A stretch of DNA of 64,000 bases from Cellulomonas wangsupingiae. Lineage in GTDB: Bacteria > Actinomycetota > Actinomycetes > Actinomycetales > Cellulomonadaceae. Each line of letters starts with the position of its first letter. The stretch's first letter is position 1. The notes beneath the pieces are model-generated. The model had not been told where the DNA came from and did no database searches. It saw only the letters and a program-made list of their open reading frames with translations. Both the position numbers and the translations under genes were made by a program. The DNA lies in NCBI RefSeq assembly GCF_024508275.1, contig NZ_CP101989.1, forward strand, positions 4,054,099 through 4,118,098, read 5' to 3'. This document shows, piece after piece, positions 1 through 64,000 of this stretch.

Positions 1-1
1 G

Positions 2-190
2 CAGCTGGTCCGCCAGGAGCTCGGCGACCGGCCGTTCGGGCGCGACATCGCTCCGGCCGACCTCGCCTACCTGCTCGTGCGGGTCTCGGAGTCCTTCACG
101 TACGCCGACCTGATCACCGGCGACGCGCCGAGCGCCGAGCGCGCCCGCGCCGCGTTCGACCTCGTCCTGCGCCCCGAGGAGCCCCGATGA
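2..190 (+). CDS. TetR-family regulator, C-terminal fragment (cut by window edge)
   Basis: Only the last 62 residues are present; the N-terminal helix-turn-helix lies left of the window. The tail contains ADLAYLLVRVSESFTYADLI, which resembles the C-terminal ligand domain of QsdR-type TetR regulators (family resemblance recalled, not searched). Its TGA overlaps the ATG of the thioesterase gene as ATGA, so the two are probably co-transcribed and translationally coupled. A lipid or acyl-CoA responsive repressor of the downstream catabolic genes would fit the context, but this is inference. Confidence 0.75.
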   Translation, partial: QLVRQELGDRPFGRDIAPADLAYLLVRVSESFTYADLITGDAPSAERARAAFDLVLRPEEPR

Positions 191-600
191 CCTACGGCCA
201 CCGCGCGCCGTTCCCGACGCGCTGGAACGACAACGACCAGTACGGGCACGTCAACAACACCGTCTACTACGAGGCGATGGACACGACCGTCAACGCCTGG
301 ATGATCGGCGCCGGGCTCGACCCCCTCGGCGGCGACCGGATCGCGCTGTGCGTCTCGTCGTCGTGCGAGTTCCGGGCGCCCGCGTCGTTCCCCGAGCCGC
401 TCGCGGTCGGCCTGCGCGCGGGCCGTGTGGGGACCACGAGCATCACGTGGGAGCTCGGCATCCTGCGCACGGACGAGCCGGAGCCGATCGCGACCGGGCG
501 GTTCGTGCACGTGTTCGTCGACCGCGACTCGCGCCGCCCGGCGCCGATCCCCGAGGGGATCCGGGTCGCGATCGAACGGGACCTGGTGGTCGAGACGTGA
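187..600 (+). CDS. acyl-CoA thioesterase, hotdog fold (YbgC/FadM type)
   Basis: This 137-residue protein has the length and pattern of single-domain 4-hydroxybenzoyl-CoA-like thioesterases. The N-terminus carries RWNDNDQYGHVNNTVYYE, the family signature in which the Asp of the D-x-x-GH-x-NN motif is catalytic. Such enzymes hydrolyse acyl-CoA to free acid and CoA in the cytoplasm. The start ATG overlaps the TGA of the upstream TetR gene (ATGA). Followed at some distance by a phosphotransferase, an acyl-CoA dehydrogenase and an acyl-CoA synthetase, it probably recycles CoA or removes dead-end acyl-CoAs in that pathway. The substrate cannot be read from sequence. Confidence 0.88.
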   Translation: MTYGHRAPFPTRWNDNDQYGHVNNTVYYEAMDTTVNAWMIGAGLDPLGGDRIALCVSSSCEFRAPASFPEPLAVGLRAGRVGTTSITWELGILRTDEPEPIATGRFVHVFVDRDSRRPAPIPEGIRVAIERDLVVET

Positions 601-724
601 TGCCAGGGACGTTGTTCTTGTAGGTGTGGGCGCAGGCGCCTACCCTGGTAGGGCACACAGCAGTAGTTGTGTGAAGTGGACCCGGCAGCCCTCCGGACGG
701 TGGGTGAGCCGGGTCTCGCGCTGT

Positions 725-1252
725 CTACAGGATGTGCACGTCTCCGAGCACCGGGCTCAGCCGCTGACGCCACGCACTGCCGTGGGTCCAGCACCACGCG
801 GCAGCGTCCGGTAGCCACAGCAGCGGCTCGCTCCGCGCGGGCAGGTGCTCGTAGGTCAGCGCGTCGATGACGTCTGCGGCGCGCACGGCCGCATGCAGCA
901 CGCGCTGGTCGTGCTTGACGAGGGAGTCGTCCTGCTCGATGACCAGCCGCGTCGCCCCGTTCGCCGCCAAGTCGGCGACGATGCGCTCCAGGCACAGGGC
1001 ACGGGCCCGTTTCGGGTCCCGCACGCCGCGGGCGTCGTACACATCGATGCGCACATTGGTGGCGCACACCGCGGCGGTGATCTGCGCGCGTCGGCTGGGA
1101 CGCTCCTTCGTGAAGTGCAACCGCGCCTGCCCCGGCAGAAGCAGGCCGCGCATCGTCGCGCGAGCCGATCGCAGATCACGCGGCGCGACCAAGGCGGCGA
1201 CGACGAGCAGGCCGTTGTCCTTCGTCTCGTCGACGAACGCGTGCACGCTCAC
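725..1252 (-). CDS. DUF3800-like hypothetical protein
   Basis: The protein (about 175 residues from GTG 1252; GTG 1246 also possible) begins close to an acidic strand, AFVDET, followed by a hydrophobic stretch LLVVAALV. Further in are LPGQARLHFTKE and, near the end, LLWLPDAAAWCWTHG. This spacing resembles RNase H-like DUF3800 proteins and a group of short actinobacterial relatives of unknown function. The resemblance is by eye. It is divergent from the phosphotransferase gene at 1415, and the shared intergenic space holds a perfect TetR-type operator, so its promoter may be affected by the same regulator. No function is proposed. An open frame extends to 1381 but its extra N-terminal residues look non-coding. 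Confidence 0.6.
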   Translation of the reverse strand: MSVHAFVDETKDNGLLVVAALVAPRDLRSARATMRGLLLPGQARLHFTKERPSRRAQITAAVCATNVRIDVYDARGVRDPKRARALCLERIVADLAANGATRLVIEQDDSLVKHDQRVLHAAVRAADVIDALTYEHLPARSEPLLWLPDAAAWCWTHGSAWRQRLSPVLGDVHIL

Positions 1253-1343
1253 CGTGCACTGGACCTGTTCAGGACGCGATGCTCGCAGACGCCACCGACA
1301 TCCTGAGATCGAGCGTCGCGAGGACGGTTGAGGATCTCGCCCG

Positions 1344-1365
1344 GCATACCGACTGTTCGGTATGC
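1344..1365. promoter_or_regulatory. TetR-type operator, copy 1
   Basis: Perfect 9-bp inverted repeat GCATACCGA / TCGGTATGC with a 4-bp spacer. The inner 20-mer (1346-1365) aligns with 10391-10410 and 13645-13664 to give ANACCGACYGNNCGGTATGY. It lies 50 bp before the phosphotransferase start and about 90 bp before the divergent DUF3800-like gene. It is a likely binding site of a TetR regulator of this cluster. Confidence 0.7.
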
Positions 1366-1414
1366 TTGCGTTCGCGGGCACCGCCGCCCGCCCGAACCGC
1401 GGAGGTGGTCACCG

Positions 1415-2554
1415 GTGACCCAGCCCGTCCCGGACGCGCCGCCCGCGTCCGCCGGCACACCGCAGGTCCCGCCCACGCCCGGCCGGCAGACCGATGACGG
1501 CACCACCGCACGGGCACTGCCCGGTCTCGACGTCGCGCGCCTCGACACGTGGCTCCGCCGCACGCACCCCGAGCTCGCGACCGACGAGCCGCTGCGCGCG
1601 ACGCTGTTCGCCGGTGGCCGCAGCAACCTCACGTACCGGGTCGACGGCGCGCGCGTCCCGCTCGTGCTGCGCCGGCCGCCGCTGGGCCACGTGCAGGAGA
1701 CCGCGCACGACATGGCCCGCGAGTACCGCGTGATCCGCGCGCTCGGCAGCACCCGCGTCCCCGTGCCCGCGACCGTGGACCTCGTCGACGACGCCGACGG
1801 CAGCGCCGGGACCGGGACGCCGTTCTTCGTCATGGAGCGGGTCGGGGGCGAGGCACTGCGCGACCCCACGCAGAACGGCGCCTGGTCCCCCGCCGAGCTC
1901 CGGGCCCTGAGCCTCGAGCTCGCGGAGCTGCTCGCCGAGCTGCACACCCTCGATCCCGCGTCCGTCGGGCTGGGCGACCTCGGCCGACCCGACGGCTACC
2001 TCGGCCGCCAGCTGGACCGCTGGGGTCGGCAGTACGACGGCTCGCGCTCGCGCGACCTCCCCGCGCTCGACGCGCTGCAGGAGCGCCTGCGCGAGCACGT
2101 GCCCGCGACGGTCCGCACCGGACTCGTGCACGGGGACTACCGGCTCGACAACGCGCTCGTCTCCCGCGCGGGCGGCGTGCACGTGGCGGCGGTGCTCGAC
2201 TGGGAGATGGCCACGCTCGGCGACGCCGCCGTCGACCTCGGGATGCTCGGCCTGTACTGGGACATCCGCCGGATCGCGCCGCCCGACGGCCTGACCGCGA
2301 GCGCGGTCGACCCCGCTGCGGGCTACCCGGAGTTCGCCGAGCTCGCCGACGCGTACGCCGCCCGGTCGGGCTCGTCCGTCCCCGAGCTGTCCTGGTACCG
2401 CGCGTTCGCGGCGTACAAGCTCGCGGTGATCCTCGAGGGTGTGCACTTCCGGTACCGCGCGGGCGAGACCGTGGGCGAGGGCTTCGACGCCATCGGCACC
2501 CTCGTCCTCCCGTTGGCCGACGAGGGCCTCGCGTGCCTCGACGGCGCGAGCTGA
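1415..2554 (+). CDS. acyl-CoA dehydrogenase-associated phosphotransferase (APH family, ACAD10/11-like)
   Basis: Kinase-fold protein of 379 residues. An early strand ATLFAGGRSNLTYRV is the nucleotide-binding loop typical of this family. The catalytic loop is LVHGDYRLDN (HGD...N) and the metal-binding motif is VLDWEMATLGD. FVMERVGGEAL is the hinge. In the family these proteins sit beside or fused to acyl-CoA dehydrogenases, and human ACAD10/11 kinase domains phosphorylate 4-hydroxyacyl-CoAs. The same pairing occurs here, with the dehydrogenase 11 bp downstream. The GTG start at 1415 has GGAGG at 1401-1405; an in-frame ATG further upstream at 1328 would put the operator inside the gene and is not favoured. 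A role in catabolism of 4-hydroxy or branched acids is inference. Confidence 0.88.
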   Translation: MTQPVPDAPPASAGTPQVPPTPGRQTDDGTTARALPGLDVARLDTWLRRTHPELATDEPLRATLFAGGRSNLTYRVDGARVPLVLRRPPLGHVQETAHDMAREYRVIRALGSTRVPVPATVDLVDDADGSAGTGTPFFVMERVGGEALRDPTQNGAWSPAELRALSLELAELLAELHTLDPASVGLGDLGRPDGYLGRQLDRWGRQYDGSRSRDLPALDALQERLREHVPATVRTGLVHGDYRLDNALVSRAGGVHVAAVLDWEMATLGDAAVDLGMLGLYWDIRRIAPPDGLTASAVDPAAGYPEFAELADAYAARSGSSVPELSWYRAFAAYKLAVILEGVHFRYRAGETVGEGFDAIGTLVLPLADEGLACLDGAS

Positions 2555-2565
2555 GAGCAGCGGAC

Positions 2566-3777
2566 GTGGACTTCGCCTACGACGAGCGGACCCGGGACGT
2601 GTGCACGCGCACGCGCACGTTCCTCGACGAGCACGTCCTGCCCGCCGAGCCGGTGCTCGACGCGCAGGTCGCCGCGACCCCCGACGAGTGGGGTCCGCGC
2701 CCGGTGGTCCGCGAGCTGCAGGAGATCGCGCGGGCGCAGGGCCTGTGGAACCTGTTCCTGCCGGGGCCGCGCGGCGCCGGGCTGACGAACCTGCAGTACG
2801 CGCCCGTCGCCGAGCTCCTGGGCCGCAGCCCGCGCCTCGGCCCCGTCGCGACCAACTGCGCGGCCCCCGACACCGGGAACGCCGAGCTCCTCGCCTCGTT
2901 CGGGACCCCCGAGCAGCAGGAGCGCTGGCTCGACCCGCTGCTCGCCGCGCAGACCCGCTCGGCGTTCTGCATGACCGAGCCCGGCGCCGCGTCGTCCGAC
3001 GCCACCCAGATCGCGACCCGCATCCGCCGCGACGGCGACCACCTGGTGGTCACGGGTCGCAAGTGGTGGTCGACGGGCGCGATGAACCCCGACGCGACGC
3101 TGCTCGTCGTCATGGGGGCGACCGACCCCGAGGCGCCGCGGCACCGGCAGCAGAGCATCGTGCTCGTCCCGCGCGACACCCCCGGCGTGCGGGTCGTCCG
3201 CCCGCTGACCGTGCTCGGCTACGACGACCGCGACCACGGCGGGCACGCCGAGATCGCGTTCGAGGACGTGCGCGTGCCCGCCTCGGCGCTGCTCGGCGGT
3301 GAGGGCGACGGGTTCGCGATCGCGCAGGCCCGGCTCGGACCGGGCCGCATCCACCACTGCATGCGGGCGCTCGGCATGGCGGAGCGCGCGCTCGACCTGG
3401 TGCGCGAGCGCGCCGCGTCCCGGTCCCCGTTCGGCCGGCCGCTCGCCGAGCAGGGCGTCGTGCGGGAGTGGGCCGCGGAGTCGCGCATCCAGGTCGAGGC
3501 GCTGAGGCTGCTCGTCCTCAAGACCGCCTGGCTCATGGACACGGTCGGCAACCGCGCGGCGATGACCGAGATCCAGGCGATCAAGATCGCGGTCCCGCGC
3601 GCGGTGCAGCAGGTCGTGGACCGCGCGATCCAGGTGTTCGGTGCGGCGGGGCTCAGCGAGGACCAGCCGCTCGCCGCGATGTACGCCGCAGCACGGTCGC
3701 TGCGGATCGCCGACGGGCCCGACGAGGTCCACCTCTCCTCGCTCGGGAAGGCCGAGCTCCGCCCGCGCCCGACGTGA
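2566..3777 (+). CDS. acyl-CoA dehydrogenase family protein
   Basis: A 403-residue flavoprotein of normal family length. It has the central beta-domain FAD/substrate signature FCMTEPGAASSDATQI, then GRKWWSTGAM, and the C-terminal helical-domain segments RSPFGRPLAEQG and QVFGAAGLSED typical of the ACAD11-like branch. It oxidises acyl-CoA to 2-enoyl-CoA and passes electrons to ETF. The GTG start at 2566 lies 11 bp after the phosphotransferase stop and has only a weak ribosome site, which fits translational coupling. Together with the kinase it may remove a phosphorylated hydroxyl during oxidation of hydroxyacids, by analogy with ACAD10/11. The true substrate is unknown. Confidence 0.9.
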   Translation: MDFAYDERTRDVCTRTRTFLDEHVLPAEPVLDAQVAATPDEWGPRPVVRELQEIARAQGLWNLFLPGPRGAGLTNLQYAPVAELLGRSPRLGPVATNCAAPDTGNAELLASFGTPEQQERWLDPLLAAQTRSAFCMTEPGAASSDATQIATRIRRDGDHLVVTGRKWWSTGAMNPDATLLVVMGATDPEAPRHRQQSIVLVPRDTPGVRVVRPLTVLGYDDRDHGGHAEIAFEDVRVPASALLGGEGDGFAIAQARLGPGRIHHCMRALGMAERALDLVRERAASRSPFGRPLAEQGVVREWAAESRIQVEALRLLVLKTAWLMDTVGNRAAMTEIQAIKIAVPRAVQQVVDRAIQVFGAAGLSEDQPLAAMYAAARSLRIADGPDEVHLSSLGKAELRPRPT

Positions 3778-3873
3778 CGTCCCGCCCGCACCGCACCACC
3801 CCGCACCAGCACCACCTCGCACCACCCCCGCTGTAGCTGCCGACGAAGTCACCACATGCGAAGGGACCCCGAG

Positions 3874-5472
3874 ATGACCCCCGACCCGATCCTCACCGGC
3901 CCAGGGCACAGCACGCTCTCCGTCGCCGCGATCCTCGCCGAGACCGCCCGCCGCCACCCGGACCGGGTCGCGTTCCACTTCGGTGACGACGCGCTGACCT
4001 ACGGCCCGCTGTGGGACCGTACGCGCGCGTACGCCGGTGCCCTGCGGGACCGTGGCGTCGGGCCGGGCGACCGCGTCGCGATGCTCGTGCCGAACGTGCC
4101 CGACTTCGCGCGCGTCTACTACGCGGTCCTGTCGCTCGGCGCGGTCGTCGTGCCCGTGCACCTGCTGTTCAAGGCCCAGGAGATCGAGTACGTGCTGCGC
4201 GACAGCGGCGCGACGCTGCTCGTCGCCGCGGCCCCGATGCTCGGCGAGGCGCTGCCGGCCGCCGCGGCGGCCGGCGTCCCCGCTGTGACGGTCCTGGTAC
4301 CCGACATGCACGCCGCTGCGGTCCCGGCCCCGCGCCTGGAGGACGAGGCCGACGCCGCGGAACCGGTCCACACGTACGCGTCGGTCAACCCGCTCGCGCC
4401 GGCCACGGTCCTGTACACGAGCGGCACGACGGGCCGACCCAAGGGCGCGGTCGCCTCGCACCTCACCCTGATCGAGCAGGTGCACGTCACGCTGCTCGAC
4501 ACCACGGACCTGCAGGCCGACGACGTCATCTTCGGCGGGCTGCCGTTCTTCCACACGTTCGGCCAGTCCGCCGTGCTCAACACCGCGTTCCGGCGCGGCG
4601 CCGCGATCGTGCTGCTGCCCCGGTTCGACCCCGACGAGGCGCTCGCGCTGCTCGTCAGGCACCGCGCGACGGTGTTCACCGCCGTCCCGACGATGTTCCT
4701 CGGCATGGTCCAGGCCGCCGCGCGCACGCCCGCCCGGCCCCCGCTCAAGTACGCGGTCTCGGGCGGCGCCGCGCTGCCGGTCGCGCTGCTGGAGGCGTTC
4801 GCGCAGGAGTTCGGTGCCGAGGTGCACGAGGGCTACGGCCTGACGGAGACGGCGCCGACCGTGTCGTTCAACTACGTCGGCGAGCCCATCCGCCCGGGCA
4901 CCGTCGGCCGGCCGCTGTGGGGCGTCGACGTGGAGGTGGCGGACCCCGAGGTCGAGGGTCGGATCGTGCTGCTCGGCCCGGGCGAGCTCGGCGAGATCGT
5001 GGTGCGTGGCCACAACCTGTTCAAGGGCTACCTCGGCAACCCCGAGGCGACCGCTGCGGCCGTCGTCGACGGCTGGTTCCGGACCGGCGACCTCGGCACC
5101 GTCGACGCCGAGGGGATCGTGACGATCGTCGACCGCAAGAAGGACATGATCGTCCGCAACGGCTACAACGTGTACCCGAGCGAGGTCGAGGACGCGATGG
5201 TCCGCCACCCGGCCGTCGCGCAGGCCGCGGTGTTCGGCATCGCCGACGACGCGCACGGCCAGGAGGTCCACGCCGCCGTCGTCCTCATGCCCGGCCGCGC
5301 GGCGACCGCGCAGGAGGTCGTCGACTTCACGCGCGAGCTGATCGCCGCCTACAAGTACCCGCGCGTGGTCCACCTCGTGGAGACGCTGCCGCTCGGCGGC
5401 TCGGGCAAGGTGCTCAAGCGTGAGCTCGTCGCGCAGTACTCGACGGCGGCCGGGGAGCCCGTCGTGCGGTGA
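3874..5472 (+). CDS. long-chain acyl-CoA synthetase, AMP-forming (FadD type)
   Basis: A 532-residue ANL-superfamily ligase. Motifs in order: P-loop YTSGTTGRPKGAV, GYGLTETAP, the adenine/hinge region GWFRTGDLG followed by DRKKDMIVRNGYNVYPSEVE, and the C-terminal catalytic lysine in PLGGSGKVLKREL. It activates a free carboxylate to acyl-AMP and then acyl-CoA. ATG 3874 is chosen because AAGGGA lies 7 bp upstream; an in-frame ATG at 3856 lacks this. The 96-bp gap before it is built of repeated GCACCACC-type words and shows no operator. It should supply the CoA ester oxidised by the preceding dehydrogenase. The convergent transporter genes beyond the terminator may import the acid. Confidence 0.93.
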   Translation: MTPDPILTGPGHSTLSVAAILAETARRHPDRVAFHFGDDALTYGPLWDRTRAYAGALRDRGVGPGDRVAMLVPNVPDFARVYYAVLSLGAVVVPVHLLFKAQEIEYVLRDSGATLLVAAAPMLGEALPAAAAAGVPAVTVLVPDMHAAAVPAPRLEDEADAAEPVHTYASVNPLAPATVLYTSGTTGRPKGAVASHLTLIEQVHVTLLDTTDLQADDVIFGGLPFFHTFGQSAVLNTAFRRGAAIVLLPRFDPDEALALLVRHRATVFTAVPTMFLGMVQAAARTPARPPLKYAVSGGAALPVALLEAFAQEFGAEVHEGYGLTETAPTVSFNYVGEPIRPGTVGRPLWGVDVEVADPEVEGRIVLLGPGELGEIVVRGHNLFKGYLGNPEATAAAVVDGWFRTGDLGTVDAEGIVTIVDRKKDMIVRNGYNVYPSEVEDAMVRHPAVAQAAVFGIADDAHGQEVHAAVVLMPGRAATAQEVVDFTRELIAAYKYPRVVHLVETLPLGGSGKVLKRELVAQYSTAAGEPVVR

Positions 5473-5494
5473 CGGCGGCCAGCTCGCGGACGAG

Positions 5495-5524
5495 CGGCCC
5501 GGGTGCGACATCGCACCCGGGCCG
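5495..5524. terminator. bidirectional hairpin terminator
   Basis: Perfect 14-bp stem (CGGCCCGGGTGCGA with its complement) and a 2-nt apex, lying between the convergent acyl-CoA synthetase and substrate-binding protein genes. There is no clear T-run, as is usual in high-GC actinobacteria. Confidence 0.75.
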
Positions 5525-5548
5525 TTGCGCGCCGGCGGTCCGAGCCGG

Positions 5549-6829
5549 TCAGGTCTGCGGGATCCCGTCGTTCTCCAGCGGGACCGCCTCGCCGTCGTAC
5601 ACGACGACGTCCCCGTCGCCGGTGTCGGTCGTGTACACCTCGCCGACGTAGTCCTGCACGCCGCCCTCGACGACCGTGATCCCGACGCCGCCGAACGCCC
5701 GGCGGCTGTCCGCCCCGAACCCCAGCGGGACGATCCCGTTGCCGACGACCTCGCCGGACTCCAGGGCCTCGACCAGGCTCTCGCGCGTGGGGTCCTCGCC
5801 CGCGCGCGCGAGCGTCTCGGCGAACGTGTACGCCACCGACATCCCGAACACGGTGTTCCCCGTGAATGGCGCTCCGTCGTTGTACTCGTCGTTGACCCTC
5901 CGGAACAGCTCCACCCACGGGTCGTCGGCGCTGAACGGGAGGTAGTTGGTGCTGACGAAGCCCTCGAGGAGCGCGGGCCCGACGTCCTCGCCGAGGTAGC
6001 CGACCAGCGTCGGGTAGTCGCCGCCCGACGACGAGGACAGCCACTGCGCGCGGTAGCCCATCTTCGCGGCGGTGCCGAGCGCGAGCGCCGTGAAGCCGTT
6101 GACGGTCGCGAGGAAGTTCACGGTGCACCCGGCGGCCTGCATCGCGCCGATCTGCGCGGTCACGTCCTGGTTGGACACCGAGTACGTCTGGGTGCTCGCG
6201 AGATCGTCGAGCACCGTCGTCAGGCCGACGGTGAAGTCGGTGCCGAAGTCGTCGTCCTGGCCGAGCACGCAGTAGACGGCGTCGTCGTACGTCTGCTGGG
6301 CGTGGTGGGCGAGCACCTTGCCCTCGGTGATGTAGTCCGCGTTGTAGCCGAACGTCCACGGGTAGGTCTCGGCCTGGTCCCAGCTCGGGCTGCCCGACGC
6401 GACGAACAGGTCGGGGACCTCGTTCTCGTTGAGGTAGTCGAGCACCGCGGAGTGGGTCGGGGTGCCGAGGCCGTTGACGACCGCGAGCACCTCGTCCTCC
6501 TGGACGAGCTCGCGCACGACCGTCTGCGTGGTCGCCGGGTTGTACGCGTCGTCCTTGACCACGTACTCGATGCTGCGGCCGTGGATCCCGCCGTTGTCGT
6601 TGAGGTAGTCGAAGTACGCGGACGCGGCCGCGGAGATCGACGAGTAGCCCGCCGCCGCCGGTCCGGTGAGCGGCGTGTGCGTGCCGATCGTGACGGTCTC
6701 CTCGTCGACGCCGGGGGACGCGGCGGGCGTCGAGCAGGCGGCGAGCGGCACGATCGTCACGAGCGCGACGAGCGGGCCGGCGGTGCGCCGCGGGCGGCGG
6801 CGCGTGGGTGAGGTACGGAGCTGCGGCAT
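5549..6829 (-). CDS. ABC transporter substrate-binding lipoprotein, Liv/amide type
   Basis: About 426 residues. An Arg-rich start is followed by a hydrophobic stretch ending in the lipobox LAAC-S, so the mature protein is lipid-anchored at the outer membrane face. The mature start VTIGTHTPLTGPAA and the following periplasmic-binding type I pattern match Leu/Ile/Val-type receptors (Peripla_BP_6). It delivers ligand to the LivH/LivM pore. The upstream livM stop overlaps an ATG at 6838 as ATGA, but GAGGG lies correctly only for ATG 6829, so 6829 is preferred. It is last in a five-gene operon. The neighbours suggest a carboxylate such as a fatty or aromatic acid rather than an amino acid; this is inference. 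Confidence 0.88.
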   Translation of the reverse strand: MPQLRTSPTRRRPRRTAGPLVALVTIVPLAACSTPAASPGVDEETVTIGTHTPLTGPAAAGYSSISAAASAYFDYLNDNGGIHGRSIEYVVKDDAYNPATTQTVVRELVQEDEVLAVVNGLGTPTHSAVLDYLNENEVPDLFVASGSPSWDQAETYPWTFGYNADYITEGKVLAHHAQQTYDDAVYCVLGQDDDFGTDFTVGLTTVLDDLASTQTYSVSNQDVTAQIGAMQAAGCTVNFLATVNGFTALALGTAAKMGYRAQWLSSSSGGDYPTLVGYLGEDVGPALLEGFVSTNYLPFSADDPWVELFRRVNDEYNDGAPFTGNTVFGMSVAYTFAETLARAGEDPTRESLVEALESGEVVGNGIVPLGFGADSRRAFGGVGITVVEGGVQDYVGEVYTTDTGDGDVVVYDGEAVPLENDGIPQT

Positions 6830-6834
6830 CGTCG

Positions 6835-7989
6835 TCATCCCTCGGTCGGTGTGCGGACGGGTTCTCCAGAGCGGGTGGCGGTGGGGCCGACGGACCCGGG
6901 GCGTGCGGCCGGGCCGGTGGGGTCGTCGCCGGCGGTGGGAGCGAGCCGTGCGGCGGTGCGCCCGGGTGCCGGGGGCCGTCCGCGGGCCCGGCGGCGGGCG
7001 CGGGCGGCGGTGAGCGCGCCGGCCAGCCCGCCCGGGGCGCCAGCGACGAGGACGATGAGCAGCAGCCCGAAGATCAGCAGCGCGAGCGTGCCGTCGAGCC
7101 GCTGCGTGACCTGCGACGGGAGCGGCAGCACGTCGGTCAGTGTGCCGACGAGCCACGGCAGCAGCACCAGGAGCACCGCGCCGAGCGCGGCGCCGAGCAG
7201 GCTGCCGAGCCCGCCGACCACGACCGCGACGAGCAGCAGCAGCGAGAGCGACACGGTGTAGGCGCCGGGCGAGACCGACTGCGTGACGAACGTGAGGACC
7301 GCGCCGCCGAGCCCGGCGGTCACGGAGCTGACGACGAACGCGAGCACCTTGACCCGGGCGGGCGCGATCCCGGCGAGCGCCGCGGCGACCTCGTCGTCCC
7401 GCACCGCGCGCATGCGCAGCCCGGTGCGCCCGTCGCGCACGAGGGCGAGCCCGGTCACGGCGACGGCAGCGACGGCGAGCGCGACCCACGCCTGCCACTG
7501 CTCGAGGGCGATGAGCGCCTTGAGCGGGCCCGGGACGCCCTCGAACTGGATCCGGACGCCGCGGTCGCCCTGGAGCGCGCCGACGCTCGCGGCCACCGCG
7601 GGCACCGCGACGACGAGCGTGAGCGTGAGCCCGGCGAGGTACGGGCCGTGCAGGCGGGCGCCCGCGAGCCCGAGCAGCAGCCCGAGGACTCCGGCGGCCA
7701 CCGCCGCGGCGGCGGTCGCCGCGAGGAACCGCGGGACGCCGTTGACGCCGGCCGAGGTCAGCGCCTGCGACGTCAGCGCGTACCCGTAGCCGCCCGCCGC
7801 CATGAGTGCGGCGTGCCCGAGCGAGAGCTGCCCGCTGAGCCCGACGAGGACGGTCAGCCCGGCGGTCGCGCACAGGTAGGCCGCGGCGAGCGCGAGCTGG
7901 TAGTTGCGGTACGGGTCGAGCAGGAACGTCAGGCCGATCGCGAGGACGAGCCCGCCGAGCGCGAGCAGGAGCGTGCGGCGCGCGTTCAT
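6835..7989 (-). CDS. livM: branched-chain-type ABC permease LivM
   Basis: A 384-residue membrane protein with about nine to ten hydrophobic segments. It carries the family pattern GLSGQLSLGHAALMAAGGY near residues 55-75 and the EAA-like coupling segment GLRMRAVRDDEVAAALAGI. The C-terminus has a long Arg/Pro/Gly-rich cytoplasmic tail that is not part of the family core. It forms the translocation pore with LivH. The start ATG overlaps the livH stop by 4 bp (ATGA), and the stop overlaps the next gene, so the operon is tightly coupled. Confidence 0.92.
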   Translation of the reverse strand: MNARRTLLLALGGLVLAIGLTFLLDPYRNYQLALAAAYLCATAGLTVLVGLSGQLSLGHAALMAAGGYGYALTSQALTSAGVNGVPRFLAATAAAAVAAGVLGLLLGLAGARLHGPYLAGLTLTLVVAVPAVAASVGALQGDRGVRIQFEGVPGPLKALIALEQWQAWVALAVAAVAVTGLALVRDGRTGLRMRAVRDDEVAAALAGIAPARVKVLAFVVSSVTAGLGGAVLTFVTQSVSPGAYTVSLSLLLLVAVVVGGLGSLLGAALGAVLLVLLPWLVGTLTDVLPLPSQVTQRLDGTLALLIFGLLLIVLVAGAPGGLAGALTAARARRRARGRPPAPGRTAARLAPTAGDDPTGPAARPGSVGPTATRSGEPVRTPTEG

Positions 7990-8864
7990 GCTCGCCTCGC
8001 CTCGGCCTGGGCGAACAGGCCGGACGGTCGCACGAGCAGCACGACGACGAGAAGTACGAGCACCGCGACGGGGGCCAGCGTCGCCCCGAGGTACCCGGTG
8101 ACGAGGCTCATGACGACCCCCACCGTGAGCCCTGCGAGGAGCGCACCGCCCGGTGAGTCGAGCCCGCCGACGACCGCGACGGTGAACGCGTAGACGAACA
8201 GCATGTCGGCGGCGTGCGGGTTGAGGCCGAGCTCCTTGGGCACCGCGAGCATCGCGGCGAGCGACGCGGCCGCCGCGGCGAGCACCCAGCCGACCGTCCG
8301 CATCCGTGCGACGCGGACGCCGAGCAGCCGGGCCACCTCCGGCGCGAACGCCGCGGCGCGCAGCTGGAGGCCGAGCGTCGTCCGCACGAACAGCAGCCGC
8401 AGGGCCGCCATGAGCCCGAGCGCGACGATGACGACGAACACGTCGTACGGCGAGAGCAGCGGGACCCCGCCGACGCGCAGCGGCCGGTCGCTGAACGGTG
8501 CGGGGACGGGCTCGTGCTGCTGGCCGAACGCGATGCCGAGCAGCGACTGCAGCACGATCACGAGGCCGATCGCGAGGATGACCCCGGACAGCGGCGAGCG
8601 GGCCGACGCGAACCTCAGGACCCCCCGCTCGACCACGAGGCCGACGACGCCGCCGGCCAGCACGGTCGCGACCAGGCCCCACCAGTAGCTGCCGGTCAGC
8701 CCGGTGACGGCGACGCCGACGTACACGCCGACGATCGCCATGGCGCCGGCGGCGAAGTTGACGATCCTGGTGGCGCGCCAGATGAGCACGAGCGCGAGCG
8801 CGAACAGCGCGAACAGCGTGCCCCGGGCCAGCCCGGTGCCGAGCAGGAACACGAACCGGTCCAT
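7986..8864 (-). CDS. livH: branched-chain-type ABC permease LivH
   Basis: A 292-residue permease of normal length with eight or so membrane spans. It has the typical N-terminus GLARGTLFALFALALVLIWR followed by RIVNFAAGAMAIVGVY, and the coupling loop TTLGLQLRAAAFAPEVARLLGV. GGLDSPGGALLAGL near the C-terminus is the standard LivH signature. Its ATG shares one base with the livF stop (TGATG). It heterodimerises with LivM in the membrane. Confidence 0.93.
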   Translation of the reverse strand: MDRFVFLLGTGLARGTLFALFALALVLIWRATRIVNFAAGAMAIVGVYVGVAVTGLTGSYWWGLVATVLAGGVVGLVVERGVLRFASARSPLSGVILAIGLVIVLQSLLGIAFGQQHEPVPAPFSDRPLRVGGVPLLSPYDVFVVIVALGLMAALRLLFVRTTLGLQLRAAAFAPEVARLLGVRVARMRTVGWVLAAAAASLAAMLAVPKELGLNPHAADMLFVYAFTVAVVGGLDSPGGALLAGLTVGVVMSLVTGYLGATLAPVAVLVLLVVVLLVRPSGLFAQAEARRA

Positions 8865-9580
8865 CAGAACCCCAGGTAGGCGTGTCGGAGGGCCTCGTCA
8901 CCGGCGAGCTCGGCCGCCGGCCGCGACGCGACGACCTCCCCGAGCCCGAGCACGAGGCCCCGGTCGGCGACGGACAGCGCCCCGGCGACGTTCTGCTCGG
9001 CGAGCAGGACGGTGAGCCCGGTGCGGTCGCACAGCTCGCGCAGCGTGCGCATGATCTGGGCGACGACGAGGGGCGCGAGGCCGAGCGACGGTTCGTCGAG
9101 CAGGAGCACGCGGGGCCGGGCGACGAGCGCGCGGGCGATCGCGAGCATCTGCCGCTCGCCGCCGGAGAGCTGGTGGCCGAGGGTCGTGCGGCGTCGCTCG
9201 AGAGGCTCGAAGAGCGCGTACATCTCGGCGAGCGCGGCTCGCAGGCCGGCGGGGTCGCGGCGCCAGAGCCCGCCGAGCCGCAGGTTCTCCTCGACGGTGA
9301 GCTCGGTGATGACGCCGCGCCCCTCGGGCACCTGGGCGAGCCCGCGGCGCACGCGGTCCTCGACGCCGACGCGGGCGAGGTCCCGCCCGTCGAGGTGCAC
9401 GGTGCCGGCCGACGGCGCGAGCAGCCCGGACACGGTCCGCAGCAGCGTGGTCTTGCCGGCGCCGTTGCCGCCGACGAGCGCGACGACGGTGCCGTCGTCG
9501 ACGTCGAACGAGACGCCGTGCAGGACGGGCGCGCCGCCGTAGCCGACGACGAGGTCCCGCACGCTCAGGGCTGCGCTCAT
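8864..9580 (-). CDS. livF: ABC transporter ATP-binding protein LivF
   Basis: A 238-residue nucleotide-binding subunit. Walker A is GGNGAGKTTLL, the Q-loop follows with VPEGRGVITELTVEENL, the ABC signature is LSGGERQMLAIARAL and Walker B is RVLLLDEPSLGLAP. The PEGR segment after the Q-loop is characteristic of LivF. GAGGTGA gives a good ribosome site 7 bp before ATG 9580, and the start overlaps the livG stop as ATGA. Confidence 0.95.
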   Translation of the reverse strand: MSAALSVRDLVVGYGGAPVLHGVSFDVDDGTVVALVGGNGAGKTTLLRTVSGLLAPSAGTVHLDGRDLARVGVEDRVRRGLAQVPEGRGVITELTVEENLRLGGLWRRDPAGLRAALAEMYALFEPLERRRTTLGHQLSGGERQMLAIARALVARPRVLLLDEPSLGLAPLVVAQIMRTLRELCDRTGLTVLLAEQNVAGALSVADRGLVLGLGEVVASRPAAELAGDEALRHAYLGF

Positions 9581-10350
9581 GGGGCGGTCACCTCGATCCC
9601 GAGGTACGCCGCGGTGACGGCGGGGTCACGGCGGACGTCGTCGGGCAGGCCGTCGGCGATGACCCGCCCGAAGTCGAGCACGACGACCCGGTCGCACAGC
9701 CCCATGACGAAGTCGACGTGGTGCTCGACGAGCAGGACCGCGCACCCGGTCGCGGCGACGCGCCGCACGACGGCGTCGAGCTCGGCGATGTCGGCGGCGC
9801 CGAGCCCGCCCGCGGGCTCGTCGAGCAGCAGGAGGCGGGGATCGGCGACGAGCGCGCGCGCGAGGGCGACCTTCTTCTGCTCGGGGTAGGGCAGCGCACC
9901 GACGGGCAGCGCGGCGCGGTCGGCGATCCCGAGGTCGTCGAGCGCCCGGAGCGTGCGGGCTGCGGGGTCGGGTGCGCCGGGGTCGGGGGCGGCGGGGTCA
10001 GGGGTGCCCAGTGCGCCCACCTCGACGTTCTCGAGCACGCTCAGGCCGGGGAACAGCCCGAGACCCTGGAGCGTGCGGGCGACGCCCGCCCGGGCCAGCC
10101 CCGAGGGCGTGCGGGGTGCGGGGCGGCCCGCGACGGTGATCGTCCCGGCGGCGGTGCGGACGAGCCCGCTGACGGCGTTGAACACGGTGGTCTTGCCCGC
10201 GCCGTTCGGCCCGATCAGGCCCACGACCTGGCCGTCGGCGACGTCGAGGTCGACGTCGGTGAGGGCCGCGAGACCGCCGAAGCGCACGGTCAGTCCGCGG
10301 ACCTGCAGTCGCATCGCACCCGCGCGGGCGGGCGCTTCCCGTGGTGGCAT
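9577..10350 (-). CDS. livG: ABC transporter ATP-binding protein LivG
   Basis: First gene of the transporter operon, about 257 residues. Walker A GPNGAGKTTVFNAVSG, a short degenerate signature region (YPEQKKVALARAL, where LSGGQ is replaced by PYPEQ) and Walker B LLLLDEPAGGLG are present. The PYPEQKK form in place of LSGGQ is noticeable but LivG-like proteins often vary here. ATG 10350 is chosen for GGAG 5 bp upstream; an ATG at 10314 (MRLQVRGLTVRFGG) matches the usual family start and is the alternative. A TetR-type operator lies 41-60 bp upstream, so the operon is probably controlled with the other catabolic genes. Confidence 0.92.
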   Translation of the reverse strand: MPPREAPARAGAMRLQVRGLTVRFGGLAALTDVDLDVADGQVVGLIGPNGAGKTTVFNAVSGLVRTAAGTITVAGRPAPRTPSGLARAGVARTLQGLGLFPGLSVLENVEVGALGTPDPAAPDPGAPDPAARTLRALDDLGIADRAALPVGALPYPEQKKVALARALVADPRLLLLDEPAGGLGAADIAELDAVVRRVAATGCAVLLVEHHVDFVMGLCDRVVVLDFGRVIADGLPDDVRRDPAVTAAYLGIEVTAP

Positions 10351-10390
10351 CGGCACTCCGTCGTGTCGGCGTGCTGCGACAGTACAGGAG

Positions 10391-10410
10391 AAACCGACTG
10401 GACGGTATGT
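10391..10410. promoter_or_regulatory. TetR-type operator, copy 2
   Basis: AAACCGACTGGACGGTATGT, matching the other two copies at ACCGAC and CGGTATG. It is the only notable element in the intergenic space between the SDR gene and livG, immediately upstream of livG, and so likely controls the transporter operon. Confidence 0.65.
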
Positions 10411-10452
10411 GTCAGACCAGACGCATTCCCGGACGCCCGCCCGGTACCGCCG

Positions 10453-11184
10453 TCAGGCGTGCGGGACGCCCGCGATCATGCCGCCGTCGACCACGAGCTC
10501 GATGCCCGTCACGTACGCGGACTCGTCGCCGGCGAGGAACAGCACGGCGCCCACGACGTCGTCCGGCACCGCGGGCCGCCCGAGCGGGATCCGCTGGAGC
10601 GTCACGTCGAGCCGCTCCGTCATCGGCGTCAGCACGAAGCCGGGGTGCACCGAGTTGACCCGGATCCCGTCGGCACCGAGCTCGACCGCGAGGGACTTGG
10701 TGAGCCCGCGCACCCCGAACTTCGACGCGACGTACCCGTGCAGACCCGCGTCGCCGCGCATCCCCTCGACCGAGGAGATGTTGATGATCGACCCCCTCCG
10801 GGCCGCCTTCATGACGGGCACGACCGCGCGCACCCCGAGGTAGGTCCCCGTGAGGTTGACCGCGATCACGGCGTCCCACTTCTCCCGGCCGTACCGCTCG
10901 ATCCGGCCGGCGTTCGCGATCCCGGCGTTGTTGACCAGCACGTCCACCCCGCCGAGCCCGACCGCGGCCTCCACCGCGAGCGCCCAGCTGCTCTCCGACG
11001 TCACGTCGAGGTGCACGTACAGCGCGCGCTCCCCGAGCTCGTCCGCGAGCGCGGTCCCCTCCTCGTCGAGCAGGTCCGCGACGACGACGCTCGCGCCGCA
11101 GCCGTGCAGGGCTCGCACGTACGCGGCACCGAGGCCGCGGGCCCCGCCGGAGACGAGGGCCACACGTCCGTCGAGCTGCGTCAT
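10453..11184 (-). CDS. SDR-family oxidoreductase (hydroxysteroid/hydroxyacyl dehydrogenase type)
   Basis: A 243-residue classical short-chain dehydrogenase. The nucleotide-binding glycine motif is SGGARGLG near residue 12, followed by LVNNAG and catalytic Ser in NISSVEG, then Tyr and Lys in GYVASKFG. Asp after the second strand (VVADLL) suggests NAD(H). The C-terminus, VTGIELVVDGGM, is typical. An AGAGGGGACC ribosome site precedes ATG 11184. It lies 37 bp after the quinone oxidoreductase gene and probably ends the operon that starts at 13615. Closest in style to 3-alpha/20-beta-hydroxysteroid dehydrogenases, but the substrate is not determined by sequence. Confidence 0.9.
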   Translation of the reverse strand: MTQLDGRVALVSGGARGLGAAYVRALHGCGASVVVADLLDEEGTALADELGERALYVHLDVTSESSWALAVEAAVGLGGVDVLVNNAGIANAGRIERYGREKWDAVIAVNLTGTYLGVRAVVPVMKAARRGSIINISSVEGMRGDAGLHGYVASKFGVRGLTKSLAVELGADGIRVNSVHPGFVLTPMTERLDVTLQRIPLGRPAVPDDVVGAVLFLAGDESAYVTGIELVVDGGMIAGVPHA

Positions 11185-11221
11185 CGTGGTCCCCTCTGCA
11201 GTCGGTCCCAGCCCGGTCGCG

Positions 11222-12202
11222 TCAGTCCTGGACGCGGACCACGAGGCGGCCCGTGGTGCTCCCGGCGGCGAGCCGGGCGACCGCGTCGGCGGCGTCGGTG
11301 AACGGGACCACGTCGCTGACCTGCGGCACGACGGCGCCGGCGTCCGCGAGCCACGTCAGCTCGGCGTGCGCGGCGGTGACGAGGTCCGGGCGGGTGCGCG
11401 CGTAGAGCCCCCAGTGCAGACCGTGCACGGTGTAGTTCTTCACCAGCAGGTGCGCGGCACGGATGTCCTGGATGGTCCCGCCGGCGAACCCGACCACGAC
11501 GATCCGCCCCTCGAACGCGACCGACTTCGTCGACGCGACGAACGCGTCCCCGCCGACCGGGTCGTACACGACGTCGGCCCCGGCACCGCCGGTCTCGGCA
11601 CGCACCGCGTCCGCGACGTCCTGCACGGACCGGTCGATGACGACGTGCGCCCCGGCACGGCGCGCGGCGTCGGCCTTGGCGGCGCTCCCGACGACCCCGA
11701 TGACGCGGGCACCGGCCGCGGCGCCGAGCTGGACCGCCGCGGTGCCGACCCCGCCTGCCGCGGCGTGCACGAGCAGGGTCTCCCCGCGCTGGAGCGCCGC
11801 ACGCCGGTGCAGCCCGAACCACCCGGTCTGGTAGGCGATCGTGAAGGCGGACGCCTGGGCGTCGTCGAGCGCGTCGGGCGCCGCGAAGACCTCGTGGGCG
11901 TCGAGCACCGCGAGCTCGGCGAGCACCCCGATGTGGGAGCCGACGACGCGCTGCCCGACGTCCACGTGCGTGACGCCGGCGCCGACCGCGAGGACCTCCC
12001 CGCACAGCTCGATGCCGGGCACGAACGGCAGCGGCGGGCGCACCTGGTACTCCCCGCGCGCGAGCAGCACGTCCGGGAAGTTCACGGCGACCGCCCGCAC
12101 CCGCACGAGCACCTGCCCGTCGCCCGCGACGGGGTCGGGGAGGTCGACGAGCCGCAGGACGTCCGCGGGCTCCCCGTGGGCCGTGACGTGCCAGGCGCGC
12201 AC
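11222..12202 (-). CDS. NADPH:quinone oxidoreductase-like zinc-free MDR protein
   Basis: A 326-residue medium-chain dehydrogenase/reductase. The N-terminal GroES-like domain contains VRAVAVNFPDVLLARGEYQ and VPGIELCGEV, where zinc-ligand cysteines of alcohol dehydrogenases are absent. The Rossmann part has HAAAGGVGTAAVQLG. The segment TVHGLHWGLYA is typical of the quinone-reductase/enoyl-reductase branch common in acyl-CoA clusters. GTG 12202 is preferred, with GAGGG about 8 bp upstream and a 5-bp gap from the TetR stop. It may act as an enoyl or quinone reductase in the pathway. Confidence 0.88.
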   Translation of the reverse strand: MRAWHVTAHGEPADVLRLVDLPDPVAGDGQVLVRVRAVAVNFPDVLLARGEYQVRPPLPFVPGIELCGEVLAVGAGVTHVDVGQRVVGSHIGVLAELAVLDAHEVFAAPDALDDAQASAFTIAYQTGWFGLHRRAALQRGETLLVHAAAGGVGTAAVQLGAAAGARVIGVVGSAAKADAARRAGAHVVIDRSVQDVADAVRAETGGAGADVVYDPVGGDAFVASTKSVAFEGRIVVVGFAGGTIQDIRAAHLLVKNYTVHGLHWGLYARTRPDLVTAAHAELTWLADAGAVVPQVSDVVPFTDAADAVARLAAGSTTGRLVVRVQD

Positions 12203-12207
12203 GGCGG

Positions 12208-12840
12208 TCAGCCCTCGACCGCGGAGGCGGCGTGCGGCCGGACCGCAGGGGCTGACCCGGCCGACGCGGCCGAGATCGAGACGAGGAACAGGTCGGTGAG
12301 CTGGTTCGCGAGCACGGTCTTGTCCTCCGGGCCTTCGGGGCTGTACCAGTGGGAGAGGTAGTGCACGTCCGAGAAGAAGTGCGCGACGAGCACCGCGACG
12401 GGGACGTCGGTGCGGTAGAGGTCCTCGGCCTGACCGGCCTCGATGAGGCCGGCGAACGTGTCGTGGTACGCGCGGCGGCGGCGGGTGACCTCCTGCTGGC
12501 GCGGTGCCGAGAGCATGTGCGCGCTGCGGAAGAACACGGTGCCCTCGAGCAGGTGGTCGACGGACGTCTCGATGACGTCGACGCACACCGCGCGCAGGGT
12601 CTCGGCGGTCGGCTCGCCGCGCTCGACGATCGCGTTGAGGTGCTCGGTCTGGAGCGACAGCAGACGCTCGTAGATGCCGAACAGCAGGTCGTCCTTGGAC
12701 TGGAAGTAGTGGTACAGCGCGCCCTTGGTCACGCCTGCCGCCTCGACCACCTGCTGCACGGAGGTGTTCGCGTACCCCCGGGACGCGAAGAGCTCGACCG
12801 CCGCCCGGGTCACGTCGTCCACCACGCTCGTCTGCTTCAT
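12208..12840 (-). CDS. TetR-family transcriptional regulator
   Basis: A 210-residue repressor. Its N-terminal DNA-binding domain includes AAVELFASRGYANTSVQQV and GVTKGALYHYFQSKDDLLF, the classic TetR helix-turn-helix; the rest is a variable all-helical ligand domain. ATG 12840 is chosen, with GAGG 8 bp upstream; the open frame extends upstream into the preceding gene and is not used. It is embedded between the FabG-like SDR and the quinone reductase in one operon whose promoter region carries operator copy 3. Autoregulation and control of the livG and phosphotransferase promoters through the same operator is the simplest reading, similar to fatty-acid-responsive KstR/FadR-like TetRs. Confidence 0.93.
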   Translation of the reverse strand: MKQTSVVDDVTRAAVELFASRGYANTSVQQVVEAAGVTKGALYHYFQSKDDLLFGIYERLLSLQTEHLNAIVERGEPTAETLRAVCVDVIETSVDHLLEGTVFFRSAHMLSAPRQQEVTRRRRAYHDTFAGLIEAGQAEDLYRTDVPVAVLVAHFFSDVHYLSHWYSPEGPEDKTVLANQLTDLFLVSISAASAGSAPAVRPHAASAVEG

Positions 12841-12850
12841 CCGCACATCC

Positions 12851-13615
12851 TCACCCCATCGGCGCCACGGAGGCGCCACCGTCGATCACGAGCGTCTGAC
12901 CGGTCACCCAGCCGGCGTCGTCGGACAGCAGGAACGCCGCGGGGCCGGCGACGTCGACGGGCTCGCCGAGCCGGCGCAGCGGATAGCGCGCGGCGACCTC
13001 CTGCTCGCGACCCTCGTAGAGGGCGGCGCCGAGCCTGGTCCGCACGACCGCGGGAGCCACCGCGTTGACCCGGACCCGCGGGGCGAGCTCGACCGCGAGC
13101 TGCTTGGTGAGGTTCATGAGCCCGGCCTTGGAGACGCCGTAGAACGCGATGCCGGGGCTGGCCGTGAGCCCGGCGGCCGACGCGGTGCTGAGCACCGACG
13201 CCCCCTCGCCCGTCCCGAGCCCGGCGGCGACCGCGTCGCGCGTCCACTCGAGGGCCGCGACGACGTTGACGGCGAGGATCTTGTGCACCGCCGCGAGCTC
13301 GATCTCCAGCGCCGGGCCGTAGACCGGGTTGATGCCGGCGTTGTTCACGAGGTGGTCGAGGCGCCCGAACCGCTCGACCGTCGCGGCGATCGCCGCGGTG
13401 CGGTGCTCGGGGTCGTCGACCTTCCCGGCGACGCCCAGCACCCGCTCGGCCCCGCGGTGGGCCGACAGGGTGGCGACGGCGGCGTCGAGCGCGTCCTGCT
13501 TGCGGCCCGTGAGGACCACGGACGCGCCCTCGGCGAGGAGCCGCTCGGCGATCGCGAACCCGATGCCGCGGCTCGCGCCGGTGACCAGGGCGACCCTGCC
13601 CTCGAACCGCTGCAT
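12851..13615 (-). CDS. SDR-family oxidoreductase (FabG-like)
   Basis: A 254-residue short-chain dehydrogenase. TGASRGIG binds cofactor, TGRKQD follows the second strand (Arg/Lys suggests NADPH), LVNNAGIN is the structural motif, and the active site is STASAAG with YGVSKAG. It reduces a 3-oxoacyl thioester or oxidises a hydroxyl in the forward catabolic direction. First gene of the leftward operon SDR-TetR-QOR-SDR. Operator copy 3 is 30-49 bp upstream of ATG 13615. Confidence 0.92.
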   Translation of the reverse strand: MQRFEGRVALVTGASRGIGFAIAERLLAEGASVVLTGRKQDALDAAVATLSAHRGAERVLGVAGKVDDPEHRTAAIAATVERFGRLDHLVNNAGINPVYGPALEIELAAVHKILAVNVVAALEWTRDAVAAGLGTGEGASVLSTASAAGLTASPGIAFYGVSKAGLMNLTKQLAVELAPRVRVNAVAPAVVRTRLGAALYEGREQEVAARYPLRRLGEPVDVAGPAAFLLSDDAGWVTGQTLVIDGGASVAPMG

Positions 13616-13644
13616 CGCACGCCTCTCCGTGGAGGTCAGATCAC

Positions 13645-13664
13645 AGACCGACCGTCCGGTATGT
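13645..13664. promoter_or_regulatory. TetR-type operator, copy 3
   Basis: AGACCGACCGTCCGGTATGT, inner inverted repeat ACCG-N6-CGGT, aligned with copies at 1346 and 10391. It precedes the SDR-TetR operon and would give autoregulation. Confidence 0.65.
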
Positions 13665-13851
13665 GTCGTGAGGGAGCGTACACGACGCCCAGGACAACCT
13701 GGTCATCACCGTGATGGCTCCCCGCTGGGGGCCATCGACAGCTTCGGGGCGCGCCAGTCGATCTCCGGCTCGAGAGGCACAGGGCTGAGCACGAGCAGGT
13801 GACACCCACCTGCGCGTCTGCTACGGGGAACGCCCCGGAGCGTCGTGCAGC

Positions 13852-15168
13852 TCAGAGGCCGTCGGCCGTCGATGTGGACGCGTCACCGAGTCGTGCGCCC
13901 CACAAGCGGGAGCCGACCGTGACGGCCGTCGCGACCACCAGAGCCCCACCCGCGACGACAAGTGCCGCCCCGTACCCCGCGGCGTCCCCGAGAAGACCAC
14001 CCAGCGGCGCAGCCACGACGATCATCGCGCGGTTGATCGAGCGCATCGTGGCGTTCATCCGGCCCTGCAGCGCGTCCGGCGTCGCGGTCTGGCGGTACGC
14101 CAGCTCGTTCGTGTTCTCCGCGCCCATGCACAGCCCGAGCAGCAGCTGCCCCAGTGCGAACACCACCCACGCCGGACCACCGCCCCACCCGCCGGCGGCC
14201 GGCCCCTCGTGCATCGCCACGGGCGAGAGCGCCATGAGCCCCCACGCGATCCCCGTCCCGAACCGTGCGACGACGATGACGCGGCCCGCACCGAACCGTC
14301 GTCCGAGCCGGACCGCGACGGACGCGCCTACCAGCGCCCCCAGCCCGGCAACCGAGAGCGCCAGGCCGAGCGTCCCCGCACTCAGGTGCAACGTCCTGTA
14401 CGCGAACGGCACCATCACCGCTCCCGCGACGGCCGAGCAGGCGAACCACGCGTGCGTGCTCAGCGCGAGCGGACGCAGCGTCGGGTGACGGTAGACCCAG
14501 CGCACACCCTCCCGGATCTCGGTCCCGATGCTGCGGAGCCGGGCGTTCGACCTCCGCTCCACAGCGGGCTCGTCAACCTTGACCGTCGCCAGGAGGATCG
14601 CGGACGCCAGATAGCTGACGGCGTCGACGAGCACCGTGAGCGGCGCACCCAACAAGCGGACGAGGCCGCCGGCGAGGGCAGGGCCGCTGACCTGGGCGAC
14701 CGCATCCGACTGATCGAGCCGGGCGTGTGCCGATCCCAGCAGCGTGGTCGGCACGACGCGGGGCACGAACGACTGGAACGCTGCATCACCCACCAGCGTG
14801 CACAGCCCGAACACGGCCATGAGGACGACGAGCCACCCCACGCCGAGGTGCCCCGTCATGGACAGCGCAGGGATCGCTCCGAGCGCGACCGCGCTCAGCA
14901 GGTCGGTGGCAACCAGCACCGGACGGCGCCGCATCCGGTCCACCATCACGCCGGCCAGCAGCCCGAACACGAGGTACGGCACCCAGCGGGCCGCATTGAC
15001 CAGCCCGACGTCGACGGCGTCGCCGTCCAGCGCGTCCACGACGATGAACGGCACTGCGAAGGTCGTCACGAAGCTGCCGAACGCTGAGACCGTCGAGGCG
15101 CTCCACAGCCGACCGAACCCGCGGACGCCGCGCAGCGTCATCGTCTGCGTCGGTCGGTCGTCGGTCAC
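13852..15168 (-). CDS. MFS transporter (EntS/MFS_3-like exporter)
   Basis: A 438-residue, twelve-span major facilitator. It opens with GFGRLWSASTVSAFGSFV and has the loop 2-3 signature GVMVDRMRRRPVLVATD, both typical of the MFS_3/enterobactin-exporter-like branch. The end of the first half carries the DAVSYL motif. GTG 15168 lacks a clear ribosome site; ATG 15141 is an alternative start. It stands alone and is not part of the catabolic operon. Substrate unknown; export of a drug or siderophore is the family role. Confidence 0.87.
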   Translation of the reverse strand: MTDDRPTQTMTLRGVRGFGRLWSASTVSAFGSFVTTFAVPFIVVDALDGDAVDVGLVNAARWVPYLVFGLLAGVMVDRMRRRPVLVATDLLSAVALGAIPALSMTGHLGVGWLVVLMAVFGLCTLVGDAAFQSFVPRVVPTTLLGSAHARLDQSDAVAQVSGPALAGGLVRLLGAPLTVLVDAVSYLASAILLATVKVDEPAVERRSNARLRSIGTEIREGVRWVYRHPTLRPLALSTHAWFACSAVAGAVMVPFAYRTLHLSAGTLGLALSVAGLGALVGASVAVRLGRRFGAGRVIVVARFGTGIAWGLMALSPVAMHEGPAAGGWGGGPAWVVFALGQLLLGLCMGAENTNELAYRQTATPDALQGRMNATMRSINRAMIVVAAPLGGLLGDAAGYGAALVVAGGALVVATAVTVGSRLWGARLGDASTSTADGL

Positions 15169-15389
15169 CGCTGATGTCTATCGCACGCGACAGCGTGTCG
15201 ATGCGTAGCGGCCCAGTGCTGGTGCCGTCGGCGAGCTGGACGGTGACGGTCGCATCAGGGTCCTTCCGATCTCGGAGCCCTTCTCCACTAGCGGTCGTCG
15301 TGACCGTGGGCCATGATCCGGTTGCTCCCGAATCACCCGAATCATCCGATCCTCCGGCTGGCCCGCCGGACCCCTTCCCTGGAGTGCCC

Positions 15390-15593
15390 ATGCTCGCGCT
15401 CGTCGCTGCCGCGATCTTCGCCCTCGCCCTGCTCCTCGACCTCGTCGAGGCGAACCTCGGGGACGCGTTCACCCCCCAGACGCTGATGTTCGTCGGCCTG
15501 TTCCTCCTCGCGCTGCACCTGGGAGGAGTCGGCGGCGCGTCGCCGGTGAACGGCGGCTGGCGGGGGCGTGGGGGAAGCTCCCGCCGGCGGTAG
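15390..15593 (+). CDS. small two-span membrane protein
   Basis: A 67-residue protein with two hydrophobic helices (LALVAAAIFALALLLDLV and TLMFVGLFLLALHLGGV) joined by a short polar turn, and a basic Gly/Arg tail. Similar short proteins are common in Cellulomonas-like genomes with no known role. GGAG 5 bp before ATG 15390 decides the start; the frame continues upstream but looks non-coding. A strong hairpin follows 39 bp after the stop. Confidence 0.6.
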   Translation: MLALVAAAIFALALLLDLVEANLGDAFTPQTLMFVGLFLLALHLGGVGGASPVNGGWRGRGGSSRRR

Positions 15594-15631
15594 GGGCTCG
15601 TACCACCCGCTCCCGTCATCACGCCGGAATG

Positions 15632-15675
15632 CACCAAGAGGTCACGACGCGCTCCGCGCGTTCGTGGCCTCTTGG
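15632..15675. terminator. strong hairpin, probable terminator
   Basis: Stem of about 21 bp, CACCAAGAGG... pairing with ...CCTCTTGGTG, with one mismatch and one bulged base. It lies just after the small membrane protein gene and also faces the convergent gene at 15937. No T-run follows. Confidence 0.6.
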
Positions 15676-15716
15676 TGGCCCCGGGAGGAGCCGCACGGGC
15701 AGCTCATTCTCGCCTC

Positions 15717-15816
15717 AGTCAAACAATGTCGAGATGCAGCACACAGACGGATCGTTGGGATGCGACGCACGTCGAACACTGAGGTGTCGTGCACCGCGGT
15801 CGGTCAAAGTACGGCG
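15717..15816 (+). repeat. dispersed accessory-zone repeat, copy R1
   Basis: AGTCAAAC at 15717-15724 is followed by TGTCGAGATGCA at 15727-15738. AGGTGTCGTGCA (15782-15793) and CGGTCAAAGTACGGCG (15801-15816) follow. The same words recur at 18299-18362, 19271-19316 and 20850-20874 in varying order and orientation. The 340-bp gap 15594-15936 holds only this repeat and the hairpin. Confidence 0.55.
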
Positions 15817-15936
15817 TGGTTGACGAGTGCCGACATGGCGACGCATCGCCAGCGCCTGATGCTGCGTGATCTCGTCTCGGGCGAGTGATGCCACCGTGCG
15901 GCGTAGAAGCCGTCTGTCAGCGTGGTGCCCTGTCCG

Positions 15937-16704
15937 TCAGCGTTCCTCCGGGAACTCGTGCGCCTGCGCCTGGGCGAGGGTGCGCTCACGGCCCGGCACG
16001 CCACGCCCGCCGACCAGCTCGACGAGCACCCCCCACCGGTCCGGGGCGTAGAAGCTCTCGTCGTGGAGGCGGATGCCGAGCGAGTCCGCGACGCGCAGGA
16101 GAGACGCCCGGGAGAACTTGTCCTGCGTGCGTCGAGCCTCGCGGTCCAGGGGGTCGGGAAGCGGCCACTCCTCGTCCGGCTCGGTGAGCTCCCAGCGGTG
16201 ACCCGTGTCCGACACCTGCACCTTCACGCTCGAGCCGCGCACACCCCACTTCGCGCTCGGATCCGGGTCGAACACCGCGACCCCGCGTGCCCCCCACCAC
16301 CCTGTTCTGGTCCGGCGGTCGAACGTCTGCGGGGAGTCCACGACGCCGACCGCGCGCATGCCGCCCGGCTGCGCGGCCATCCCTCCCGCGTCGCTGATCG
16401 CCTCGCTCCCGCGCCACGAGTTGTCCAGCATGGCCGTCCAGCGCGCACCGGCGGTCGGCAGCAGAAGGTAGCGCGTCACGTACGCCGTCCTCAGCGGCAG
16501 CAGGGTGCCCAGCAGCTCCGGGAGCGCGCCCTCGACACGCCGCGTGCGCAAGACGCCGCCGGTGAGCTCGGTCGTGGCACGGCCACGCCAGGACACGAGC
16601 ACGTCCGCGCACGTCGCGGCATCCGCCGCGAGGAACGTGATGCCGTGCGTCACCGGGAACCACGCATCGTCGAGCAGGTACCGCTCACCCGTCCCATCGA
16701 CCAT
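15937..16704 (-). CDS. hypothetical protein
   Basis: I do not recognise this 255-residue protein. It is soluble, with no signal peptide or membrane span, and rich in Trp (SWRG, TGWWG, NSWRG, DRWGV). From ATG 16704 it reads MVDGTGERYLLDDAWFPVTH; the frame opens further upstream to 16725. Codon use is like that of neighbours, which suggests a real gene. It lies in the repeat-rich accessory zone beside another orphan (17166) and decayed genes. No function is proposed. Confidence 0.6.
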   Translation of the reverse strand: MVDGTGERYLLDDAWFPVTHGITFLAADAATCADVLVSWRGRATTELTGGVLRTRRVEGALPELLGTLLPLRTAYVTRYLLLPTAGARWTAMLDNSWRGSEAISDAGGMAAQPGGMRAVGVVDSPQTFDRRTRTGWWGARGVAVFDPDPSAKWGVRGSSVKVQVSDTGHRWELTEPDEEWPLPDPLDREARRTQDKFSRASLLRVADSLGIRLHDESFYAPDRWGVLVELVGGRGVPGRERTLAQAQAHEFPEER

Positions 16705-17047
16705 GGCGGATCTTCTCACTCGCACGCGTGGCCACCCGCTCGCGTGCGGTCGGCGCGTTGGGCGCGGGAAAGTCTGCCGATCCGGGCACGGTGCGTCGGC
16801 GATACGTCAACGCGTGGCGCCATTCCGACCAGGCTGCCGCTCGGCACCCCACCCGCAGGCCCACGCGACGGACTTCGCCGATAGGTGCAGGCGCCAGGCC
16901 ACAGCAGTCAGGGACGCAGAACCGCTGAAGTGACCACCAGAACCAGTCCGCGTCGGGGAGCAGTGAGGCGACGGAGGTCCACCCGCCCGGCGGGTAGTCT
17001 CCCGGGCTGACCATCCTCCAGACCTCGCCTCCGACGCCGTTTGTCAC
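16685..17047 (-). pseudogene. possible remnant of a small FCxxxCCG-type protein
   Basis: The minus-strand frame contains ADWFWWSLQRFCVPDCCGL, which recalls the start of small actinobacterial proteins of the DUF6331 type. The sequence after this becomes Arg-rich and low in coding character, and the 3' end overlaps the start of the gene at 15937-16704. A decayed or truncated gene is the likeliest reading, held with low confidence. Otherwise the 16705-17165 gap shows nothing. Confidence 0.25.
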
Positions 17048-17165
17048 GCGGGCGGAGTACGAGGAGCGGTCCGACCGCGCACGCGAGTTTCTCCGCAGTA
17101 CCGCACCGGCCGTGACATTCTCGCGCCAGGACGCGTCGCGACGGCGCGCGGCGAGGGAGGGACCT

Positions 17166-17729
17166 GTGCACCTGCGGCTGATTGGTTACTGGCGCAACGA
17201 CGAGCACCCCGAGTACCCCGACCCTCGTGAGCTCGTCGATGAGAGCTGGGATGCGGACGACCGTTACGCGGTCGGCGCCTACTTCAGGTCCGGAACATAC
17301 CTGCGCGGCTGCATGGGCATGTCCCCATGCCGGTTCTGCGGGAAGCACAACGGCGCGTCCGAGTTCACCGACGGCGTACTGGTCTGGCCGGAGGGCTTGA
17401 CGCACTACGTCGAGGATCACGGTGTCCGACTTCCCGGGACGATCGAGAAGTACGTGCTCTCCCGGATGGAACGGCTCGAGTCCCCGGTGGTGTCGGTGGA
17501 CTGGTGGGTAGCAGGGGCGGATCCCACCGGTGGGCCGCTCGAGCCGCTCGAGCGATTGGTCTGGCAAGGCAACGCGCAGCTGGCGCAACAACCCGGCCGC
17601 AGGTTCCCCGGCCTTTTCGTTCAAGGAGACACGCTCTCCAGTCACGTGGACGGGCCACGGTCGGCTCAACTGCTGCGCTGGTACGAACAGATGATGCAGG
17701 CAGCGGGACGCGACGAGCTCCCGTACTGA
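17166..17729 (+). CDS. hypothetical protein with CxxC motif
   Basis: A 187-residue soluble protein that I cannot assign. GTG 17166 is preceded by GGAGG with 5-bp spacing, a strong ribosome site. The N-terminal half contains LIGYWRNDEHPEYPDP and GMSPCRFCGKHNGASEFTDG. CRFC could bind a metal, but only two cysteines are paired there. GVLVWPEGLTHYVEDH is a well-formed motif that I recall from uncharacterised actinobacterial proteins. Coding character is strong. It sits in the accessory zone between the orphan gene at 15937 and a truncated nuclease. Confidence 0.7.
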   Translation: MHLRLIGYWRNDEHPEYPDPRELVDESWDADDRYAVGAYFRSGTYLRGCMGMSPCRFCGKHNGASEFTDGVLVWPEGLTHYVEDHGVRLPGTIEKYVLSRMERLESPVVSVDWWVAGADPTGGPLEPLERLVWQGNAQLAQQPGRRFPGLFVQGDTLSSHVDGPRSAQLLRWYEQMMQAAGRDELPY

Positions 17730-17839
17730 CCCGACGCACGACGTGACGCCGGAGGCGTGCGATCTGGGACGCTTCGAGACTCGATGCGGTGTCGCGCCGC
17801 CGCCTACGGTGATCCCGAGCGGATGATGGAACCAGCCGC

Positions 17840-18178
17840 TCACGCCCCCGCGGCGGCAAGTTCCCGGCTGGCGCGGAACTCCTCGGCGGCGGCCTCGGTC
17901 GTGTACTCGACCAGGGCGACCTTGTGCTCGCGAAGCACCTCGAGCACCTGTTCGGGGGTGGCGTAGAAGAATTCCCGGCGGGTGTTGATGCGGTTGACAC
18001 GCTGGTCTGCGAAGTGCCGGTGCAGCATCGCTTCGATGCCGAACGCGTCCTCGGAGAAGAAGAGGGCGTGCACGTCGAACGTGAACGGCACCGAGGCGTC
18101 CCCGAGCTCGCGCACTCGGTCCATCGGCTCCAGGCGGCGGGTCACCGGTCCGGCTCTCCGGGCTCCTCGTCGAGCCAA
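17840..18178 (-). pseudogene. truncated GIY-YIG (T5orf172/DUF4041) nuclease, C-terminal remnant
   Basis: The frame holds TRRLEPMDRVRELGDASVPF, VHALFFSEDAFGIEAMLHRH, ADQRVNRINTRREFFYATPE and EFRASRELAAAG. This is the C-terminal half of the T5orf172 domain found at the end of much longer DUF4041 proteins. Everything upstream of the VKIGMTRR-like segment, including the GIY-YIG catalytic start and the coiled-coil region, is missing, and only unrelated sequence is found there. The break lies close to repeat R3, so loss by recombination is plausible. It is unlikely to encode an active nuclease. Confidence 0.65.
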
Positions 18179-18298
18179 GGGTGGCCCGTCATGGCCGACG
18201 GTCCCGACGCCACGTCCGCTTGCCCGTCCCCCGTACGGACAGCATGCCGCGGGCTGCCAATTAGTTCGCGCGCGCCGTACTTAATGAACCTGTCGCGG

Positions 18299-18362
18299 AT
18301 TTTCAAAGTAGGTGTCGAGATGCAGGACAGATCGACCGGCGTCAGGCGTCGTACTTTGACCG
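18299..18362 (+). repeat. dispersed accessory-zone repeat, copy R3
   Basis: Contains TGTCGAGATGCA (18313-18324) and CGTCGTACTTTGACCG (18347-18362). From 18320 it continues into a leader that matches 20148-20261. Confidence 0.6.
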
Positions 18363-18493
18363 TCCAGCCGTCCGGAGGGGTGTGCGGGCAAACTACGTCG
18401 GTTCATCCGCGCCGTCATGGGCAGCCTGGTGGTGACGGGGCTCAGGGAGATCCTCACCGCGACCTTCCCGCAGCGGCCGCCGTACGGCGGTGG
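18320..18493 (+). pseudogene. collapsed copy of the 2'-5' RNA ligase locus
   Basis: 18320-18434 is closely similar to 20148-20261 (same ATGCAGGACAGAT, GACCGGCGTCAGGCGTCGT, TCATCCGCGCC, TTCATGGGCAG-type words). 18441-18493 then matches 20520-20570 (GAGATC..., CCGCAG.GGCCGCCGTACGGCGG). About 250 bp of the coding middle, including the first catalytic HxT motif, is absent. It is an internal-deletion relic of the gene at 20263. Confidence 0.6.
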
Positions 18494-18499
18494 CTGTGG

Positions 18500-19073
18500 T
18501 CAGGCGCCCAGGACGCGCATGGCCGCCGCAGAACGGGGGTCGTAGGTAGCCACATAGTGGTCCTCCGCAGCGACCCACCGAGCAATCCACTCATCGGCGT
18601 TCTCGCCGCGTTCGACCTGGCGCTGCAGGCGGGTCTCCGCAGATGCGTCCACCCACACCGCGATGTCGACGAGGTCGAGAAGCTGAGGCCGCAGGGTGTA
18701 CACGCCCTCGACGAGGACGACATCAGGCATGGGCATCTCGACCCACCCGCCCATCTCCTCGAGTACCCAGTCGTATCTCTGGTAGCGCAGCGTCGGGTCG
18801 CCTCGGCGTACAGGCTCGAGAACCTCGCTCCGCAGCCGCTGCCAGTCGAAGTACCGCTGCACACCGGCAGCGGAAGACAGCGCGGCACGCGTGCAGCTGT
18901 CCATGTCGCGGTAGAAGTCATCACCCTCGACGACGACTGCACCGGCGAGCAGAGGGACGACAGCTCGGGCGAACGTGGACTTGCCCGCCCTGACCGTCGA
19001 TACCGACCAGGACGGGACGGCGGGGCGCGGCGGCGACAAGCGCGTGGAGCTCCGCTGCCGCGCCGTCTCCCAC
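18500..19073 (-). pseudogene. uridine kinase-like P-loop protein, frameshifted in Walker A
   Basis: Starting at GTG 19073 the reading frame gives MGDGAAAELHALVAAAPRRP, then VLVGIDGQ. It must then shift near 18985-18990 to read AGKSTFARAVVPLLAG, then VEGDDFYRDM, the uridine kinase/PRK-like core, VVLVEGVYTLRP and VDIAVWVDA. The break falls exactly in the Walker A loop (expected DGxSGAGKST), so the product as read would be dead. The family phosphorylates uridine/cytidine or related substrates. Either a true decay mutation or a sequencing error; a second frameshifted gene lies 1.3 kb away. It is flanked by repeats R3 and R4. Confidence 0.7.
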
Positions 19074-19270
19074 TGAGCTCCTATCGGTTGAAGCGGCGGC
19101 CTGGTCCTACCAGCGGCGACGAGCGCACCGATCGACTGACGGGTTCGCGCGCCCGGTCCGCGCAACGCGCGTTTCCGTGATCCGGCATCCGCCGCAGCCG
19201 CGCAGCCCGCATACGACGAGGCCGGGCGTGCCGCGCAGCAGCTAGTCAGACTACCGACCCCAGGGAGTCA

Positions 19271-19316
19271 AGGTGTCGTGCATCTCGACAGCGGCACGAG
19301 CGGTCAAAGTACGACG
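19271..19316 (+). repeat. dispersed accessory-zone repeat, copy R4
   Basis: AGGTGTCGTGCA (19271-19282) overlapping TGCATCTCGACA (19279-19290), then CGGTCAAAGTACGACG (19301-19316). Same words as R1 and, inverted, R3. It separates the uridine kinase relic from the GNAT gene. Confidence 0.6.
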
Positions 19317-19344
19317 CTCGGGGTCGGTCGAACTGTCCCGGAGC

Positions 19345-20127
19345 TCACACCTCGGCGGGAGCGAGGAGCCAACTGCGGCGTAGGTGCACGGTGAAGCCAT
19401 TGCGGGCCAGGTTGCGGACGCTGGGAGAGCCCGGGGCCGCAGTCGCCACAGCGCCGCGGGCACCGGCGGCTGCTGCTGCGGCGAGGCGGCTGTGCAGCAG
19501 TGCGGTCTGCGCTCCGCAGCTTCTGTGGGTCGGCAGGGTCGCCGCTCCTCCCAGAACCGCCACGTCGTCGTGCAATGACATCGCCGCCGCTGCCACGGGC
19601 CGGTCTTCCTTCCAGGCCATGAAACGCAGCACCTTCGGGTCCGAGTGTTCGGCGACGAGGAACCGGTCAACGTCGACCGGTGCCGCGTAGCCGGCGGAGA
19701 GCACCTCGAAGAAGGTCGCCAGGTCCTCGCCCACCGCCGGTCGCACCTGCAGGTGGTCGCTCGGGACGACACGTTCGTCACGGCTTCTCGGATCGAGCAC
19801 CGCGATCGGTCGGACAGGGCCGGGGGCCGCACGAAGATCGCTCAGCCGCTCAGCCGAGGGGAGATCGCCTGAGGTACCCACCACCGCGGGTAGCGGAGCA
19901 CCGGCGGCCGTGAAGACTGCAACGACATCCCGAAGAGCTGCAACCGTCCGCGCGTTCGCCCCGGTCACCGAGTTCAGGAACCCCAGCCCGGGCGAGTTGG
20001 TCAGCAGCGCCCGTAGGCCCCCGAGCTCGAATGCCTCGAAGCGTCCCGGCAGACCCGCTGCTGTGGCCGCGCCGAAGGCCAGGCGGCTGCGGTGGTACAC
20101 GGCGTGTTCGCCGGGGCTCAAGTCCAT
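19345..20127 (-). CDS. GNAT-family N-acetyltransferase
   Basis: A 260-residue protein with the acetyltransferase fold in its C-terminal half: VRPAVGEDLATFFEVLSAGY begins the domain. AAAAMSLHDDVAVLGGAATL is the central strand and loop, and THRSCGAQTALLHSRL occupies the acetyl-CoA-binding position (R/Q-x-x-G-x-G/A, here RSCGAQ). NLARNGFTVHLRRSWLL ends it. The N-terminal third is of unknown fold and may bind substrate. No strong ribosome site precedes ATG 20127. A lone cassette between repeats R4 and the RNA ligase leader; the substrate is unknown. Confidence 0.82.
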   Translation of the reverse strand: MDLSPGEHAVYHRSRLAFGAATAAGLPGRFEAFELGGLRALLTNSPGLGFLNSVTGANARTVAALRDVVAVFTAAGAPLPAVVGTSGDLPSAERLSDLRAAPGPVRPIAVLDPRSRDERVVPSDHLQVRPAVGEDLATFFEVLSAGYAAPVDVDRFLVAEHSDPKVLRFMAWKEDRPVAAAAMSLHDDVAVLGGAATLPTHRSCGAQTALLHSRLAAAAAAGARGAVATAAPGSPSVRNLARNGFTVHLRRSWLLAPAEV

Positions 20128-20147
20128 CGGCCCATTCTGGTGTGGAA

Positions 20148-20261
20148 ATGCAGGACAGATTGACCGGCGTCAGGCGTCGTGCGTTGACGGCCCAGTCGTC
20201 CGGACAGGTCCGCCAGCAAGCTGCGTCGGTCCATCCGCGCCTTCATGGGCAGACTGGTGGG
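20148..20261 (+). repeat. leader duplicated at 18320-18434
   Basis: About 114 bp strongly matching 18320-18434; the two leaders precede the intact-length and the collapsed 2'-5' RNA ligase copies respectively. Confidence 0.65.
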
Positions 20262-20262
20262 C

Positions 20263-20744
20263 ATGGGGCACACGGTGATCCAGGTTCCCGTTCCAGTGCT
20301 GGAGTCGATCGCTGCGCGGCTCGAGGTCGCGCCCGTGTGCCCCCACGTCACGTTGCTCGGACCGTTCGTCGATCGGTCCGAGTCGATGAAACCCTCGTCG
20401 GCACCATCCGCGAGCTCCTGGCTCCCGTCCGAGCATTTGGCTTCAAGCTCTCCGCGGTCGGCCGCTTCGCCGGCGGACTCACGTACCTGGTGCCCGACCC
20501 TGGCGCGCCGTTCATCCGGCTCACGGAGATCTTCTCCGCGGCCTTTCCGCAGTGGCCGCCGTACGGCGGGATGTTCGACGAGGTCGTGCCTCACCTGTCC
20601 ATCGGCGAGGCACTCCCCGAGACCGACGTGGCGATCCTGAGGGAGCTACTACCCATCAGCGCGACCGCAGACGAGGTGACGCTCGCTTGGTGGTCGGACG
20701 ACATCGTGGAAGTGCTTGAGCGCTATCCGCTTCGAACCGGGTAG
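20263..20744 (+). pseudogene. 2'-5' RNA ligase / cyclic phosphodiesterase-like, frameshifted
   Basis: The first part reads MGHTVIQVPVPVLESIAARL and HVTLLGPFVDRS, carrying the first HxT motif (HVTL). Near 20375-20388 the frame must shift to continue VDETLVGTIRELLAPVRAFG, then GGMFDEVVPHLSIG with the second motif (HLSI), ending at TAG 20744. Both catalytic histidine motifs of the 2H phosphoesterase family are therefore present but in different frames. The family handles 2'-5' or 2',3'-cyclic phosphate RNA ends. A decayed copy of the same locus is at 18320. Frameshift decay or a read error cannot be told apart here. Confidence 0.7.
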
Positions 20745-20849
20745 TCACGCTCGCGACCGTTACCAATCAAGCGAGCCCTGGGCGTGCCGGCGTCCTCGTC
20801 GTCGTCGGGGGGGGCGCGCGACTGGGTGGTCAGACTATCGACGCCGTCT

Positions 20850-20874
20850 AGTCAAACTATCTTGCATCTCGACA
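20850..20874 (+). repeat. dispersed accessory-zone repeat, copy R2
   Basis: AGTCAAACTATC (20850-20861) next to TGCATCTCGACA (20863-20874). It marks the right end of the accessory zone, just after the dnaB stop. Confidence 0.55.
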
Positions 20875-20897
20875 ACAATAAACGCAACGCAACGCAC

Positions 20898-22277
20898 CTA
20901 CATCTGCATGTCCACGAACCGCGAGTAGTGCCCCTGGAATGCCACGGTGATGGTGTCGGTCGGGCCGTTACGGTGCTTGGCAACGATCAGATCAGCCTCA
21001 CCGGCGCGCGGAGACTCCTTCTCATAGGCGTCTTCACGATGCAGAAGAATGACCATGTCGGCGTCCTGCTCGATGGAGCCGGACTCACGCAGGTCGCTCA
21101 TCGCGGGCCGCTTGTCGGTGCGCTGCTCGGGACCACGGTTCAGCTGCGAGATCGCGATCACCGGGACCTCGAGCTCCTTGGCGAGCAGCTTGAGCGCACG
21201 CGAGAACTCCGAGACCTCCTGCTGGCGGGACTCGACGCGCTTGCCGGACGTCATCAGCTGGAGGTAGTCGATGACGACGAGCTTGAGGTCGTGGCGCTGC
21301 TTGAGGCGCCGGCACTTGGCGCGGATCTCCATGAGCGACATGTTTGGCGAGTCGTCGATGAACAGCGGGGCCTCGCTGATGCGGCCCATGGTCGCGGCGA
21401 TCTTGGCCCAGTCGTCCTCGCCCATCGCGCCCGTGCGCAGTTTCTGCAGGTGCACGCGCGCCTCGGCCGAGAGCAGACGCATCGTGATCTCGTTGCGGCT
21501 CATCTCGAGGGAGAAGACAACTGCGGCCTGGTTGTTCTTGATGGCCGCAGAACGGACAATGTCGATTCCCAGGGTACTTTTGCCAATTGCCGGACGCGCC
21601 GCCACCACGATCATCTGCCCCGGGTGCAGCCCGTTCGTCAGCCGGTCGAGGTCCGCGAACCCGGTCGGCACGCCGATCATGCCCTCGCCACGGTGCCCGG
21701 CACGCTCGATCTCGTCGACCGTGCCGCCGATGACCTCGGACAGCGGCAGGTAGTCCTCGGACGCGCGCCGCTCCGTGACGGCGTACACCTCGGCCTGGGC
21801 GTTGTTGACGAGCTCGTCGACGTCGCCGCCGTCGGTCGCGTAGCCGAGCTGCACGATGCGGGTGCCGGCCTCGACGAGCTTGCGCAGGATGGCCCGCTCC
21901 CGCACGATCCGCGCGTAGAAGCCCGCGTTGGCCGCGGTCGGGACAGCCGCGATGAGCGTGTGCAGGTACGCGGCACCGCCGACGCGGGCCATCTCGCCGC
22001 GCTTGGTCAGCTCGTCGGCGACGGTGATCGCGTCGGCGGGCTCCCCGCGGCCGTACAGGTCGAGGATCGCGTCGTAGATCGCCTCGTGAGCCGGGCGGTA
22101 GAAGTCCGTGCCCTTGATCTGCTCGATGACGTCGGCGATGGCGTCCTTGCTGATCAGCATGCCGCCGAGCACGGAACGCTCGGCCTCGAGGTCCTGCGGC
22201 GGGGTGCGGTCGAAGCCGCCGCCGCTGCTGCGCCCGCTGTCCGGCGGCGCGCCGTACTGGAGGTCCTCGATGGTCAC
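20898..22277 (-). CDS. dnaB: replicative DNA helicase DnaB
   Basis: A 459-residue hexameric helicase of normal length without intein. The N-terminal domain has PPQDLEAERSVLGGMLISKD. The RecA-like domain has Walker A ARPAIGKST near residue 230, VFSLEMSRNEI, Walker B-like KLVVIDYLQLM and SDLRESGSIEQDADMVILLH. It unwinds DNA at the fork with DnaG and Pol III. GTG 22277 has AGGAG about 10 bp upstream. The upstream gap to 22697 carries a LexA-like palindrome and DnaA boxes. Codons around Walker A (about 21510-21592: GCA, ATT, AAA, AGT, GGA, ATT, TCT, GTT) are quite unlike the rest of the gene, a local patch discussed as a finding. Confidence 0.97.
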   Translation of the reverse strand: MTIEDLQYGAPPDSGRSSGGGFDRTPPQDLEAERSVLGGMLISKDAIADVIEQIKGTDFYRPAHEAIYDAILDLYGRGEPADAITVADELTKRGEMARVGGAAYLHTLIAAVPTAANAGFYARIVRERAILRKLVEAGTRIVQLGYATDGGDVDELVNNAQAEVYAVTERRASEDYLPLSEVIGGTVDEIERAGHRGEGMIGVPTGFADLDRLTNGLHPGQMIVVAARPAIGKSTLGIDIVRSAAIKNNQAAVVFSLEMSRNEITMRLLSAEARVHLQKLRTGAMGEDDWAKIAATMGRISEAPLFIDDSPNMSLMEIRAKCRRLKQRHDLKLVVIDYLQLMTSGKRVESRQQEVSEFSRALKLLAKELEVPVIAISQLNRGPEQRTDKRPAMSDLRESGSIEQDADMVILLHREDAYEKESPRAGEADLIVAKHRNGPTDTITVAFQGHYSRFVDMQM

Positions 22278-22309
22278 CTGTCACCTGCTCCTGCTCGTCC
22301 CCACCCCGC

Positions 22310-22323
22310 CGAACACGTGTTCT
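22310..22323. promoter_or_regulatory. LexA/SOS-box-like palindrome before dnaB
   Basis: CGAACACGTGTTCT contains a perfect 12-bp palindrome GAACACGTGTTC and matches nine of the ten fixed bases of CGAAC-N4-GTTCG, the actinobacterial LexA box core. It lies 33-46 bp upstream of the dnaB start. SOS control of dnaB is inference. Confidence 0.5.
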
Positions 22324-22456
22324 ACCGGGACCCTCTGACAGTCACCCCTCGAGCGTCCCTGACGGACGTCGACGCCCACCGGGGACCTGCCCTCGCGAGG
22401 TTAGGCGGCGAACCGCCGGGACCCAAACGGGTGTGTGCACGGACCGGTGGACGGCC

Positions 22457-22511
22457 TGTGGACAAGCCCTTCGGCCCTGTGTGCACAGGTTGGGGACACA
22501 CCTGTGGACAG
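22457..22511. promoter_or_regulatory. DnaA-box pair between dnaB and MATE gene
   Basis: TGTGGACAA at 22457-22465 is the exact complement of the actinobacterial DnaA box TTGTCCACA. TGTGGACAG at 22503-22511 differs by one base in the same orientation. GTGCACAGG lies between them. The 419-bp gap 22278-22696 contains no other gene-like feature. Confidence 0.5.
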
Positions 22512-22696
22512 AGCGGGTGACGACGCCCGGCAGGCCGTCCGACCGGCACTTACGCTGTACACGTGCTGTGGAACGAGGAACATTCCTGCGCTGTTCACCT
22601 GGTGGACGTCTGAACCGGCCCTCGGACACCCCGGACTCGTCCTCCCCTGGCACGCCCGGCCCCGTTGGGCCGTCCGGGGGACACCGCGACGACCCC

Positions 22697-24049
22697 GTGG
22701 CTCCCGCGCATCCCCCACCGCGTCACCCCGACCGGCCCGCGGGCGTCGACCGCCAGATCCTCGCCCTCGCCGTCCCCGCGCTGGGCGCCCTGGTGGCCGA
22801 GCCGCTGTTCGTCCTCGTCGACTCCGCGATGGTCGGGCACCTGGGCACCGACGCCCTCGCGGGGCTCGCGCTCGCGTCGACCGTCCTCGTCACGGTCGTC
22901 GGTCTGTGCGTCTTCCTCGCCTACGCCACCACCGCCGCCGTCGCACGCCGCCTCGGCGCCGGGGACCTGCGGAGCGCGCTGCAGACGGGCGTCGACGGCA
23001 TGTGGCTCGCCCTCGGCCTCGGTCTCGTGCTGGCGGCCGCGACGTGGGCCGCCGCACCCTGGCTCCTCGGCGCGCTGGGCGCCGACGGGGCGGTCGCGAC
23101 GCAGGCCGTCAGCTACCTGCGCTGGTCCGTGCCCGGGCTGCCCGGCATGCTGCTCGTCCTGGCCGCCACGGGCGCGCTGCGCGGCCTGCAGGACACGCGC
23201 ACGCCGCTGGTCGTCGCCGCGTCGGGCGCGGTGGCCAACGCCGCCCTGAACGCCGTGCTCATCTACGGTGCCGGGCTCGGCATCGCGGGCTCGGGCCTGG
23301 GGACCGCGCTCGCGCAGCTCGGCATGGCGGCGTGGCTCGTCGTCGTGGTCGTGCGGGGCGCGCGGGGCACCGGAGCGCGCCTGACCCCCGCCGCGGGCGG
23401 CATCTGGGCCAACGCGCGCGCCGGCGTCCCGCTGCTGGTCCGCACGGCGTCCCTGCGGCTGGCCATCCTGCTGACCGTCTGGACGGCCACCGGGCTGGGG
23501 GCGACCGCCCTCGCCGGCCACCAGGTCGTCAACGCCGTGTGGGGCCTCACCGCCTTCGCGCTCGACGCCCTCGCGATCGCCGCGCAGGCGCTCGTCGGGC
23601 ACGCGCTCGGCGCCCGGGACGTCGCCCGCACCCGCGCGGTGCTGCGCCGCACGCTGCAGTGGGGCGTCGGCGCCGGCGCGGTGATGGGCCTGCTGATCGG
23701 GCTGCTGGCGCCGGTGTACGTCCGGGTCTTCACCCCCGACGCCGACGTCCAGCGCGCGGCCGTCGCCGGCCTCGTGGTCGCCGCCGTCGCGCTCCCGATG
23801 GCCGGGTGGGTGTTCGTCCTCGACGGCGTGCTCATCGGAGCCGGTGACGGCCGGTTCCTCGCCTGGGCGGGGGTCGCGACGCTGGTCGCCTACGTCCCGG
23901 CCGCCCTCGCGGTGCACGCGTGGGCGCCGTCGGGGGCCGCCGGGCTGGCCTGGCTGTGGGTCGCCTTCGCGGGCCTCTTCATGGCGGCGCGCGCCGTCAC
24001 GACGGGCCTGCGCGCACGCGGGACGTCCTGGATGGTCGTGGGCGACTGA
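22697..24049 (+). CDS. MATE-family efflux transporter
   Basis: About 450 residues and twelve hydrophobic segments in two homologous halves. The start region QILALAVPALGALVAEPLF and VDSAMVGHLGTDALAGLALA is the MATE/DinF signature. GALRGLQDTRTPLVVA and AGHQVVNAVWGLTAF are further family motifs. It exports cationic drugs or metabolites using an ion gradient. The start is uncertain: GTG 22697 is preferred, but no good ribosome site is visible and the frame opens much further upstream. It diverges from dnaB and is convergent with three small membrane protein genes. This dnaB-MATE pairing is common in actinobacteria. Confidence 0.9.
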   Translation: MAPAHPPPRHPDRPAGVDRQILALAVPALGALVAEPLFVLVDSAMVGHLGTDALAGLALASTVLVTVVGLCVFLAYATTAAVARRLGAGDLRSALQTGVDGMWLALGLGLVLAAATWAAAPWLLGALGADGAVATQAVSYLRWSVPGLPGMLLVLAATGALRGLQDTRTPLVVAASGAVANAALNAVLIYGAGLGIAGSGLGTALAQLGMAAWLVVVVVRGARGTGARLTPAAGGIWANARAGVPLLVRTASLRLAILLTVWTATGLGATALAGHQVVNAVWGLTAFALDALAIAAQALVGHALGARDVARTRAVLRRTLQWGVGAGAVMGLLIGLLAPVYVRVFTPDADVQRAAVAGLVVAAVALPMAGWVFVLDGVLIGAGDGRFLAWAGVATLVAYVPAALAVHAWAPSGAAGLAWLWVAFAGLFMAARAVTTGLRARGTSWMVVGD

Positions 24050-24060
24050 CGCGCCGCCAG

Positions 24061-24116
24061 GAAGTCAGCCGCGGGCAGTCAGCCGGGGGCAGTCAGCCGC
24101 GGGGCAGTCAGCTGCC
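24061..24116 (+). repeat. short tandem repeat, about four 14-bp units
   Basis: Four imperfect units of GGCAGTCAGCCG(C/G)G follow the MATE stop and run into the end of the next, convergent gene. Confidence 0.6.
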
Positions 24117-24386
24117 GGGCGATCCGTCGCCGCGCCCACCCCGGCGGCCGCCACGACGCGATGCCGTCGTCCGGGACGCGGCCAGCGCGATGAAGACGAC
24201 ACCGACGGCGAGGAAGACCGTGCGGCTGCTGTCCCCGCCGGCGACGCCGGAGAGCCCCAGGACGAAGAACACCAGCCCGAGGGCGAGGAACGCCCCGTCC
24301 TGCGTGTCGGTCCGCGACTCGGCGTCGCCGGGAGCCTGCGCACCCTCGTCGACGGCGCGCTCGGCCTCGTCCTGCTCGTCAGTCAT
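24108..24386 (-). CDS. small membrane protein, unknown function
   Basis: A 92-residue protein. The acidic N-terminus (MTDEQDEAERAVDEGAQ) is followed by two hydrophobic helices, FLALGLVFFVLGLSGVAGG and TVFLAVGVVFIALAAS, and a basic Arg/Gly tail. The orientation would be N-terminus in. No family is recognised. It may form a unit with the equally small membrane protein at 24420, 33 bp upstream; their shared architecture (polar N-terminus and two helices) suggests related roles. Confidence 0.6.
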   Translation of the reverse strand: MTDEQDEAERAVDEGAQAPGDAESRTDTQDGAFLALGLVFFVLGLSGVAGGDSSRTVFLAVGVVFIALAASRTTASRRGGRRGGRGDGSPGS

Positions 24387-24419
24387 GCGGTGCGCTCCTC
24401 GACATCGGTCACGGGACCG

Positions 24420-24626
24420 TCAGCCTCGCACCGGGACGCGGCGACCGCGAGCCGCGGCGACGGCCCCTGCGGCGACGACGAAGCACGTGATCGCGCCCGC
24501 CACGAGGGCCGTCCCCACGACGCTCTCGTCACGGAGCCCCAGCAGCAGGAGGACGAACCCGATCGCGGAGGCGGCCGCCCACAGGGCGGCGAGGGCGGGG
24601 CGGGTGGTGGGGCGCTGGTCGGTCAT
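24420..24626 (-). CDS. small membrane protein, unknown function
   Basis: A 68-residue protein starting MTDQRPTTRPALAALWAAAS with two hydrophobic helices and the basic tail ARGRRVPVRG. The N-terminus resembles that of the next gene (MTDEQ). No known family. It is probably co-transcribed with 24108-24386. GGAG lies shortly before the ATG (CTCC at 24631-24634 on the plus strand). Confidence 0.55.
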   Translation of the reverse strand: MTDQRPTTRPALAALWAAASAIGFVLLLLGLRDESVVGTALVAGAITCFVVAAGAVAAARGRRVPVRG

Positions 24627-24761
24627 CTCGTCTCCTGGTGTCGGGGGTACGTGGATGATGACGACGCTACGAGAAGCACCGGGACCGGGACACCGCCCCG
24701 GGGACGAACTACGGGGTCAGCCTCGAGAACGAGCCTGTGGCCACGTCGCGCGGGCCGCCGC

Positions 24762-25076
24762 TCACCGGCTGAGGACCAGGGCGCGGCCCGACGACGCCCG
24801 GGTCAGCTCGTCCGGCTCGAGGTCCCGGTCGCTGCGACGGTCGCCCGCCTCGACGGCAGCGCCGTCCGCACCGGCCCCGCGGCCGCGCCACACCTGCATG
24901 ACGGCGTGCGACAGGGACGCGACCCCCATCGTCATCAGCGCCACGGCCATGGGCAGGTCGTGACCCACCCGCAGGACGCCCATGACGACCACGACGACGC
25001 CGAGCGCCACGCTCGCCGCCACCTGCACGGCAGGCGGCCAGGGCTCGCCCCGCGTCCAGCTCTGCCTGATGCTCAT
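24762..25076 (-). CDS. small membrane protein, unknown function
   Basis: A 104-residue protein. After MSIRQSWTRGEPWPPAVQ come two hydrophobic helices (VAASVALGVVVVVMGVL and MAVALMTMGVASLSHAVMQVW), then an acidic cytoplasmic tail of about 40 residues. No family is recognised. It lies between the other small membrane proteins and the rplI terminator. The 135-bp gap 24627-24761 shows nothing. Confidence 0.55.
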   Translation of the reverse strand: MSIRQSWTRGEPWPPAVQVAASVALGVVVVVMGVLRVGHDLPMAVALMTMGVASLSHAVMQVWRGRGAGADGAAVEAGDRRSDRDLEPDELTRASSGRALVLSR

Positions 25077-25234
25077 CTGCGTCTCCCGGTGCCGTCGCGG
25101 CCCTCCCGCGTCGTGCTCCCGACGCTACGCAGCCGGCCGACGTCTGCCGACCCCCTCCAGGACGACCGGCCCTCCATCGAAAGGACGAGGCCGGCCGACG
25201 CGCTCCTCACCCCGTGGGGGCACCGGTGGAACGA

Positions 25235-25270
25235 CGAGGCCCCGCACCGGATCACCGGTACGGGGCCTCG
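25235..25270. terminator. terminator of the rpsF-ssb-rpsR-rplI operon
   Basis: Stem CGAGGCCCCG(C)ACCGG / CCGGT(A)CGGGGCCTCG, 16 bp with one mismatch and an ATCA loop, 25 bp after the rplI stop on the minus strand. Confidence 0.75.
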
Positions 25271-25294
25271 CGAGCTCGCGTGCAGCGAGTCAGG

Positions 25295-25744
25295 TCAGAC
25301 GGACACGACCTTGACGGTCACGTCCGCCGACACCTCGGGGTGCAGGCGGACCTTCACCGTGTACTCGCCGGTCGACTTGATCGCCTGGGCGACCTCGATC
25401 TTGCGCTTGTCGACGGCCGGGGCACCGGCGGCCTTGATCGCGGCAGCGATCTCGGCCGTCGTGACGGCACCGAACAGACGACCCGACTCGCCGGACTTGG
25501 CCGAGACGGTGACGGGGTTGGCCTGCAGGGAGTCCCGCACGGCCTTCGCGTCGTCGAGCGTGGCGATCTCGCGGGCCTTGCGGGCACGACGGATCGCGGA
25601 CACGTCCTTCTCGGCACCCTTGGTCCACGGCGTGGCCAGGCTGCGCGGGATGAGGTAGTTACGGGCGTACCCGTCCTTCACCTCGACGATGTCGCCAGGT
25701 GCACCGAGACCGGTGACCTCGTGGGTCAGGATGATCTTCGCCAT
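25295..25744 (-). CDS. rplI: 50S ribosomal protein L9
   Basis: A 149-residue protein. The N-terminal rRNA-binding domain reads [20 protein letters not shown], then [20 protein letters not shown], the L9 signature. A connecting helix and the C-terminal domain [15 protein letters not shown] follow. It binds 23S rRNA domain V. The last gene of the classic rpsF-ssb-rpsR-rplI operon, 14 bp after rpsR, ended by a strong hairpin. Confidence 0.98.
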
Positions 25745-25758
25745 GGGTCAGTCCTTTC

Positions 25759-25995
25759 TCAGCGAGCCGACGACGAGTACGGCAGGAGAGCCATCTCGCG
25801 TGCGTTCTTGACGGCACGGGCGATCTGGCGCTGCTCCTGCACGGAGACGCCCGTCACTCGGCGCGCGCGGATCTTCCCGCGGTCGGAGATGAACTTGCGG
25901 AGCAGAGCCGTGTCCTTGTAGTCGACCGTGTCGATCTTGGCGGCCTTGAGGGGGTTCTGCTTCTTCTTGGGCTTGCGGACGACGGGCTTGGCCAT
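25759..25995 (-). CDS. rpsR: 30S ribosomal protein S18
   Basis: A 78-residue S18 with the basic start [20 protein letters not shown] and core [40 protein letters not shown]. There is no Cys-based zinc motif at the N-terminus, so this is the zinc-independent (C-) form. It partners with S6 on the 30S platform. Lies between ssb and rplI. Confidence 0.98.
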
Positions 25996-26070
25996 CGCGG
26001 TGCTCCTTGTCTATGGAGCCCCGAGCGTTGCCGTGCTCGGGGATGAGAGTTCAGGTGTGCGAGGCGCCGA

Positions 26071-26610
26071 TCAGAACGGGGGCTCGTCGGAGTAGCCGCC
26101 GCCGGACCCACCACCCGCGGGCGTCGCCCACGGGTCGTCGGTCTGGCCGCCGCCGGAGGACGAGCCACCGCCGCTGAAGCCGCCACCGCCGAAGCCGCCG
26201 CCACCACCGCCGCTGCCACCGCCACCGAAGTTGCCACCGCCGGAGCGCTGGGTCCGGGTGACCTTGGCGGTCGCGTACCGCAGCGACGGGCCGACCTCGT
26301 CGACCTGCAGCTCGTACACGGTGCGCTTCTCGCCCTCGCGGGTCTCGTACGACCGCTGCGAGAGCCGGCCCTGCACGATGACGCGGGTGCCCTTGGTGAG
26401 GGACTCGGCGACGGACTCGGCCGCCTCACGCCAGATCGAGCAGCGGAGGAACAGCGTCTCGCCGTCCTTCCACTCGTTGGACTGGCGGTCGAACGTGCGG
26501 GGCGTGGACGCGACCGTGAAGTTCGCGACCGCGGCACCGGACGGGGTGAAGCGCAGCTCCGGGTCCCCGGTCAGGTTCCCGATCACCGTGATGGTGGTCT
26601 CGCCGGCCAT
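26071..26610 (-). CDS. ssb: single-stranded DNA-binding protein
   Basis: A 179-residue SSB. The OB-fold (residues 1-110) begins [20 protein letters not shown] and has [25 protein letters not shown] long Gly/Ser-rich linker leads to the conserved acidic tip DEPPF, which recruits repair and replication partners. AGGAGG lies 6 bp before ATG 26610. The position between rpsF and rpsR is the standard actinobacterial order. Confidence 0.98.
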
Positions 26611-26703
26611 GACGGCCTCCTCGCTCGTTCGGAAGGTTCGGCTGCGGCGTGGTGCCGCGGATGCTGGGGCCCGACGCTAGCGACGGGCACCGACACGCAG
26701 GTC

Positions 26704-26997
26704 TCAGGCCTCGCGGCGCAGGACCTTCGTACGCAGGACGACCTCGTTGAGGCCGAGCTGACGGTCCAGCTCCTTGGCCGTGGCGGGCGACGCGGTGAAG
26801 TCGACGACGGCGTAGATGCCCTCGGCCTTCTTCTGGATGTCGTACGCGAGGCGACGACGGCCCCACACGTCCACCTTGTCGACAGTCCCACCGTCGGTCT
26901 TGACGACCGTCAGGTACTTGTCGAGCGACGGGGCGACGGTGCGCTCCTCGATCTCGGGGTCGAGGATGATCATGATCTCGTACTGACGCAGGCTCAT
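26704..26997 (-). CDS. rpsF: 30S ribosomal protein S6
   Basis: A 97-residue S6, [20 protein letters not shown] with [23 protein letters not shown] 26997 is chosen because GGAGG at 27004-27008 gives 6-bp spacing; GTG 27003 would touch the ribosome site. First gene of the operon with ssb, rpsR and rplI. Confidence 0.97.
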
Positions 26998-27162
26998 ACC
27001 CACCTCCTCTGGTCTTCGCGGTCACGGTCGTTCCGTGACAGGAGGGTTCTCAAGCGTCTCGACGTGCCCGTCCCCGACGAGTGTCAGGAGAGTGGGCACG
27101 ACGAACCGTCCGCGAACGGACGGCGGTGGCCCAGCGTACCGGGTGGCACGCCGGGAACCGAA

Positions 27163-29574
27163 TCAGGCTCCGCCGCCCGCGTCCTCGCCGCCGCCCGGCG
27201 GTTCGACCGGGGGCGCGCTCGGGCTGGTGCTGGGCGCCGGTGTGGGGCTGGGCTGCGGCGGTGGCGGCGGACCGCTGGAGACGACGAGCGTCACGGTGGA
27301 CCCCGCCGGGAGCGTCGCGCCCTCGCCGGGCTCCGCACGGATGACGCGGCCCTTGGGCACCGTCTGCGACTGCTCGGTGACCACGGCGGCCACGAGGCCC
27401 GCACCCTGCAGGACGCCGGAGGCGTCCGCCTCGGTCCGGTTCACCAGCCCGCCCGGCACCTGCACGTCGGCCGGCTGCGCGGGCTCCTCGGGCGTGGGCT
27501 CCGGGGTGGCGGTCTCGGTCTGCGTGGGCGTCGGAGTGGCCTTGCCGCCGATGTTGGCGCGTGCCGGGAAGTCCTGCACCTCCTGGTACTTCGGGTGCGT
27601 GAAGACCTTGCCCATGTAGTCCGCCCAGAGCACCGCGGGGTACGACGACCCGGTGATCTCCTTGTAGTCGCCCCACTCGCTGATCGTGTCGAGCGACTTG
27701 CCGTCCTGACCCTGCTGGGACAGCGCCACGGCCGTCGCCAGCTGCGGCACGTACCCCACGAACCACGCCGACTTGTTGAAGGACGACGTCCCGGTCTTGC
27801 CGGCGATCGGCCGGTCGAGCTTGTTGATCTGGGCCTTGCCGGACCCCCGCTCGACGACCTGCGTCATCGCGTAGGTGGCGTCCGCCATGACGTCGGCCGG
27901 GAACGCGTTCGTCCCCGTCGTGTCGGGCTGCCACGCGACCTGGTCGTCGTTGTCGAGGACCACCTGCAGGATGTGCGGGGCGCGGCGCACGCCCTGCGCG
28001 GCGAACGTCGCGTAGGCACCGGCCATGTCCAGGGGACGCACGTGGTCGGAGCCCAGCACGTTGGACGGCACCGTCGTCAACGGCGTCGTGATGCCCGCCG
28101 CCTCGGCCGTCTTGGCCGTGTTCTCGGGCCCGACCTCGATGTTGAGCGCGGCGTACACCGTGTTCACGGAGTTGGCGGTGGCCTCGACCAGGTCGATCGT
28201 GCCCGCGCCCTTGTTGCCGTAGTTCTGCACGTCGACCTTGCCGCCGTCCCACTCGGGGAACCGCTGCGGGGAGCTGCCGTCGTACTTCTTCGACAGGCTG
28301 ATGCCCTGCTGCAGAGCGGTGACGAGCGTGAACGGCTTGAACGTCGAACCGGCCTGGATCTCGTCGAACGTGGCCGTGTTCTTCGCGTCCGTCAGGTAGT
28401 CCGGGCCGCCGTACAGGGCCACGATCCCGCCGGTGGCCGGGTCCACGGACACCACGGAGACGCGCAGCCGCTCGTTGGGCGGCTCGCCGTCGGACAGCTG
28501 GCCGGCCCGCAGCGCCTCGGCGGACTCGACCGCCATGTGCTGCACGGCGGGGTCGATGGTCGTGATGATGTCGAGGCCACGGGTGCGCAGCTCGCCGGCC
28601 GTCCACATCTTGGTGGCGAGCAGCTCGTTCTCGACCATCTCGAGCAGGAAGCCGTTGGGGCCGCGGTACGTCTCGGACTGCTGGAACGGGATCGTGGCCG
28701 GGAACGTCTGCGCGGCCCGCTCCTCGGCGCTGAGCCACCCCGAGTCGACCATCGAGTCGAGCACCAGGCCCCAGCGCTGCTGGGACTTCTCGGGCGCGAC
28801 GGCGGGGTCCCAGTTGTTGGGCGACGGGATCAGCGCGGCGAGCATCGCGGCCTCGGAGACCGTGAGCTCGGCGGCGTTCTTGCCGAAGTAGGACTTCGCG
28901 GCGGCCTGGATCCCGTACGAGTCACGACCGAAGTAGATCGTGTTCAGGTAGCGGCCCATGATCTCTTCCTTGGACTCGCTCTGCGCGATCTTGATCGCGA
29001 GGATCGCTTCCTTGGCCTTGCCCAGGTAGTCCGTCGTGGTGTTCTGGTAGTAGCGCTCGACGTACTGCTGGGTCAGCGTCGACCCGCCCTGCGTCGGCTT
29101 GCCCTGGATGTTGTTGATGAAGGCGCGGGCCATGCCGGTGATCGACACGCCGCGGTTCGTGAAGAAGGTCTTGTCCTCGCCCGCGGCGACGGCCTGGCCG
29201 ATGTGCGCGGGCAGCGTCCCGTAGTCGACGATCTCGCGCCGCTGCTCGGCGAAGGTGCCCATGACGGGACCGGGCTGGCCGGGCTGGTCACCGGCGAAGT
29301 ACACGGTCGTCGTCTCGAACTTCGCCTCGGCGAGCGGGGACGGCGGGTCGATGAACGCGAACGCCGCCGCGCCGGCACCCAGCACGAGGAACATCCCGCC
29401 GATGAACGTGCCCAGCACCACGCGCCACGAGGGCAGCCACCGGTGCAGCCCGGTGTGCTCCCGGCGGGGGTAGTTCCAGAACCCGCGGGACTCCTGCGGG
29501 GCGGACTCGGACGCGGTGCGACGCGTCGATCGCCTGGCGCGCGACGGCGCTGCACGGCGCTTGCTGGCTGCCAA
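27163..29574 (-). CDS. class A penicillin-binding protein (PonA1-like), with C-terminal PASTA domain
   Basis: An 803-residue bifunctional peptidoglycan synthase. A basic cytoplasmic tail precedes one membrane span ([20 protein letters not shown], about residues 50-72). The transglycosylase domain has [20 protein letters not shown] and [17 protein letters not shown]. The transpeptidase domain has STFK (catalytic Ser), SVN and KTGT. A Pro/Thr linker and one PASTA repeat ([16 protein letters not shown] to TVTLVVSSG) end it, then a Pro/Gly tail. The start is taken as TTG 29574, with GAGAGGT 6-7 bp upstream; the open frame runs on to 29838 but that part is not protein-like. Conserved next to padR-ino1 in actinobacteria. 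Confidence 0.93.
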
Positions 29575-29819
29575 CGGGTGACCTCTCGTGCCGACGACGG
29601 TGCTGCCTGGCGTCGCCGGGCACCCGTCACCGGGCGCGCCGGGCGGACGCTGCCGCGCCCAGTATGGACGAACGTCCGGAGCCGGCCTGCCGTGACGACG
29701 CCCAAGACGTCCGGATCGGCACGACCCTTCACACGATCGGCACGGGGCGTCGACGCGCTCACCCCGCCTGCCCCCCACGCGCGTGTTGTGCGGACGCTCG
29801 AGATCGACATAGTCTCCGG

Positions 29820-29838
29820 ATGTATCGAGTTGATACAT
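29820..29838. promoter_or_regulatory. PadR-type operator
   Basis: ATGTATC-GAGTT-GATACAT, a perfect 7-bp inverted repeat 54 bp before the padR start. ATGT...ACAT half-sites are the known PadR-family operator form. Autoregulation of padR-ino1 is therefore likely. The rest of 29575-29892 holds only the divergent promoters. Confidence 0.7.
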
Positions 29839-29892
29839 CGGATCCGCCGAACAGTCGGTTCCGCAGCCGACGTGTGAGGACAGGAGGATCCG

Positions 29893-30531
29893 GTGCGCGG
29901 ACGTTCAGACGTGCTCGAGCCCGCCATCCTCGGCCTGCTCGCCGAGTCCCCCATGCACGGGTACGAGCTGCGCAAGCGCCTCAACCTCGTGCTCGGGTCG
30001 TTCCGCGCCCTGTCGTACGGCTCGCTGTACCCGTGCCTCAAGGGGCTCGCGGACCGCGGCTGGATCGTCGGCACCGAGGCGCCCAGCGACCGCGCCGTGG
30101 CCTCCAAGCGCGCACGCATCGTCTACGAGCTCACCGCCGACGGCAAGGAGCACCTCCAGGAGGTGCTCTCCTCGTCCGGCCCGGCCACGTGGGAGGACGA
30201 GAACTTCGACGTACGGTTCGCGTTCTTCGCCCAGACCGACGCCGAGACGCGGCTGCGCATCCTCGAGGGGCGGCGCACCCGGCTGACCGAGCGGCTCGAG
30301 ACGGTCCGGCAGTCGTTCGCCCGGACCCGCGAGCGCATGGACGAGTACACGCTCGAGCTCCAGCGCCACGGTCTCGAGCAGGTCGAGCGCGAGGTCCGCT
30401 GGCTGGACGACCTCATCGACAACGAGCGCGGCGTACGTCGCGCTCGCCCCGAGGGCGGTGGCCGGCCGGCCGCCGCTGCAGACGACGCCGAGGGCATCTC
30501 CGAGGCGCGAAACGAGAAGGAGCGAGGATGA
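29893..30531 (+). CDS. PadR-family transcriptional regulator
   Basis: A 212-residue protein. The winged helix at the N-terminus reads [20 protein letters not shown], then [20 protein letters not shown] and [13 protein letters not shown], the PadR signature. A C-terminal Vir_act_alpha_C-like helical domain ([20 protein letters not shown]) provides dimerisation. The start codon is GTG 29893 with AGGAGG upstream. The stop overlaps the ino1 start (ATGA). Its own promoter region carries a PadR palindrome. The PadR-ino1 pair is conserved in mycobacteria and Streptomyces, so it probably controls inositol (mycothiol, phosphatidylinositol) supply. Confidence 0.95.
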
Positions 30532-31622
30532 CCTCCATCCGCGTCGCCATCGTCGGCGTCGGCAACTGTGCCGCGTCGCTTGTCCAGGGTGTGCACTACT
30601 ACCGGGACGCCGACCCGCAGGGCAAGGTCCCCGGCCTGATGCACGTGCAGTTCGGCGACTACCACGTCCGCGACATCGAGTTCGTGGCCGCGTTCGACGT
30701 GGACGCCAAGAAGGTCGGCTTCGACCTGTCCGAGGCGATCTTCAGCTCGGAGAACAACACGATCAAGATCTCCGACGTCCCGCCGCTCGGTGTGACGGTG
30801 TCGCGCGGTCACACGCTCGACGGCCTCGGCAAGTACTACTCCGAGACGATCGAGGAGTCGGACGCCGAGCCCGTCGACGTCGTCCAGACGCTCAAGGACC
30901 TGCAGGTCGACGTCCTGGTCTGCTACCTGCCCGTCGGCTCCGAGGCCGCCGCGAAGTTCTACGCGCAGTGCGCCATCGACGCGGGCGTCGCCTTCGTCAA
31001 CGCGCTGCCCGTGTTCATCGCGTCGGACCCCGAGTGGGCCGCGAAGTTCGAGGCCGCCGGCGTCCCGATCGTCGGCGACGACATCAAGTCGCAGGTCGGC
31101 GCGACCATCACGCACCGCGTGCTCGCGCGCCTCTTCGAGGACCGCGGCGTCATCCTGGACCGCACGTACCAGCTGAACGTCGGCGGCAACATGGACTTCA
31201 AGAACATGCTCGAGCGCGAGCGCCTGGAGTCCAAGAAGATCTCCAAGACGCAGGCCGTCACGTCGAACCTCACCGACGGCCCGCTGGCCGGCAAGAAGGA
31301 CGACCGCAACGTCCACATCGGCCCGTCGGACTACGTCGCGTGGCTCGACGACCGCAAGTGGGCGTACGTGCGCCTCGAGGGCCGCGCGTTCGGCGAGGTG
31401 CCCCTGAGCCTGGAGTACAAGCTCGAGGTCTGGGACTCCCCGAACTCGGCCGGCATCATCATCGACGCGGTGCGCGCGGCGAAGATCGCCAAGGACCGTG
31501 GCATCGGCGGCCCCCTGCTGTCGGCGTCGACGTACTTCATGAAGTCCCCGCCGGTGCAGACCGAGGACACCGAGGGCCGCGTCAAGGTCGAGGCCTTCAT
31601 CCGCGGCGAGCTGGAGCGCTGA
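30528..31622 (+). CDS. ino1: inositol-3-phosphate synthase
   Basis: A 364-residue NAD-dependent enzyme converting glucose 6-phosphate to 1D-myo-inositol 3-phosphate, the first step to phosphatidylinositol and mycothiol. The start [20 protein letters not shown] is the Rossmann NAD motif. [27 protein letters not shown] and [12 protein letters not shown] hold active-site lysines and ligands of the short actinobacterial form. [21 protein letters not shown] is near the end. The start is translationally coupled to padR by ATGA, and a perfect hairpin terminator follows. Confidence 0.97.
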
Positions 31623-31655
31623 GCTCACGCTGAGGCGTCGCTGACAGCTCCACCC

Positions 31656-31688
31656 CGAGGGCCCGGTGCACCACGCACCGGGCCCTCG
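31656..31688. terminator. bidirectional hairpin terminator
   Basis: Perfect 14-bp stem CGAGGGCCCGGTGC with its complement around a 5-nt loop, between the convergent ino1 and sigma-module genes. Confidence 0.8.
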
Positions 31689-31704
31689 CGCGTCGTGCCG
31701 GGCG

Positions 31705-33174
31705 TCACCCTCGGGGCGCTGCCACCGCCGCCACCGGGTTGAGCATGTCCGGCCCTTCCGGGCCGTGCGGCACCCGCACGCTGGTGCCGGACACGGGGTC
31801 GACGAGCAGCAGCGTGAGCGGCGAACCGTCACCAGGGCACGGCCCCGGGCCGGTGGAGACGGGCAGGAGCCCGCCGTTGCCGTGGTCGGGCTCCACACCG
31901 CCCCCGGCACCGTCCATGTCGCGGTCGGTGACGAGCGGTCGCACCGTCCCGTCGGCCGCCAGGACGGCGGGGGTCGTGCACCAGGGATCGAGGGACGTGC
32001 CGAGCGGCGCGACGCCAGCGGCCAGTGCGCCGTCCCCGGCCGGCTGACCGAACCACGGCACCGGGTCGCCGGTCACCAGCTCACGCACGACGAGCGGCTC
32101 CCGCTGTCCCGTCACGTCCGCGCGGACCAGCCGCGGCCGCGTCGACGACTCGGACGGAGGCGTGGACGTGCCGGCGTCGGCACACACGAGCAGGACGGAC
32201 GTCGCGTCGGTCCACCCCCCCGGCCGGCACTGCTGACCGGCCGGCACGAGCGAGGCGCTGAGGGACGTGCCGGTGGCCAGCTCGACGACCTCGACGCCGC
32301 TGCCCCCCGGGTCGAGGTACGCGTCGAGCCACAGGAGGGCACGCCGGCCGTCGGGGCTCAGCTGTGCGCGGTGGCTGAGCAGCCAGGGCCCGCCCGGGAC
32401 CTGCTGCGCCGCACCGCTCCTCGGCACCGTCCACAGGGTCGACCCGACCCCGCCCATGCTCATCTGCTGCCACACCTCGGTGCCGTCGGGCTGGTTGCCC
32501 ACGTGGAGCGTGTAGGGCGGCAGGCCACGGCCGTCGGGGGTGACGGCGCCGGTGCGCAGGTCGACGACCGTGCGCGTCTCGTCCGGGCCCCCGGAGGCCA
32601 GCACCACCGTGTCGGCGTCGGGCCAGGCGACGGGCGCCGGCGAGACGTCGGCAGGCAGGTCGACGGCGTGGAAGAGCTCCCCCGCCGGCGAGACGACGAC
32701 GAGGACGACCGGCAGAGCGGTGCCGTCCTCCTGGAACGGGTCACCTCCGGTGCTCTGGTAGCCCACGACGCCCCACCCGGGGCCGATCGCCGCGAGGGTC
32801 GCGGCGTCCAGCGCGTGCATGGGCGGCATGCCGACGCGCTCCACGGCCACGCGCTCCACGGCGTCCACCGTGGCCGTCGGGCTCGCGACGGGTCGCGGTG
32901 AGACGGGCGACGTCGGCGTCGGGGTGTGCGCCGGCGTCGGGGTGTGCGCCGGCAGCGGCACGTCGCGGTCCTGCAACCCGAACCACCCCGCGGCACCGAC
33001 GACGAGCACGGTCGCGGCAGCCACCGCCGAGTACGACGTCGTGCGGCCCCGGCGCGCCCGGCGGACCCGCGCGTGCAGGTCCTCCAGGGCCTGCGGGGAC
33101 GGCTGGGTGCCGGTCTCGAGCTGCTCCTGCACCTGCAGGCTCCGCTCCAGGCGGCTGGTCAGGTCGTCGCTCAT
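31705..33174 (-). CDS. sigma-module 1 membrane protein (putative anti-sigma/sensor)
   Basis: A 489-residue single-span protein. The cytoplasmic N-terminus (about 45 residues, with QALEDLHARVRRARRGR) is followed by one helix SAVAAATVLVVGAAGWFGL, a Pro/Thr linker of TPTPAHTPTPTSP type, and a large extracytoplasmic domain with repeated Trp/Gly/Asp strand pairs suggesting a beta-propeller. It contains C-R-P-G-G-W-x-D-A-T-x(5)-C, also present in the two paralogs at 35088 and 40333. No zinc anti-sigma motif (HxxxCxxC) is seen. The start overlaps the ECF sigma stop as ATGA. A sensor or anti-sigma role is inferred from pairing and topology only. Confidence 0.75.
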   Translation of the reverse strand: MSDDLTSRLERSLQVQEQLETGTQPSPQALEDLHARVRRARRGRTTSYSAVAAATVLVVGAAGWFGLQDRDVPLPAHTPTPAHTPTPTSPVSPRPVASPTATVDAVERVAVERVGMPPMHALDAATLAAIGPGWGVVGYQSTGGDPFQEDGTALPVVLVVVSPAGELFHAVDLPADVSPAPVAWPDADTVVLASGGPDETRTVVDLRTGAVTPDGRGLPPYTLHVGNQPDGTEVWQQMSMGGVGSTLWTVPRSGAAQQVPGGPWLLSHRAQLSPDGRRALLWLDAYLDPGGSGVEVVELATGTSLSASLVPAGQQCRPGGWTDATSVLLVCADAGTSTPPSESSTRPRLVRADVTGQREPLVVRELVTGDPVPWFGQPAGDGALAAGVAPLGTSLDPWCTTPAVLAADGTVRPLVTDRDMDGAGGGVEPDHGNGGLLPVSTGPGPCPGDGSPLTLLLVDPVSGTSVRVPHGPEGPDMLNPVAAVAAPRG

Positions 33175-33722
33175 GACGCACCTCCTCGACGGTCGACGAG
33201 CGTGACGGACGACGCCTCGGCGTCCGGAGCCGATCTGGTGCCCAGCAGGGCGTCGAGGGTCGCGACGCCGTCCGAGACGTGCCGCTTGACGGCCCCCTCG
33301 CTGATGCCGAGCAGACGTGCGGTGTCCCGTACGGACACGTCGTCGAGGTGCCGCAGCACGACGCACGCCCGTTGCTGGGGCGACAGCGAGCCGAGCGCGG
33401 CCGCGACGTCCGCGTCGAGCATCTCCGAGCGCAGCTCGGTGTCCTCGGCGGTGGCGTGCGCCAGACGCACCACCGCGGTCCTCTCGCGGGCCCGGCGGCG
33501 CGTGCCGTCCACGAACCGGGACGCCACCGCCCGGCGCACGTACGCCTCGGCCTGCGGCACCGACCCGAACGACGCCCGGGCGCTGAACGTGCTCACCAGC
33601 GCGTCGTGCACCACGTCCTGGGCCTGCGCGCGATCACCCGTGAGCACGGTCGCGTACGCCACGAGCCCGCCGTACCGCTCCTGCACGAGCCGGTCGAGCA
33701 TCGGCGCCCATCCCTGGCTCAC
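33171..33722 (-). CDS. ECF RNA polymerase sigma factor (SigE-family-like), module 1
   Basis: A 183-residue two-domain sigma factor. Region 2 contains AYATVLTGDRAQAQDVVHDA and AEAYVRRAVASRFVDGTRRR. Region 4 contains LSPQQRACVVLRHLDDVSVR and DTARLLGISEGAVKRHVSDG. It directs core polymerase to specific promoters. GTG 33722 start. About 60 bp upstream is AACC-N16-CGTT, shared with the other two modules and of the usual ECF -35/-10 form, suggesting autoregulation. It overlaps the membrane protein gene. Confidence 0.93.
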   Translation of the reverse strand: MSQGWAPMLDRLVQERYGGLVAYATVLTGDRAQAQDVVHDALVSTFSARASFGSVPQAEAYVRRAVASRFVDGTRRRARERTAVVRLAHATAEDTELRSEMLDADVAAALGSLSPQQRACVVLRHLDDVSVRDTARLLGISEGAVKRHVSDGVATLDALLGTRSAPDAEASSVTLVDRRGGAS

Positions 33723-33782
33723 GTCGTCCCCGTCATCTCAGCGTCCCCGTCTCCGCCGGCCCACGTCGGCCGTTCGCACTAC

Positions 33783-33806
33783 AACGTCGCAGGGCCCTCG
33801 CCGGTT
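33783..33806 (-). promoter_or_regulatory. ECF-type promoter, module 1
   Basis: Minus strand: AACC (33806-33803), 16 bp, CGTT (33786-33783). Identical elements with the same spacing precede modules 2 and 3. Confidence 0.6.
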
Positions 33807-33870
33807 GTGGGCCGACCGGCCGCGGCCCGTGCGTCCGTCGCGCACACCGCAACGACCGTCCCGACCCGCG

Positions 33871-33915
33871 GGTGTGCAGGGTTCGTGGTGCTCAGCGCCA
33901 CGAACCCTGCACACC
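33871..33915. repeat. 45-bp hairpin repeat, left copy
   Basis: Perfect 18-bp arms, GGTGTGCAGGGTTCGTGG and its complement. It agrees at 41 of 45 positions with the right copy at 35028-35072, the two bracketing one gene. Confidence 0.85.
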
Positions 33916-33983
33916 CCGGCGCGTCGTCCACAAGGTCGGCGTCCGCCGGCCCGGGGGGCCGTCCGGTGCGGGAGCGTGGCGGG

Positions 33984-35051
33984 GTGAGCTCGTCCGTGGT
34001 GCGCTCGGTGGGGTCGGTCCCCGGGGCGTCGATGCTGCTGTCCGGCCGTGGCGCGGCGTCGGCGCGGCGGGTCGACGTCGGCGGGATCCCGGCGCTTCGG
34101 GAGCTGGGCGACGCGTTGCGTGCGACCGTCGTGCGGCAGGACGGTGTCGCGACGACCGCGCAGCTCGCCGCCGGCGGCGTCGAGAGGTCGGTCGTGGCTC
34201 GCCGCGTGCGCAGCGGCCACTGGCAGCGGGCCGTGCGCGGCGTGGTCGTGCTGCAGTCCGGCCCGCCGACGTGGCGTCAGCTCGCCCGGGCGGCCCTGCT
34301 GGCCGCCGGTCCGGGCGCCGCCCTGTCGCACCGGTCGGCCGGGTTCGTGCACGGTCTCCTGCGCGACCCGGGCAGCGGCTTCGTCGTGAGCGTCCCGGCG
34401 CAGCGGTACGTCGTCGCCCGGCCAGGGCTGACCGTGCGACGGCGACGGACGATGCCGCGCTCGTCCGGCTCGCTGCGCAGCGTGGACATCTTCGGCACGG
34501 TGCTCGACCTCGTCCACGAGACGGCCGACGACGACGCGGTCGTCGCAGTGCTGTGCGACGCGGCGCGGCTGCGCGTGCCGACCTCCCAGGTGGTCGACGA
34601 GGCCGCGGGGCGCACGGGCCTGCGCCACCGTGCCCTCCTCCTGGACGTGCTCGGCGACCCGACGGCGCGGGTCGAGTCCCCGCTGGAGCACCGGTACGAC
34701 CGTGACGTCGAGCGGGCCCACGGGCTGCCGCGCTCGCTCGGCCAGGTGGCGGACCGCGTCGACGGCCGACGGATCCGCTCCGACCGGCGGTACGCCGCCT
34801 GGGGTGTGCGGGTCGAGCTCGACGGCCGGCTCGTGCACGCCGGCCGCGTCGACGCCGACGTGTGGCGCGACAACGCCGTGCGCGTCGAACGCGGCGACGT
34901 GACCCTGCGGTACCGCTGGCGCCACGTGGCGGGTGCCCCGTGCGCGACCGCCGCCCAGCTCGCCGCGGCCCTGCGCGCCCGCGGCTGGCCCGGCTCACCT
35001 GCCCGCTGCTCCCCCGACTGCCGGGTGGGTGTGCAGGGTTCGTGGTCCTGA
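33984..35051 (+). CDS. AbiEi-like winged-helix / DUF559-like protein
   Basis: A 355-residue protein. The N-terminal part (VVRQDGVATTAQLAAGGVER, RRVRSGHWQRAVRGVVVL) is the winged-helix of type IV antitoxin AbiEi-like proteins. It is followed by ARAALLAAGPGAALSHRSAG. The C-terminal part, VRVELDGRLVHAGRVDADVW then RDN and TLRYRWRHV, matches the DUF559/Vsr-like endonuclease pattern. GTG 33984 with GGGAG 9 bp upstream decides the start. The two 45-bp hairpins bracket it, and its TGA lies in the loop of the right one. No toxin partner lies beside it. A DNA-binding, possibly nicking, selfish or defence protein is conceivable; function unknown. Confidence 0.75.
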   Translation: MSSSVVRSVGSVPGASMLLSGRGAASARRVDVGGIPALRELGDALRATVVRQDGVATTAQLAAGGVERSVVARRVRSGHWQRAVRGVVVLQSGPPTWRQLARAALLAAGPGAALSHRSAGFVHGLLRDPGSGFVVSVPAQRYVVARPGLTVRRRRTMPRSSGSLRSVDIFGTVLDLVHETADDDAVVAVLCDAARLRVPTSQVVDEAAGRTGLRHRALLLDVLGDPTARVESPLEHRYDRDVERAHGLPRSLGQVADRVDGRRIRSDRRYAAWGVRVELDGRLVHAGRVDADVWRDNAVRVERGDVTLRYRWRHVAGAPCATAAQLAAALRARGWPGSPARCSPDCRVGVQGSWS

Positions 35052-35072
35052 GCACCACCAACCCTGCACACC
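35028..35072. repeat. 45-bp hairpin repeat, right copy
   Basis: 19-bp arms with one mismatch around CCTGAGC. Overlaps the last codons and stop of the AbiEi-like gene. May also act as its terminator and as that of the convergent module 2. Confidence 0.85.
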
Positions 35073-35087
35073 TCGCGCCGACGGTCG

Positions 35088-36632
35088 TCAGCGGGCAGGG
35101 ACGACGTCGACGGACGTCACCCGCCAGTCCCCGTCCTCGACGACCTGGTCGACGTCGCCCCGGTCCTCGAACCAGGACACCGTCGTGACGTCACCCGTCG
35201 CCAGGTCGACGCGGACGGTGCGCTGCGGATCCGCCCGGCCACCCGCGTAGCAGCCGTTGAGGAACGTCCAGACGCCGCCGCCGGCGAAGGTCAGGTCCGT
35301 GCCGTGGTCGTACGGCGACCAGCCCTCGGTGAGCGAGCGGACCGTGCCGTCCTCGAGCACGGCCGGGTCGGACGTCACGTCGCACGGCGCGGGCATCACG
35401 ACCCGTCCGAGCCCGACGCGCCCGTCACCGAGGGGCCAGGCGTCCCGCACGGGGACGTCGCTGGTCGCCAGGGGCGTCGCGGGTCGGTCCTGCGCGACGT
35501 CGACGGCGGCCAGGCGCCACGCGCCGGCACCGTCCGGGCAGGCCGTGAGCACCGCGTGGGCGCCGGCCCACCCGGCGAGGCGGCACGCGGGGTCGGCGGG
35601 TGCGCCGGCGACGGGATGCGTGGCGCCGGTGCGCACGTCGAGGCCCAGCAGCCCGCCGTCCGGCGCGTGCAGGGCGAGCCACGCGCGGTCGGGGCTCAGG
35701 GGGTGCAGCCGGTGCGGCAGCGCCACGTCGCCCAGGTCGCGGGTCGTGCCGTCGGCGGCGACCAGGCGCAGCGTGCCGGCGGTGTGCAGCACCGCCGCGG
35801 GGTCCTCGCCGGTCGCCGCCACCGCCTGCTCCGGATCGAGTGCGACGCCGTACCCGGGTGCGATCGGCGAGTAGTGGGAGCGCTGCTCCGCGTCGAGCGC
35901 GAGCAGCTCCGCCGGCATCTCGGAGAACAGCCACGCGGACTCCCCGGTCGCGGTGAGGCCGAGCGGGTGACGTTCCCAGTCGAACGGCACGGGTGTCAGG
36001 ACCCCGGTGGTCAGGTCGAGCAGACCCTCGAAGGACCCCTCCCCCTCCCAGGGGGACGCGGCTGCGAAGGCGGTGGGCTCCCCGACGCGCCAGTCGTCGA
36101 CACCGGCGGCGAAGGCCCCGTCGACGTCGAGCAGCGGGGTCCGCTCGCCCGTGGGTGCGACGAGCGCGATCACCGTGCGCCGGTTCGCGGGGTCCCACGG
36201 GGCGGCGCCGCCCTGCCCCGCGCGCTCCTCGACGACCGTCGCCAGCGTCCAGCCGGGACCGGCCGCCGCGAGCAGGTCCGCGACCGGGACGTCCCGCGGC
36301 GAGGCCACCTGGACCGGTGCGCCCAGCGGCAGCAGGGTGCCCGGCGACGCGGTCGGGGCGGCGCTCGGCACGGCGGCGCTCGGCGTGACCGAGGGCACCG
36401 GGTCGACAGCGGCGGGCGGCACGACCCCGCCCTGGGGACCCCACGTCGTCAGTCCCGCCGCCGCGACGACGACCAGCGCGCCGACGCCACCGCGGCGCAC
36501 GTCGCGCAGGACGCGACGGCGACGGACCGTGCGACGGGCGACCGCGAGCGCGGCGTCGGACGGTCGGGCGTCCGCGTGGGCACGTTCGACGTGCTCCTCG
36601 ACGCCGCCGAGCAGGTGTCCGAGGTCAGTCAC
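35088..36632 (-). CDS. sigma-module 2 membrane protein (putative anti-sigma/sensor)
   Basis: A 514-residue single-span protein paralogous to those at 31705 and 40333. The cytoplasmic part ends RRTVRRRRVLRDVRRGG; the helix is VGALVVVAAAGLTTW (about residues 50-65). An Ala/Pro/Ser linker leads into the extracytoplasmic domain. The shared motif appears as C-R-L-A-G-W-x-x-A-x(6)-C, and later PCDVTSDPAVLEDGTVRSL matches a segment of module 1. GPGWTLATVVEE corresponds to GPGWGVVGY in module 1. GTG 36632 overlaps the sigma stop by 8 bp. Role inferred as for module 1. Confidence 0.75.
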   Translation of the reverse strand: MTDLGHLLGGVEEHVERAHADARPSDAALAVARRTVRRRRVLRDVRRGGVGALVVVAAAGLTTWGPQGGVVPPAAVDPVPSVTPSAAVPSAAPTASPGTLLPLGAPVQVASPRDVPVADLLAAAGPGWTLATVVEERAGQGGAAPWDPANRRTVIALVAPTGERTPLLDVDGAFAAGVDDWRVGEPTAFAAASPWEGEGSFEGLLDLTTGVLTPVPFDWERHPLGLTATGESAWLFSEMPAELLALDAEQRSHYSPIAPGYGVALDPEQAVAATGEDPAAVLHTAGTLRLVAADGTTRDLGDVALPHRLHPLSPDRAWLALHAPDGGLLGLDVRTGATHPVAGAPADPACRLAGWAGAHAVLTACPDGAGAWRLAAVDVAQDRPATPLATSDVPVRDAWPLGDGRVGLGRVVMPAPCDVTSDPAVLEDGTVRSLTEGWSPYDHGTDLTFAGGGVWTFLNGCYAGGRADPQRTVRVDLATGDVTTVSWFEDRGDVDQVVEDGDWRVTSVDVVPAR

Positions 36633-37176
36633 GACGCACCTCCGGTGCGGGGATCAGCTCGACGGGGACGGTGCCACCGGTGAGCGCGGGGGTCCCGAGG
36701 CGCGCCTGCAGGCGCGCGGTGCCGTCGGACGTGTACCTCTTGACGGCCCCCGCGCTCAGGCCCAGAGCGGTGGCGGTCTGCTCGACGGACAGGTCGTCGA
36801 CGTGCCGCAGGACGACGCACGCGCGCTGCCGCACCGACAGGGTCTGCAGGGCCTCGACGATGTCGCGGTCGAGGCCTGTCGGCACGAGCTCGTCGGCGGG
36901 GTCGGGCCAGGACACGCGACGTTCGACGGCGCGGCGCTCGGCGGCGGCCGTCCGTGCCCGGTCGATGGACCGGGTCACGATCGCGCGCCGCACGTACTGC
37001 TCGGCCTCCCCGACCGACGTGAACCGTGCCCGCCCCGCGAAGGTCGCCACGAGCGCGTCCTGCACGAGGTCCTCCGCGTCCGCGCGCGTCGTGACGAGCA
37101 GCGCCGCGCGCGCCAGCAGCCGGGGGTAGCGCTCCCGCGCCACCTCGTCGAGCAGCCGTTCCCAGCTCCTGGCCAC
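36625..37176 (-). CDS. ECF RNA polymerase sigma factor (SigE-family-like), module 2
   Basis: A 183-residue sigma factor. Region 2 has ARAALLVTTRADAEDLVQDA and AEQYVRRAIVTRSIDRARTA. Region 4 has LSVRQRACVVLRHVDDLSVE and ATALGLSAGAVKRYTSDGTA. GTG 37176 with AGGAGG 5-6 bp upstream fixes the start; the frame runs further upstream but is not coding. AACC-N16-CGTT lies 35-58 bp upstream. It is close to modules 1 and 3 throughout both domains, so the three arose by duplication. Confidence 0.93.
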   Translation of the reverse strand: MARSWERLLDEVARERYPRLLARAALLVTTRADAEDLVQDALVATFAGRARFTSVGEAEQYVRRAIVTRSIDRARTAAAERRAVERRVSWPDPADELVPTGLDRDIVEALQTLSVRQRACVVLRHVDDLSVEQTATALGLSAGAVKRYTSDGTARLQARLGTPALTGGTVPVELIPAPEVRRD

Positions 37177-37210
37177 ACCGTCCTCCTCGTCCGCGGACCC
37201 CAGGATGGAG

Positions 37211-37234
37211 AACGGAGCCCGTCCCCGAAAGGTT
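37211..37234 (-). promoter_or_regulatory. ECF-type promoter, module 2
   Basis: Minus strand: AACC (37234-37231), 16 bp, CGTT (37214-37211). It lies in the divergent space shared with the MFS gene at 37283. Confidence 0.6.
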
Positions 37235-37282
37235 GGGGGGGCGATCGGCTGCCTGCGGGGTACGGGGACGTAACCTTGGCAG

Positions 37283-38593
37283 GTGCAGGTGATCTCCGAC
37301 CTCAGGGCCCTGTGGCCCCTGACCGGCTTCCGCCGGCTCTTCGCCGTCCGCCTGGTCAGCCAGGCGTCCGACGGCATGTTCCAGATCGGGCTCGCCACCC
37401 TGTTCTTCTTCTCGCCGGAGAACGCGTCGACGGCCACGGGCGTCGCGGCCGCGTTCGCGGTGCTGCTGCTGCCGTTCACGATCGTCGGGCCGTGGGCCGG
37501 GGTCCTGCTGGACCGGTGGCGGCGCCGGCAGGTGCTGCTGTACGGCAACCTCGTGCGGGTCGCCCTGACGCTCGTCATCGCGACGATCATGCTGACCAGC
37601 GGCGTCGGGCCCGCGGTGTACGTCCTGGCGCTGGTGACGCTGTCGGTCAACCGGTTCCTGCTCGCGGCGCTGTCCGCGTCGCTGCCGAAGGTCGTCGACG
37701 GCCCGCTGCTGCTGACCGCGAACTCGCTGACCCCGACGCTCGGGGCCGCCGCTGCGGGCGTCGGCGGGGCGCTCGGCTTCGTGCTGGGGCTGCTGCTGCC
37801 CACGGGCCGGGTGCGCGACGCGGCCTGCCTGCTGGTCGCCGCCGCCGTCATGGGCTGCGCGTCGGCGCTGGCCACGCGGCTGGCGCCGGACCAGCTCGGC
37901 CCGGACCAGCGTGCCGCCGGCTCCGACGTGCGCGCCGCGCTCGGCGAGCTGGCCCGCGGGCTCGTCGCGGGGGCCCGGTACCTGGTGGCGCGCCGCACGC
38001 CGGCGTACGCGCTGGGCATCATGGCGCTGCACCGGTTCTGCTACGGCGCCGTGTTCATCGCCAGCATCCTCATCTCCCGCAACCTGCTCTCCGACCCCGC
38101 GGACGCGGCCGCCGGCCTGGCGACGTTCGGCAGCGTGCTGGCCGCGAGCGCCGTCGGGTTCGCGCTCGCGGTGGTCCTGACGCCGGTGCTCAGCCCGCGC
38201 GTCGGCCCGCACGTCTGGATCGTGCTGTGCCTGCTGCTCGCCGTGGTCAGCCAGCTCGTCCTCGTCGTGAACGTGTCGCTGCCCGCCGTGCTGCTGGCCG
38301 GCGGCGCGCTGGGCCTCGCGGCGCAGGGCGCGAAGATCGCGGTCGACACGATCGTGCAGCACGACACCGCCGACGCGTACCGCGGCCGCGCGTTCTCGCT
38401 GTACGACGTCATGTACAACGCCGCGTTCGTCGGCGCCGCGGCGCTCGCCGCCGTCGCGCTGCCGGACACGGGGTGGTCGCCGGTGCTGTTCGCGGCGCTC
38501 GCGGCGGTCTACCTGGCCGGTGCGATCACGTTCGCCCGCGGACCGCGGACGCCGGCGGTCGTCGAGGCACCCGTGGTCGGTGCCCCCACATGA
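37283..38593 (+). CDS. MFS transporter
   Basis: A 436-residue, twelve-span major facilitator. The start is WPLTGFRRLFAVRLVSQASD, and the loop signature GVLLDRWRRRQVLLYGNLVR is typical. The mid-protein loop is long and the second half contains YRGRAFSLYDVMYNAAFVGA. Such proteins are often annotated as multidrug or permease-like. GTG 37283. The stop overlaps the ATG of the LOV phosphatase as ATGA, so the two proteins are made together, a noteworthy pairing. It is divergent from sigma-module 2, and its promoter region overlaps the sigma promoter. Confidence 0.88.
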   Translation: MQVISDLRALWPLTGFRRLFAVRLVSQASDGMFQIGLATLFFFSPENASTATGVAAAFAVLLLPFTIVGPWAGVLLDRWRRRQVLLYGNLVRVALTLVIATIMLTSGVGPAVYVLALVTLSVNRFLLAALSASLPKVVDGPLLLTANSLTPTLGAAAAGVGGALGFVLGLLLPTGRVRDAACLLVAAAVMGCASALATRLAPDQLGPDQRAAGSDVRAALGELARGLVAGARYLVARRTPAYALGIMALHRFCYGAVFIASILISRNLLSDPADAAAGLATFGSVLAASAVGFALAVVLTPVLSPRVGPHVWIVLCLLLAVVSQLVLVVNVSLPAVLLAGGALGLAAQGAKIAVDTIVQHDTADAYRGRAFSLYDVMYNAAFVGAAALAAVALPDTGWSPVLFAALAAVYLAGAITFARGPRTPAVVEAPVVGAPT

Positions 38594-40326
38594 GCGACGC
38601 GGGCACGGTCACGCCCGACGGCGCGCCGGCGTACGACGACGCGCTCGGTCCCGACGACCTCCTGTCGGGGCCCCTCGCCCACGCGATCCTCGAGGGCGGG
38701 CCCCTGGCGATGGCGGTGTCGGACCCGCGCCTGCCGGGCGACCCCCTGGTGTGGACGAACGCCGCGTTCACGTCCCTGACCGGGTACACGGCGGAGGAGG
38801 TCCGCGGCCGCAACTGCCGGTTGCTGCAGTGCGAGGACACCGACCCGCAGGTCGTCGCGCGCATCCGCGCCGCGCTGGAGCGCGGCCACGACGTGCAGGA
38901 GGTGCTCCTCAACGCCCGCAAGGACGGTTCGCAGTTCTGGAACCAGCTGGCGATCACGCAGCTGCGGGACGACGAGGGCCGCGTGACCCACCGGGTCGGC
39001 GTGCAGGTCGACGTGACCGCGGAGGCCGTGGGCGACGCGGCCCGCGACCTGGAGCTGTCGCTCATGCACCGCACGGCGGACCGGCTCGAGCTGCTCGCGC
39101 GCGTCGGCGAGGAGGTGTCGCGGCACCTGGAGTACGACGACGCCGTCGACGCGCTGGCGGACCTGGTGGTCCCGCGTCTGGCGACGTGGGGCTTCGTCGC
39201 GATGACCTCCGAGACGGGCCGCCTGGAGCGGGTCCACGTCGTGGCGTCGGACCCGGAGCACGCGTCGGCCGCGCACGCGCTCGGCACGCAGGGCACGACG
39301 TGGCTCATGCACTCCCCGCGGGTCGCCCAGACGCTGGCCGCCGGCGTCGACCACGTCCCGATGCCGCTGCCCGTGGACATCGCGAGCCTCCCGGGGCGGA
39401 CGACCCCCGACGAGCTGCAGCTGCTGCAGACCCTCGGCCTGGGCAGCGCGCTGCTCGTCCCGCTGACGGGCCGGGACCGGGCGCTGGGCGTGCTGTGCCT
39501 GGTGCACCATGAGGTCGACGGGTTCGACCGCGAGATCGTCGTCACCGCGGCCCACCTGGGACGACGTGCGGGCGTCCTGCTGGAGAACGTGCGGCTGTAC
39601 CTCGCGGAGCGCGACGCGGCGCTCACCCTGCAGCACAGCCTGCTGCCGGTGCTGGGCGACGTCGGCGGCCTCGACGTCGCCGCCTCGTACCTGCCGTCGG
39701 GGCGCCGGGCCGAGGTCGGTGGTGACTGGTTCGACGCGTTCGTGCTGCCCGACGGTGCCGTGAGCCTCGCCGTCGGCGACGTCGTGGGCCACGACCTGCG
39801 GGCCGCGGCCTCCATGGGGCAGCTGCGCTCGCTGCTGCGCGCGGCCGTGTGGCGGGGCGACCGCCCCGGTGAGGCGCTGGAGCGCCTGGACGGCCTGGTG
39901 CGGGCGCTCGACGTGGCCGACGTCGCCACCTGCGTGCTCGTCCGCTGGGAGCGCACCGACGACGGCGCGCACCTCACCTGGGCGAGCGCGGGTCACCCCC
40001 CGGTGCTGGTCCGGCTGCCCGGCGGGCACGTGCACGGCCTCGACGGCGGGCGCAGCACACCCATCGGCCTGCCCCCGGTCCGCCCCGGCACGGTCCCCGA
40101 GGTGTCGGGCGAGCTGCCGCACGGCGCGATCATGGTGCTCTACTCCGACGGTCTGGTGGAGCGCCGCGACCGCGGCCTGCGCGAGGGCATCGACGCGTTG
40201 TCGGCCGCGCTGTCCGCCGTCCCGGACGACGCGAGCGCGACGCAGGTGTGCGACGCGCTCACCGACGCGCTCGTCGACGAGCACCAGGAGGACGACGTGT
40301 GCCTGCTGGTGGTCCGGCTCGACTGA
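38590..40326 (+). CDS. LOV-GAF-PP2C (SpoIIE-type) serine phosphatase, putative blue-light sensor
   Basis: A 578-residue cytoplasmic protein. Residues 35-145 form a LOV-type PAS domain: NAAFTSLTGYTAEEVRGRNC, with the photoactive-type Cys at about 76 in GRNCRLLQ. The flavin-contacting Asn residues are in LNARKDGSQFWNQL and Gln in VGVQVDVT. A GAF domain follows (about 165-335). The PP2C/SpoIIE phosphatase (350-575) has GGDWFDAF, GDVVGHD, YSDGLVERRD and EDDVC with the metal-binding Asp residues. It should bind FMN and change phosphatase activity in blue light, usually towards an anti-anti-sigma STAS protein; none is in the window. ATGA overlap with the MFS gene. Confidence 0.9.
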   Translation: MSDAGTVTPDGAPAYDDALGPDDLLSGPLAHAILEGGPLAMAVSDPRLPGDPLVWTNAAFTSLTGYTAEEVRGRNCRLLQCEDTDPQVVARIRAALERGHDVQEVLLNARKDGSQFWNQLAITQLRDDEGRVTHRVGVQVDVTAEAVGDAARDLELSLMHRTADRLELLARVGEEVSRHLEYDDAVDALADLVVPRLATWGFVAMTSETGRLERVHVVASDPEHASAAHALGTQGTTWLMHSPRVAQTLAAGVDHVPMPLPVDIASLPGRTTPDELQLLQTLGLGSALLVPLTGRDRALGVLCLVHHEVDGFDREIVVTAAHLGRRAGVLLENVRLYLAERDAALTLQHSLLPVLGDVGGLDVAASYLPSGRRAEVGGDWFDAFVLPDGAVSLAVGDVVGHDLRAAASMGQLRSLLRAAVWRGDRPGEALERLDGLVRALDVADVATCVLVRWERTDDGAHLTWASAGHPPVLVRLPGGHVHGLDGGRSTPIGLPPVRPGTVPEVSGELPHGAIMVLYSDGLVERRDRGLREGIDALSAALSAVPDDASATQVCDALTDALVDEHQEDDVCLLVVRLD

Positions 40327-40332
40327 GGCGCG

Positions 40333-41628
40333 TCAGCGCCAGGTCGTCGACGAGAGCAGGCCGAACGGGGCCGCCGGGTCCTCGTGCACCGGCAGGAGCT
40401 CGTCGACCCGGCCCGTCGCGAGGTCGAGCGCCCACATCCCCGAGGCCGTGAGGTCCGTGGGGCACCCCGGGGGCCCGGCGACGACCACGCGCCCCGGGGC
40501 CGCGACGAGTCCCCGGTGCACGAGGTCCCCGGCAGGGACCGCGGGAAGCGGCGTGCCCGCCAGGCCGTCGAAGCGTCCCAGGCCGGTCCCGCACACGCGG
40601 GCCACCGCGTCCCCGTCCACCTCGCGCCCGACGACGTCGACCTGTGCCACCACGCTGCCGTCGCCGAGCGGGATCCCCGTGCGGTCCGTCGGGACGACGT
40701 CACCGGTGACCAGCGCGCGCCGGGTCGTGCCGCCGGTGACGGTGTCGAGGAGGACGAGCGCCGGACCGTCGGCCTCGGCGGGGACGAGCGTGCGCGGTTC
40801 GCGGTCGAAGCACGTGAGGAGCAGGTGCGTGGCGTCGGACCAGCCCGCGGGCCGGCACCACCGGCTCGGCAGCTCCAGCTCGCGCTCGCCGGCGCCGGCC
40901 CGCAGGCGGACGACGGCGCCCTGGACGTCCGCGGTCGTCGTGCCGTCCGGGGAGGTCGGCAGGAGACTCTCCGCCGACGGCGGCACGGGCGTGGTCGCGC
41001 CCGTCAGCAGGTCGACGGCGATGCTCTCGCTGTCCCCGCCGCCCGTCGCGGTGATCACGCTCGCCGACGCCGCGGCTCGGTCCCACCCGCCGACCGTCAC
41101 CGCGTGGTCCGGTGCGCGCACGACGTGGCGCACCTCGCCGTCGGGACGCACCAGCAGGAGGTGCACCTCCCGGTGCCCCGCGTCCGGGGCACCGTCGGCG
41201 AGATCGAGCAGCGTGTCCGGCGTCCACAGCGCCAGGACGGTCCCGGGGGGTGCGTCGCGCAGCTCGTCCGGTGCGGCGGACAGCATCGGGGGCAGCCCGC
41301 CGACCTCGACGGTCGCCGTGCTCGGCGCGACGGGGGGTGACGCCGCCGGGGTCGGGGAGGCCGTCGGCCGGGTCGGCTGCGGGACCGTCGACGCGGGCGC
41401 CGCAGGCGGCACGGGCGCGCGGGGCGACCACAGGACCACGCCGCCGACGAGCAGCACGGCGGCCGCCGTGCCCGTCACCGCGAGCGCCGTGCGGCGCGTG
41501 CGGGCCGCGCGGACCGCCGTCCGCACGCTCGCCACGCTCGCCTCCGTCGGCGACGCCGCGAGCGCGGCCTCGCGCTGCGCCTCGGCCGTGTGCAGCACGT
41601 CCGTCAGGTCCGGCGTCCACTCAGCCAC
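40333..41628 (-). CDS. sigma-module 3 membrane protein (putative anti-sigma/sensor)
   Basis: A 431-residue single-span protein, third paralog. The cytoplasmic part is about 50 residues (RTAVRAARTRR before the helix), the helix ALAVTGTAAAVLLVGGVVLW, then a Pro/Thr/Ala linker. The extracytoplasmic domain has VEVGGLPPMLSAAPDELRDA, comparable to GMPPMHALDAATL in module 1, and the motif C-R-P-A-G-W-S-D-A-T-x(5)-C. GTG 41628 overlaps the sigma stop by 8 bp and has AGGAG 6 bp upstream. The gene is convergent with the LOV phosphatase, only 6 bp apart. Confidence 0.75.
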   Translation of the reverse strand: MAEWTPDLTDVLHTAEAQREAALAASPTEASVASVRTAVRAARTRRTALAVTGTAAAVLLVGGVVLWSPRAPVPPAAPASTVPQPTRPTASPTPAASPPVAPSTATVEVGGLPPMLSAAPDELRDAPPGTVLALWTPDTLLDLADGAPDAGHREVHLLLVRPDGEVRHVVRAPDHAVTVGGWDRAAASASVITATGGGDSESIAVDLLTGATTPVPPSAESLLPTSPDGTTTADVQGAVVRLRAGAGERELELPSRWCRPAGWSDATHLLLTCFDREPRTLVPAEADGPALVLLDTVTGGTTRRALVTGDVVPTDRTGIPLGDGSVVAQVDVVGREVDGDAVARVCGTGLGRFDGLAGTPLPAVPAGDLVHRGLVAAPGRVVVAGPPGCPTDLTASGMWALDLATGRVDELLPVHEDPAAPFGLLSSTTWR

Positions 41629-42184
41629 GGGACTCCTCCTCGGTCGGCACGAGGCGGACGCGCACGCCTGCCCGCTCGGGGTCGGGCGCCCGCACGCCCA
41701 GCAGCGCCTGGAGCGCGCGGACCCCGTCGGCGGTGTAGCGCTTGACCGCCCCGTCCGACAGGCGCAGCAGCACCGCGGTCTCGTGCACCGACAGGTCCTC
41801 GAGGTGCCGCAGCACGACGCACGCCCGCTCGCGGGGTGCGAGCGTCGCGAGCGCCCGCTCGACGTCGTCGGCGAGCGCGGTCGACGCCTCGGCAGGGTCC
41901 GGTGCAGCCGCGACGGGCAGTGCCGCGAGCCGTGCGGCCCCCGCACGCTCCCGGCCGCCGCGGCGCAGGCCGTCGACGTACCTGGTCGCCAGAGCGCGTC
42001 GGACGTACTGCTCGGCGGCGGGCACGCTGCCGAACCGGGCGCGGCCGACGAACGTCGCGACGAGCGCGTCCTGCACGAGGTCCTGCGCGGCCGCGGGGTC
42101 CCGCACGAGCATGCGGGCACGTGCGAGCAGCGCCGGGTAGCGGACGCGGACGAGCTCGTCGAGCACGTCGTCGGAGCGCGTCAC
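41621..42184 (-). CDS. ECF RNA polymerase sigma factor (SigE-family-like), module 3
   Basis: A 187-residue sigma factor. Region 2: ARARMLVRDPAAAQDLVQDA and AEQYVRRALATRYVDGLRRG. Region 4: LAPRERACVVLRHLEDLSVH and AVLLRLSDGAVKRYTADGVR. AACC-N16-CGTT is 39-62 bp upstream. Next to it, tail to head, is cca. It is probably regulated by the membrane protein encoded after it. Confidence 0.93.
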   Translation of the reverse strand: MTRSDDVLDELVRVRYPALLARARMLVRDPAAAQDLVQDALVATFVGRARFGSVPAAEQYVRRALATRYVDGLRRGGRERAGAARLAALPVAAAPDPAEASTALADDVERALATLAPRERACVVLRHLEDLSVHETAVLLRLSDGAVKRYTADGVRALQALLGVRAPDPERAGVRVRLVPTEEESRG

Positions 42185-42222
42185 GCGCGCGCCCCGGGCC
42201 TGGTGGTCGTCACACGCTGAAC

Positions 42223-42246
42223 AACGTCCGCACGGCGAGAACGGTT
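42223..42246 (-). promoter_or_regulatory. ECF-type promoter, module 3
   Basis: Minus strand: AACC (42246-42243), 16 bp, CGTT (42226-42223). Around it CCCAACC and GACGTTGT repeat words of modules 2 and 1. Confidence 0.6.
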
Positions 42247-42253
42247 GGGGTGC

Positions 42254-43747
42254 TCAGGACCCGCGCTGCGCCCACCACGCCAGCAGCAGCTCGCGCGCCC
42301 GCTCCTGGCCCAGCGGTCCGTGCTCCATGCGCTGCTCGAGCAGGTACCGGTACGCCTCGCCGACCTCGCGCCCGGGACGGATGCCGAGGATCTCCATGAT
42401 CTGCGTCCCGTCGAGGTCGGGCCGGATCGACGCGAGCTCCTCCGCCTCGCGCAGCGTGGCGATGCGCTGCTCGAGGCTGTCGTACGCCGCCTTGAGACGT
42501 GCGGCCTTGCGCTGGTTGCGCGTCGTGGAGTCCGAACGGGTCAGGCGGTGCAGCCGCTCCAGCAGCGGGCCGGCGTCCGTGACGTACCGGCGGACCGCGG
42601 AGTCCGTCCACTCGCCCTCGCCGTACCCGTGGAACCGCAGGTGCAGCTCGGTCAGGCGGGCGACGTCGTTGACGGTCTGCTTGTCGAACCGCAGGGCCTT
42701 GAGCCGCTTCGCCGCGAGCTTCGCGCCGACGGCCTCGTGGTGGTGGAAGCTGACGCCGCCCGCCGGCTCGAACCGGCGCGTGCGGGGCTTGCCGATGTCG
42801 TGGAGCAGGGCCGCCAGGCGCAGCGTCAGGTCCGGGCCGGGGACGGCGCCGTCCGGGCCGGTCTCCAGCGCGATCGCCTTCTCCAGCACCATCAGGGAGT
42901 GCTCGTAGACGTCCTTGTGACGGTGGTGCTCGTCGATCTCGAGCCGCAGCGCCGGCAGCTCGGGCAGGACGTGGTCCGCCAGGCCGGTGTCGACGAGCAC
43001 CTCGAGCCCCGCGCGGGGGTACGGCGCGAGCAGCAGCTTGGTGAGCTCGTCACGGACACGCTCGGCCGAGACGATCTCGATGCGTCCCGCCATGTCGACG
43101 ATCGCCGCGCGGGCCTCGTCGTCCAGCCGGAACCCGAGCTGGGCGACGAAGCGCGCGGCCCGCATCATCCGCAGCGGGTCGTCGTCGAAGGACCGGCGCG
43201 GGTCGATGGGCGTCCGCAGCACGCCGGCCGCGAGGTCGGCGAGACCGTCGAAGGGGTCGACGAAGACGAGGTCCGGCACGCGCACCGCCATGGCGTTGAC
43301 GGTGAAGTCCCGCCGGGACAGGTCGCCCTCGAGGGTGTCGCCGAACTGCACGAGCGGCTTGCGGGACGTCGGGTCGTACGCGTCGGTGCGGTACGTCGTC
43401 ACCTCGACGACGACGTCCTGCGTCGCGCCGCGCCGGCCGGCGAAGCGCCGCGCCCCGACCGTCCCGAACTCCCGGCCGATGTCCCAGTGCGCGTCGCCCC
43501 ACGCAGCGAGCAACGGCTCGGCCTCGTCGGGCGTCGCGGACGTCGTCAGGTCGAGGTCGTTGCTGACGCGCCCCAGGAACGCGTCGCGCACGGGCCCCCC
43601 GACGAGTGCGAGCTCGTGGCCGGCGGCGCGGAACCGCTGACCCAGGTCGATCGCGTCGGGCGCCATCGCGGCGAGGGACTCCAGGGCGCGGCGGCGCAGC
43701 TGCTGCACGGCCGCGGCGTCGGGCTGGTCGGTGGGGACGTCGGGCAC
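42254..43747 (-). CDS. cca: CCA tRNA nucleotidyltransferase
   Basis: A 497-residue class II enzyme that adds or repairs the 3' CCA of tRNAs. The nucleotidyltransferase head has ALVGGPVRDAFLGRVSNDLD with the catalytic DLD, then GDLSRRDFTVNAMAV and DPLRMMRAARFVAQLGF. A C-terminal HD domain is present (LLHDIGKP and VSFHHHEAVGAK), as in actinobacterial forms. GTG 43747 is chosen; there is no clear ribosome site, so a leaderless mRNA is possible. Divergent from the Nudix gene, as in other actinobacteria. Confidence 0.95.
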   Translation of the reverse strand: MPDVPTDQPDAAAVQQLRRRALESLAAMAPDAIDLGQRFRAAGHELALVGGPVRDAFLGRVSNDLDLTTSATPDEAEPLLAAWGDAHWDIGREFGTVGARRFAGRRGATQDVVVEVTTYRTDAYDPTSRKPLVQFGDTLEGDLSRRDFTVNAMAVRVPDLVFVDPFDGLADLAAGVLRTPIDPRRSFDDDPLRMMRAARFVAQLGFRLDDEARAAIVDMAGRIEIVSAERVRDELTKLLLAPYPRAGLEVLVDTGLADHVLPELPALRLEIDEHHRHKDVYEHSLMVLEKAIALETGPDGAVPGPDLTLRLAALLHDIGKPRTRRFEPAGGVSFHHHEAVGAKLAAKRLKALRFDKQTVNDVARLTELHLRFHGYGEGEWTDSAVRRYVTDAGPLLERLHRLTRSDSTTRNQRKAARLKAAYDSLEQRIATLREAEELASIRPDLDGTQIMEILGIRPGREVGEAYRYLLEQRMEHGPLGQERARELLLAWWAQRGS

Positions 43748-43868
43748 CGCACAAGCGTGCCAGAGGTCGCGACCGGCGTGCGTCGCCGGGACGGCCCGGG
43801 GGGGCGTGGGCGGGCACCGGCGCAGGCACACGTCGTCGGCACGAACGGAACGGGTCAGGAGGAGTCGT

Positions 43869-43874
43869 TACAGT
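43869..43874 (+). promoter_or_regulatory. -10 element of a possible leaderless transcript
   Basis: TACAGT ends 6 bp before ATG 43881, the spacing of leaderless actinobacterial genes, and no ribosome site lies at a usable distance. Confidence 0.4.
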
Positions 43875-43880
43875 GTCGGC

Positions 43881-44429
43881 ATGTCCACCGCCGCCCGTCC
43901 GCCCGGTCACGGGCGAGTGCCGGCGCCGCCGGGAGGGCATCCCCTGCGCATCGACCCGTCGCGGATCGCCCACCGGACGCACGTCGCGCTGCCCGTCGTC
44001 GACGAGACGTCCGCGGGTGGACTGGTCGTGCTGCGGCAGGAAGGGCACTACGCGGCGGCCGTCATCGCGCGCCGCAACCGGGCGGGCCGCCTCGAGTGGT
44101 GCCTGCCGAAGGGCCACCTCGAGGGCGACGAGACGCCGGAGGAGGCCGCCGTCCGCGAGATCGCGGAGGAGACCGGCATCACGGGTCGGATCCTGCGCCG
44201 CCTCGGGGTCATCGACTACTGGTTCTCCGGGGACGAGCACCGGGTGCACAAGGTGGTCCACCACTTCCTGCTCGGTGCCCTGCACGGTGAGCTCACGGTG
44301 GAGAACGACCCCGACGGCGAGGCGGAGGACGTCGAGTGGGTCCGTGTGGCCGACCTGTCCGAGCGGCTCGCCTACCCCAACGAACGACGCCTGGCCGGCA
44401 TGGCGCTGACGGTCCTCACCGACGGATGA
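43881..44429 (+). CDS. Nudix hydrolase
   Basis: A 182-residue protein with a complete Nudix box, GHLEGDETPEEAAVREIAEE-TG (G-x5-E-x7-REIxEExG), binding Mg for hydrolysis of a nucleoside diphosphate derivative. The N-terminal 40 residues are Pro/Arg-rich. The strand before the box is LEWCLPKGH. ATG 43881. Its stop overlaps the DUF6049 start by ATGA, linking it to the murJ operon. Substrate unknown; in mycobacteria the equivalent is Rv3908 (MutT4), a relation recalled from gene order. Confidence 0.93.
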   Translation: MSTAARPPGHGRVPAPPGGHPLRIDPSRIAHRTHVALPVVDETSAGGLVVLRQEGHYAAAVIARRNRAGRLEWCLPKGHLEGDETPEEAAVREIAEETGITGRILRRLGVIDYWFSGDEHRVHKVVHHFLLGALHGELTVENDPDGEAEDVEWVRVADLSERLAYPNERRLAGMALTVLTDG

Positions 44430-46543
44430 GCACAGCAGCCCGCCGGGCCTCGTCCCTCCTGCTCGTGGCGCTCGTCGCCCTCCTCGCGCTCGCGGGGCTC
44501 ACGGCACCGGCCGCCACCGCCACGCCACGCCCGTCACCCGCCGCGGGCGACGACGGGGCGCTGCCGGTGCGCGTGCAGATCACGCAGGTCACGCCGGTCG
44601 TGCTGAGCCCTGGCGAGGACCTCGTGGTCAGCGCACGGCTGACCAACACCTCGAGCCAGACCATCGCCGCACCCCGGGCCGTGGTGCGGCTCGAGCGCGT
44701 CCGGCCCGGCACCCGCGAGGACCTGCAGAGCTGGCTCGACGAGCCGGCGACGGGCCGGCGGGCCGGGGACCGCGCCGCCTGGGTGGCCGCGGACGGCCCG
44801 CTCGAGCCCGGCGCCTCCGTCGAGCTCCAGGTCACCGTCCCCGCCGACGAGGTGGGGCTCCTCGACCGTCCCGACACGTGGGGGGCACGAGGGCTGGCGG
44901 TCGAGGCGACCGACGGCGCCCGCGTCGGTCTGCAGCGGTCCTTCGTGCTGTGGGCGACCGGCGGCGACGTCGCGCAGGCGCGGGTGTCGCTGCTCGCCCC
45001 GGCCGTCGGCCCGCCCACCGTCCCCCAGGACCTCGACGTGCCGGCGCCCGGGCCGCCGACGCTCGCGCAGCTCGTGCAGCCGGGCGGACGGCTCGCGTCG
45101 ACGCTCGAGATCGCGCGCACGAGCCCCGACGTCGCCCTGGTCGTGGACCCCGCGCTCGTGGCGGCCGCCCGTGCCGGCGGGCAGGACGTCGCGGCCTGGG
45201 CGGACGCGCTGGCCGCGACGGCGGTGGGCCGGGACGTCGTCGCGCTGCCGTGGTCCGACCCCGACCTCACCGCGCTGGCCCACGCGGACACCGTCGGGCT
45301 GCTCGACGCCGCCGTGCAGTCGTCCGCGGCCGCCACGGCCGGTGCCGTCGACGGCGGCAGGCCGCTGGCCGCCCGCACCGACGTCATGTGGGCGCCCGGT
45401 CCGACGACCGACCAGGCGACCGCCGACCTCGCGGCGCGCGGCGGCGCCTCGGTGCTGGTGCTGGCACCCGACGACGTGCCCTCCGACACCGACGCCGTCG
45501 GCGCCCGGACCACGCTGCCGACGGCGTCCGGCCCCCTCGTCGGCCTCGTGCCCGACGGGACCCTCGGCGCGCTCCTGGCGGACCCCGAGCGTCTCGACCC
45601 CGACGCCACGCCGGCGACCGTCACGCAGCGCGTGCTCGCCGAGCTGTCCATCCTGGCGCGCGGCTCCGACGAGGGCCTCCAGCACGTCCTCATCGCCCTG
45701 CCGCGTGACGCCGACCCCGACCCCGCCCTCGTCGGCGCCGTGCTGGACGCCGTGCAGAACGCTCCGTGGTCCCGCACGGCGCCGCTGACGGCACTGCTCG
45801 GGTCGACCGGCGAGGACGACCGCGCGGCGCTGCCCGCCTACGCGAGCGCGCCCGACGTGCTGGAGCCCGACGAGGTGCGGCGCCTGGCACAGTCGCGCGA
45901 CGCCACCATCGCGTTCGCCGAGGTCACCGACGACGCGGCGACGCTGCTCGACGGTGTGGACACGACGGTCCTCGCCCCGCTCGCGACCGCGTGGCGCCAG
46001 GACCCGCCGGACCGTCGGCGCCTCGTCGACGCGGCCGTCGCCGCGGTCGACGCGCGCCGCATCGGCCTGACGCTGGCCCCGACCAGCACGCAGAACCTCA
46101 TCAGCGCGGACACCGAGGTGCGGTTCTCCGTCCGCAACGACCTGCCGACCGCGGCCACGGTGCGGGTCCGGGCCACGCCCCGCAAGGCGTGCCTGCAGAC
46201 CGAGCCCAGCGCAGCGGTCGTCGTCCCACCCGCCGGCGAGGAGGTCGTGACCGTCGCCGTGCACGCGATCGCCAACTGCGAGGTCGTGGTCGAGGCGCTC
46301 CTGACCAGCGAGGACGGGACGGCGCTGGCGCAGCCCGTGACGTTCGTGGTGCGGGCGTCGCCGACGGTGGAGTCGGTGGGCACGGCCGTGGTCGGCGTGC
46401 TGCTCGCGGTGGGGCTCGTGCTGGGCGTCGTGCGGACCGTCCGACGCGGCCAGAGCGCCCGCCGCGGCGCCCGCCTCGTGCACGACGACGAGGGCACGCG
46501 CCCGCTGCCGGTGCTCGGCGGGAGCCCGGAGGTGGACGCGTGA
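44426..46543 (+). CDS. DUF6049-family exported membrane protein
   Basis: A 705-residue protein. The N-terminal signal segment [20 protein letters not shown] is followed by a large extracytoplasmic region, with an early beta domain QITQVTPVVLSPGEDLVVSA. A C-terminal membrane helix (SVGTAVVGVLLAVGLVLGVV) is followed by a basic cytoplasmic tail. Between Nudix and murJ the position is that of DUF6049 proteins, conserved in actinobacteria. Presumed to help MurJ or envelope assembly, but the role is not known. Coupled by ATGA upstream and GTGA downstream. Confidence 0.85.
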   Translation: MSTAARRASSLLLVALVALLALAGLTAPAATATPRPSPAAGDDGALPVRVQITQVTPVVLSPGEDLVVSARLTNTSSQTIAAPRAVVRLERVRPGTREDLQSWLDEPATGRRAGDRAAWVAADGPLEPGASVELQVTVPADEVGLLDRPDTWGARGLAVEATDGARVGLQRSFVLWATGGDVAQARVSLLAPAVGPPTVPQDLDVPAPGPPTLAQLVQPGGRLASTLEIARTSPDVALVVDPALVAAARAGGQDVAAWADALAATAVGRDVVALPWSDPDLTALAHADTVGLLDAAVQSSAAATAGAVDGGRPLAARTDVMWAPGPTTDQATADLAARGGASVLVLAPDDVPSDTDAVGARTTLPTASGPLVGLVPDGTLGALLADPERLDPDATPATVTQRVLAELSILARGSDEGLQHVLIALPRDADPDPALVGAVLDAVQNAPWSRTAPLTALLGSTGEDDRAALPAYASAPDVLEPDEVRRLAQSRDATIAFAEVTDDAATLLDGVDTTVLAPLATAWRQDPPDRRRLVDAAVAAVDARRIGLTLAPTSTQNLISADTEVRFSVRNDLPTAATVRVRATPRKACLQTEPSAAVVVPPAGEEVVTVAVHAIANCEVVVEALLTSEDGTALAQPVTFVVRASPTVESVGTAVVGVLLAVGLVLGVVRTVRRGQSARRGARLVHDDEGTRPLPVLGGSPEVDA

Positions 46544-48285
46544 GCGGCGCGACCCCGCCCCCCGGCGATCCGCAGGACCTGCCGGGCGACCCCGCGTCGC
46601 CGTCGGAGCCGGTCCGGCCGACCGGGGGCGACCGGCCGGCCGGGGGTGACCGGCCGGCCGAACGACCCGGTGACGGCGTCCGGCGCGGCGCGGCCCTCAT
46701 GGCCGGCGGCACCGCGGTGTCGCGCCTCCTGGGGTTCCTGCGCGCCATGGTGCTGGCCGTCGCGATCGGCGGCACGGGCCAGGCGGCCGACGCCTTCTCG
46801 GTGGCCAACAAGCTGCCGAACGTGCTCTACATGCTGCTCGCCGGCGGCGTGCTCAACGCGGTGCTGGTGCCGCAGGTCGTGCGGGCCTACAAGCGTCACG
46901 CGGGTCAGGAGTACGTCGACCGGCTCCTGAGCTTCGGGTTCGCGGTGCTCGCCGGTGCCACCGTCGTCCTGACGCTGGCGGCGCCGTGGCTCGTGCGGCT
47001 GTACGCCGACCCGTGCAGCGACGCCCAGATCGCGCTCGCGACCTCGTTCGCGTACTGGTGCGTCCCGCAGCTGTTCTTCTACGGCGCGTACGCGCTGCTC
47101 GGCCAGGTGCTGAACGCGCGCGGGTCGTTCGGGCCGTACATGTGGGCGCCCGTCGTCAACAACCTCGTCTCCATCGCCGGGTTCGGCCTGTTCATCGCGC
47201 TGTCCGGGCAGGTGCGCTCCGCCGACGACTGGAGCGACGCGCAGATCGCGCTCTTCGCGGGGTCCGCGACGATCGGGGTCGCGTGCCAGGCCCTCGTCCT
47301 CGTGCCGTTCCTGCGTCGCGCAGGCGTGCGCTACCGGTGGCGGTGGGGGCTGCGCGGGTCGGGCCTGGGCCGGGCGGGGACCGTGGCGACCTGGACGTTC
47401 ATCGGCCTGGCCATCGGCCAGCTGGGGTACGTCGTCGTGTCGCGCGTCGCCTCCGCCGCGCCGGGCGCCACCTGCAGCCCCACGACGCAGATCGCGGGCA
47501 ACGCGGCGTACGACTACGCGTTCATGCTGTTCATGCTCCCCCACTCGCTGGTGACGGTCTCCCTCGCGACGGCCCTCTTCACGCGGCTGTCGGCGCAGGC
47601 GCACGACGGCGACGTGCCCGGGGTCCGCGCGAGCCTGTCGTCCGGCCTGCGGGTCGTCGGGCTGTTCACGCTGCTCGCCGGCGCGGGCCTCGTCGTCCTC
47701 GCGGAGCCCGTGGTCCGCATCATCCTGCCGAGCCAGCCCCAGGGCACCGTCGACGCGATCGCGGGCGTCGTGGTGGCGATGGCCGTCGGGCTGCCGGCGT
47801 TCGGTGCGTGGTCGATGTGCCAGCGCGTGTACTACGCGTACGAGGACGCCAAGGGCATGGTCCCCGTGCAGGTCGTGATGGCGACCGTCGTGGTCGCCGG
47901 GACGCTGCTGGGCCAGGCGGTGCTGCCCAACAGCGCGTGGGTCGCGGGCGCCGGGCTCTCGATGAGCGTGTCGTACGTCGTGGGGACCCTGCTGGCGATG
48001 TTCGCGCTCCGGCGCCGGCTGGGCGGCGCGGTCGACGGCGCACGCGTCCTGCGGACCCACGCCCGTGCGGGGCTCGCGGCGCTCGTCGCCGGGGGCGTCG
48101 GGTACGGCGTCCTGGCCGCCGTCGGAGGCACCGGGCCGGACGGCTTCCCGGGCGCCGTCGTGCAGTGCGCGGCGGTCGGGACCGTGATGACCCTGGTCTA
48201 CCTGGGCCTGCTGCGCCTGCTGCGGGTGCGGGAGCTGGACCAGCTGCTCGGGCCCGTGCTGCGACGCGTCCGGGGGCGCCGCTGA
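46540..48285 (+). CDS. murJ: lipid II flippase MurJ (MviN)
   Basis: A 581-residue, fourteen-span membrane protein of the MOP superfamily. After a Pro/Gly-rich cytoplasmic start (about 45 residues with two PAGGDRPA-type repeats) comes ALMAGGTAVSRLLGFLRAMV, the MurJ start. ADAFSVANKLPNVLYMLLAG follows, and PYMWAPVVNNLVSI further in. It moves lipid-linked peptidoglycan precursor across the membrane. GTG 46540 overlaps the upstream stop (GTGA). It is followed by the pseudokinase, the gene fused to MurJ in M. tuberculosis. Confidence 0.95.
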   Translation: MSGATPPPGDPQDLPGDPASPSEPVRPTGGDRPAGGDRPAERPGDGVRRGAALMAGGTAVSRLLGFLRAMVLAVAIGGTGQAADAFSVANKLPNVLYMLLAGGVLNAVLVPQVVRAYKRHAGQEYVDRLLSFGFAVLAGATVVLTLAAPWLVRLYADPCSDAQIALATSFAYWCVPQLFFYGAYALLGQVLNARGSFGPYMWAPVVNNLVSIAGFGLFIALSGQVRSADDWSDAQIALFAGSATIGVACQALVLVPFLRRAGVRYRWRWGLRGSGLGRAGTVATWTFIGLAIGQLGYVVVSRVASAAPGATCSPTTQIAGNAAYDYAFMLFMLPHSLVTVSLATALFTRLSAQAHDGDVPGVRASLSSGLRVVGLFTLLAGAGLVVLAEPVVRIILPSQPQGTVDAIAGVVVAMAVGLPAFGAWSMCQRVYYAYEDAKGMVPVQVVMATVVVAGTLLGQAVLPNSAWVAGAGLSMSVSYVVGTLLAMFALRRRLGGAVDGARVLRTHARAGLAALVAGGVGYGVLAAVGGTGPDGFPGAVVQCAAVGTVMTLVYLGLLRLLRVRELDQLLGPVLRRVRGRR

Positions 48286-48361
48286 CGGCGGTCCGTCTAG
48301 CATGCTCACGGGACCTGCGACCGCAGGCCCCAAGGTCGGGGGCGACGTCGGAGGTGGCACC

Positions 48362-50191
48362 GTGACGGAAGAGGTCGGCCGGGGCACCGTGCTCGCCGGG
48401 CGCTACCGGGTGGTCGACCCGTTGCCGACGGACCTCGCCGGCGTCTCCGTGTGGCATGCGACCGACCTGATCCTCGACCGTCCCGTGCGGGTGCGCGTGC
48501 TGCAGTCCGGTGCCGTCGCGCCGGCGCTCGACGCCGCCCGCCGCGCAGCCCTCGTCACCGACGCGCGGCTCGTGCGCGTCCTCGACGTGGGCATGCACGA
48601 GGGCGTCGGGTACGTCGTCTCGGAGCAGATCACCGGCGCGTCCCTCGCCCAGCTCGTCGAGCGCGGCCCCCTGACGCCCGACCAGGCCCGTGCCGTCGTC
48701 GGCGAGGCGGCGGCGGCGCTCGAGGTCGCGCGCCGCCGCGGCGTGCACCACCTGGCGCTCCGCCCCGCCGTCGTGCACGTGTCCGCCGACGGGCGCGTCC
48801 TGGTCTCCGGCCTCGCCATCGACGCGGCGCTGCTCGGCATCGCCCACGGTGACGCCCGCGCCACCAGCCGCTCCGACACCGTCGACCTCGTGCGCCTGCT
48901 CTACACGGGCCTGACCGGCCGTTGGCCCGCTGGACGTGACGACGTCCACGAGTCGTCCGTGCAGCCCGCACCCGTGCTCGACGGTGCGCCCGTGGCGCCC
49001 GGTGAGCTCGTCGCCGACGTCCCCAACGACCTCGACACGCTGTGCGCCGTGACCCTGGGCCCGCACGAGGACGGCCCGCACACGCCGGGCGACCTGGTCC
49101 ACGAGCTCGAGCCGTGGGGTGAGATCCGCGTCGGACGCTTCGCCGACGACACCGACGCCGCAGCCGGGGTCGGTGGGGCCGTGGCGGCCGCTGCCGCCGG
49201 CGGGCTCGCCGCGCCCGAGTCCGACCCGGAGCGCCCGACCGCACCGGTGCGTGTCGCACGCCAGTCCGTGCGCTCGGCGTTCGAGGAGCTGCCGGCAGGG
49301 GTGCCGCGTCCGGGCACGCCGCCGCCGGCCGTGCCGGCGCGAGGCAGCTCCTTCCCCCCGCGCGGGGACGCCCGCGGGACGCCTCCCACCGCGGTGGTCG
49401 GAGCAGCGTCCGGTGCCGCGGCGCCTCCGCCCTCCCTGCCCGCCGCGCTCCCGCCGGTGGCACGGAACCCCGAGCCCGACCTGTGGGACGACGGCCCCGG
49501 GTTCACGGACGACCCGTTCGCGTTCGTGGAGCAGGAGGACGAGCCACGCCGTCGGTTCGACCCGACCGCGCTCGTCCTCGTGATCGTCGGCATCGCCGTG
49601 CTCATCGGGCTGATCTTCGCGGCCCGCGCGCTGTTCGCCGCGCCCGGGGGCGAGCGTGAGCCCGCCGCCGGCGAGACCTCGAGCGAGCAGCAGCCGGAGC
49701 CCAGCGGGGACGCCGCGCCGTCCCCTGCCGACGAGCCGAGCGAGGAGGCCCCGCAGGCGGGACCGCCTCCCGTCATCGCCTCCGTGCGGACGTTCGACCC
49801 CACCGACCCCGCGGGCGAGCGCGTCGAGAACGTCGAGCTCGCCGTCGACGGTGACCCCTCGACGTTCTGGTTCTCCTACACGTACAAGGCGCCCGACTTC
49901 GCCGGCCTCAAGGAGGGCATGGGCCTGGAGCTCACGCTCGCGGCCGAGAGCCCCGTCAGCGGCGTGACGCTCCACGTCAACGGCACGGGCGGGAACGTCG
50001 AGGTGCGGGCGACGTCCGGCGACACGCCGACGCAGGGCGACGTCCTCGCGTCGGGGACGCTGAGCCAGGACACGCTCCTGACGTTCTCCGAGCCGGTCAC
50101 CACGTCCACGCTCGTCCTCTACTTCACCGAGCTGCCGACGAACCCCGCGGGCCTGTTCCGCGTCGAGGTCACCGAGATCACCGTCTCCTGA
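48362..50191 (+). CDS. MurJ-associated pseudokinase with extracytoplasmic discoidin-like domain
   Basis: A 609-residue protein. Residues 1-260 have a kinase fold (VLAGRYRVVDPLPTDLAGVS, then DARLVRVLDVGMHEGVGYVV), but the catalytic loop reads HHLALRPAVVHV in place of HRD...N and DFG is replaced by SGL. It is therefore a pseudokinase. A Pro-rich linker, one span (LVLVIVGIAVLIGLIFAARA) and an extracytoplasmic beta domain follow. VENVELAVDGDPSTFWFSYT there resembles F5/8-type (discoidin) domains. In M. tuberculosis the equivalent domain of MviN is phosphorylated by PknB and binds FhaA. GTG 48362 with GGAGG 8 bp upstream is preferred over ATG 48302. Confidence 0.88.
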   Translation: MTEEVGRGTVLAGRYRVVDPLPTDLAGVSVWHATDLILDRPVRVRVLQSGAVAPALDAARRAALVTDARLVRVLDVGMHEGVGYVVSEQITGASLAQLVERGPLTPDQARAVVGEAAAALEVARRRGVHHLALRPAVVHVSADGRVLVSGLAIDAALLGIAHGDARATSRSDTVDLVRLLYTGLTGRWPAGRDDVHESSVQPAPVLDGAPVAPGELVADVPNDLDTLCAVTLGPHEDGPHTPGDLVHELEPWGEIRVGRFADDTDAAAGVGGAVAAAAAGGLAAPESDPERPTAPVRVARQSVRSAFEELPAGVPRPGTPPPAVPARGSSFPPRGDARGTPPTAVVGAASGAAAPPPSLPAALPPVARNPEPDLWDDGPGFTDDPFAFVEQEDEPRRRFDPTALVLVIVGIAVLIGLIFAARALFAAPGGEREPAAGETSSEQQPEPSGDAAPSPADEPSEEAPQAGPPPVIASVRTFDPTDPAGERVENVELAVDGDPSTFWFSYTYKAPDFAGLKEGMGLELTLAAESPVSGVTLHVNGTGGNVEVRATSGDTPTQGDVLASGTLSQDTLLTFSEPVTTSTLVLYFTELPTNPAGLFRVEVTEITVS

Positions 50192-50332
50192 CACGGCCGT
50201 CGGGCCCGCCCCGGGGCGCCGAACGTGCCGGGAACAGAAGGGCCCTACGATCGGTTGGACGACCCAGACACCGGGCCACCCTGCGGCCCCGTCGCCCCCG
50301 CGGCGACGCCGACCGACCCAGCGAGGCACCCC

Positions 50333-51358
50333 GTGACCGAACCCGACCTGCAGCCCACCTCCTCCGCCGTGCGCGACCTCGTCATCGTCGGTTCCGGCCC
50401 GGCCGGCTACACCGCGGCGATCTACGCCGCCCGGGCCGGGCTCGCGCCCGTCGTCGTCGCCGGTTCGGTGACGGCCGGTGGTGCGCTGATGAACACCACC
50501 GAGGTCGAGAACTTCCCCGGCTTCCCCGACGGGATCCAGGGCCCCGAGCTCATGGACTCGATGCAGAAGCAGGCCGAGAAGTTCGGTGCCGAGGTGCTCT
50601 GGGACGACGTGACGTCGGTCGAGCTCACCGGCGACGTCAAGGTCGTGACGACGGGCAGCGGTGACGTGTTCCGCGCCCGCGCCGTGATCCTCGCGACCGG
50701 GTCGGCGTACCGCGAGCTCGGCCTGCCGGACGAGAAGCGCCTGTCCGGTCGCGGCGTCTCGTGGTGCGCGACGTGCGACGGGTTCTTCTTCCGCGACCAG
50801 GACATCCTGGTCGTGGGCGGCGGCGACTCGGCCGTCGAGGAGGCCACGTTCCTCTCCCGGTTCGGCAGGACGGTGACGATGGTGCACCGCCGTGACCAGC
50901 TCCGGGCGTCGAAGATCATGGCGGACCGCGCCGCTGCGGACCCCAAGATCTCGTTCGCGTGGAACTCCCAGGTCGTCGCGATCCACGGCGAGGACAAGCT
51001 CACCGGCGTCACCCTGCAGGACACGGTGACCGGTGAGACCCGCGAGGTCGCGGCGGGCGGGCTGTTCGTCGCGATCGGGCACGTCCCGCGCACCGAGCTC
51101 CTCGCCGGGCAGGTGGACCTCGACGAGAACGGCTACGTGCGGGTGCAGGGCCGCTCCACCCGGACGAACCTGTCCGGCGTCTTCGCGTGCGGCGACGTCG
51201 TCGACCACACGTACCGCCAGGCGATCACGGCCGCGGGCTCGGGCTGCTCCGCGGCGCTCGACGCCCAGCACTTCCTCGCGGCGCTGACGGACGTCGTCGA
51301 CCCCGTGTCGCCCGGTTCGGCCCTGGTGGCCGAGGGTCTGCCGGAGGTGCGGGCATGA
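50333..51358 (+). CDS. trxB: thioredoxin-disulfide reductase
   Basis: A 341-residue flavoenzyme. FAD motif [20 protein letters not shown], redox centre WCATCDG (C-A-T-C), NADPH motif [18 protein letters not shown], and the C-terminal FAD motif [10 protein letters not shown] are all present. It transfers electrons from NADPH to thioredoxin. GTG 50333 has GAGG 6 bp upstream. The stop overlaps the trxA start (ATGA). The trxB-trxA-parB order is typical of the actinobacterial origin region. Confidence 0.97.
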
Positions 51359-51687
51359 GCACGATCGACGTCACCGATCTCACCTTCGAGGCCGAGGTGC
51401 TGCGCAGCGACGTGCCGGTCGTCGTGGAGTTCTGGGCGGAGTGGTGCGGGCCGTGCCGGCTCGTCTCCCCCGTCCTCGACGAGCTGTCCGAGGAGTACGC
51501 CGGACGCGTCAAGTTCGTCAAGATCGACACCGAGGCGAACCCGGGGCTCAGCGAGGACTTCAAGGTCCAGTCGATCCCGTACATGGCCTTCTTCACCGGG
51601 GGCGAGATGGAGAAGAGCCTGGTGGGCGCTCGCCCGAAGGCCATGCTGAAGGAAGCCGTCGAGGAGCTGCTCGCCGCGCAGGCCTGA
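51355..51687 (+). CDS. trxA: thioredoxin
   Basis: A 110-residue thioredoxin with the active site [20 protein letters not shown] (WCGPC) and the cis-Pro segment [10 protein letters not shown]. It reduces protein disulfides and is re-reduced by the overlapping trxB product. ATG 51355 has GGAGG 8 bp upstream. Residues after the cis-Pro ([18 protein letters not shown]) are standard. Confidence 0.97.
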
Positions 51688-52162
51688 TCGTCGGGCAGGC
51701 CGACGGCCCGGCTCGGCTGGTGCAGGGCTGAAGCGTCCGGTGGCGCACGGTTGTCGTACAGATGAGCCGGCGTGCGATGTACGTACCGGAACCTGGGGCC
51801 GGTATCGGGGGAAGGTGCCTCGTCTCCCCCCTGGCATGCGGCACCTGTCCCGGCGAAGCTGACGGCACGGGTGATGCTCGCCGACGCCGATGCCGAAGGA
51901 CCGACAGACGGCCGCCGTCGCGACGTCCACGACACGCGTGACGGCCCTGTCCACCGTTCGCCAGGCGCCGACGAGGCTCGATCCGGCCCGTGATCGCGTC
52001 CCGATCGGGTCGCGCCGGCGCTCAGGATCGTTCCTGACGAACTCACAGTGCCCGCGATATCGGGGCAGACGTGGCATCTCGGGCACGGCCTGTTGGCGCG
52101 ACGGCCGGCGCGCGGGCTCCCTGGTGAGCCGTCAAGGTCGTCGCGGACGGGCCCGGAGCCGC
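51688..52162. other. gene-free stretch between trxA and parB
   Basis: About 475 bp between convergent genes. Open frames on both strands lack coding character. I looked for riboswitch or tRNA features and saw none. Confidence 0.5.
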
Positions 52163-52199
52163 CGCGAGGCGGCCACCCGCACGCGGTGGCCGCCTCGCG
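52163..52199. terminator. parAB terminator
   Basis: Perfect 15-bp stem CGCGAGGCGGCCACC with its complement and a 7-nt loop, 22 bp after the parB stop. Confidence 0.8.
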
Positions 52200-52220
52200 A
52201 CACACCCAGGGACCGGAGCG

Positions 52221-53429
52221 TCAGGGCTTGAGCACCCCGGGGTCCTCCGGGGCCAGCGACGCGAGGATGCGGTTGAGGTCCTGCACGGACGCGAACTCGA
52301 CCGTGAGCTTGCCCCGCGTCTTGCCGAGGTCGACCTTGACGCGGGTCTCGAAACGGTCCGACAGGCGCGTAGCCAGCTCGTCGAGCGCCTCGTTCCGGAT
52401 CCCGGCCCGCGGCCGCTGCCGCCGTGTCGGTTCCTTCTCGTCGCCGCCGAGGGCGACGATCTCCTCGACCGCACGCACCGACAGGCCTTCGGACACGACG
52501 CGCTGGGCCAGCCGTTCGATCGCAGCGCCGTCGCTCAGTCCGAGCAGCGCCCGGGCGTGACCCGCCGAGAGGACCCCCGCGGCGACGCGGCGCTGCACGA
52601 GGGGCGGCAGGCGCAGCAGGCGCAGCGTGTTGGAGATCTGCGGCCGCGAGCGGTGGATGCGGGTCGCGAGCTGCTCGTGGGTGCAGCCGAAGTCGTCGAG
52701 CAGCTGCTGGTACGCGGCCGCTTCCTCGAGCGGGTTGAGCTGCGACCGGTGCAGGTTCTCCAGCAGCGCGTCCCGCAGGAGGTCGGAGTCCTCGGTCTCC
52801 CGGATGATCGCGGGGATCGTCGTGAGGCCCGCCTCCTGGGTGGCACGCCAGCGGCGCTCGCCCATGATGAGCTCGTAGCCGTCGTCGACGGCCCGCACGA
52901 CGACGGGCTGCAGCACCCCGACCTCGCGGATGGAGCCGACGAGCTCGGCCAGCGCGTCCTCGTCGAAGACGTGCCGGGGCTGACGCGGGTTCGGCCGGAT
53001 CGTGTCCACCGGCAGCTCGGCGAACCGCGCGCCGGGCACGGGCACGAGCCCGTCGACGTCCCCGCTGTCCCAGTCCGGCAGGCTCGTGGGCGTCGCCGAA
53101 GCGGCGGAGGAGGCGTCCGTCGGCGCATCGTCAGCCGGGGTCTCCCCCGCCGACGCGGGTCCGGTGGTCGATCCCGCGGTGGCGTCCGACGGGGCGGCCT
53201 CGGTCACCGCCGGCTCGCTGACCAGCACGTCCGTCGGTGCGGGTGCGGTCACCGACGCAGCGGACGGCGCAGGGGCAGCCTCCGGGACCTGGGTCGGGTC
53301 CGGCGTCGTCTTGCGGTTGTCCGGGAAGAACACGTCGACCGGGCGGTCGCCGGTGCTGCGCGGGGTGTCCAGGCCGGTCGGGATGAGTGCACCCAGACCG
53401 CGGCCGAGACCGCGACGCTTCTCGCTCAC
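52221..53429 (-). CDS. parB: chromosome partitioning protein ParB
   Basis: A 402-residue ParB. The start [20 protein letters not shown] is the universal ParB tip contacting ParA. A low-complexity Ala/Pro/Thr/Asp linker of about 90 residues follows. The CTP-binding domain has [20 protein letters not shown] and [16 protein letters not shown] (GERR/GERRxRA boxes). The HTH region has [20 protein letters not shown] and recognises parS. It ends in a C-terminal dimer domain. The start overlaps the parA stop (ATGA). It binds the nine parS sites to the right and clamps onto DNA. Confidence 0.97.
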
Positions 53430-55612
53430 TGGTCCTCCTGTGGGGGGCCGCCCGGCACGCCGGCGGGGATGTCGGTGGTGGTGGAGGTACGCACGGCACG
53501 CTCGGCGAGCTCACGGGCGGCCTCGAGGTACGCGAGGGCGCCGGACGAGCCGCCGTCATAGGTCATCACGGTCTGCCCGTAGCTCGGCGCCTCCGAGATC
53601 CTCACGGACCGCGGAACGGTCGTGCGCAGCGTGCGCTCCGGGAAGTGCGTGCGCACCTCCTGGGCGACCTGCTGCGCGAGGTTCGTCCGCGCGTCGTACA
53701 TCGTCAGCAGGATGGTCGACACAGCGAGCTGCGGGTTCAGGTGCGCCTGGATCAGCTCGATCGTCTTGAGCAGCTGCGACAGGCCCTCCAGCGCGTAGTA
53801 CTCGCACTGGATGGGGATGAGGACCTCGCGTGCCACGACGAAGGCGTTGACCGTGAGCAGACCGAGGCTCGGAGGGCAGTCGACGAAGACGTAGTCGATC
53901 TGCTCGAGCCCTTGCTGACGCCGCCAGTCGAAGTAGCCGTCCAGGGCCGTCCGCAGGCGCGTCTCACGGGCGACCATCGAGACGAGCTCGATCTCGGCAC
54001 CGGACAGGTCGATGGTGGCCGGCAGGCACCACAGGCCGGGCACGTCCGGGCTCTCCTGGACGGCCTCGTGCATGGGCGCCGCGTCCACGAGCACCTCGTA
54101 GATCGACGGCGTACCCGCGCGGTGGTCGATGCCGAGAGCGGTCGAGGCGTTGCCCTGCGGGTCGTTGTCGAGGACGAGCACCTGCAGCCCGGCCTGCGCG
54201 AGCGCGGCGGCCAGGTTCACCGTGGTGGTCGTCTTGCCGACGCCACCCTTCTGGTTGGCGACCGTGATGACCCGCGTGCGCTCGGGCCGGGGGAACTTGC
54301 GCCCGCGCAGCTCGATGCGTCGGCGCGCGTCGATCTGCAGCTCGGCGAGCAGCGGAGTGTCGGCGGTCGGGCGGGGCAGGCTGTCGACGAGCTCGGCTCG
54401 GCGTGCGGCGTCCTGGTCGGCCGCGGTGGCGCCCGGACCGGTGAGTGCGTCGGTCCCGCGGTGCGGGTCCGGCAGGTCTTCCACGATGCCTCTCTCGTCC
54501 TCGCCCGCGCCGCTCGGCGCGTCGTCGCTGGTCAGGTGCTGGTCGACTGACGGACGCTCCGGCGAAGCCACCTGAGCCGACGGGGGTAGCGGCACGTCGC
54601 CAGGGTTCGCGGGGGTCCCCGGCTCGTCGGCTGCCGTCGCTCGCTCGGTGACGTCTGCAGGTGACGCCTTCATGTCGTCGCGGGTCGTGTCGCTCGCCCG
54701 CTCGCCCCCGAGGGCCGCTGCCGCGCCGCTCAGGTCCGGGGCCAGCTGTCCCGCCTCGGTCTGCCACGGGTAGGCGGCACCCATCTCGGCGACCGACACA
54801 GGCTGCGGCCGGTTGGTCCGGCGCGATCGCACCTCGGGGGCAACGTCTGTTCCACGTGAAACGACGTCGGGCGCGTCGGGTGCGCCTGCATCCGACGTCT
54901 CGGCCTGCGCCGCGGCGCGTGTTTCACGTGGAACATAGCCGGCCCCTGAGGCAGCACCCGTGGCATCTTCCGTTTCCGACGGATCGGCCGGAGCCTGAGA
55001 CCCGAGGATGCTCTGCGGCACCCCGTCCGTGGCATCTCCTGCTGCGTTCGTCGGCGATGCCGAGCGTTCGGAGTCGGCCTCGACCTCGGCGCCGCCTGCC
55101 AGGTCTCTCGCCGTCCACCGCGGCGTCCGGGACACGAGGGGTGACTCGTCCGCGGGTGTCACAGCCGACGAGACCATCGCAGCCGGTCCCGAACCGTCAC
55201 TGGAATCGTCGAGGCCAACAGTGGTGGTGTCACTCAGATCGGGCGCGGTCGCGGCGGGGACCGGGACGGTCGCGGTCGGGTGCGCAGGCGAGAGCGCATC
55301 GGGCCCAGGGCCCGCTGGTGGTTGCGCTGGGGAGGACGCATCGTACGCGGCCATCTGCGGCACCGCGGGTACGGGCTGCGAGGGCGAGGGCGAGGGCGGG
55401 GGTGTCCCGTCTCCCGCACTGCGCTCCCCCACGACTGCGGGTGCACCAGTGCCTCCTGATCCGCCCGGGTTCAGCAGCGGCGCAGCACCTGCCTCTGCCG
55501 CGCTGGCGACCGATGCCACCGGATCCGGAGTGCCGACCGACTGCTGCGCACCGGCGGCTGCAGCACGCTCCGCCGCTTCACGCTCCTCGCGGCGCTTCTT
55601 CCTACCGAACAC
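53426..55612 (-). CDS. parA: chromosome partitioning ATPase ParA with very long disordered N-terminus
   Basis: 728 residues, against roughly 260-340 for typical chromosomal ParA. The first 18 residues are basic ([18 protein letters not shown]). About 420 residues of Ala/Pro/Ser/Asp/Thr low complexity follow. The ATPase domain starts near residue 444, with the deviant Walker [47 protein letters not shown] and [15 protein letters not shown]. Two parS sites (54848, 54920) lie inside the N-terminal coding part. The frame is open throughout without a better internal start, although some low-complexity part may be untranslated. Overlaps rsmG by 11 bp. Confidence 0.9.
54848..54863. promoter_or_regulatory. 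parS site 1 (inside parA)
   Basis: TGTTCCACGTGAAACG, one mismatch from TGTTCCACGTGAAACA. Confidence 0.85.
54920..54935. promoter_or_regulatory. parS site 2 (inside parA)
   Basis: TGTTTCACGTGGAACA, an exact match to the actinobacterial parS consensus. Confidence 0.9.
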
Positions 55613-56357
55613 GCGGACCCCTTCCTCGGACGGCGGAGACGACCCGGGTGGGCTCGGTTCCGGCGATGGTCGTCGCCTCGTGCACCTGGCCGTTCGTGAG
55701 ACCGGACGCCCGCATCGCCTTCGAGGCTGCGGCGAGCTCTTCCTCAGCCCGCGCGCCCTTCATGGCGATGACGGTTCCGCCCTCACGAACGAGAGGAGCG
55801 GTCCAGCGGAACAGCTTGTCCAGTGACGCCACCGCACGCGCGGTGACCGCATCTGCCTCGAGGGCACCTTCGAGCTCCTGGGCACGAGCGCGTCGGACCT
55901 CGACGTTGGTCAGGCCCGTGCGATCGACGACGTCGTGCAACCACGTCACGCGGCGTTCCATCGGCTCCACCAGCACGATCTCGGCCTGCGGGAGCATCGC
56001 CGCGATGACGACACCGGGCAGGCCGGCACCCGAGCCCACGTCGACGATCAGGCCACGTGCGGGCAGGAACGGAACCACGGCGGCTGAGTTGAGGAGGTGC
56101 CGCTCCCACAAGCGCGGTAGCTCACGCGGTCCGATGAGCCCACGCAGCTCGCCCTCCTCGACGAGCAGCTGGTGAAACGCGTCCACAGCCGGCCACGCGT
56201 CCGCGAAGAACGCGGGGAGGCGCGGGTCCCCGTCCCACGGGTCCGCCACGACCTCGTCCTCGCGCGAGCCACCCTCGACGCCGGGACGATCGGCGCTGAG
56301 AGCCGCCACGCCCTCGTCATCGCTGGTCGCTGCGTCGTCGCGCGGCACGTCTGGCAC
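55602..56357 (-). CDS. rsmG: 16S rRNA (guanine527-N7)-methyltransferase RsmG
   Basis: A 251-residue SAM-dependent methyltransferase. The core reads LIGPRELPRLWERHLLNSAA, then VDVGSGAGLPGVVIAAMLPQ (SAM-binding GSGAGLPG) and EPMERRVTWLHDVV, all typical of GidB/RsmG. It methylates G527 of 16S rRNA. GTG 56357 has AGGAG 8 bp upstream; the frame extends upstream without coding character. parS site 3 sits just before the ribosome site, so ParB could affect expression. Confidence 0.95.
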   Translation of the reverse strand: MPDVPRDDAATSDDEGVAALSADRPGVEGGSREDEVVADPWDGDPRLPAFFADAWPAVDAFHQLLVEEGELRGLIGPRELPRLWERHLLNSAAVVPFLPARGLIVDVGSGAGLPGVVIAAMLPQAEIVLVEPMERRVTWLHDVVDRTGLTNVEVRRARAQELEGALEADAVTARAVASLDKLFRWTAPLVREGGTVIAMKGARAEEELAAASKAMRASGLTNGQVHEATTIAGTEPTRVVSAVRGRGPRVR

Positions 56358-56368
56358 CCGATGGCTCC

Positions 56369-56384
56369 TGTTCCACGTGAAACG
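56369..56384. promoter_or_regulatory. parS site 3
   Basis: TGTTCCACGTGAAACG, 12 bp upstream of the rsmG start. Confidence 0.85.
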
Positions 56385-56798
56385 AACGTCGACTGGCGCG
56401 CGTCCGCTCCTGTCGCACGTTCGTCGCGCGCTTACGCTACCCCGCCACACCCCCCGCCGGTGGAGCCCACTCCGGCCGGTGCACAACCTGTGGCGAGACG
56501 TGCCCCTTGACCCGCACTCGGCCCGCGGGCACCCGCGCCGAGGCCTCGCCCCCGCGCTCGACCACGCCTCCGCACCACGGCCGCGCAGCGCCTGCAGACC
56601 CACGCTCGCACCCGCCGCTGCCGCGCAGCTGGCAACGATCGTGTGGGTCGCCAGATGCCGCCCGCCACACGTCTCTCCGTGGGCGGTGGCCCCGAGACGC
56701 TGCTCGCCTGACGCTTCGCCGGTGCGGTGACGCCGAGACCCACCGCACACGGTCCCGGGCTATCCCTGTGCGCATGTCGCACAGCGGCGTGCCCCGCA

Positions 56799-56814
56799 CG
56801 TTCCACGTGAAACA
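56799..56814. promoter_or_regulatory. parS site 4
   Basis: CGTTCCACGTGAAACA, one mismatch. Paired with site 5, starts 36 bp apart. Confidence 0.85.
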
Positions 56815-56834
56815 GGCCCGGATCTGGAACAGAC

Positions 56835-56850
56835 GGTTTCACGTGAAACT
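56835..56850. promoter_or_regulatory. parS site 5
   Basis: GGTTTCACGTGAAACT, with a perfect 12-bp GTTTCACGTGAAAC palindromic core region. Confidence 0.8.
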
Positions 56851-58292
56851 GGCGGCGAGTACCACGCCAACCCGCTCGCGGCACGCACCACACTCGTGCC
56901 CCACCAGCGCCGACCTGGGCCGAGCGTATGGACCACATGCTCGGAGACCCGTGTGCCCACCTGACGCGACGCGACTGCGTGGCCAGCGGGCGAGCCAGAC
57001 GCACCGGGCGTGTGGATGATGGCGTGGGCACTCCTCTCGCCGCCACGCGGCCACCTGCTAGAGAGGCAGACCTCGTGGATCAACGCGTCGGGGTACCCGT
57101 CACCGCCGCAACACGCTCCTGGCGCTCCCGCGCGCGCCTTCCCTCTCAGCGTGCGGGCACTGTCTGCGATCCTCGGCGCTCCTGGCCGCTCCTGTGCCGG
57201 TCTGGAACTGCCGATGATCGTGCACGTGCCTCGGCACCCCCCGGGCCACTCCGCCTCATCGGATCCAGGACCCGCGGCCCAGGCGTGCAACGGGCCGAGT
57301 CCCCGCTACGCGCCGGAACGATGTTGCGGTGGCTGGTCCCCGCCCACTCCCCAGGGCGGACGCGTGACAGGCCACGCACCGACGTCTCGTTCCGTCGCTA
57401 CGAGCGCGACGCCGACGTCCAGGGGACCCGGTCGCGGGCCTCCTGCCCGCCCGGCACATCTGCACCGGCTGACATCCGCGGGAGAGCAACGTGACAACGC
57501 CACCCCCGCATTTCTCGGCCAGAATGTCATCCCCGTGCACTTCTCGTCGTCGTTCACCAAGCCATTCATGCAGAACGCCAGCTTCCGGTGCGGCTGGGCA
57601 CATGTGCCTGTCCGCCGGTCCACTTTTCCGCTGGTGCGCGTCGGGCTCGCCGATGTGGTTTCCTCGCAGACGGCGATGCGCGAGCCCGCCCGCGCCACGA
57701 ACCCGTGGTGGACCGCTGAGCGACAGGCGACACAGGCTGGCCGGCCCCCAGGTACACCACGTCGACCGCCGGCGCGCGCACACGCGAACTGCGCGCCGCG
57801 CGAAGGGCGCCGGGCCGTCCGCCGGCCGGACAGCGAGCACTCCCGTGGTGACCCAACCTCGGGCACGCAGGCTCACTTCAGTGCACTGACCTGCAGGTTC
57901 GCACCGCTAGAGCGTGTCGTCCGTGCGCGCGGGGTCCCTCGCCACGCCCGTGGCCGGCGCGACATCGCCTTCGAGCATGCTGCGCGCCACGTCGAGCAAC
58001 GACGCGAACGGTGCCGACCGGGTCGCGCGGCTCGTGGGGACGCCGGTCGTCGGGTGCATGAGACCCGTGGAAGTACACATCACCACGGCCCGCCACCCCT
58101 CCCCGACGGCTGCGTCACCAGCAGGCGGACCGTCTGAACCCGCGGGAATCGCACCTCGACAATCACCGCCGCCGGGGACAGGAATGTCGCTGACTGGTCA
58201 GCTTCTCGTCCATCAGCCCGGCTCCCTGGCGCCCGCCCCAGAGGGCTAGAATCTGCAAGGCCGGCAACCAAGGGCGACCGACCAGGTTGCAT

Positions 58293-58883
58293 TCACCATT
58301 CCCCCAGCAGATCCGGCGCAGGCCCTCGCCCGATGAGCCACGCGAGCAGGCCGGCACGACTGGCCCGGTCGGGCAGTGCCCGCAGACGCTTGGGCAGCTC
58401 GGTCTCGACGAGGAGGGCCGGCCAGTCGGACGGGCGATGACCGATGTCGAGATCCACGTGGTGGACCTCGATGTTCCGCAGGTGGTGGCCGATGATCTCG
58501 ACCATCGTCCGAGGGCCGGCGGCCATGATCCCCCGCGCCGCCCACTGCTCATCGTCAAGTGCCGCCCACGCTCCCTCGAGGAGTTGCAGGCAGTCAGCCA
58601 GATCGGCACGGAGCTCGGTTGCCGGGCGGGTCGCTCCTGCCCCCGCCGCCTGATCCGGGTCGTACCCGTCCGGGTGGATCCTGCGCACCTCGCCGACGGC
58701 GGCGCCCTCGAAGATCCGCACGTGGGCTCGCGCTTTGTTCGCGACGTGGGTCACCAGGTGGCCCCGCGAGTAGGTGGGCAGCAGGCACGGCGCACGGAAG
58801 TCCCCGTCGTCGAGCGGCGCGAGCCCGGCCAGCAGCAGCTGATGGCTCGTCGCGCACGCATCGATGGTGACGGTGGGCTTCAT
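58293..58883 (-). CDS. maleylpyruvate isomerase-family (DinB-like, mycothiol-dependent) protein
   Basis: A 196-residue helical-bundle protein. ATSHQLLLAGLAPLDDGDFR, CLLPTYSRGHLVTHVANKAR (the first metal His) and TMVEIIGHHLRNIEVHHVDL (further metal His residues) match the TIGR03083/mycothiol-dependent maleylpyruvate isomerase N-terminal family. Such proteins bind a divalent metal and often use mycothiol. It is shorter than full enzymes, ending shortly after LLAWLIGRG, so the C-terminal domain is absent. An isolated gene inserted between rsmG and jag, flanked by gene-poor DNA with parS sites. Confidence 0.83.
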   Translation of the reverse strand: MKPTVTIDACATSHQLLLAGLAPLDDGDFRAPCLLPTYSRGHLVTHVANKARAHVRIFEGAAVGEVRRIHPDGYDPDQAAGAGATRPATELRADLADCLQLLEGAWAALDDEQWAARGIMAAGPRTMVEIIGHHLRNIEVHHVDLDIGHRPSDWPALLVETELPKRLRALPDRASRAGLLAWLIGRGPAPDLLGEW

Positions 58884-59180
58884 CCCTCAACCGTAGCCAC
58901 GACGCCGCGGCGGTATCCCTCGTCCGCCGTCCGGGCGCCCGCGTGGTGGCGGTGCGGTGGCGCACGCGGCGAGGCGGCAACAGGCGACAGTCGCGGGGGC
59001 CGTCCGCCGGCAGCGCCCATTCACATTCCGCGTGGCGGTGTGGCCGGCGCCGCAACGGGCGACGCCCCGTCGAGCACGTACTGGAGCTACCCGTCGAACG
59101 CGACGCGAGTACGAGTCCGCTGGTCATTGACCAGACGCTGTTCACGGGAAACGCGCCCCGCTTCTGGCGGGGCTCTACCC

Positions 59181-59196
59181 CGTTCCACGTGAAACA
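59181..59196. promoter_or_regulatory. parS site 6
   Basis: CGTTCCACGTGAAACA, one mismatch from consensus, in the gene-free stretch 58884-59789. Confidence 0.85.
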
Positions 59197-59383
59197 CGAT
59201 TCCCGCTGGCCACACCGGCCCTCGGCGGGCTCCCTCGAGTACCGCGCCGCACGTCGCATGGCTGCCGAGACCCACGCCCTTCCCGAAAACCGGATGTCAC
59301 GGTCGGCGAAGACGTCCCGGCGACGCAGAACCCACTCCCGTCGGGATGCGACAACGCGCGGGTTCTGAGCCGGCCCAATGTTG

Positions 59384-59399
59384 CGTTTCACGTGGAACC
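59384..59399. promoter_or_regulatory. parS site 7
   Basis: CGTTTCACGTGGAACC, two end mismatches. Apart from sites 6 and 7 the stretch 58884-59789 shows nothing. Confidence 0.8.
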
Positions 59400-59789
59400 A
59401 GCGATAGCCACGCGGTCGCCACTCCTCGCGGGCCGCACCACCAGGTCTCCGCCCCCGTCTGAGCAACCGCACCCGGAGCTCCAGGTGAACACGTCGCAAA
59501 CGAGCCGCGGCGCTCGTCGGTCGCGGGTCCCACCGGATCGTCCGGGGGATCGCCCAGACCAGGGCGTGTCTCTCCATCAATCCGGCTGATCGCGATCGAT
59601 GTACCTCCGTGCCGAGCCGCCCAAGGCGCGTCTACCCGGTAGGGCGCGCCCAGCCCGCAGTCGGTGGGGTTGGCCGCCCGTTCGAGCCGGGCCGGGTCCG
59701 AAGGAGGCCCTCGTGCTGCGGGCGCGATGGGCCTCTCGCCGTCTTCGGTGGGTCGCCCAGACCGTCGGTCCGTGGAGGTCGTCGCTGTC

Positions 59790-59890
59790 TCAGCGGCGCA
59801 GTGATGCGGGGATCGCGGCCAGCACGGCCCCGTCCGGGCGGCCGACGGCGAACCTGTCGTAGCGGGTGGAAAGCAAGCGCCACTGCTCGG
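59790..59890 (-). pseudogene. possible IS5-type transposase C-terminal remnant
   Basis: Minus-strand translation ends QWRLLSTRYDRFAV...LAAIPASLRR-stop, resembling the WR-x-(I/L)-x-TRYDK-x-A end of actinobacterial IS5 transposases. No upstream transposase or terminal repeats are visible. Low-confidence relic. Confidence 0.35.
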
Positions 59891-59980
59891 ATCCGTCAGC
59901 CGCCCCCGTGCGCCACCAGCGGCGCGCGCTGTGTCAGCGGCGCGCGGCCCGGCCCGACGGACCTGCGACGCCTCGCAGTG

Positions 59981-60016
59981 CCGGCGCCCGCCCGGTCGGC
60001 ACCGGGCGGGCGCCGG
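59981..60016. terminator. terminator of the fasciclin gene
   Basis: Perfect 16-bp stem CCGGCGCCCGCCCGGT with its complement, loop CGGC, 4 bp beyond the fasciclin stop on the minus strand. Confidence 0.8.
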
Positions 60017-60020
60017 GGGG

Positions 60021-60656
60021 TCACAGGTCGAGCGGGCGCAGCACGAACGAGATCCCGTGAGCGATCTGCGCGTTCCCGGCGTTGATGTCGAGCTGGCTGC
60101 GCACCAGCAGCGGGTTCAGGTCGTTGCGGTCGGCGTCGCGCAGCACGACGATCGGAATCCGCTTGGACAGGACGTCGACCGTGAAGGTGCCGCCCTGGGC
60201 GGTGGTGAGCGCCGCACCGTCGGACGCGAGCGCGGTGGCGGAGTCGATCGTGGCCCCGGGCACGACGTGGTACAGCAGCACCTGCTCGATCGCGTCGATC
60301 CCCACGGCCTGCGCGAGGGCACCGAACACCTTCTCCTCCGAGCCGTACCAGCGGTGCGTCAGGTCGTACGCGAGCACCTGGAACGCCCGGTCGTTCGGCA
60401 GGAACGCGGTGAGCGGGACCGTGCCGTCCGCGAGCACGGCGACCGGGCTGCCGGGCTTGGCGGCGAGGACGGCGGCCACCGCGTTGTCGACGATGTCGTA
60501 GTCGTACCAGCTGCGGTCGAACCCCGCGCCGTCGGCGGCGAGCACCGAGGCGAGGCTGGTGGTGCCGGCGGCGGACGCGGCCGGTGCCAGACCGACGACC
60601 GCACCACCGGCGAGGGCGGTGGCGGCCAGGGACGCTGCGAGACGACGGATCCTCAT
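60021..60656 (-). CDS. secreted fasciclin (FAS1) domain protein
   Basis: A 211-residue exported protein. A Sec signal peptide (MRIRRLAASLAATALAGGAV, cleavage near ASAAG) precedes one FAS1-type domain. VPLTAFLPNDRAFQVLAYDL is the H1 box form (TxFxPND-AF), and EQVLLYHVVPGATI is the YH motif region. FAS1 domains mediate cell-surface adhesion, but the role here is unknown. ATG 60656 has AAGGAG 8 bp upstream. Strong terminator after the stop. It lies between parS pairs, outside the usual gene order. Confidence 0.88.
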   Translation of the reverse strand: MRIRRLAASLAATALAGGAVVGLAPAASAAGTTSLASVLAADGAGFDRSWYDYDIVDNAVAAVLAAKPGSPVAVLADGTVPLTAFLPNDRAFQVLAYDLTHRWYGSEEKVFGALAQAVGIDAIEQVLLYHVVPGATIDSATALASDGAALTTAQGGTFTVDVLSKRIPIVVLRDADRNDLNPLLVRSQLDINAGNAQIAHGISFVLRPLDL

Positions 60657-60948
60657 GGAAGGACTCCTTGCGGGCGGTCGGGCGGCACGCGTGCGCACCG
60701 CGGGGCGTCGTCGTCGACGCCCTGCCCCCTCTTCCCGTCGAGGAGCGTTCCCGGATGCACCCGACGTCGTCCGGTCCTCGACGGATCCGTGCGTCGCAGA
60801 CCTGTCACGGGCCGTCGCAGCCCTGTCGCAGGCCGTCGAGCGGTCCGTTCGGGATAGCGGCGACGTTCCCGACCTCGTCCTCGCTGAGTACCGCGCCCGG
60901 ACCTGCGAACGCCTACCGCCCGTAACTCAGTGACGGCACCGAGCGCTC

Positions 60949-60964
60949 GGTTCCACGTGAAACA
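60949..60964. promoter_or_regulatory. parS site 8
   Basis: GGTTCCACGTGAAACA, one mismatch. It starts 32 bp before site 9, in the otherwise empty 60657-61127 gap. Confidence 0.85.
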
Positions 60965-60980
60965 GGCCCGCCCGGGGGCC

Positions 60981-60996
60981 AGTTTCACGTGAAACG
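60981..60996. promoter_or_regulatory. parS site 9
   Basis: AGTTTCACGTGAAACG, perfect GTTTCACGTGAAAC core. Confidence 0.85.
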
Positions 60997-61127
60997 GCGA
61001 CCTCGGCCGTGACGCCCGGCGCGGGCGACGACCGCGCCGGTCCCGACACACACCGCCCGGTGCGCCGTCTCTGCGCCCAGCCCGCTCTCCGGGCGCCCGT
61101 GTGACTCCCCGACGACGGGCACACGAA

Positions 61128-61152
61128 AGGCGGGTGGCGTCGCCACCCGCCT
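61128..61152. terminator. terminator after jag
   Basis: Perfect 12-bp stem AGGCGGGTGGCG with complement, followed on the minus strand by TTTCG; 20 bp beyond the jag stop. Confidence 0.75.
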
Positions 61153-61172
61153 CTCGTCGTGCCCTGCTGCAG

Positions 61173-61685
61173 TCAGCTCGCGCGGATCACCACGCGGCGC
61201 TCCGGCTCGACACCCTCCGAGTCGCTGACCAGCCCCGCCTCGGCGACCGCGTCATGGACGACCTTGCGCTCGAAGGGGTTCATCGGCTCCAGCGTCACCG
61301 CGGTGCCCGACTCCTTGACCTGCTCGATCGCACCGCGCGCGATCTCGACGAGCTGGGCGCGCCGCTCGGCGCGGTAGCCCGCGACGTCGAGCATGAGGCG
61401 GCTGCGCTCCCCCGTCTTCGTCTGCACGGCGAGGCGCGTCAGCTCCTGGAGCGCGTCCAGCACCTGCCCGTCCTTGCCGACGAGGCGGCGCAGGGAGTCG
61501 ACGGTGCCGTCCTCGGCCACGATCTCGACCGCGGCACGCCCGTGGTCGACGTCGATGTCGATGTCGCCGTCGAGGTCGGCGATGTCGAGGAACTCCTCGA
61601 GGTAGTCCGCCGCGATCTCGCCCTCTTCCTCGAGGCGCGTGACGAGGTCACCGTCGTCGACGGTGCTCGGCTCCGATGTGGTCAT
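61173..61685 (-). CDS. jag: Jag/KhpB-type R3H and KH single-strand nucleic-acid-binding protein
   Basis: A 170-residue protein. The acidic start is followed by a KH domain with GKDGQVLDALQELTRLAVQT (the G-x-x-G-type loop). A C-terminal R3H domain follows, LEPMNPFERKVVHDAVAEAG with SDSEGVEPERRVVIRAS. The N-terminal Jag domain of Firmicutes is missing, as usual in actinobacteria. An RNA-binding partner that follows yidC in the conserved rpmH operon. Confidence 0.95.
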   Translation of the reverse strand: MTTSEPSTVDDGDLVTRLEEEGEIAADYLEEFLDIADLDGDIDIDVDHGRAAVEIVAEDGTVDSLRRLVGKDGQVLDALQELTRLAVQTKTGERSRLMLDVAGYRAERRAQLVEIARGAIEQVKESGTAVTLEPMNPFERKVVHDAVAEAGLVSDSEGVEPERRVVIRAS

Positions 61686-61750
61686 CTCTTCTCCGTTCAG
61701 GAAGGTCTCGCCCGCACACGTCCGTCGTCGGACGTGCGCGCGGGCGGTGG

Positions 61751-62890
61751 TCAGGATCGTGCGGGGCCGTCGGTCGAGCCAGAGGGCGAGCCCTTGCGCT
61801 TCTTCTTCGGTGTCGTCGTGGGGGTCTCGGGCGCCGGCGTCGCGTCGCGAACGTCCTCGACGGGTGCGTCAGTGGGTGCGTCCGGCGTCTGGGCGTCCGA
61901 GGGGGTGGTCGGACCGCCGGGCTGGGTCGGACGGACCTTGGCGCGGTCCTTGCGCTTGGGCTGCTGACGCTGCCCGCGCGGCTTCTCCTCGATGACCGCG
62001 GTGGTCCCGCTGTCCTCGACGACCTGCCCGCGCGCCGCCGCCTTGCGGGCCTGGCGCGCCTTGTACGCCTTCTCCGCCTCGGAGCCGGGCGCCGGCATGC
62101 GACGGATCGTGTAGAACTGCTGGCCCATCGACCACAGGTTCGTCGTGGTCCAGTAGATGAGCACACCGATCGGGAAGTTCACGCCGGAGAACGCGAAGAT
62201 CAGCGGGAGCATGTAGAGCATGATCTTCTGCTGCTGGGCCATCGGGCCCTGCAGCGCAGCCGGCGGCATGTTCTTCATCGTGAGCTGCCGCTGGGTCGTG
62301 AACGTCGTCACCGACATCGCGATGATGAGGACGACCGTGACGACCTGGATGTGCCAGTTGCCGTCCGCGTTGAGGAACGTCCCCGACAGCGGTGCACCCC
62401 AGATGGTCGCGGCCTCGGCCTGAGCGGCGAGGTCCTGCGTCATGGGGCCGATCGACTCGGCGCGGTCGTACGTCCCGGCGGCGATGCGGGGCAGCTCGTA
62501 CAGGACCCGGAACAGCGCGAAGAAGATCGGCGACTGCAGGAGGATCGGGAGGCACGAGGCGAGCGGGTTCGTCCCGTGCTTCTTGTAGAGCTCCATCATC
62601 TCCCGGCTCTGCGCCTCACGGGAGGCCGGATCCGTCTTGCCCTTGTACCGCTTCTGCAGCGCCTGGAGCTCCGGCTGGATCAGCTGGGTCGCACGCATCG
62701 CCCGGATCTGCTTGAAGAACAGCGGGATGAGCAGGATCCGCATGACGATCACGAGGCCGACGATCGAGAGTCCCCACGCGGCACCGCTCGCCGGGTCGAG
62801 CCCGATCCAGGTCAGCGCCTCGTGGAAGCGGACCATGATCCACGCGACCACGACCATCAACGGGAAGAGCAGGCCGTCCATCCAGTCCAT
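61751..62890 (-). CDS. yidC: membrane protein insertase YidC
   Basis: A 379-residue Oxa1/YidC. The first span is in MDWMDGLLFPLMVVVAWIMV. The core reads GLSIVGLVIVMRILLIPLFF, then KQIRAMRATQLIQPELQALQ and GTNPLASCLPILLQSPIFFA, all family signatures. The C-terminal tail is long, basic and Lys/Arg/Thr-rich (ending PKKKRKGSPSG) and may contact ribosomes. It inserts and folds membrane proteins, with or without SecYEG. ATG 62890 has GGAG 9 bp upstream. Confidence 0.96.
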   Translation of the reverse strand: MDWMDGLLFPLMVVVAWIMVRFHEALTWIGLDPASGAAWGLSIVGLVIVMRILLIPLFFKQIRAMRATQLIQPELQALQKRYKGKTDPASREAQSREMMELYKKHGTNPLASCLPILLQSPIFFALFRVLYELPRIAAGTYDRAESIGPMTQDLAAQAEAATIWGAPLSGTFLNADGNWHIQVVTVVLIIAMSVTTFTTQRQLTMKNMPPAALQGPMAQQQKIMLYMLPLIFAFSGVNFPIGVLIYWTTTNLWSMGQQFYTIRRMPAPGSEAEKAYKARQARKAAARGQVVEDSGTTAVIEEKPRGQRQQPKRKDRAKVRPTQPGGPTTPSDAQTPDAPTDAPVEDVRDATPAPETPTTTPKKKRKGSPSGSTDGPARS

Positions 62891-62912
62891 GAAGCTGTGC
62901 TCCTCGAGAGCG

Positions 62913-63209
62913 TCAGTGCGCGGCGGAGGCCGCGTCGAGCGAGTGGTGGTCGTCGCGCGACGGAGGAACGTCGTCGACACCACCGGGGTTCCAGGGGTGG
63001 CAGCGCGCCACCCGGCGCACCGCGAGCCACGCCCCGCGCAGCGCACCGTGGCGCCGCACCGCGATGACCGCGTACTGGGAGCACGACGGGTAGAACCGGC
63101 ACGTCGGCGGCCTCAGCGGCGAGATCAGGTGCTGGTAGACCCACAGCAGCCCGAGGAGCACGCCGCCCGGCAGCCGCCGGACCGTCGTCCACACCTCGCG
63201 CAGGTTCAT
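62913..63209 (-). CDS. yidD: membrane protein insertion efficiency factor YidD
   Basis: A 98-residue protein with the family core [40 protein letters not shown] (conserved Cys residues) and [13 protein letters not shown]. An amphipathic helix binds the inner membrane face. Lies between rnpA and yidC as in most bacteria. Confidence 0.96.
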
Positions 63210-63217
63210 GGGACGAC

Positions 63218-63577
63218 CTACCCGTCCTGCCGACGCGCGAGCCGACGCCCGGCGCCGGCCAGGGCCGCGTCGAGGTCCTGCGCCAGCCGGCTCGAGGTGG
63301 CACCGGCCGCCGCGGCCTGGGCCCGGACGACCAGCAGGGAACCGGCCGGGAGCGCGTCCAGCCGCGCCGTCACGAGCGCCCGGAGACGTCGCTTGACCCG
63401 GTTGCGCGTCACGGCGTTGCCGACCGCCTTGGACACGACGAGACCGACCGCCGGCGGGCCGGGGTCGGTCGTGGTCGTCAGGTGGACGACGAGGGTGTCG
63501 CGGCCCCCGCGCGCGCCCCGACGCACCGCCTGCTGGAAGTCGGCAGAGCGGCGCATCCGGTGCGCTGCGGGGAGCAC
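63218..63577 (-). CDS. rnpA: ribonuclease P protein component
   Basis: A 119-residue protein. [20 protein letters not shown] is the usual start and [20 protein letters not shown] holds the RNR motif. It assists the RNase P RNA in maturing tRNA 5' ends. 10 bp after rpmH. Confidence 0.96.
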
Positions 63578-63587
63578 CGGACGTGCG

Positions 63588-63725
63588 TCAGGCCGAGAGC
63601 TCGGTGCGCCCCTTGCGGCGACGCGCCGCGAGGATGGCGCGGCCGGCGCGCGTGCGCATGCGCAGACGGAAGCCGTGGGTCTTGGCCCGGCGCCGGTTGT
63701 TCGGCTGGAAGGTGCGCTTGGTCAC
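63588..63725 (-). CDS. rpmH: 50S ribosomal protein L34
   Basis: A 45-residue protein from GTG 63725: [45 protein letters not shown] lies 6-8 bp upstream. First gene of the rpmH-rnpA-yidD-yidC-jag run. Confidence 0.97.
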
Positions 63726-64000
63726 GACGTTCTCCACACGTTTGTCGTAGCGATCGCACGCAGTCGCGCGACCAGGTCCTGATGCCGTGTCCACTGCTCC
63801 AGGGAACGCACGCGGTGAGGCGTGCGACGGCGTCAGGGCGCGCCGGACGGAGCCGTTGAAAGGCTGGACCACGTTACGCCGCGCCCGGCGGCGGGGTCAA
63901 ATGGGGACGGACGCCTCCGACGGCACCCGAGCCTCCGTGTCCCAGGCCCCCGTCCCATTACCGCAGGTCACGCGTGTCGCCGTGGTGCCGGCCCGGCGTG
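63726..64000. other. intergenic region leading to dnaA/oriC
   Basis: 275 bp with no gene. By conserved order dnaA and the origin should follow to the right. I see no exact TTGTCCACA box within the window part. Confidence 0.4.

Follow-up and report, generated by a model that had tools for sequence, protein, structure and literature searches.

Three ECF sigma factor genes that lie close together, are each overlapped by a membrane-protein gene and are each preceded by the same element, AACC-N16-CGTT, raise the question of what this common element means: a redundant or cross-talking set of factors, a regulon shared with distant genes, or three modules that mainly address themselves. We examined this in the last 64 kb (the window) of the single 4.12-Mb contig of a Cellulomonas genome, and in related loci of the genus. 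The best explanation as a whole, to which we give a probability of about 0.7, is that of three autoregulated two-gene ECF sigma/anti-sigma modules, probably partly insulated from one another.

Three old sigma/partner modules with a common promoter-like core

A preliminary description of this DNA had reported the three elements as well as three sigma ORFs, each overlapped by a membrane-protein ORF. Indeed, the elements were recovered by exact match, and the ORFs by translation and hydropathy, at the positions listed in Table 1. The start of the partner gene overlaps the sigma stop with offsets of -4, -8 and -8 in modules 1, 2 and 3, and the distance from the end of the element to the sigma start codon is 60, 34 and 38 nt, respectively. 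By hydropathy, partner 1 consists of a basic, short N-terminal tail, a single hydrophobic span and a big outer domain, and the other two partners have the same layout, the span of partner 2 being of a weaker kind (1.35). AACC-N16-CGTT has four matches in the window compared with 0.42 expected, a number that none of 100 shuffles reached. The fourth exact copy, absent from the preliminary description, is found at 62990-62967 on the minus strand and ends 76 nt upstream of a gene whose product falls in the YidC family of Pfam. Scans of the window with Rfam (gathering threshold) and for tRNAs gave no match.

Table 1. Positions in the window of the three promoter-like elements, sigma factor genes and partner genes.
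Feature	Position	Strand	Basis
Promoter-like element, module 1: CCCAC-AACC-N16-CGTTGTA	33783..33806	-	exact match; flanks kept in 5/5 orthologs
Sigma factor gene 1, SigE-like ECF, 183 aa	33171..33722	-	translation, sigma-70 regions 2 + 4
Partner 1, 489 aa, probable anti-sigma factor	31705..33174	-	translation, hydropathy, overlap
Promoter-like element, module 2: CCCCC-AACC-N16-CGTTCT	37211..37234	-	exact match; ortholog spacer 16 or 17
Sigma factor gene 2, 183 aa	36625..37176	-	translation, sigma-70 regions 2 + 4
Partner 2, 514 aa, layout as partner 1	35088..36632	-	translation, hydropathy, overlap
Promoter-like element, module 3: CCCC-AACC-N16-CGTTGT	42223..42246	-	exact match; footprint in orthologs
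Sigma factor gene 3, 187 aa	41621..42184	-	translation, sigma-70 regions 2 + 4
Partner 3, 431 aa, layout as partner 1	40333..41628	-	translation, hydropathy, overlap

All three window sigma factors (183-187 aa) matched Pfam Sigma70_r2 and Sigma70_r4_2 above the cut-off and contain regions 2 and 4 only. Their best NCBIfam match is TIGR02983, the SigE family, with 120.9, 121.9 and 114.1 bits for sigma 1, 2 and 3, so that none of them reaches the curated cut-off of 141.55 bits. A TIGR02983 search of their own genome returned 30 matches at E up to 0.001, and two other sigma genes of this genome score above the cut-off (183.6 and 142 bits); each of these shares an overlap with a gene that encodes a hydrophobic span, and CAACC-N16-CGTC lies upstream of one of them. 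When membership was judged by sigma sequence, gene overlap and promoter, the close group in the own genome took in three further genes, a tandem pair near 3.10 Mb and a single gene at 2.86 Mb.

Recent divergence had been offered as one possible reason for the identical spacing in the three modules, and this is contradicted by the identities: sigma 1 has an identity of 49% to sigma 2 and of 56% to sigma 3, while the best orthologs in other species are 82%, 86% and 80% identical to sigma 1, 2 and 3, respectively. A quick maximum-likelihood analysis of 77 sigma factors, which leaves out nine loci later added to the set, placed the three window factors in separate ortholog clades (5, 4 and 6 rows; supports of 100, 99 and 98), and on this basis we ruled out a recent duplication. 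Two genus genomes (G045 and G053) keep the order sigma 3, sigma 2, sigma 1 in the direction of transcription, and a third (G016) carries sigma 3, an interrupted-looking sigma 2 and sigma 1. As judged from their sequences, the three modules of the window are long-separated paralogs with a core promoter in common.

The promoter form is conserved among related sigma genes

An alignment of the six own sigma factors, searched in 60 genus genomes including the own one, gave matches in 59 at E up to 1e-20; the search also picks up other sigma genes, and the places used here are those among the matches listed. The resulting 86 loci comprise six from the own genome and 80 genus places, taken best-scoring first and then chosen for further genomes, again among the matches listed. 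AAC-N-N16/17-CGT, counted as AACn, spacer and CGT, was present within 206 bp upstream in 85 of these 86 loci, with a C before AAC in every one of the 85. The single locus without the site (L189) has, by eye, ATCC in place of AACC. The ECF -35/-10 form that had been noted for the window elements is thus upheld by the relatives and, given this form together with such sites upstream of nearly all related sigma genes, the three elements are very likely promoters.

Across the 86 loci, matches with spacers of 16 or 17 number 88 on the strand of the sigma gene and 14 on the opposite one, and the density of 88 matches per 17,716 upstream bases compares with 33 per 90,810 coding strand-bases of the same loci. 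A forward bias was also seen at spacings of 12 and 13 (13 vs 1 and 9 vs 1). It could be argued that GC-rich DNA yields such AAC/CGT words by chance, as the core has just eight bases and even the reversed control contains four in the genome, but we give this reading almost no weight in view of the 85 loci, the preference for strand and spacing, and the fact that the promoter element forms a conserved block in ortholog alignments.

The spacer measures 16 in 61 and 17 in 24 of the 85 related promoters, and orthologs of the middle factor, sigma 2, have both. The identical 16-bp spacing emphasized in the preliminary description therefore holds for the three window elements and does not extend to the relatives. 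In a further check of 21 loci from a second set of 80, some of the 21 being also among the 86, the promoter form was found in 18, including loci from Demequinaceae, Promicromonospora, Nocardioides and Kineococcus, again with C before AAC in 18/18; three of the 21 (L066, L131 and L078) were without it.

The full consensus is rare away from the sigma genes

The fuller pattern CCCAAC[C/G]-N16/17-CGTTnT, which does not cover module 1 (CACAAC), yielded 67 sites in 33 of the 60 genus genomes compared with four in the reversed control. Within 150 bp before a typed sigma place we found 53 of them. Six of the remaining 14 lie, by inspection, directly before a sigma ORF (L344, L348, L349, L351, L353 and L355), four of these ORFs looking interrupted or shifted; one more (L346) lies approximately 350 bp before such an ORF, and seven are located elsewhere, a number near the control of four. 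In total, 59 of the 67 sites stand immediately in front of such a sigma gene. These same promoters had served to derive the pattern, and many of the 67 sites are loci used for the derivation, so the result speaks to the scarcity of the full element in other places and not to its abundance in front of sigma genes. A wider regulon was not seen at the full CGTT-type consensus in the 60 genus genomes. The pattern suggests that each sigma/partner pair probably activates its own expression above all.

The rarity of the full element also bears on the possibility that the module promoters all answer to some ECF factor other than their own sigma, which would turn the modules on in concert. The AAC/CGT form is common to ECF promoters in general, and several sigma-E promoters of S. 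coelicolor probably serve further ECF factors as well, according to an excerpt of PMC6767563. On the other hand, the -10 element differs by sigma clade in the own genome (CGTT vs CGTC), across the 85 loci CGTC goes with one clade with only two changes on the tree, and the sites stand directly before sigma genes, with few others at full consensus, all of which makes control by a foreign factor quite improbable.

Exact and looser sites in the own genome

According to the preliminary description, other chromosomal copies of the element would constitute the regulon, unless the element occurred at chance frequency throughout the genome. Chance frequency was not what we observed, with 20 exact AACC-N16-CGTT sites in the own genome compared with four for the reversed control. 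The 20 sites are, however, preceded by different bases, GG in 11, C in 6 and neither in 3, and we could rule them out as one regulon on this ground. Three of the six C-preceded sites are the window modules themselves. The GG form, by comparison, fits 11 of the 17 exact sites other than the window modules and none of the module promoters, and it corresponds to GGAAC-N16/17-CGTT, the published sigma-E/sigma-H promoter form of C. glutamicum (excerpt of PMC10012870). Nine of the GGAACC sites precede genes with Pfam matches, mostly for membrane or envelope proteins. Ten ORFs downstream of exact sites were run against Pfam, the start of each ORF being our own choice, and 10/10 matched; the nine behind GG sites belong to the families TPM, UPF0114, AcrB type, RelA_SpoT, YajC, CNNM/CorC, UPF0182, TelA and YidC type. 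With a majority of sites in the GG form, nine of them in front of genes of other kinds, the regulon as originally proposed is not supported.

Looser patterns left more room. [A/C]CAAC[C/G]-N16/17-CGT[T/C]nT gave 39 sites compared with a control of 6, of which 35 have CGTC and four CGTT, the latter being the three modules and one site at 2,299,007 in a mobile-looking stretch. The 35 CGTC sites alone exceed the control of 6; among 29 that were examined, 20 fall in same-strand coding-like frames and nine outside, by a crude test that also flags one of the three window promoters and, elsewhere, three of four module promoters of another set. CC[A/C]AAC[C/G]-N16/17-CGT[T/C] gave 18 sites (control 7) and CAAC[C/G]-N16/17-CGTT gave 19 (control 7), four being module promoters in each case. 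In the first of these two sets, the site L259 is followed after 54 nt by a probable membrane-protein ORF and may be a target. Because some matches to these looser patterns in the own genome have no explanation, there could be weaker or CGTC-type targets beyond the modules. For the elements in the window, we favor the reading that they are ordinary self-promoters of a widespread ECF family, and not a sign of recent duplication or of a shared distant regulon.

Partner proteins and a possible mechanism

In 86/86 loci the partner start overlaps the sigma gene and lies 1-14 nt upstream of where the sigma stop codon ends. The hydrophobic span scores over 1.5 in 75 and 1.34-1.49 in 11 of the 86 partners, hydropathy in the 80 relatives covering the first ~150 residues only. 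The tails are 37-53 residues long, and an arginine cluster precedes the span in 75/75 measured partners. For partner 1, Pfam gave no family at E up to 0.1, no match to an anti-sigma domain of Pfam was obtained for the partners, and a Pfam search with seven aligned partners gave two one-member matches (E 0.028 and 0.052) that are too weak for use. The best solved-structure matches of the window partners are also weak (E 0.016 and 0.0032); we take these to be WD40 propellers, and a propeller fold is thus weakly indicated. By eye, the outer parts of the partners at 3.10 and 2.86 Mb are unlike those of the window partners, while the tail pattern is common to them, which would fit a common sigma-binding tail with exchangeable sensors.

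With no known anti-sigma domain matched, the partner might instead be a positive co-factor, or the very product that the sigma factor exists to make; after all, it is the only gene in the overlap and thus an output of the loop anyway. We consider this rather improbable because the overlap, the single span and the tail of 37-53 residues fit the layout of short-tailed anti-sigma factors, as described in excerpts of PMC3397946 and PMC7406223.

Gene overlap, layout, promoter conservation, orthology and the near-absence of other full CGTT-type consensus sites can be read directly from the sequence. For anti-sigma action, self-recognition, signal, topology and insulation, we infer the following course of events. 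The partner would cross the membrane once, with a cytoplasmic tail of ~45 residues ending in the arginine cluster and a large outer domain, and the tail would keep the sigma factor inactive until an outside signal or proteolysis released it. The released sigma factor would then guide RNA polymerase to CAAC[C/G]-N16/17-CGT[T/C], above all at its own promoter, and the joint production of sigma factor and partner would amount to a positive loop with a built-in brake. With a core promoter in common and group-specific flanks, the old paralogs would probably be partly insulated.

Cross-talk or partial insulation

Each sigma factor might also act on the promoters of the other two, so that the three would form a redundant or cross-talking set, and the flanks of the promoters bear on this. 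Orthologs of module 1 have CCCAC before AACC and CGTTGTA in 5/5 cases, those of module 2 have CCCCC and CGTTCT in 4/4 with a spacer of 16 or 17, and those of module 3 are more variable, with CGTTGT in 5/6. At the recognised promoter positions, 1.03 of 16 differ within ortholog groups and 2.93 between them, and the low within-group difference points to selection on the elements. The ends of the spacers also differ by group (3.87 of 9 within, 5.73 between), so the between-group promoter difference may in part be due to descent. Among the module 1 rows, the sigma factors of L166 and L172 are nearly identical. In the sigma factors, residue 116 (Q or R), presumably the counterpart of the -35-contacting arginine of the housekeeping sigma, agrees with the base two before AAC (A or C) in 11/13 and 70/72 cases; two of four independent comparisons agree, and the other two show no difference.

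Cross-talk has the common core AACC-N16-CGTT in its favor, as well as the near-likeness of the sigma 2 and sigma 3 promoters and the overlapping regulons of two ECF factors in C. glutamicum (excerpt of PMC10012870). The conserved, group-specific flanks argue against it, although descent may contribute to them, as does residue 116 in tracking the base two before AAC, although in only half of the independent comparisons. On balance we regard a cross-talking set as unlikely, and partial insulation of the three autoregulated modules is our guess.

Significance and comparison with known systems

An observation on three sites here becomes a rule for a family, in which one promoter form precedes 85/86 relatives examined and, at full consensus, seldom occurs in other places. 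Of most interest is this self-addressed pattern, with a full element that is rare anywhere else; if it holds in cells, these sigma factors would be self-contained surface-sensor switches more than regulators of distant genes. Old paralogs in a kept order would also offer a natural test of how promoter specificities separate after duplication. A broader generalization, which we put forward as tentative and rather doubtful, would be a large actinobacterial family of closed-loop ECF modules with no strong target except their own operon, in which chiefly the surface sensor itself is switched on and several old paralogs per genome use one core promoter, kept apart by flanks and outer domains.

The preliminary description knew of no described system of this composition. 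Among the matches listed from the open-licence literature there was no paper on these Cellulomonas modules, yet the claim was overstated, and the sigma/partner arrangement is a common one that does not represent a new type of system. ECF factors were originally defined, as excerpted from PMC8103513, by promoters of the AAC/CGT type, by positive autoregulation and by an anti-sigma factor transcribed together with the sigma gene. With this canonical type the window modules share sigma factors with regions 2 and 4 only, an AAC/CGT promoter before the sigma gene and an overlapping membrane partner gene; they differ in that their partners have no recognised anti-sigma domain and in that no targets were seen beyond the module at full consensus. 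ECF122, a group typified by Cellulomonas and of undescribed mechanism, was considered and set apart by its described neighbors, methylguanine methyltransferases (excerpt of PMC8999054).

S. coelicolor SigE (ECF39 in the same excerpt) is related through TIGR02983, the best NCBIfam match of all three window sigmas, although these score under the cut-off of that family. Its promoters also conserve AAC in the -35 element (excerpt of PMC6767563), as the module promoters do. SigE is switched by the CseBC two-component system, whereas each window sigma gene is overlapped by a membrane partner. The sigma-E/sigma-H promoters of C. glutamicum, GGAAC-N16/17-CGTT, have the spacing and -10 core of the modules, but GG before AAC where the module promoters have C (PMC10012870).

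With regard to the partners, class II anti-sigma factors such as CnrY have an anti-sigma segment of <50 residues (excerpt of PMC7406223), the length class of the window tails, a likeness in length alone. The closest parallel in layout is Tt-RpoE1/Tt-TolB of Thermoanaerobacter tengcongensis, for which an excerpt of PMC3397946 describes a sigma gene beside that of a one-span, TolB-type membrane anti-sigma factor with a short cytoplasmic tail (39 residues) and a large outer domain. Tt-TolB and the window partners are likened by this layout and not by sequence, the propeller fold of the latter being weakly indicated, and Tt-RpoE1 is an autoregulated sigma factor, as we propose for the sigma factors of the window modules.

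Additional sequence features

Nine of the sites of the form GGAACC-N16-CGTT in the C. wangsupingiae genome have behind them genes of the TPM, UPF0114, AcrB-type, RelA_SpoT, YajC, CNNM/CorC, UPF0182, TelA and YidC-type kinds; these nine possibly represent an envelope-stress regulon of another ECF factor. Outside the three modules, the same genome holds a single CAAC[C/G]-N16/17-CGTTnT site, which has divergent ORFs on both sides and lies in what looks like a mobile element.

In G016, one of the genus genomes compared, the sigma 2 ortholog looks interrupted, and a promoter of the module 2 type is retained in front of it. This seemingly interrupted gene is located a few hundred bases upstream of sigma 1, as though the greater part of module 2 had disappeared from this locus.

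Within the window, an ORF between modules 1 and 2 is flanked by two 49-nt copies, with an overlap at the ORF end. The copies are 90% similar to each other, and both form near-perfect hairpins (arms of 23 and 22 nt, complementarity of 96 and 91%), possibly terminators or members of a repeat family. Lastly, the PAS part of the PAS-GAF-SpoIIE phosphatase contains GRNCRLLQ, a motif typical of blue-light LOV domains.

Locations of the additional features
Feature	Location	Remark
GGAACC-N16-CGTT sites	own genome	L002, L003, L004, L006, L008, L010, L011, L014, L020
GGAACC-N16-CGTT site L020	window 62990-62967	
CAAC[C/G]-N16/17-CGTTnT site	own genome 2,299,007-2,299,034	L009, L287
Module 2 type promoter and sigma 2 ortholog	G016:C23:273900-275800	L351
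Hairpin copy	window 33870-33918	49 nt
Hairpin copy	window 35027-35075	49 nt
PAS-GAF-SpoIIE phosphatase gene	window 38590-40326	between modules 2 and 3
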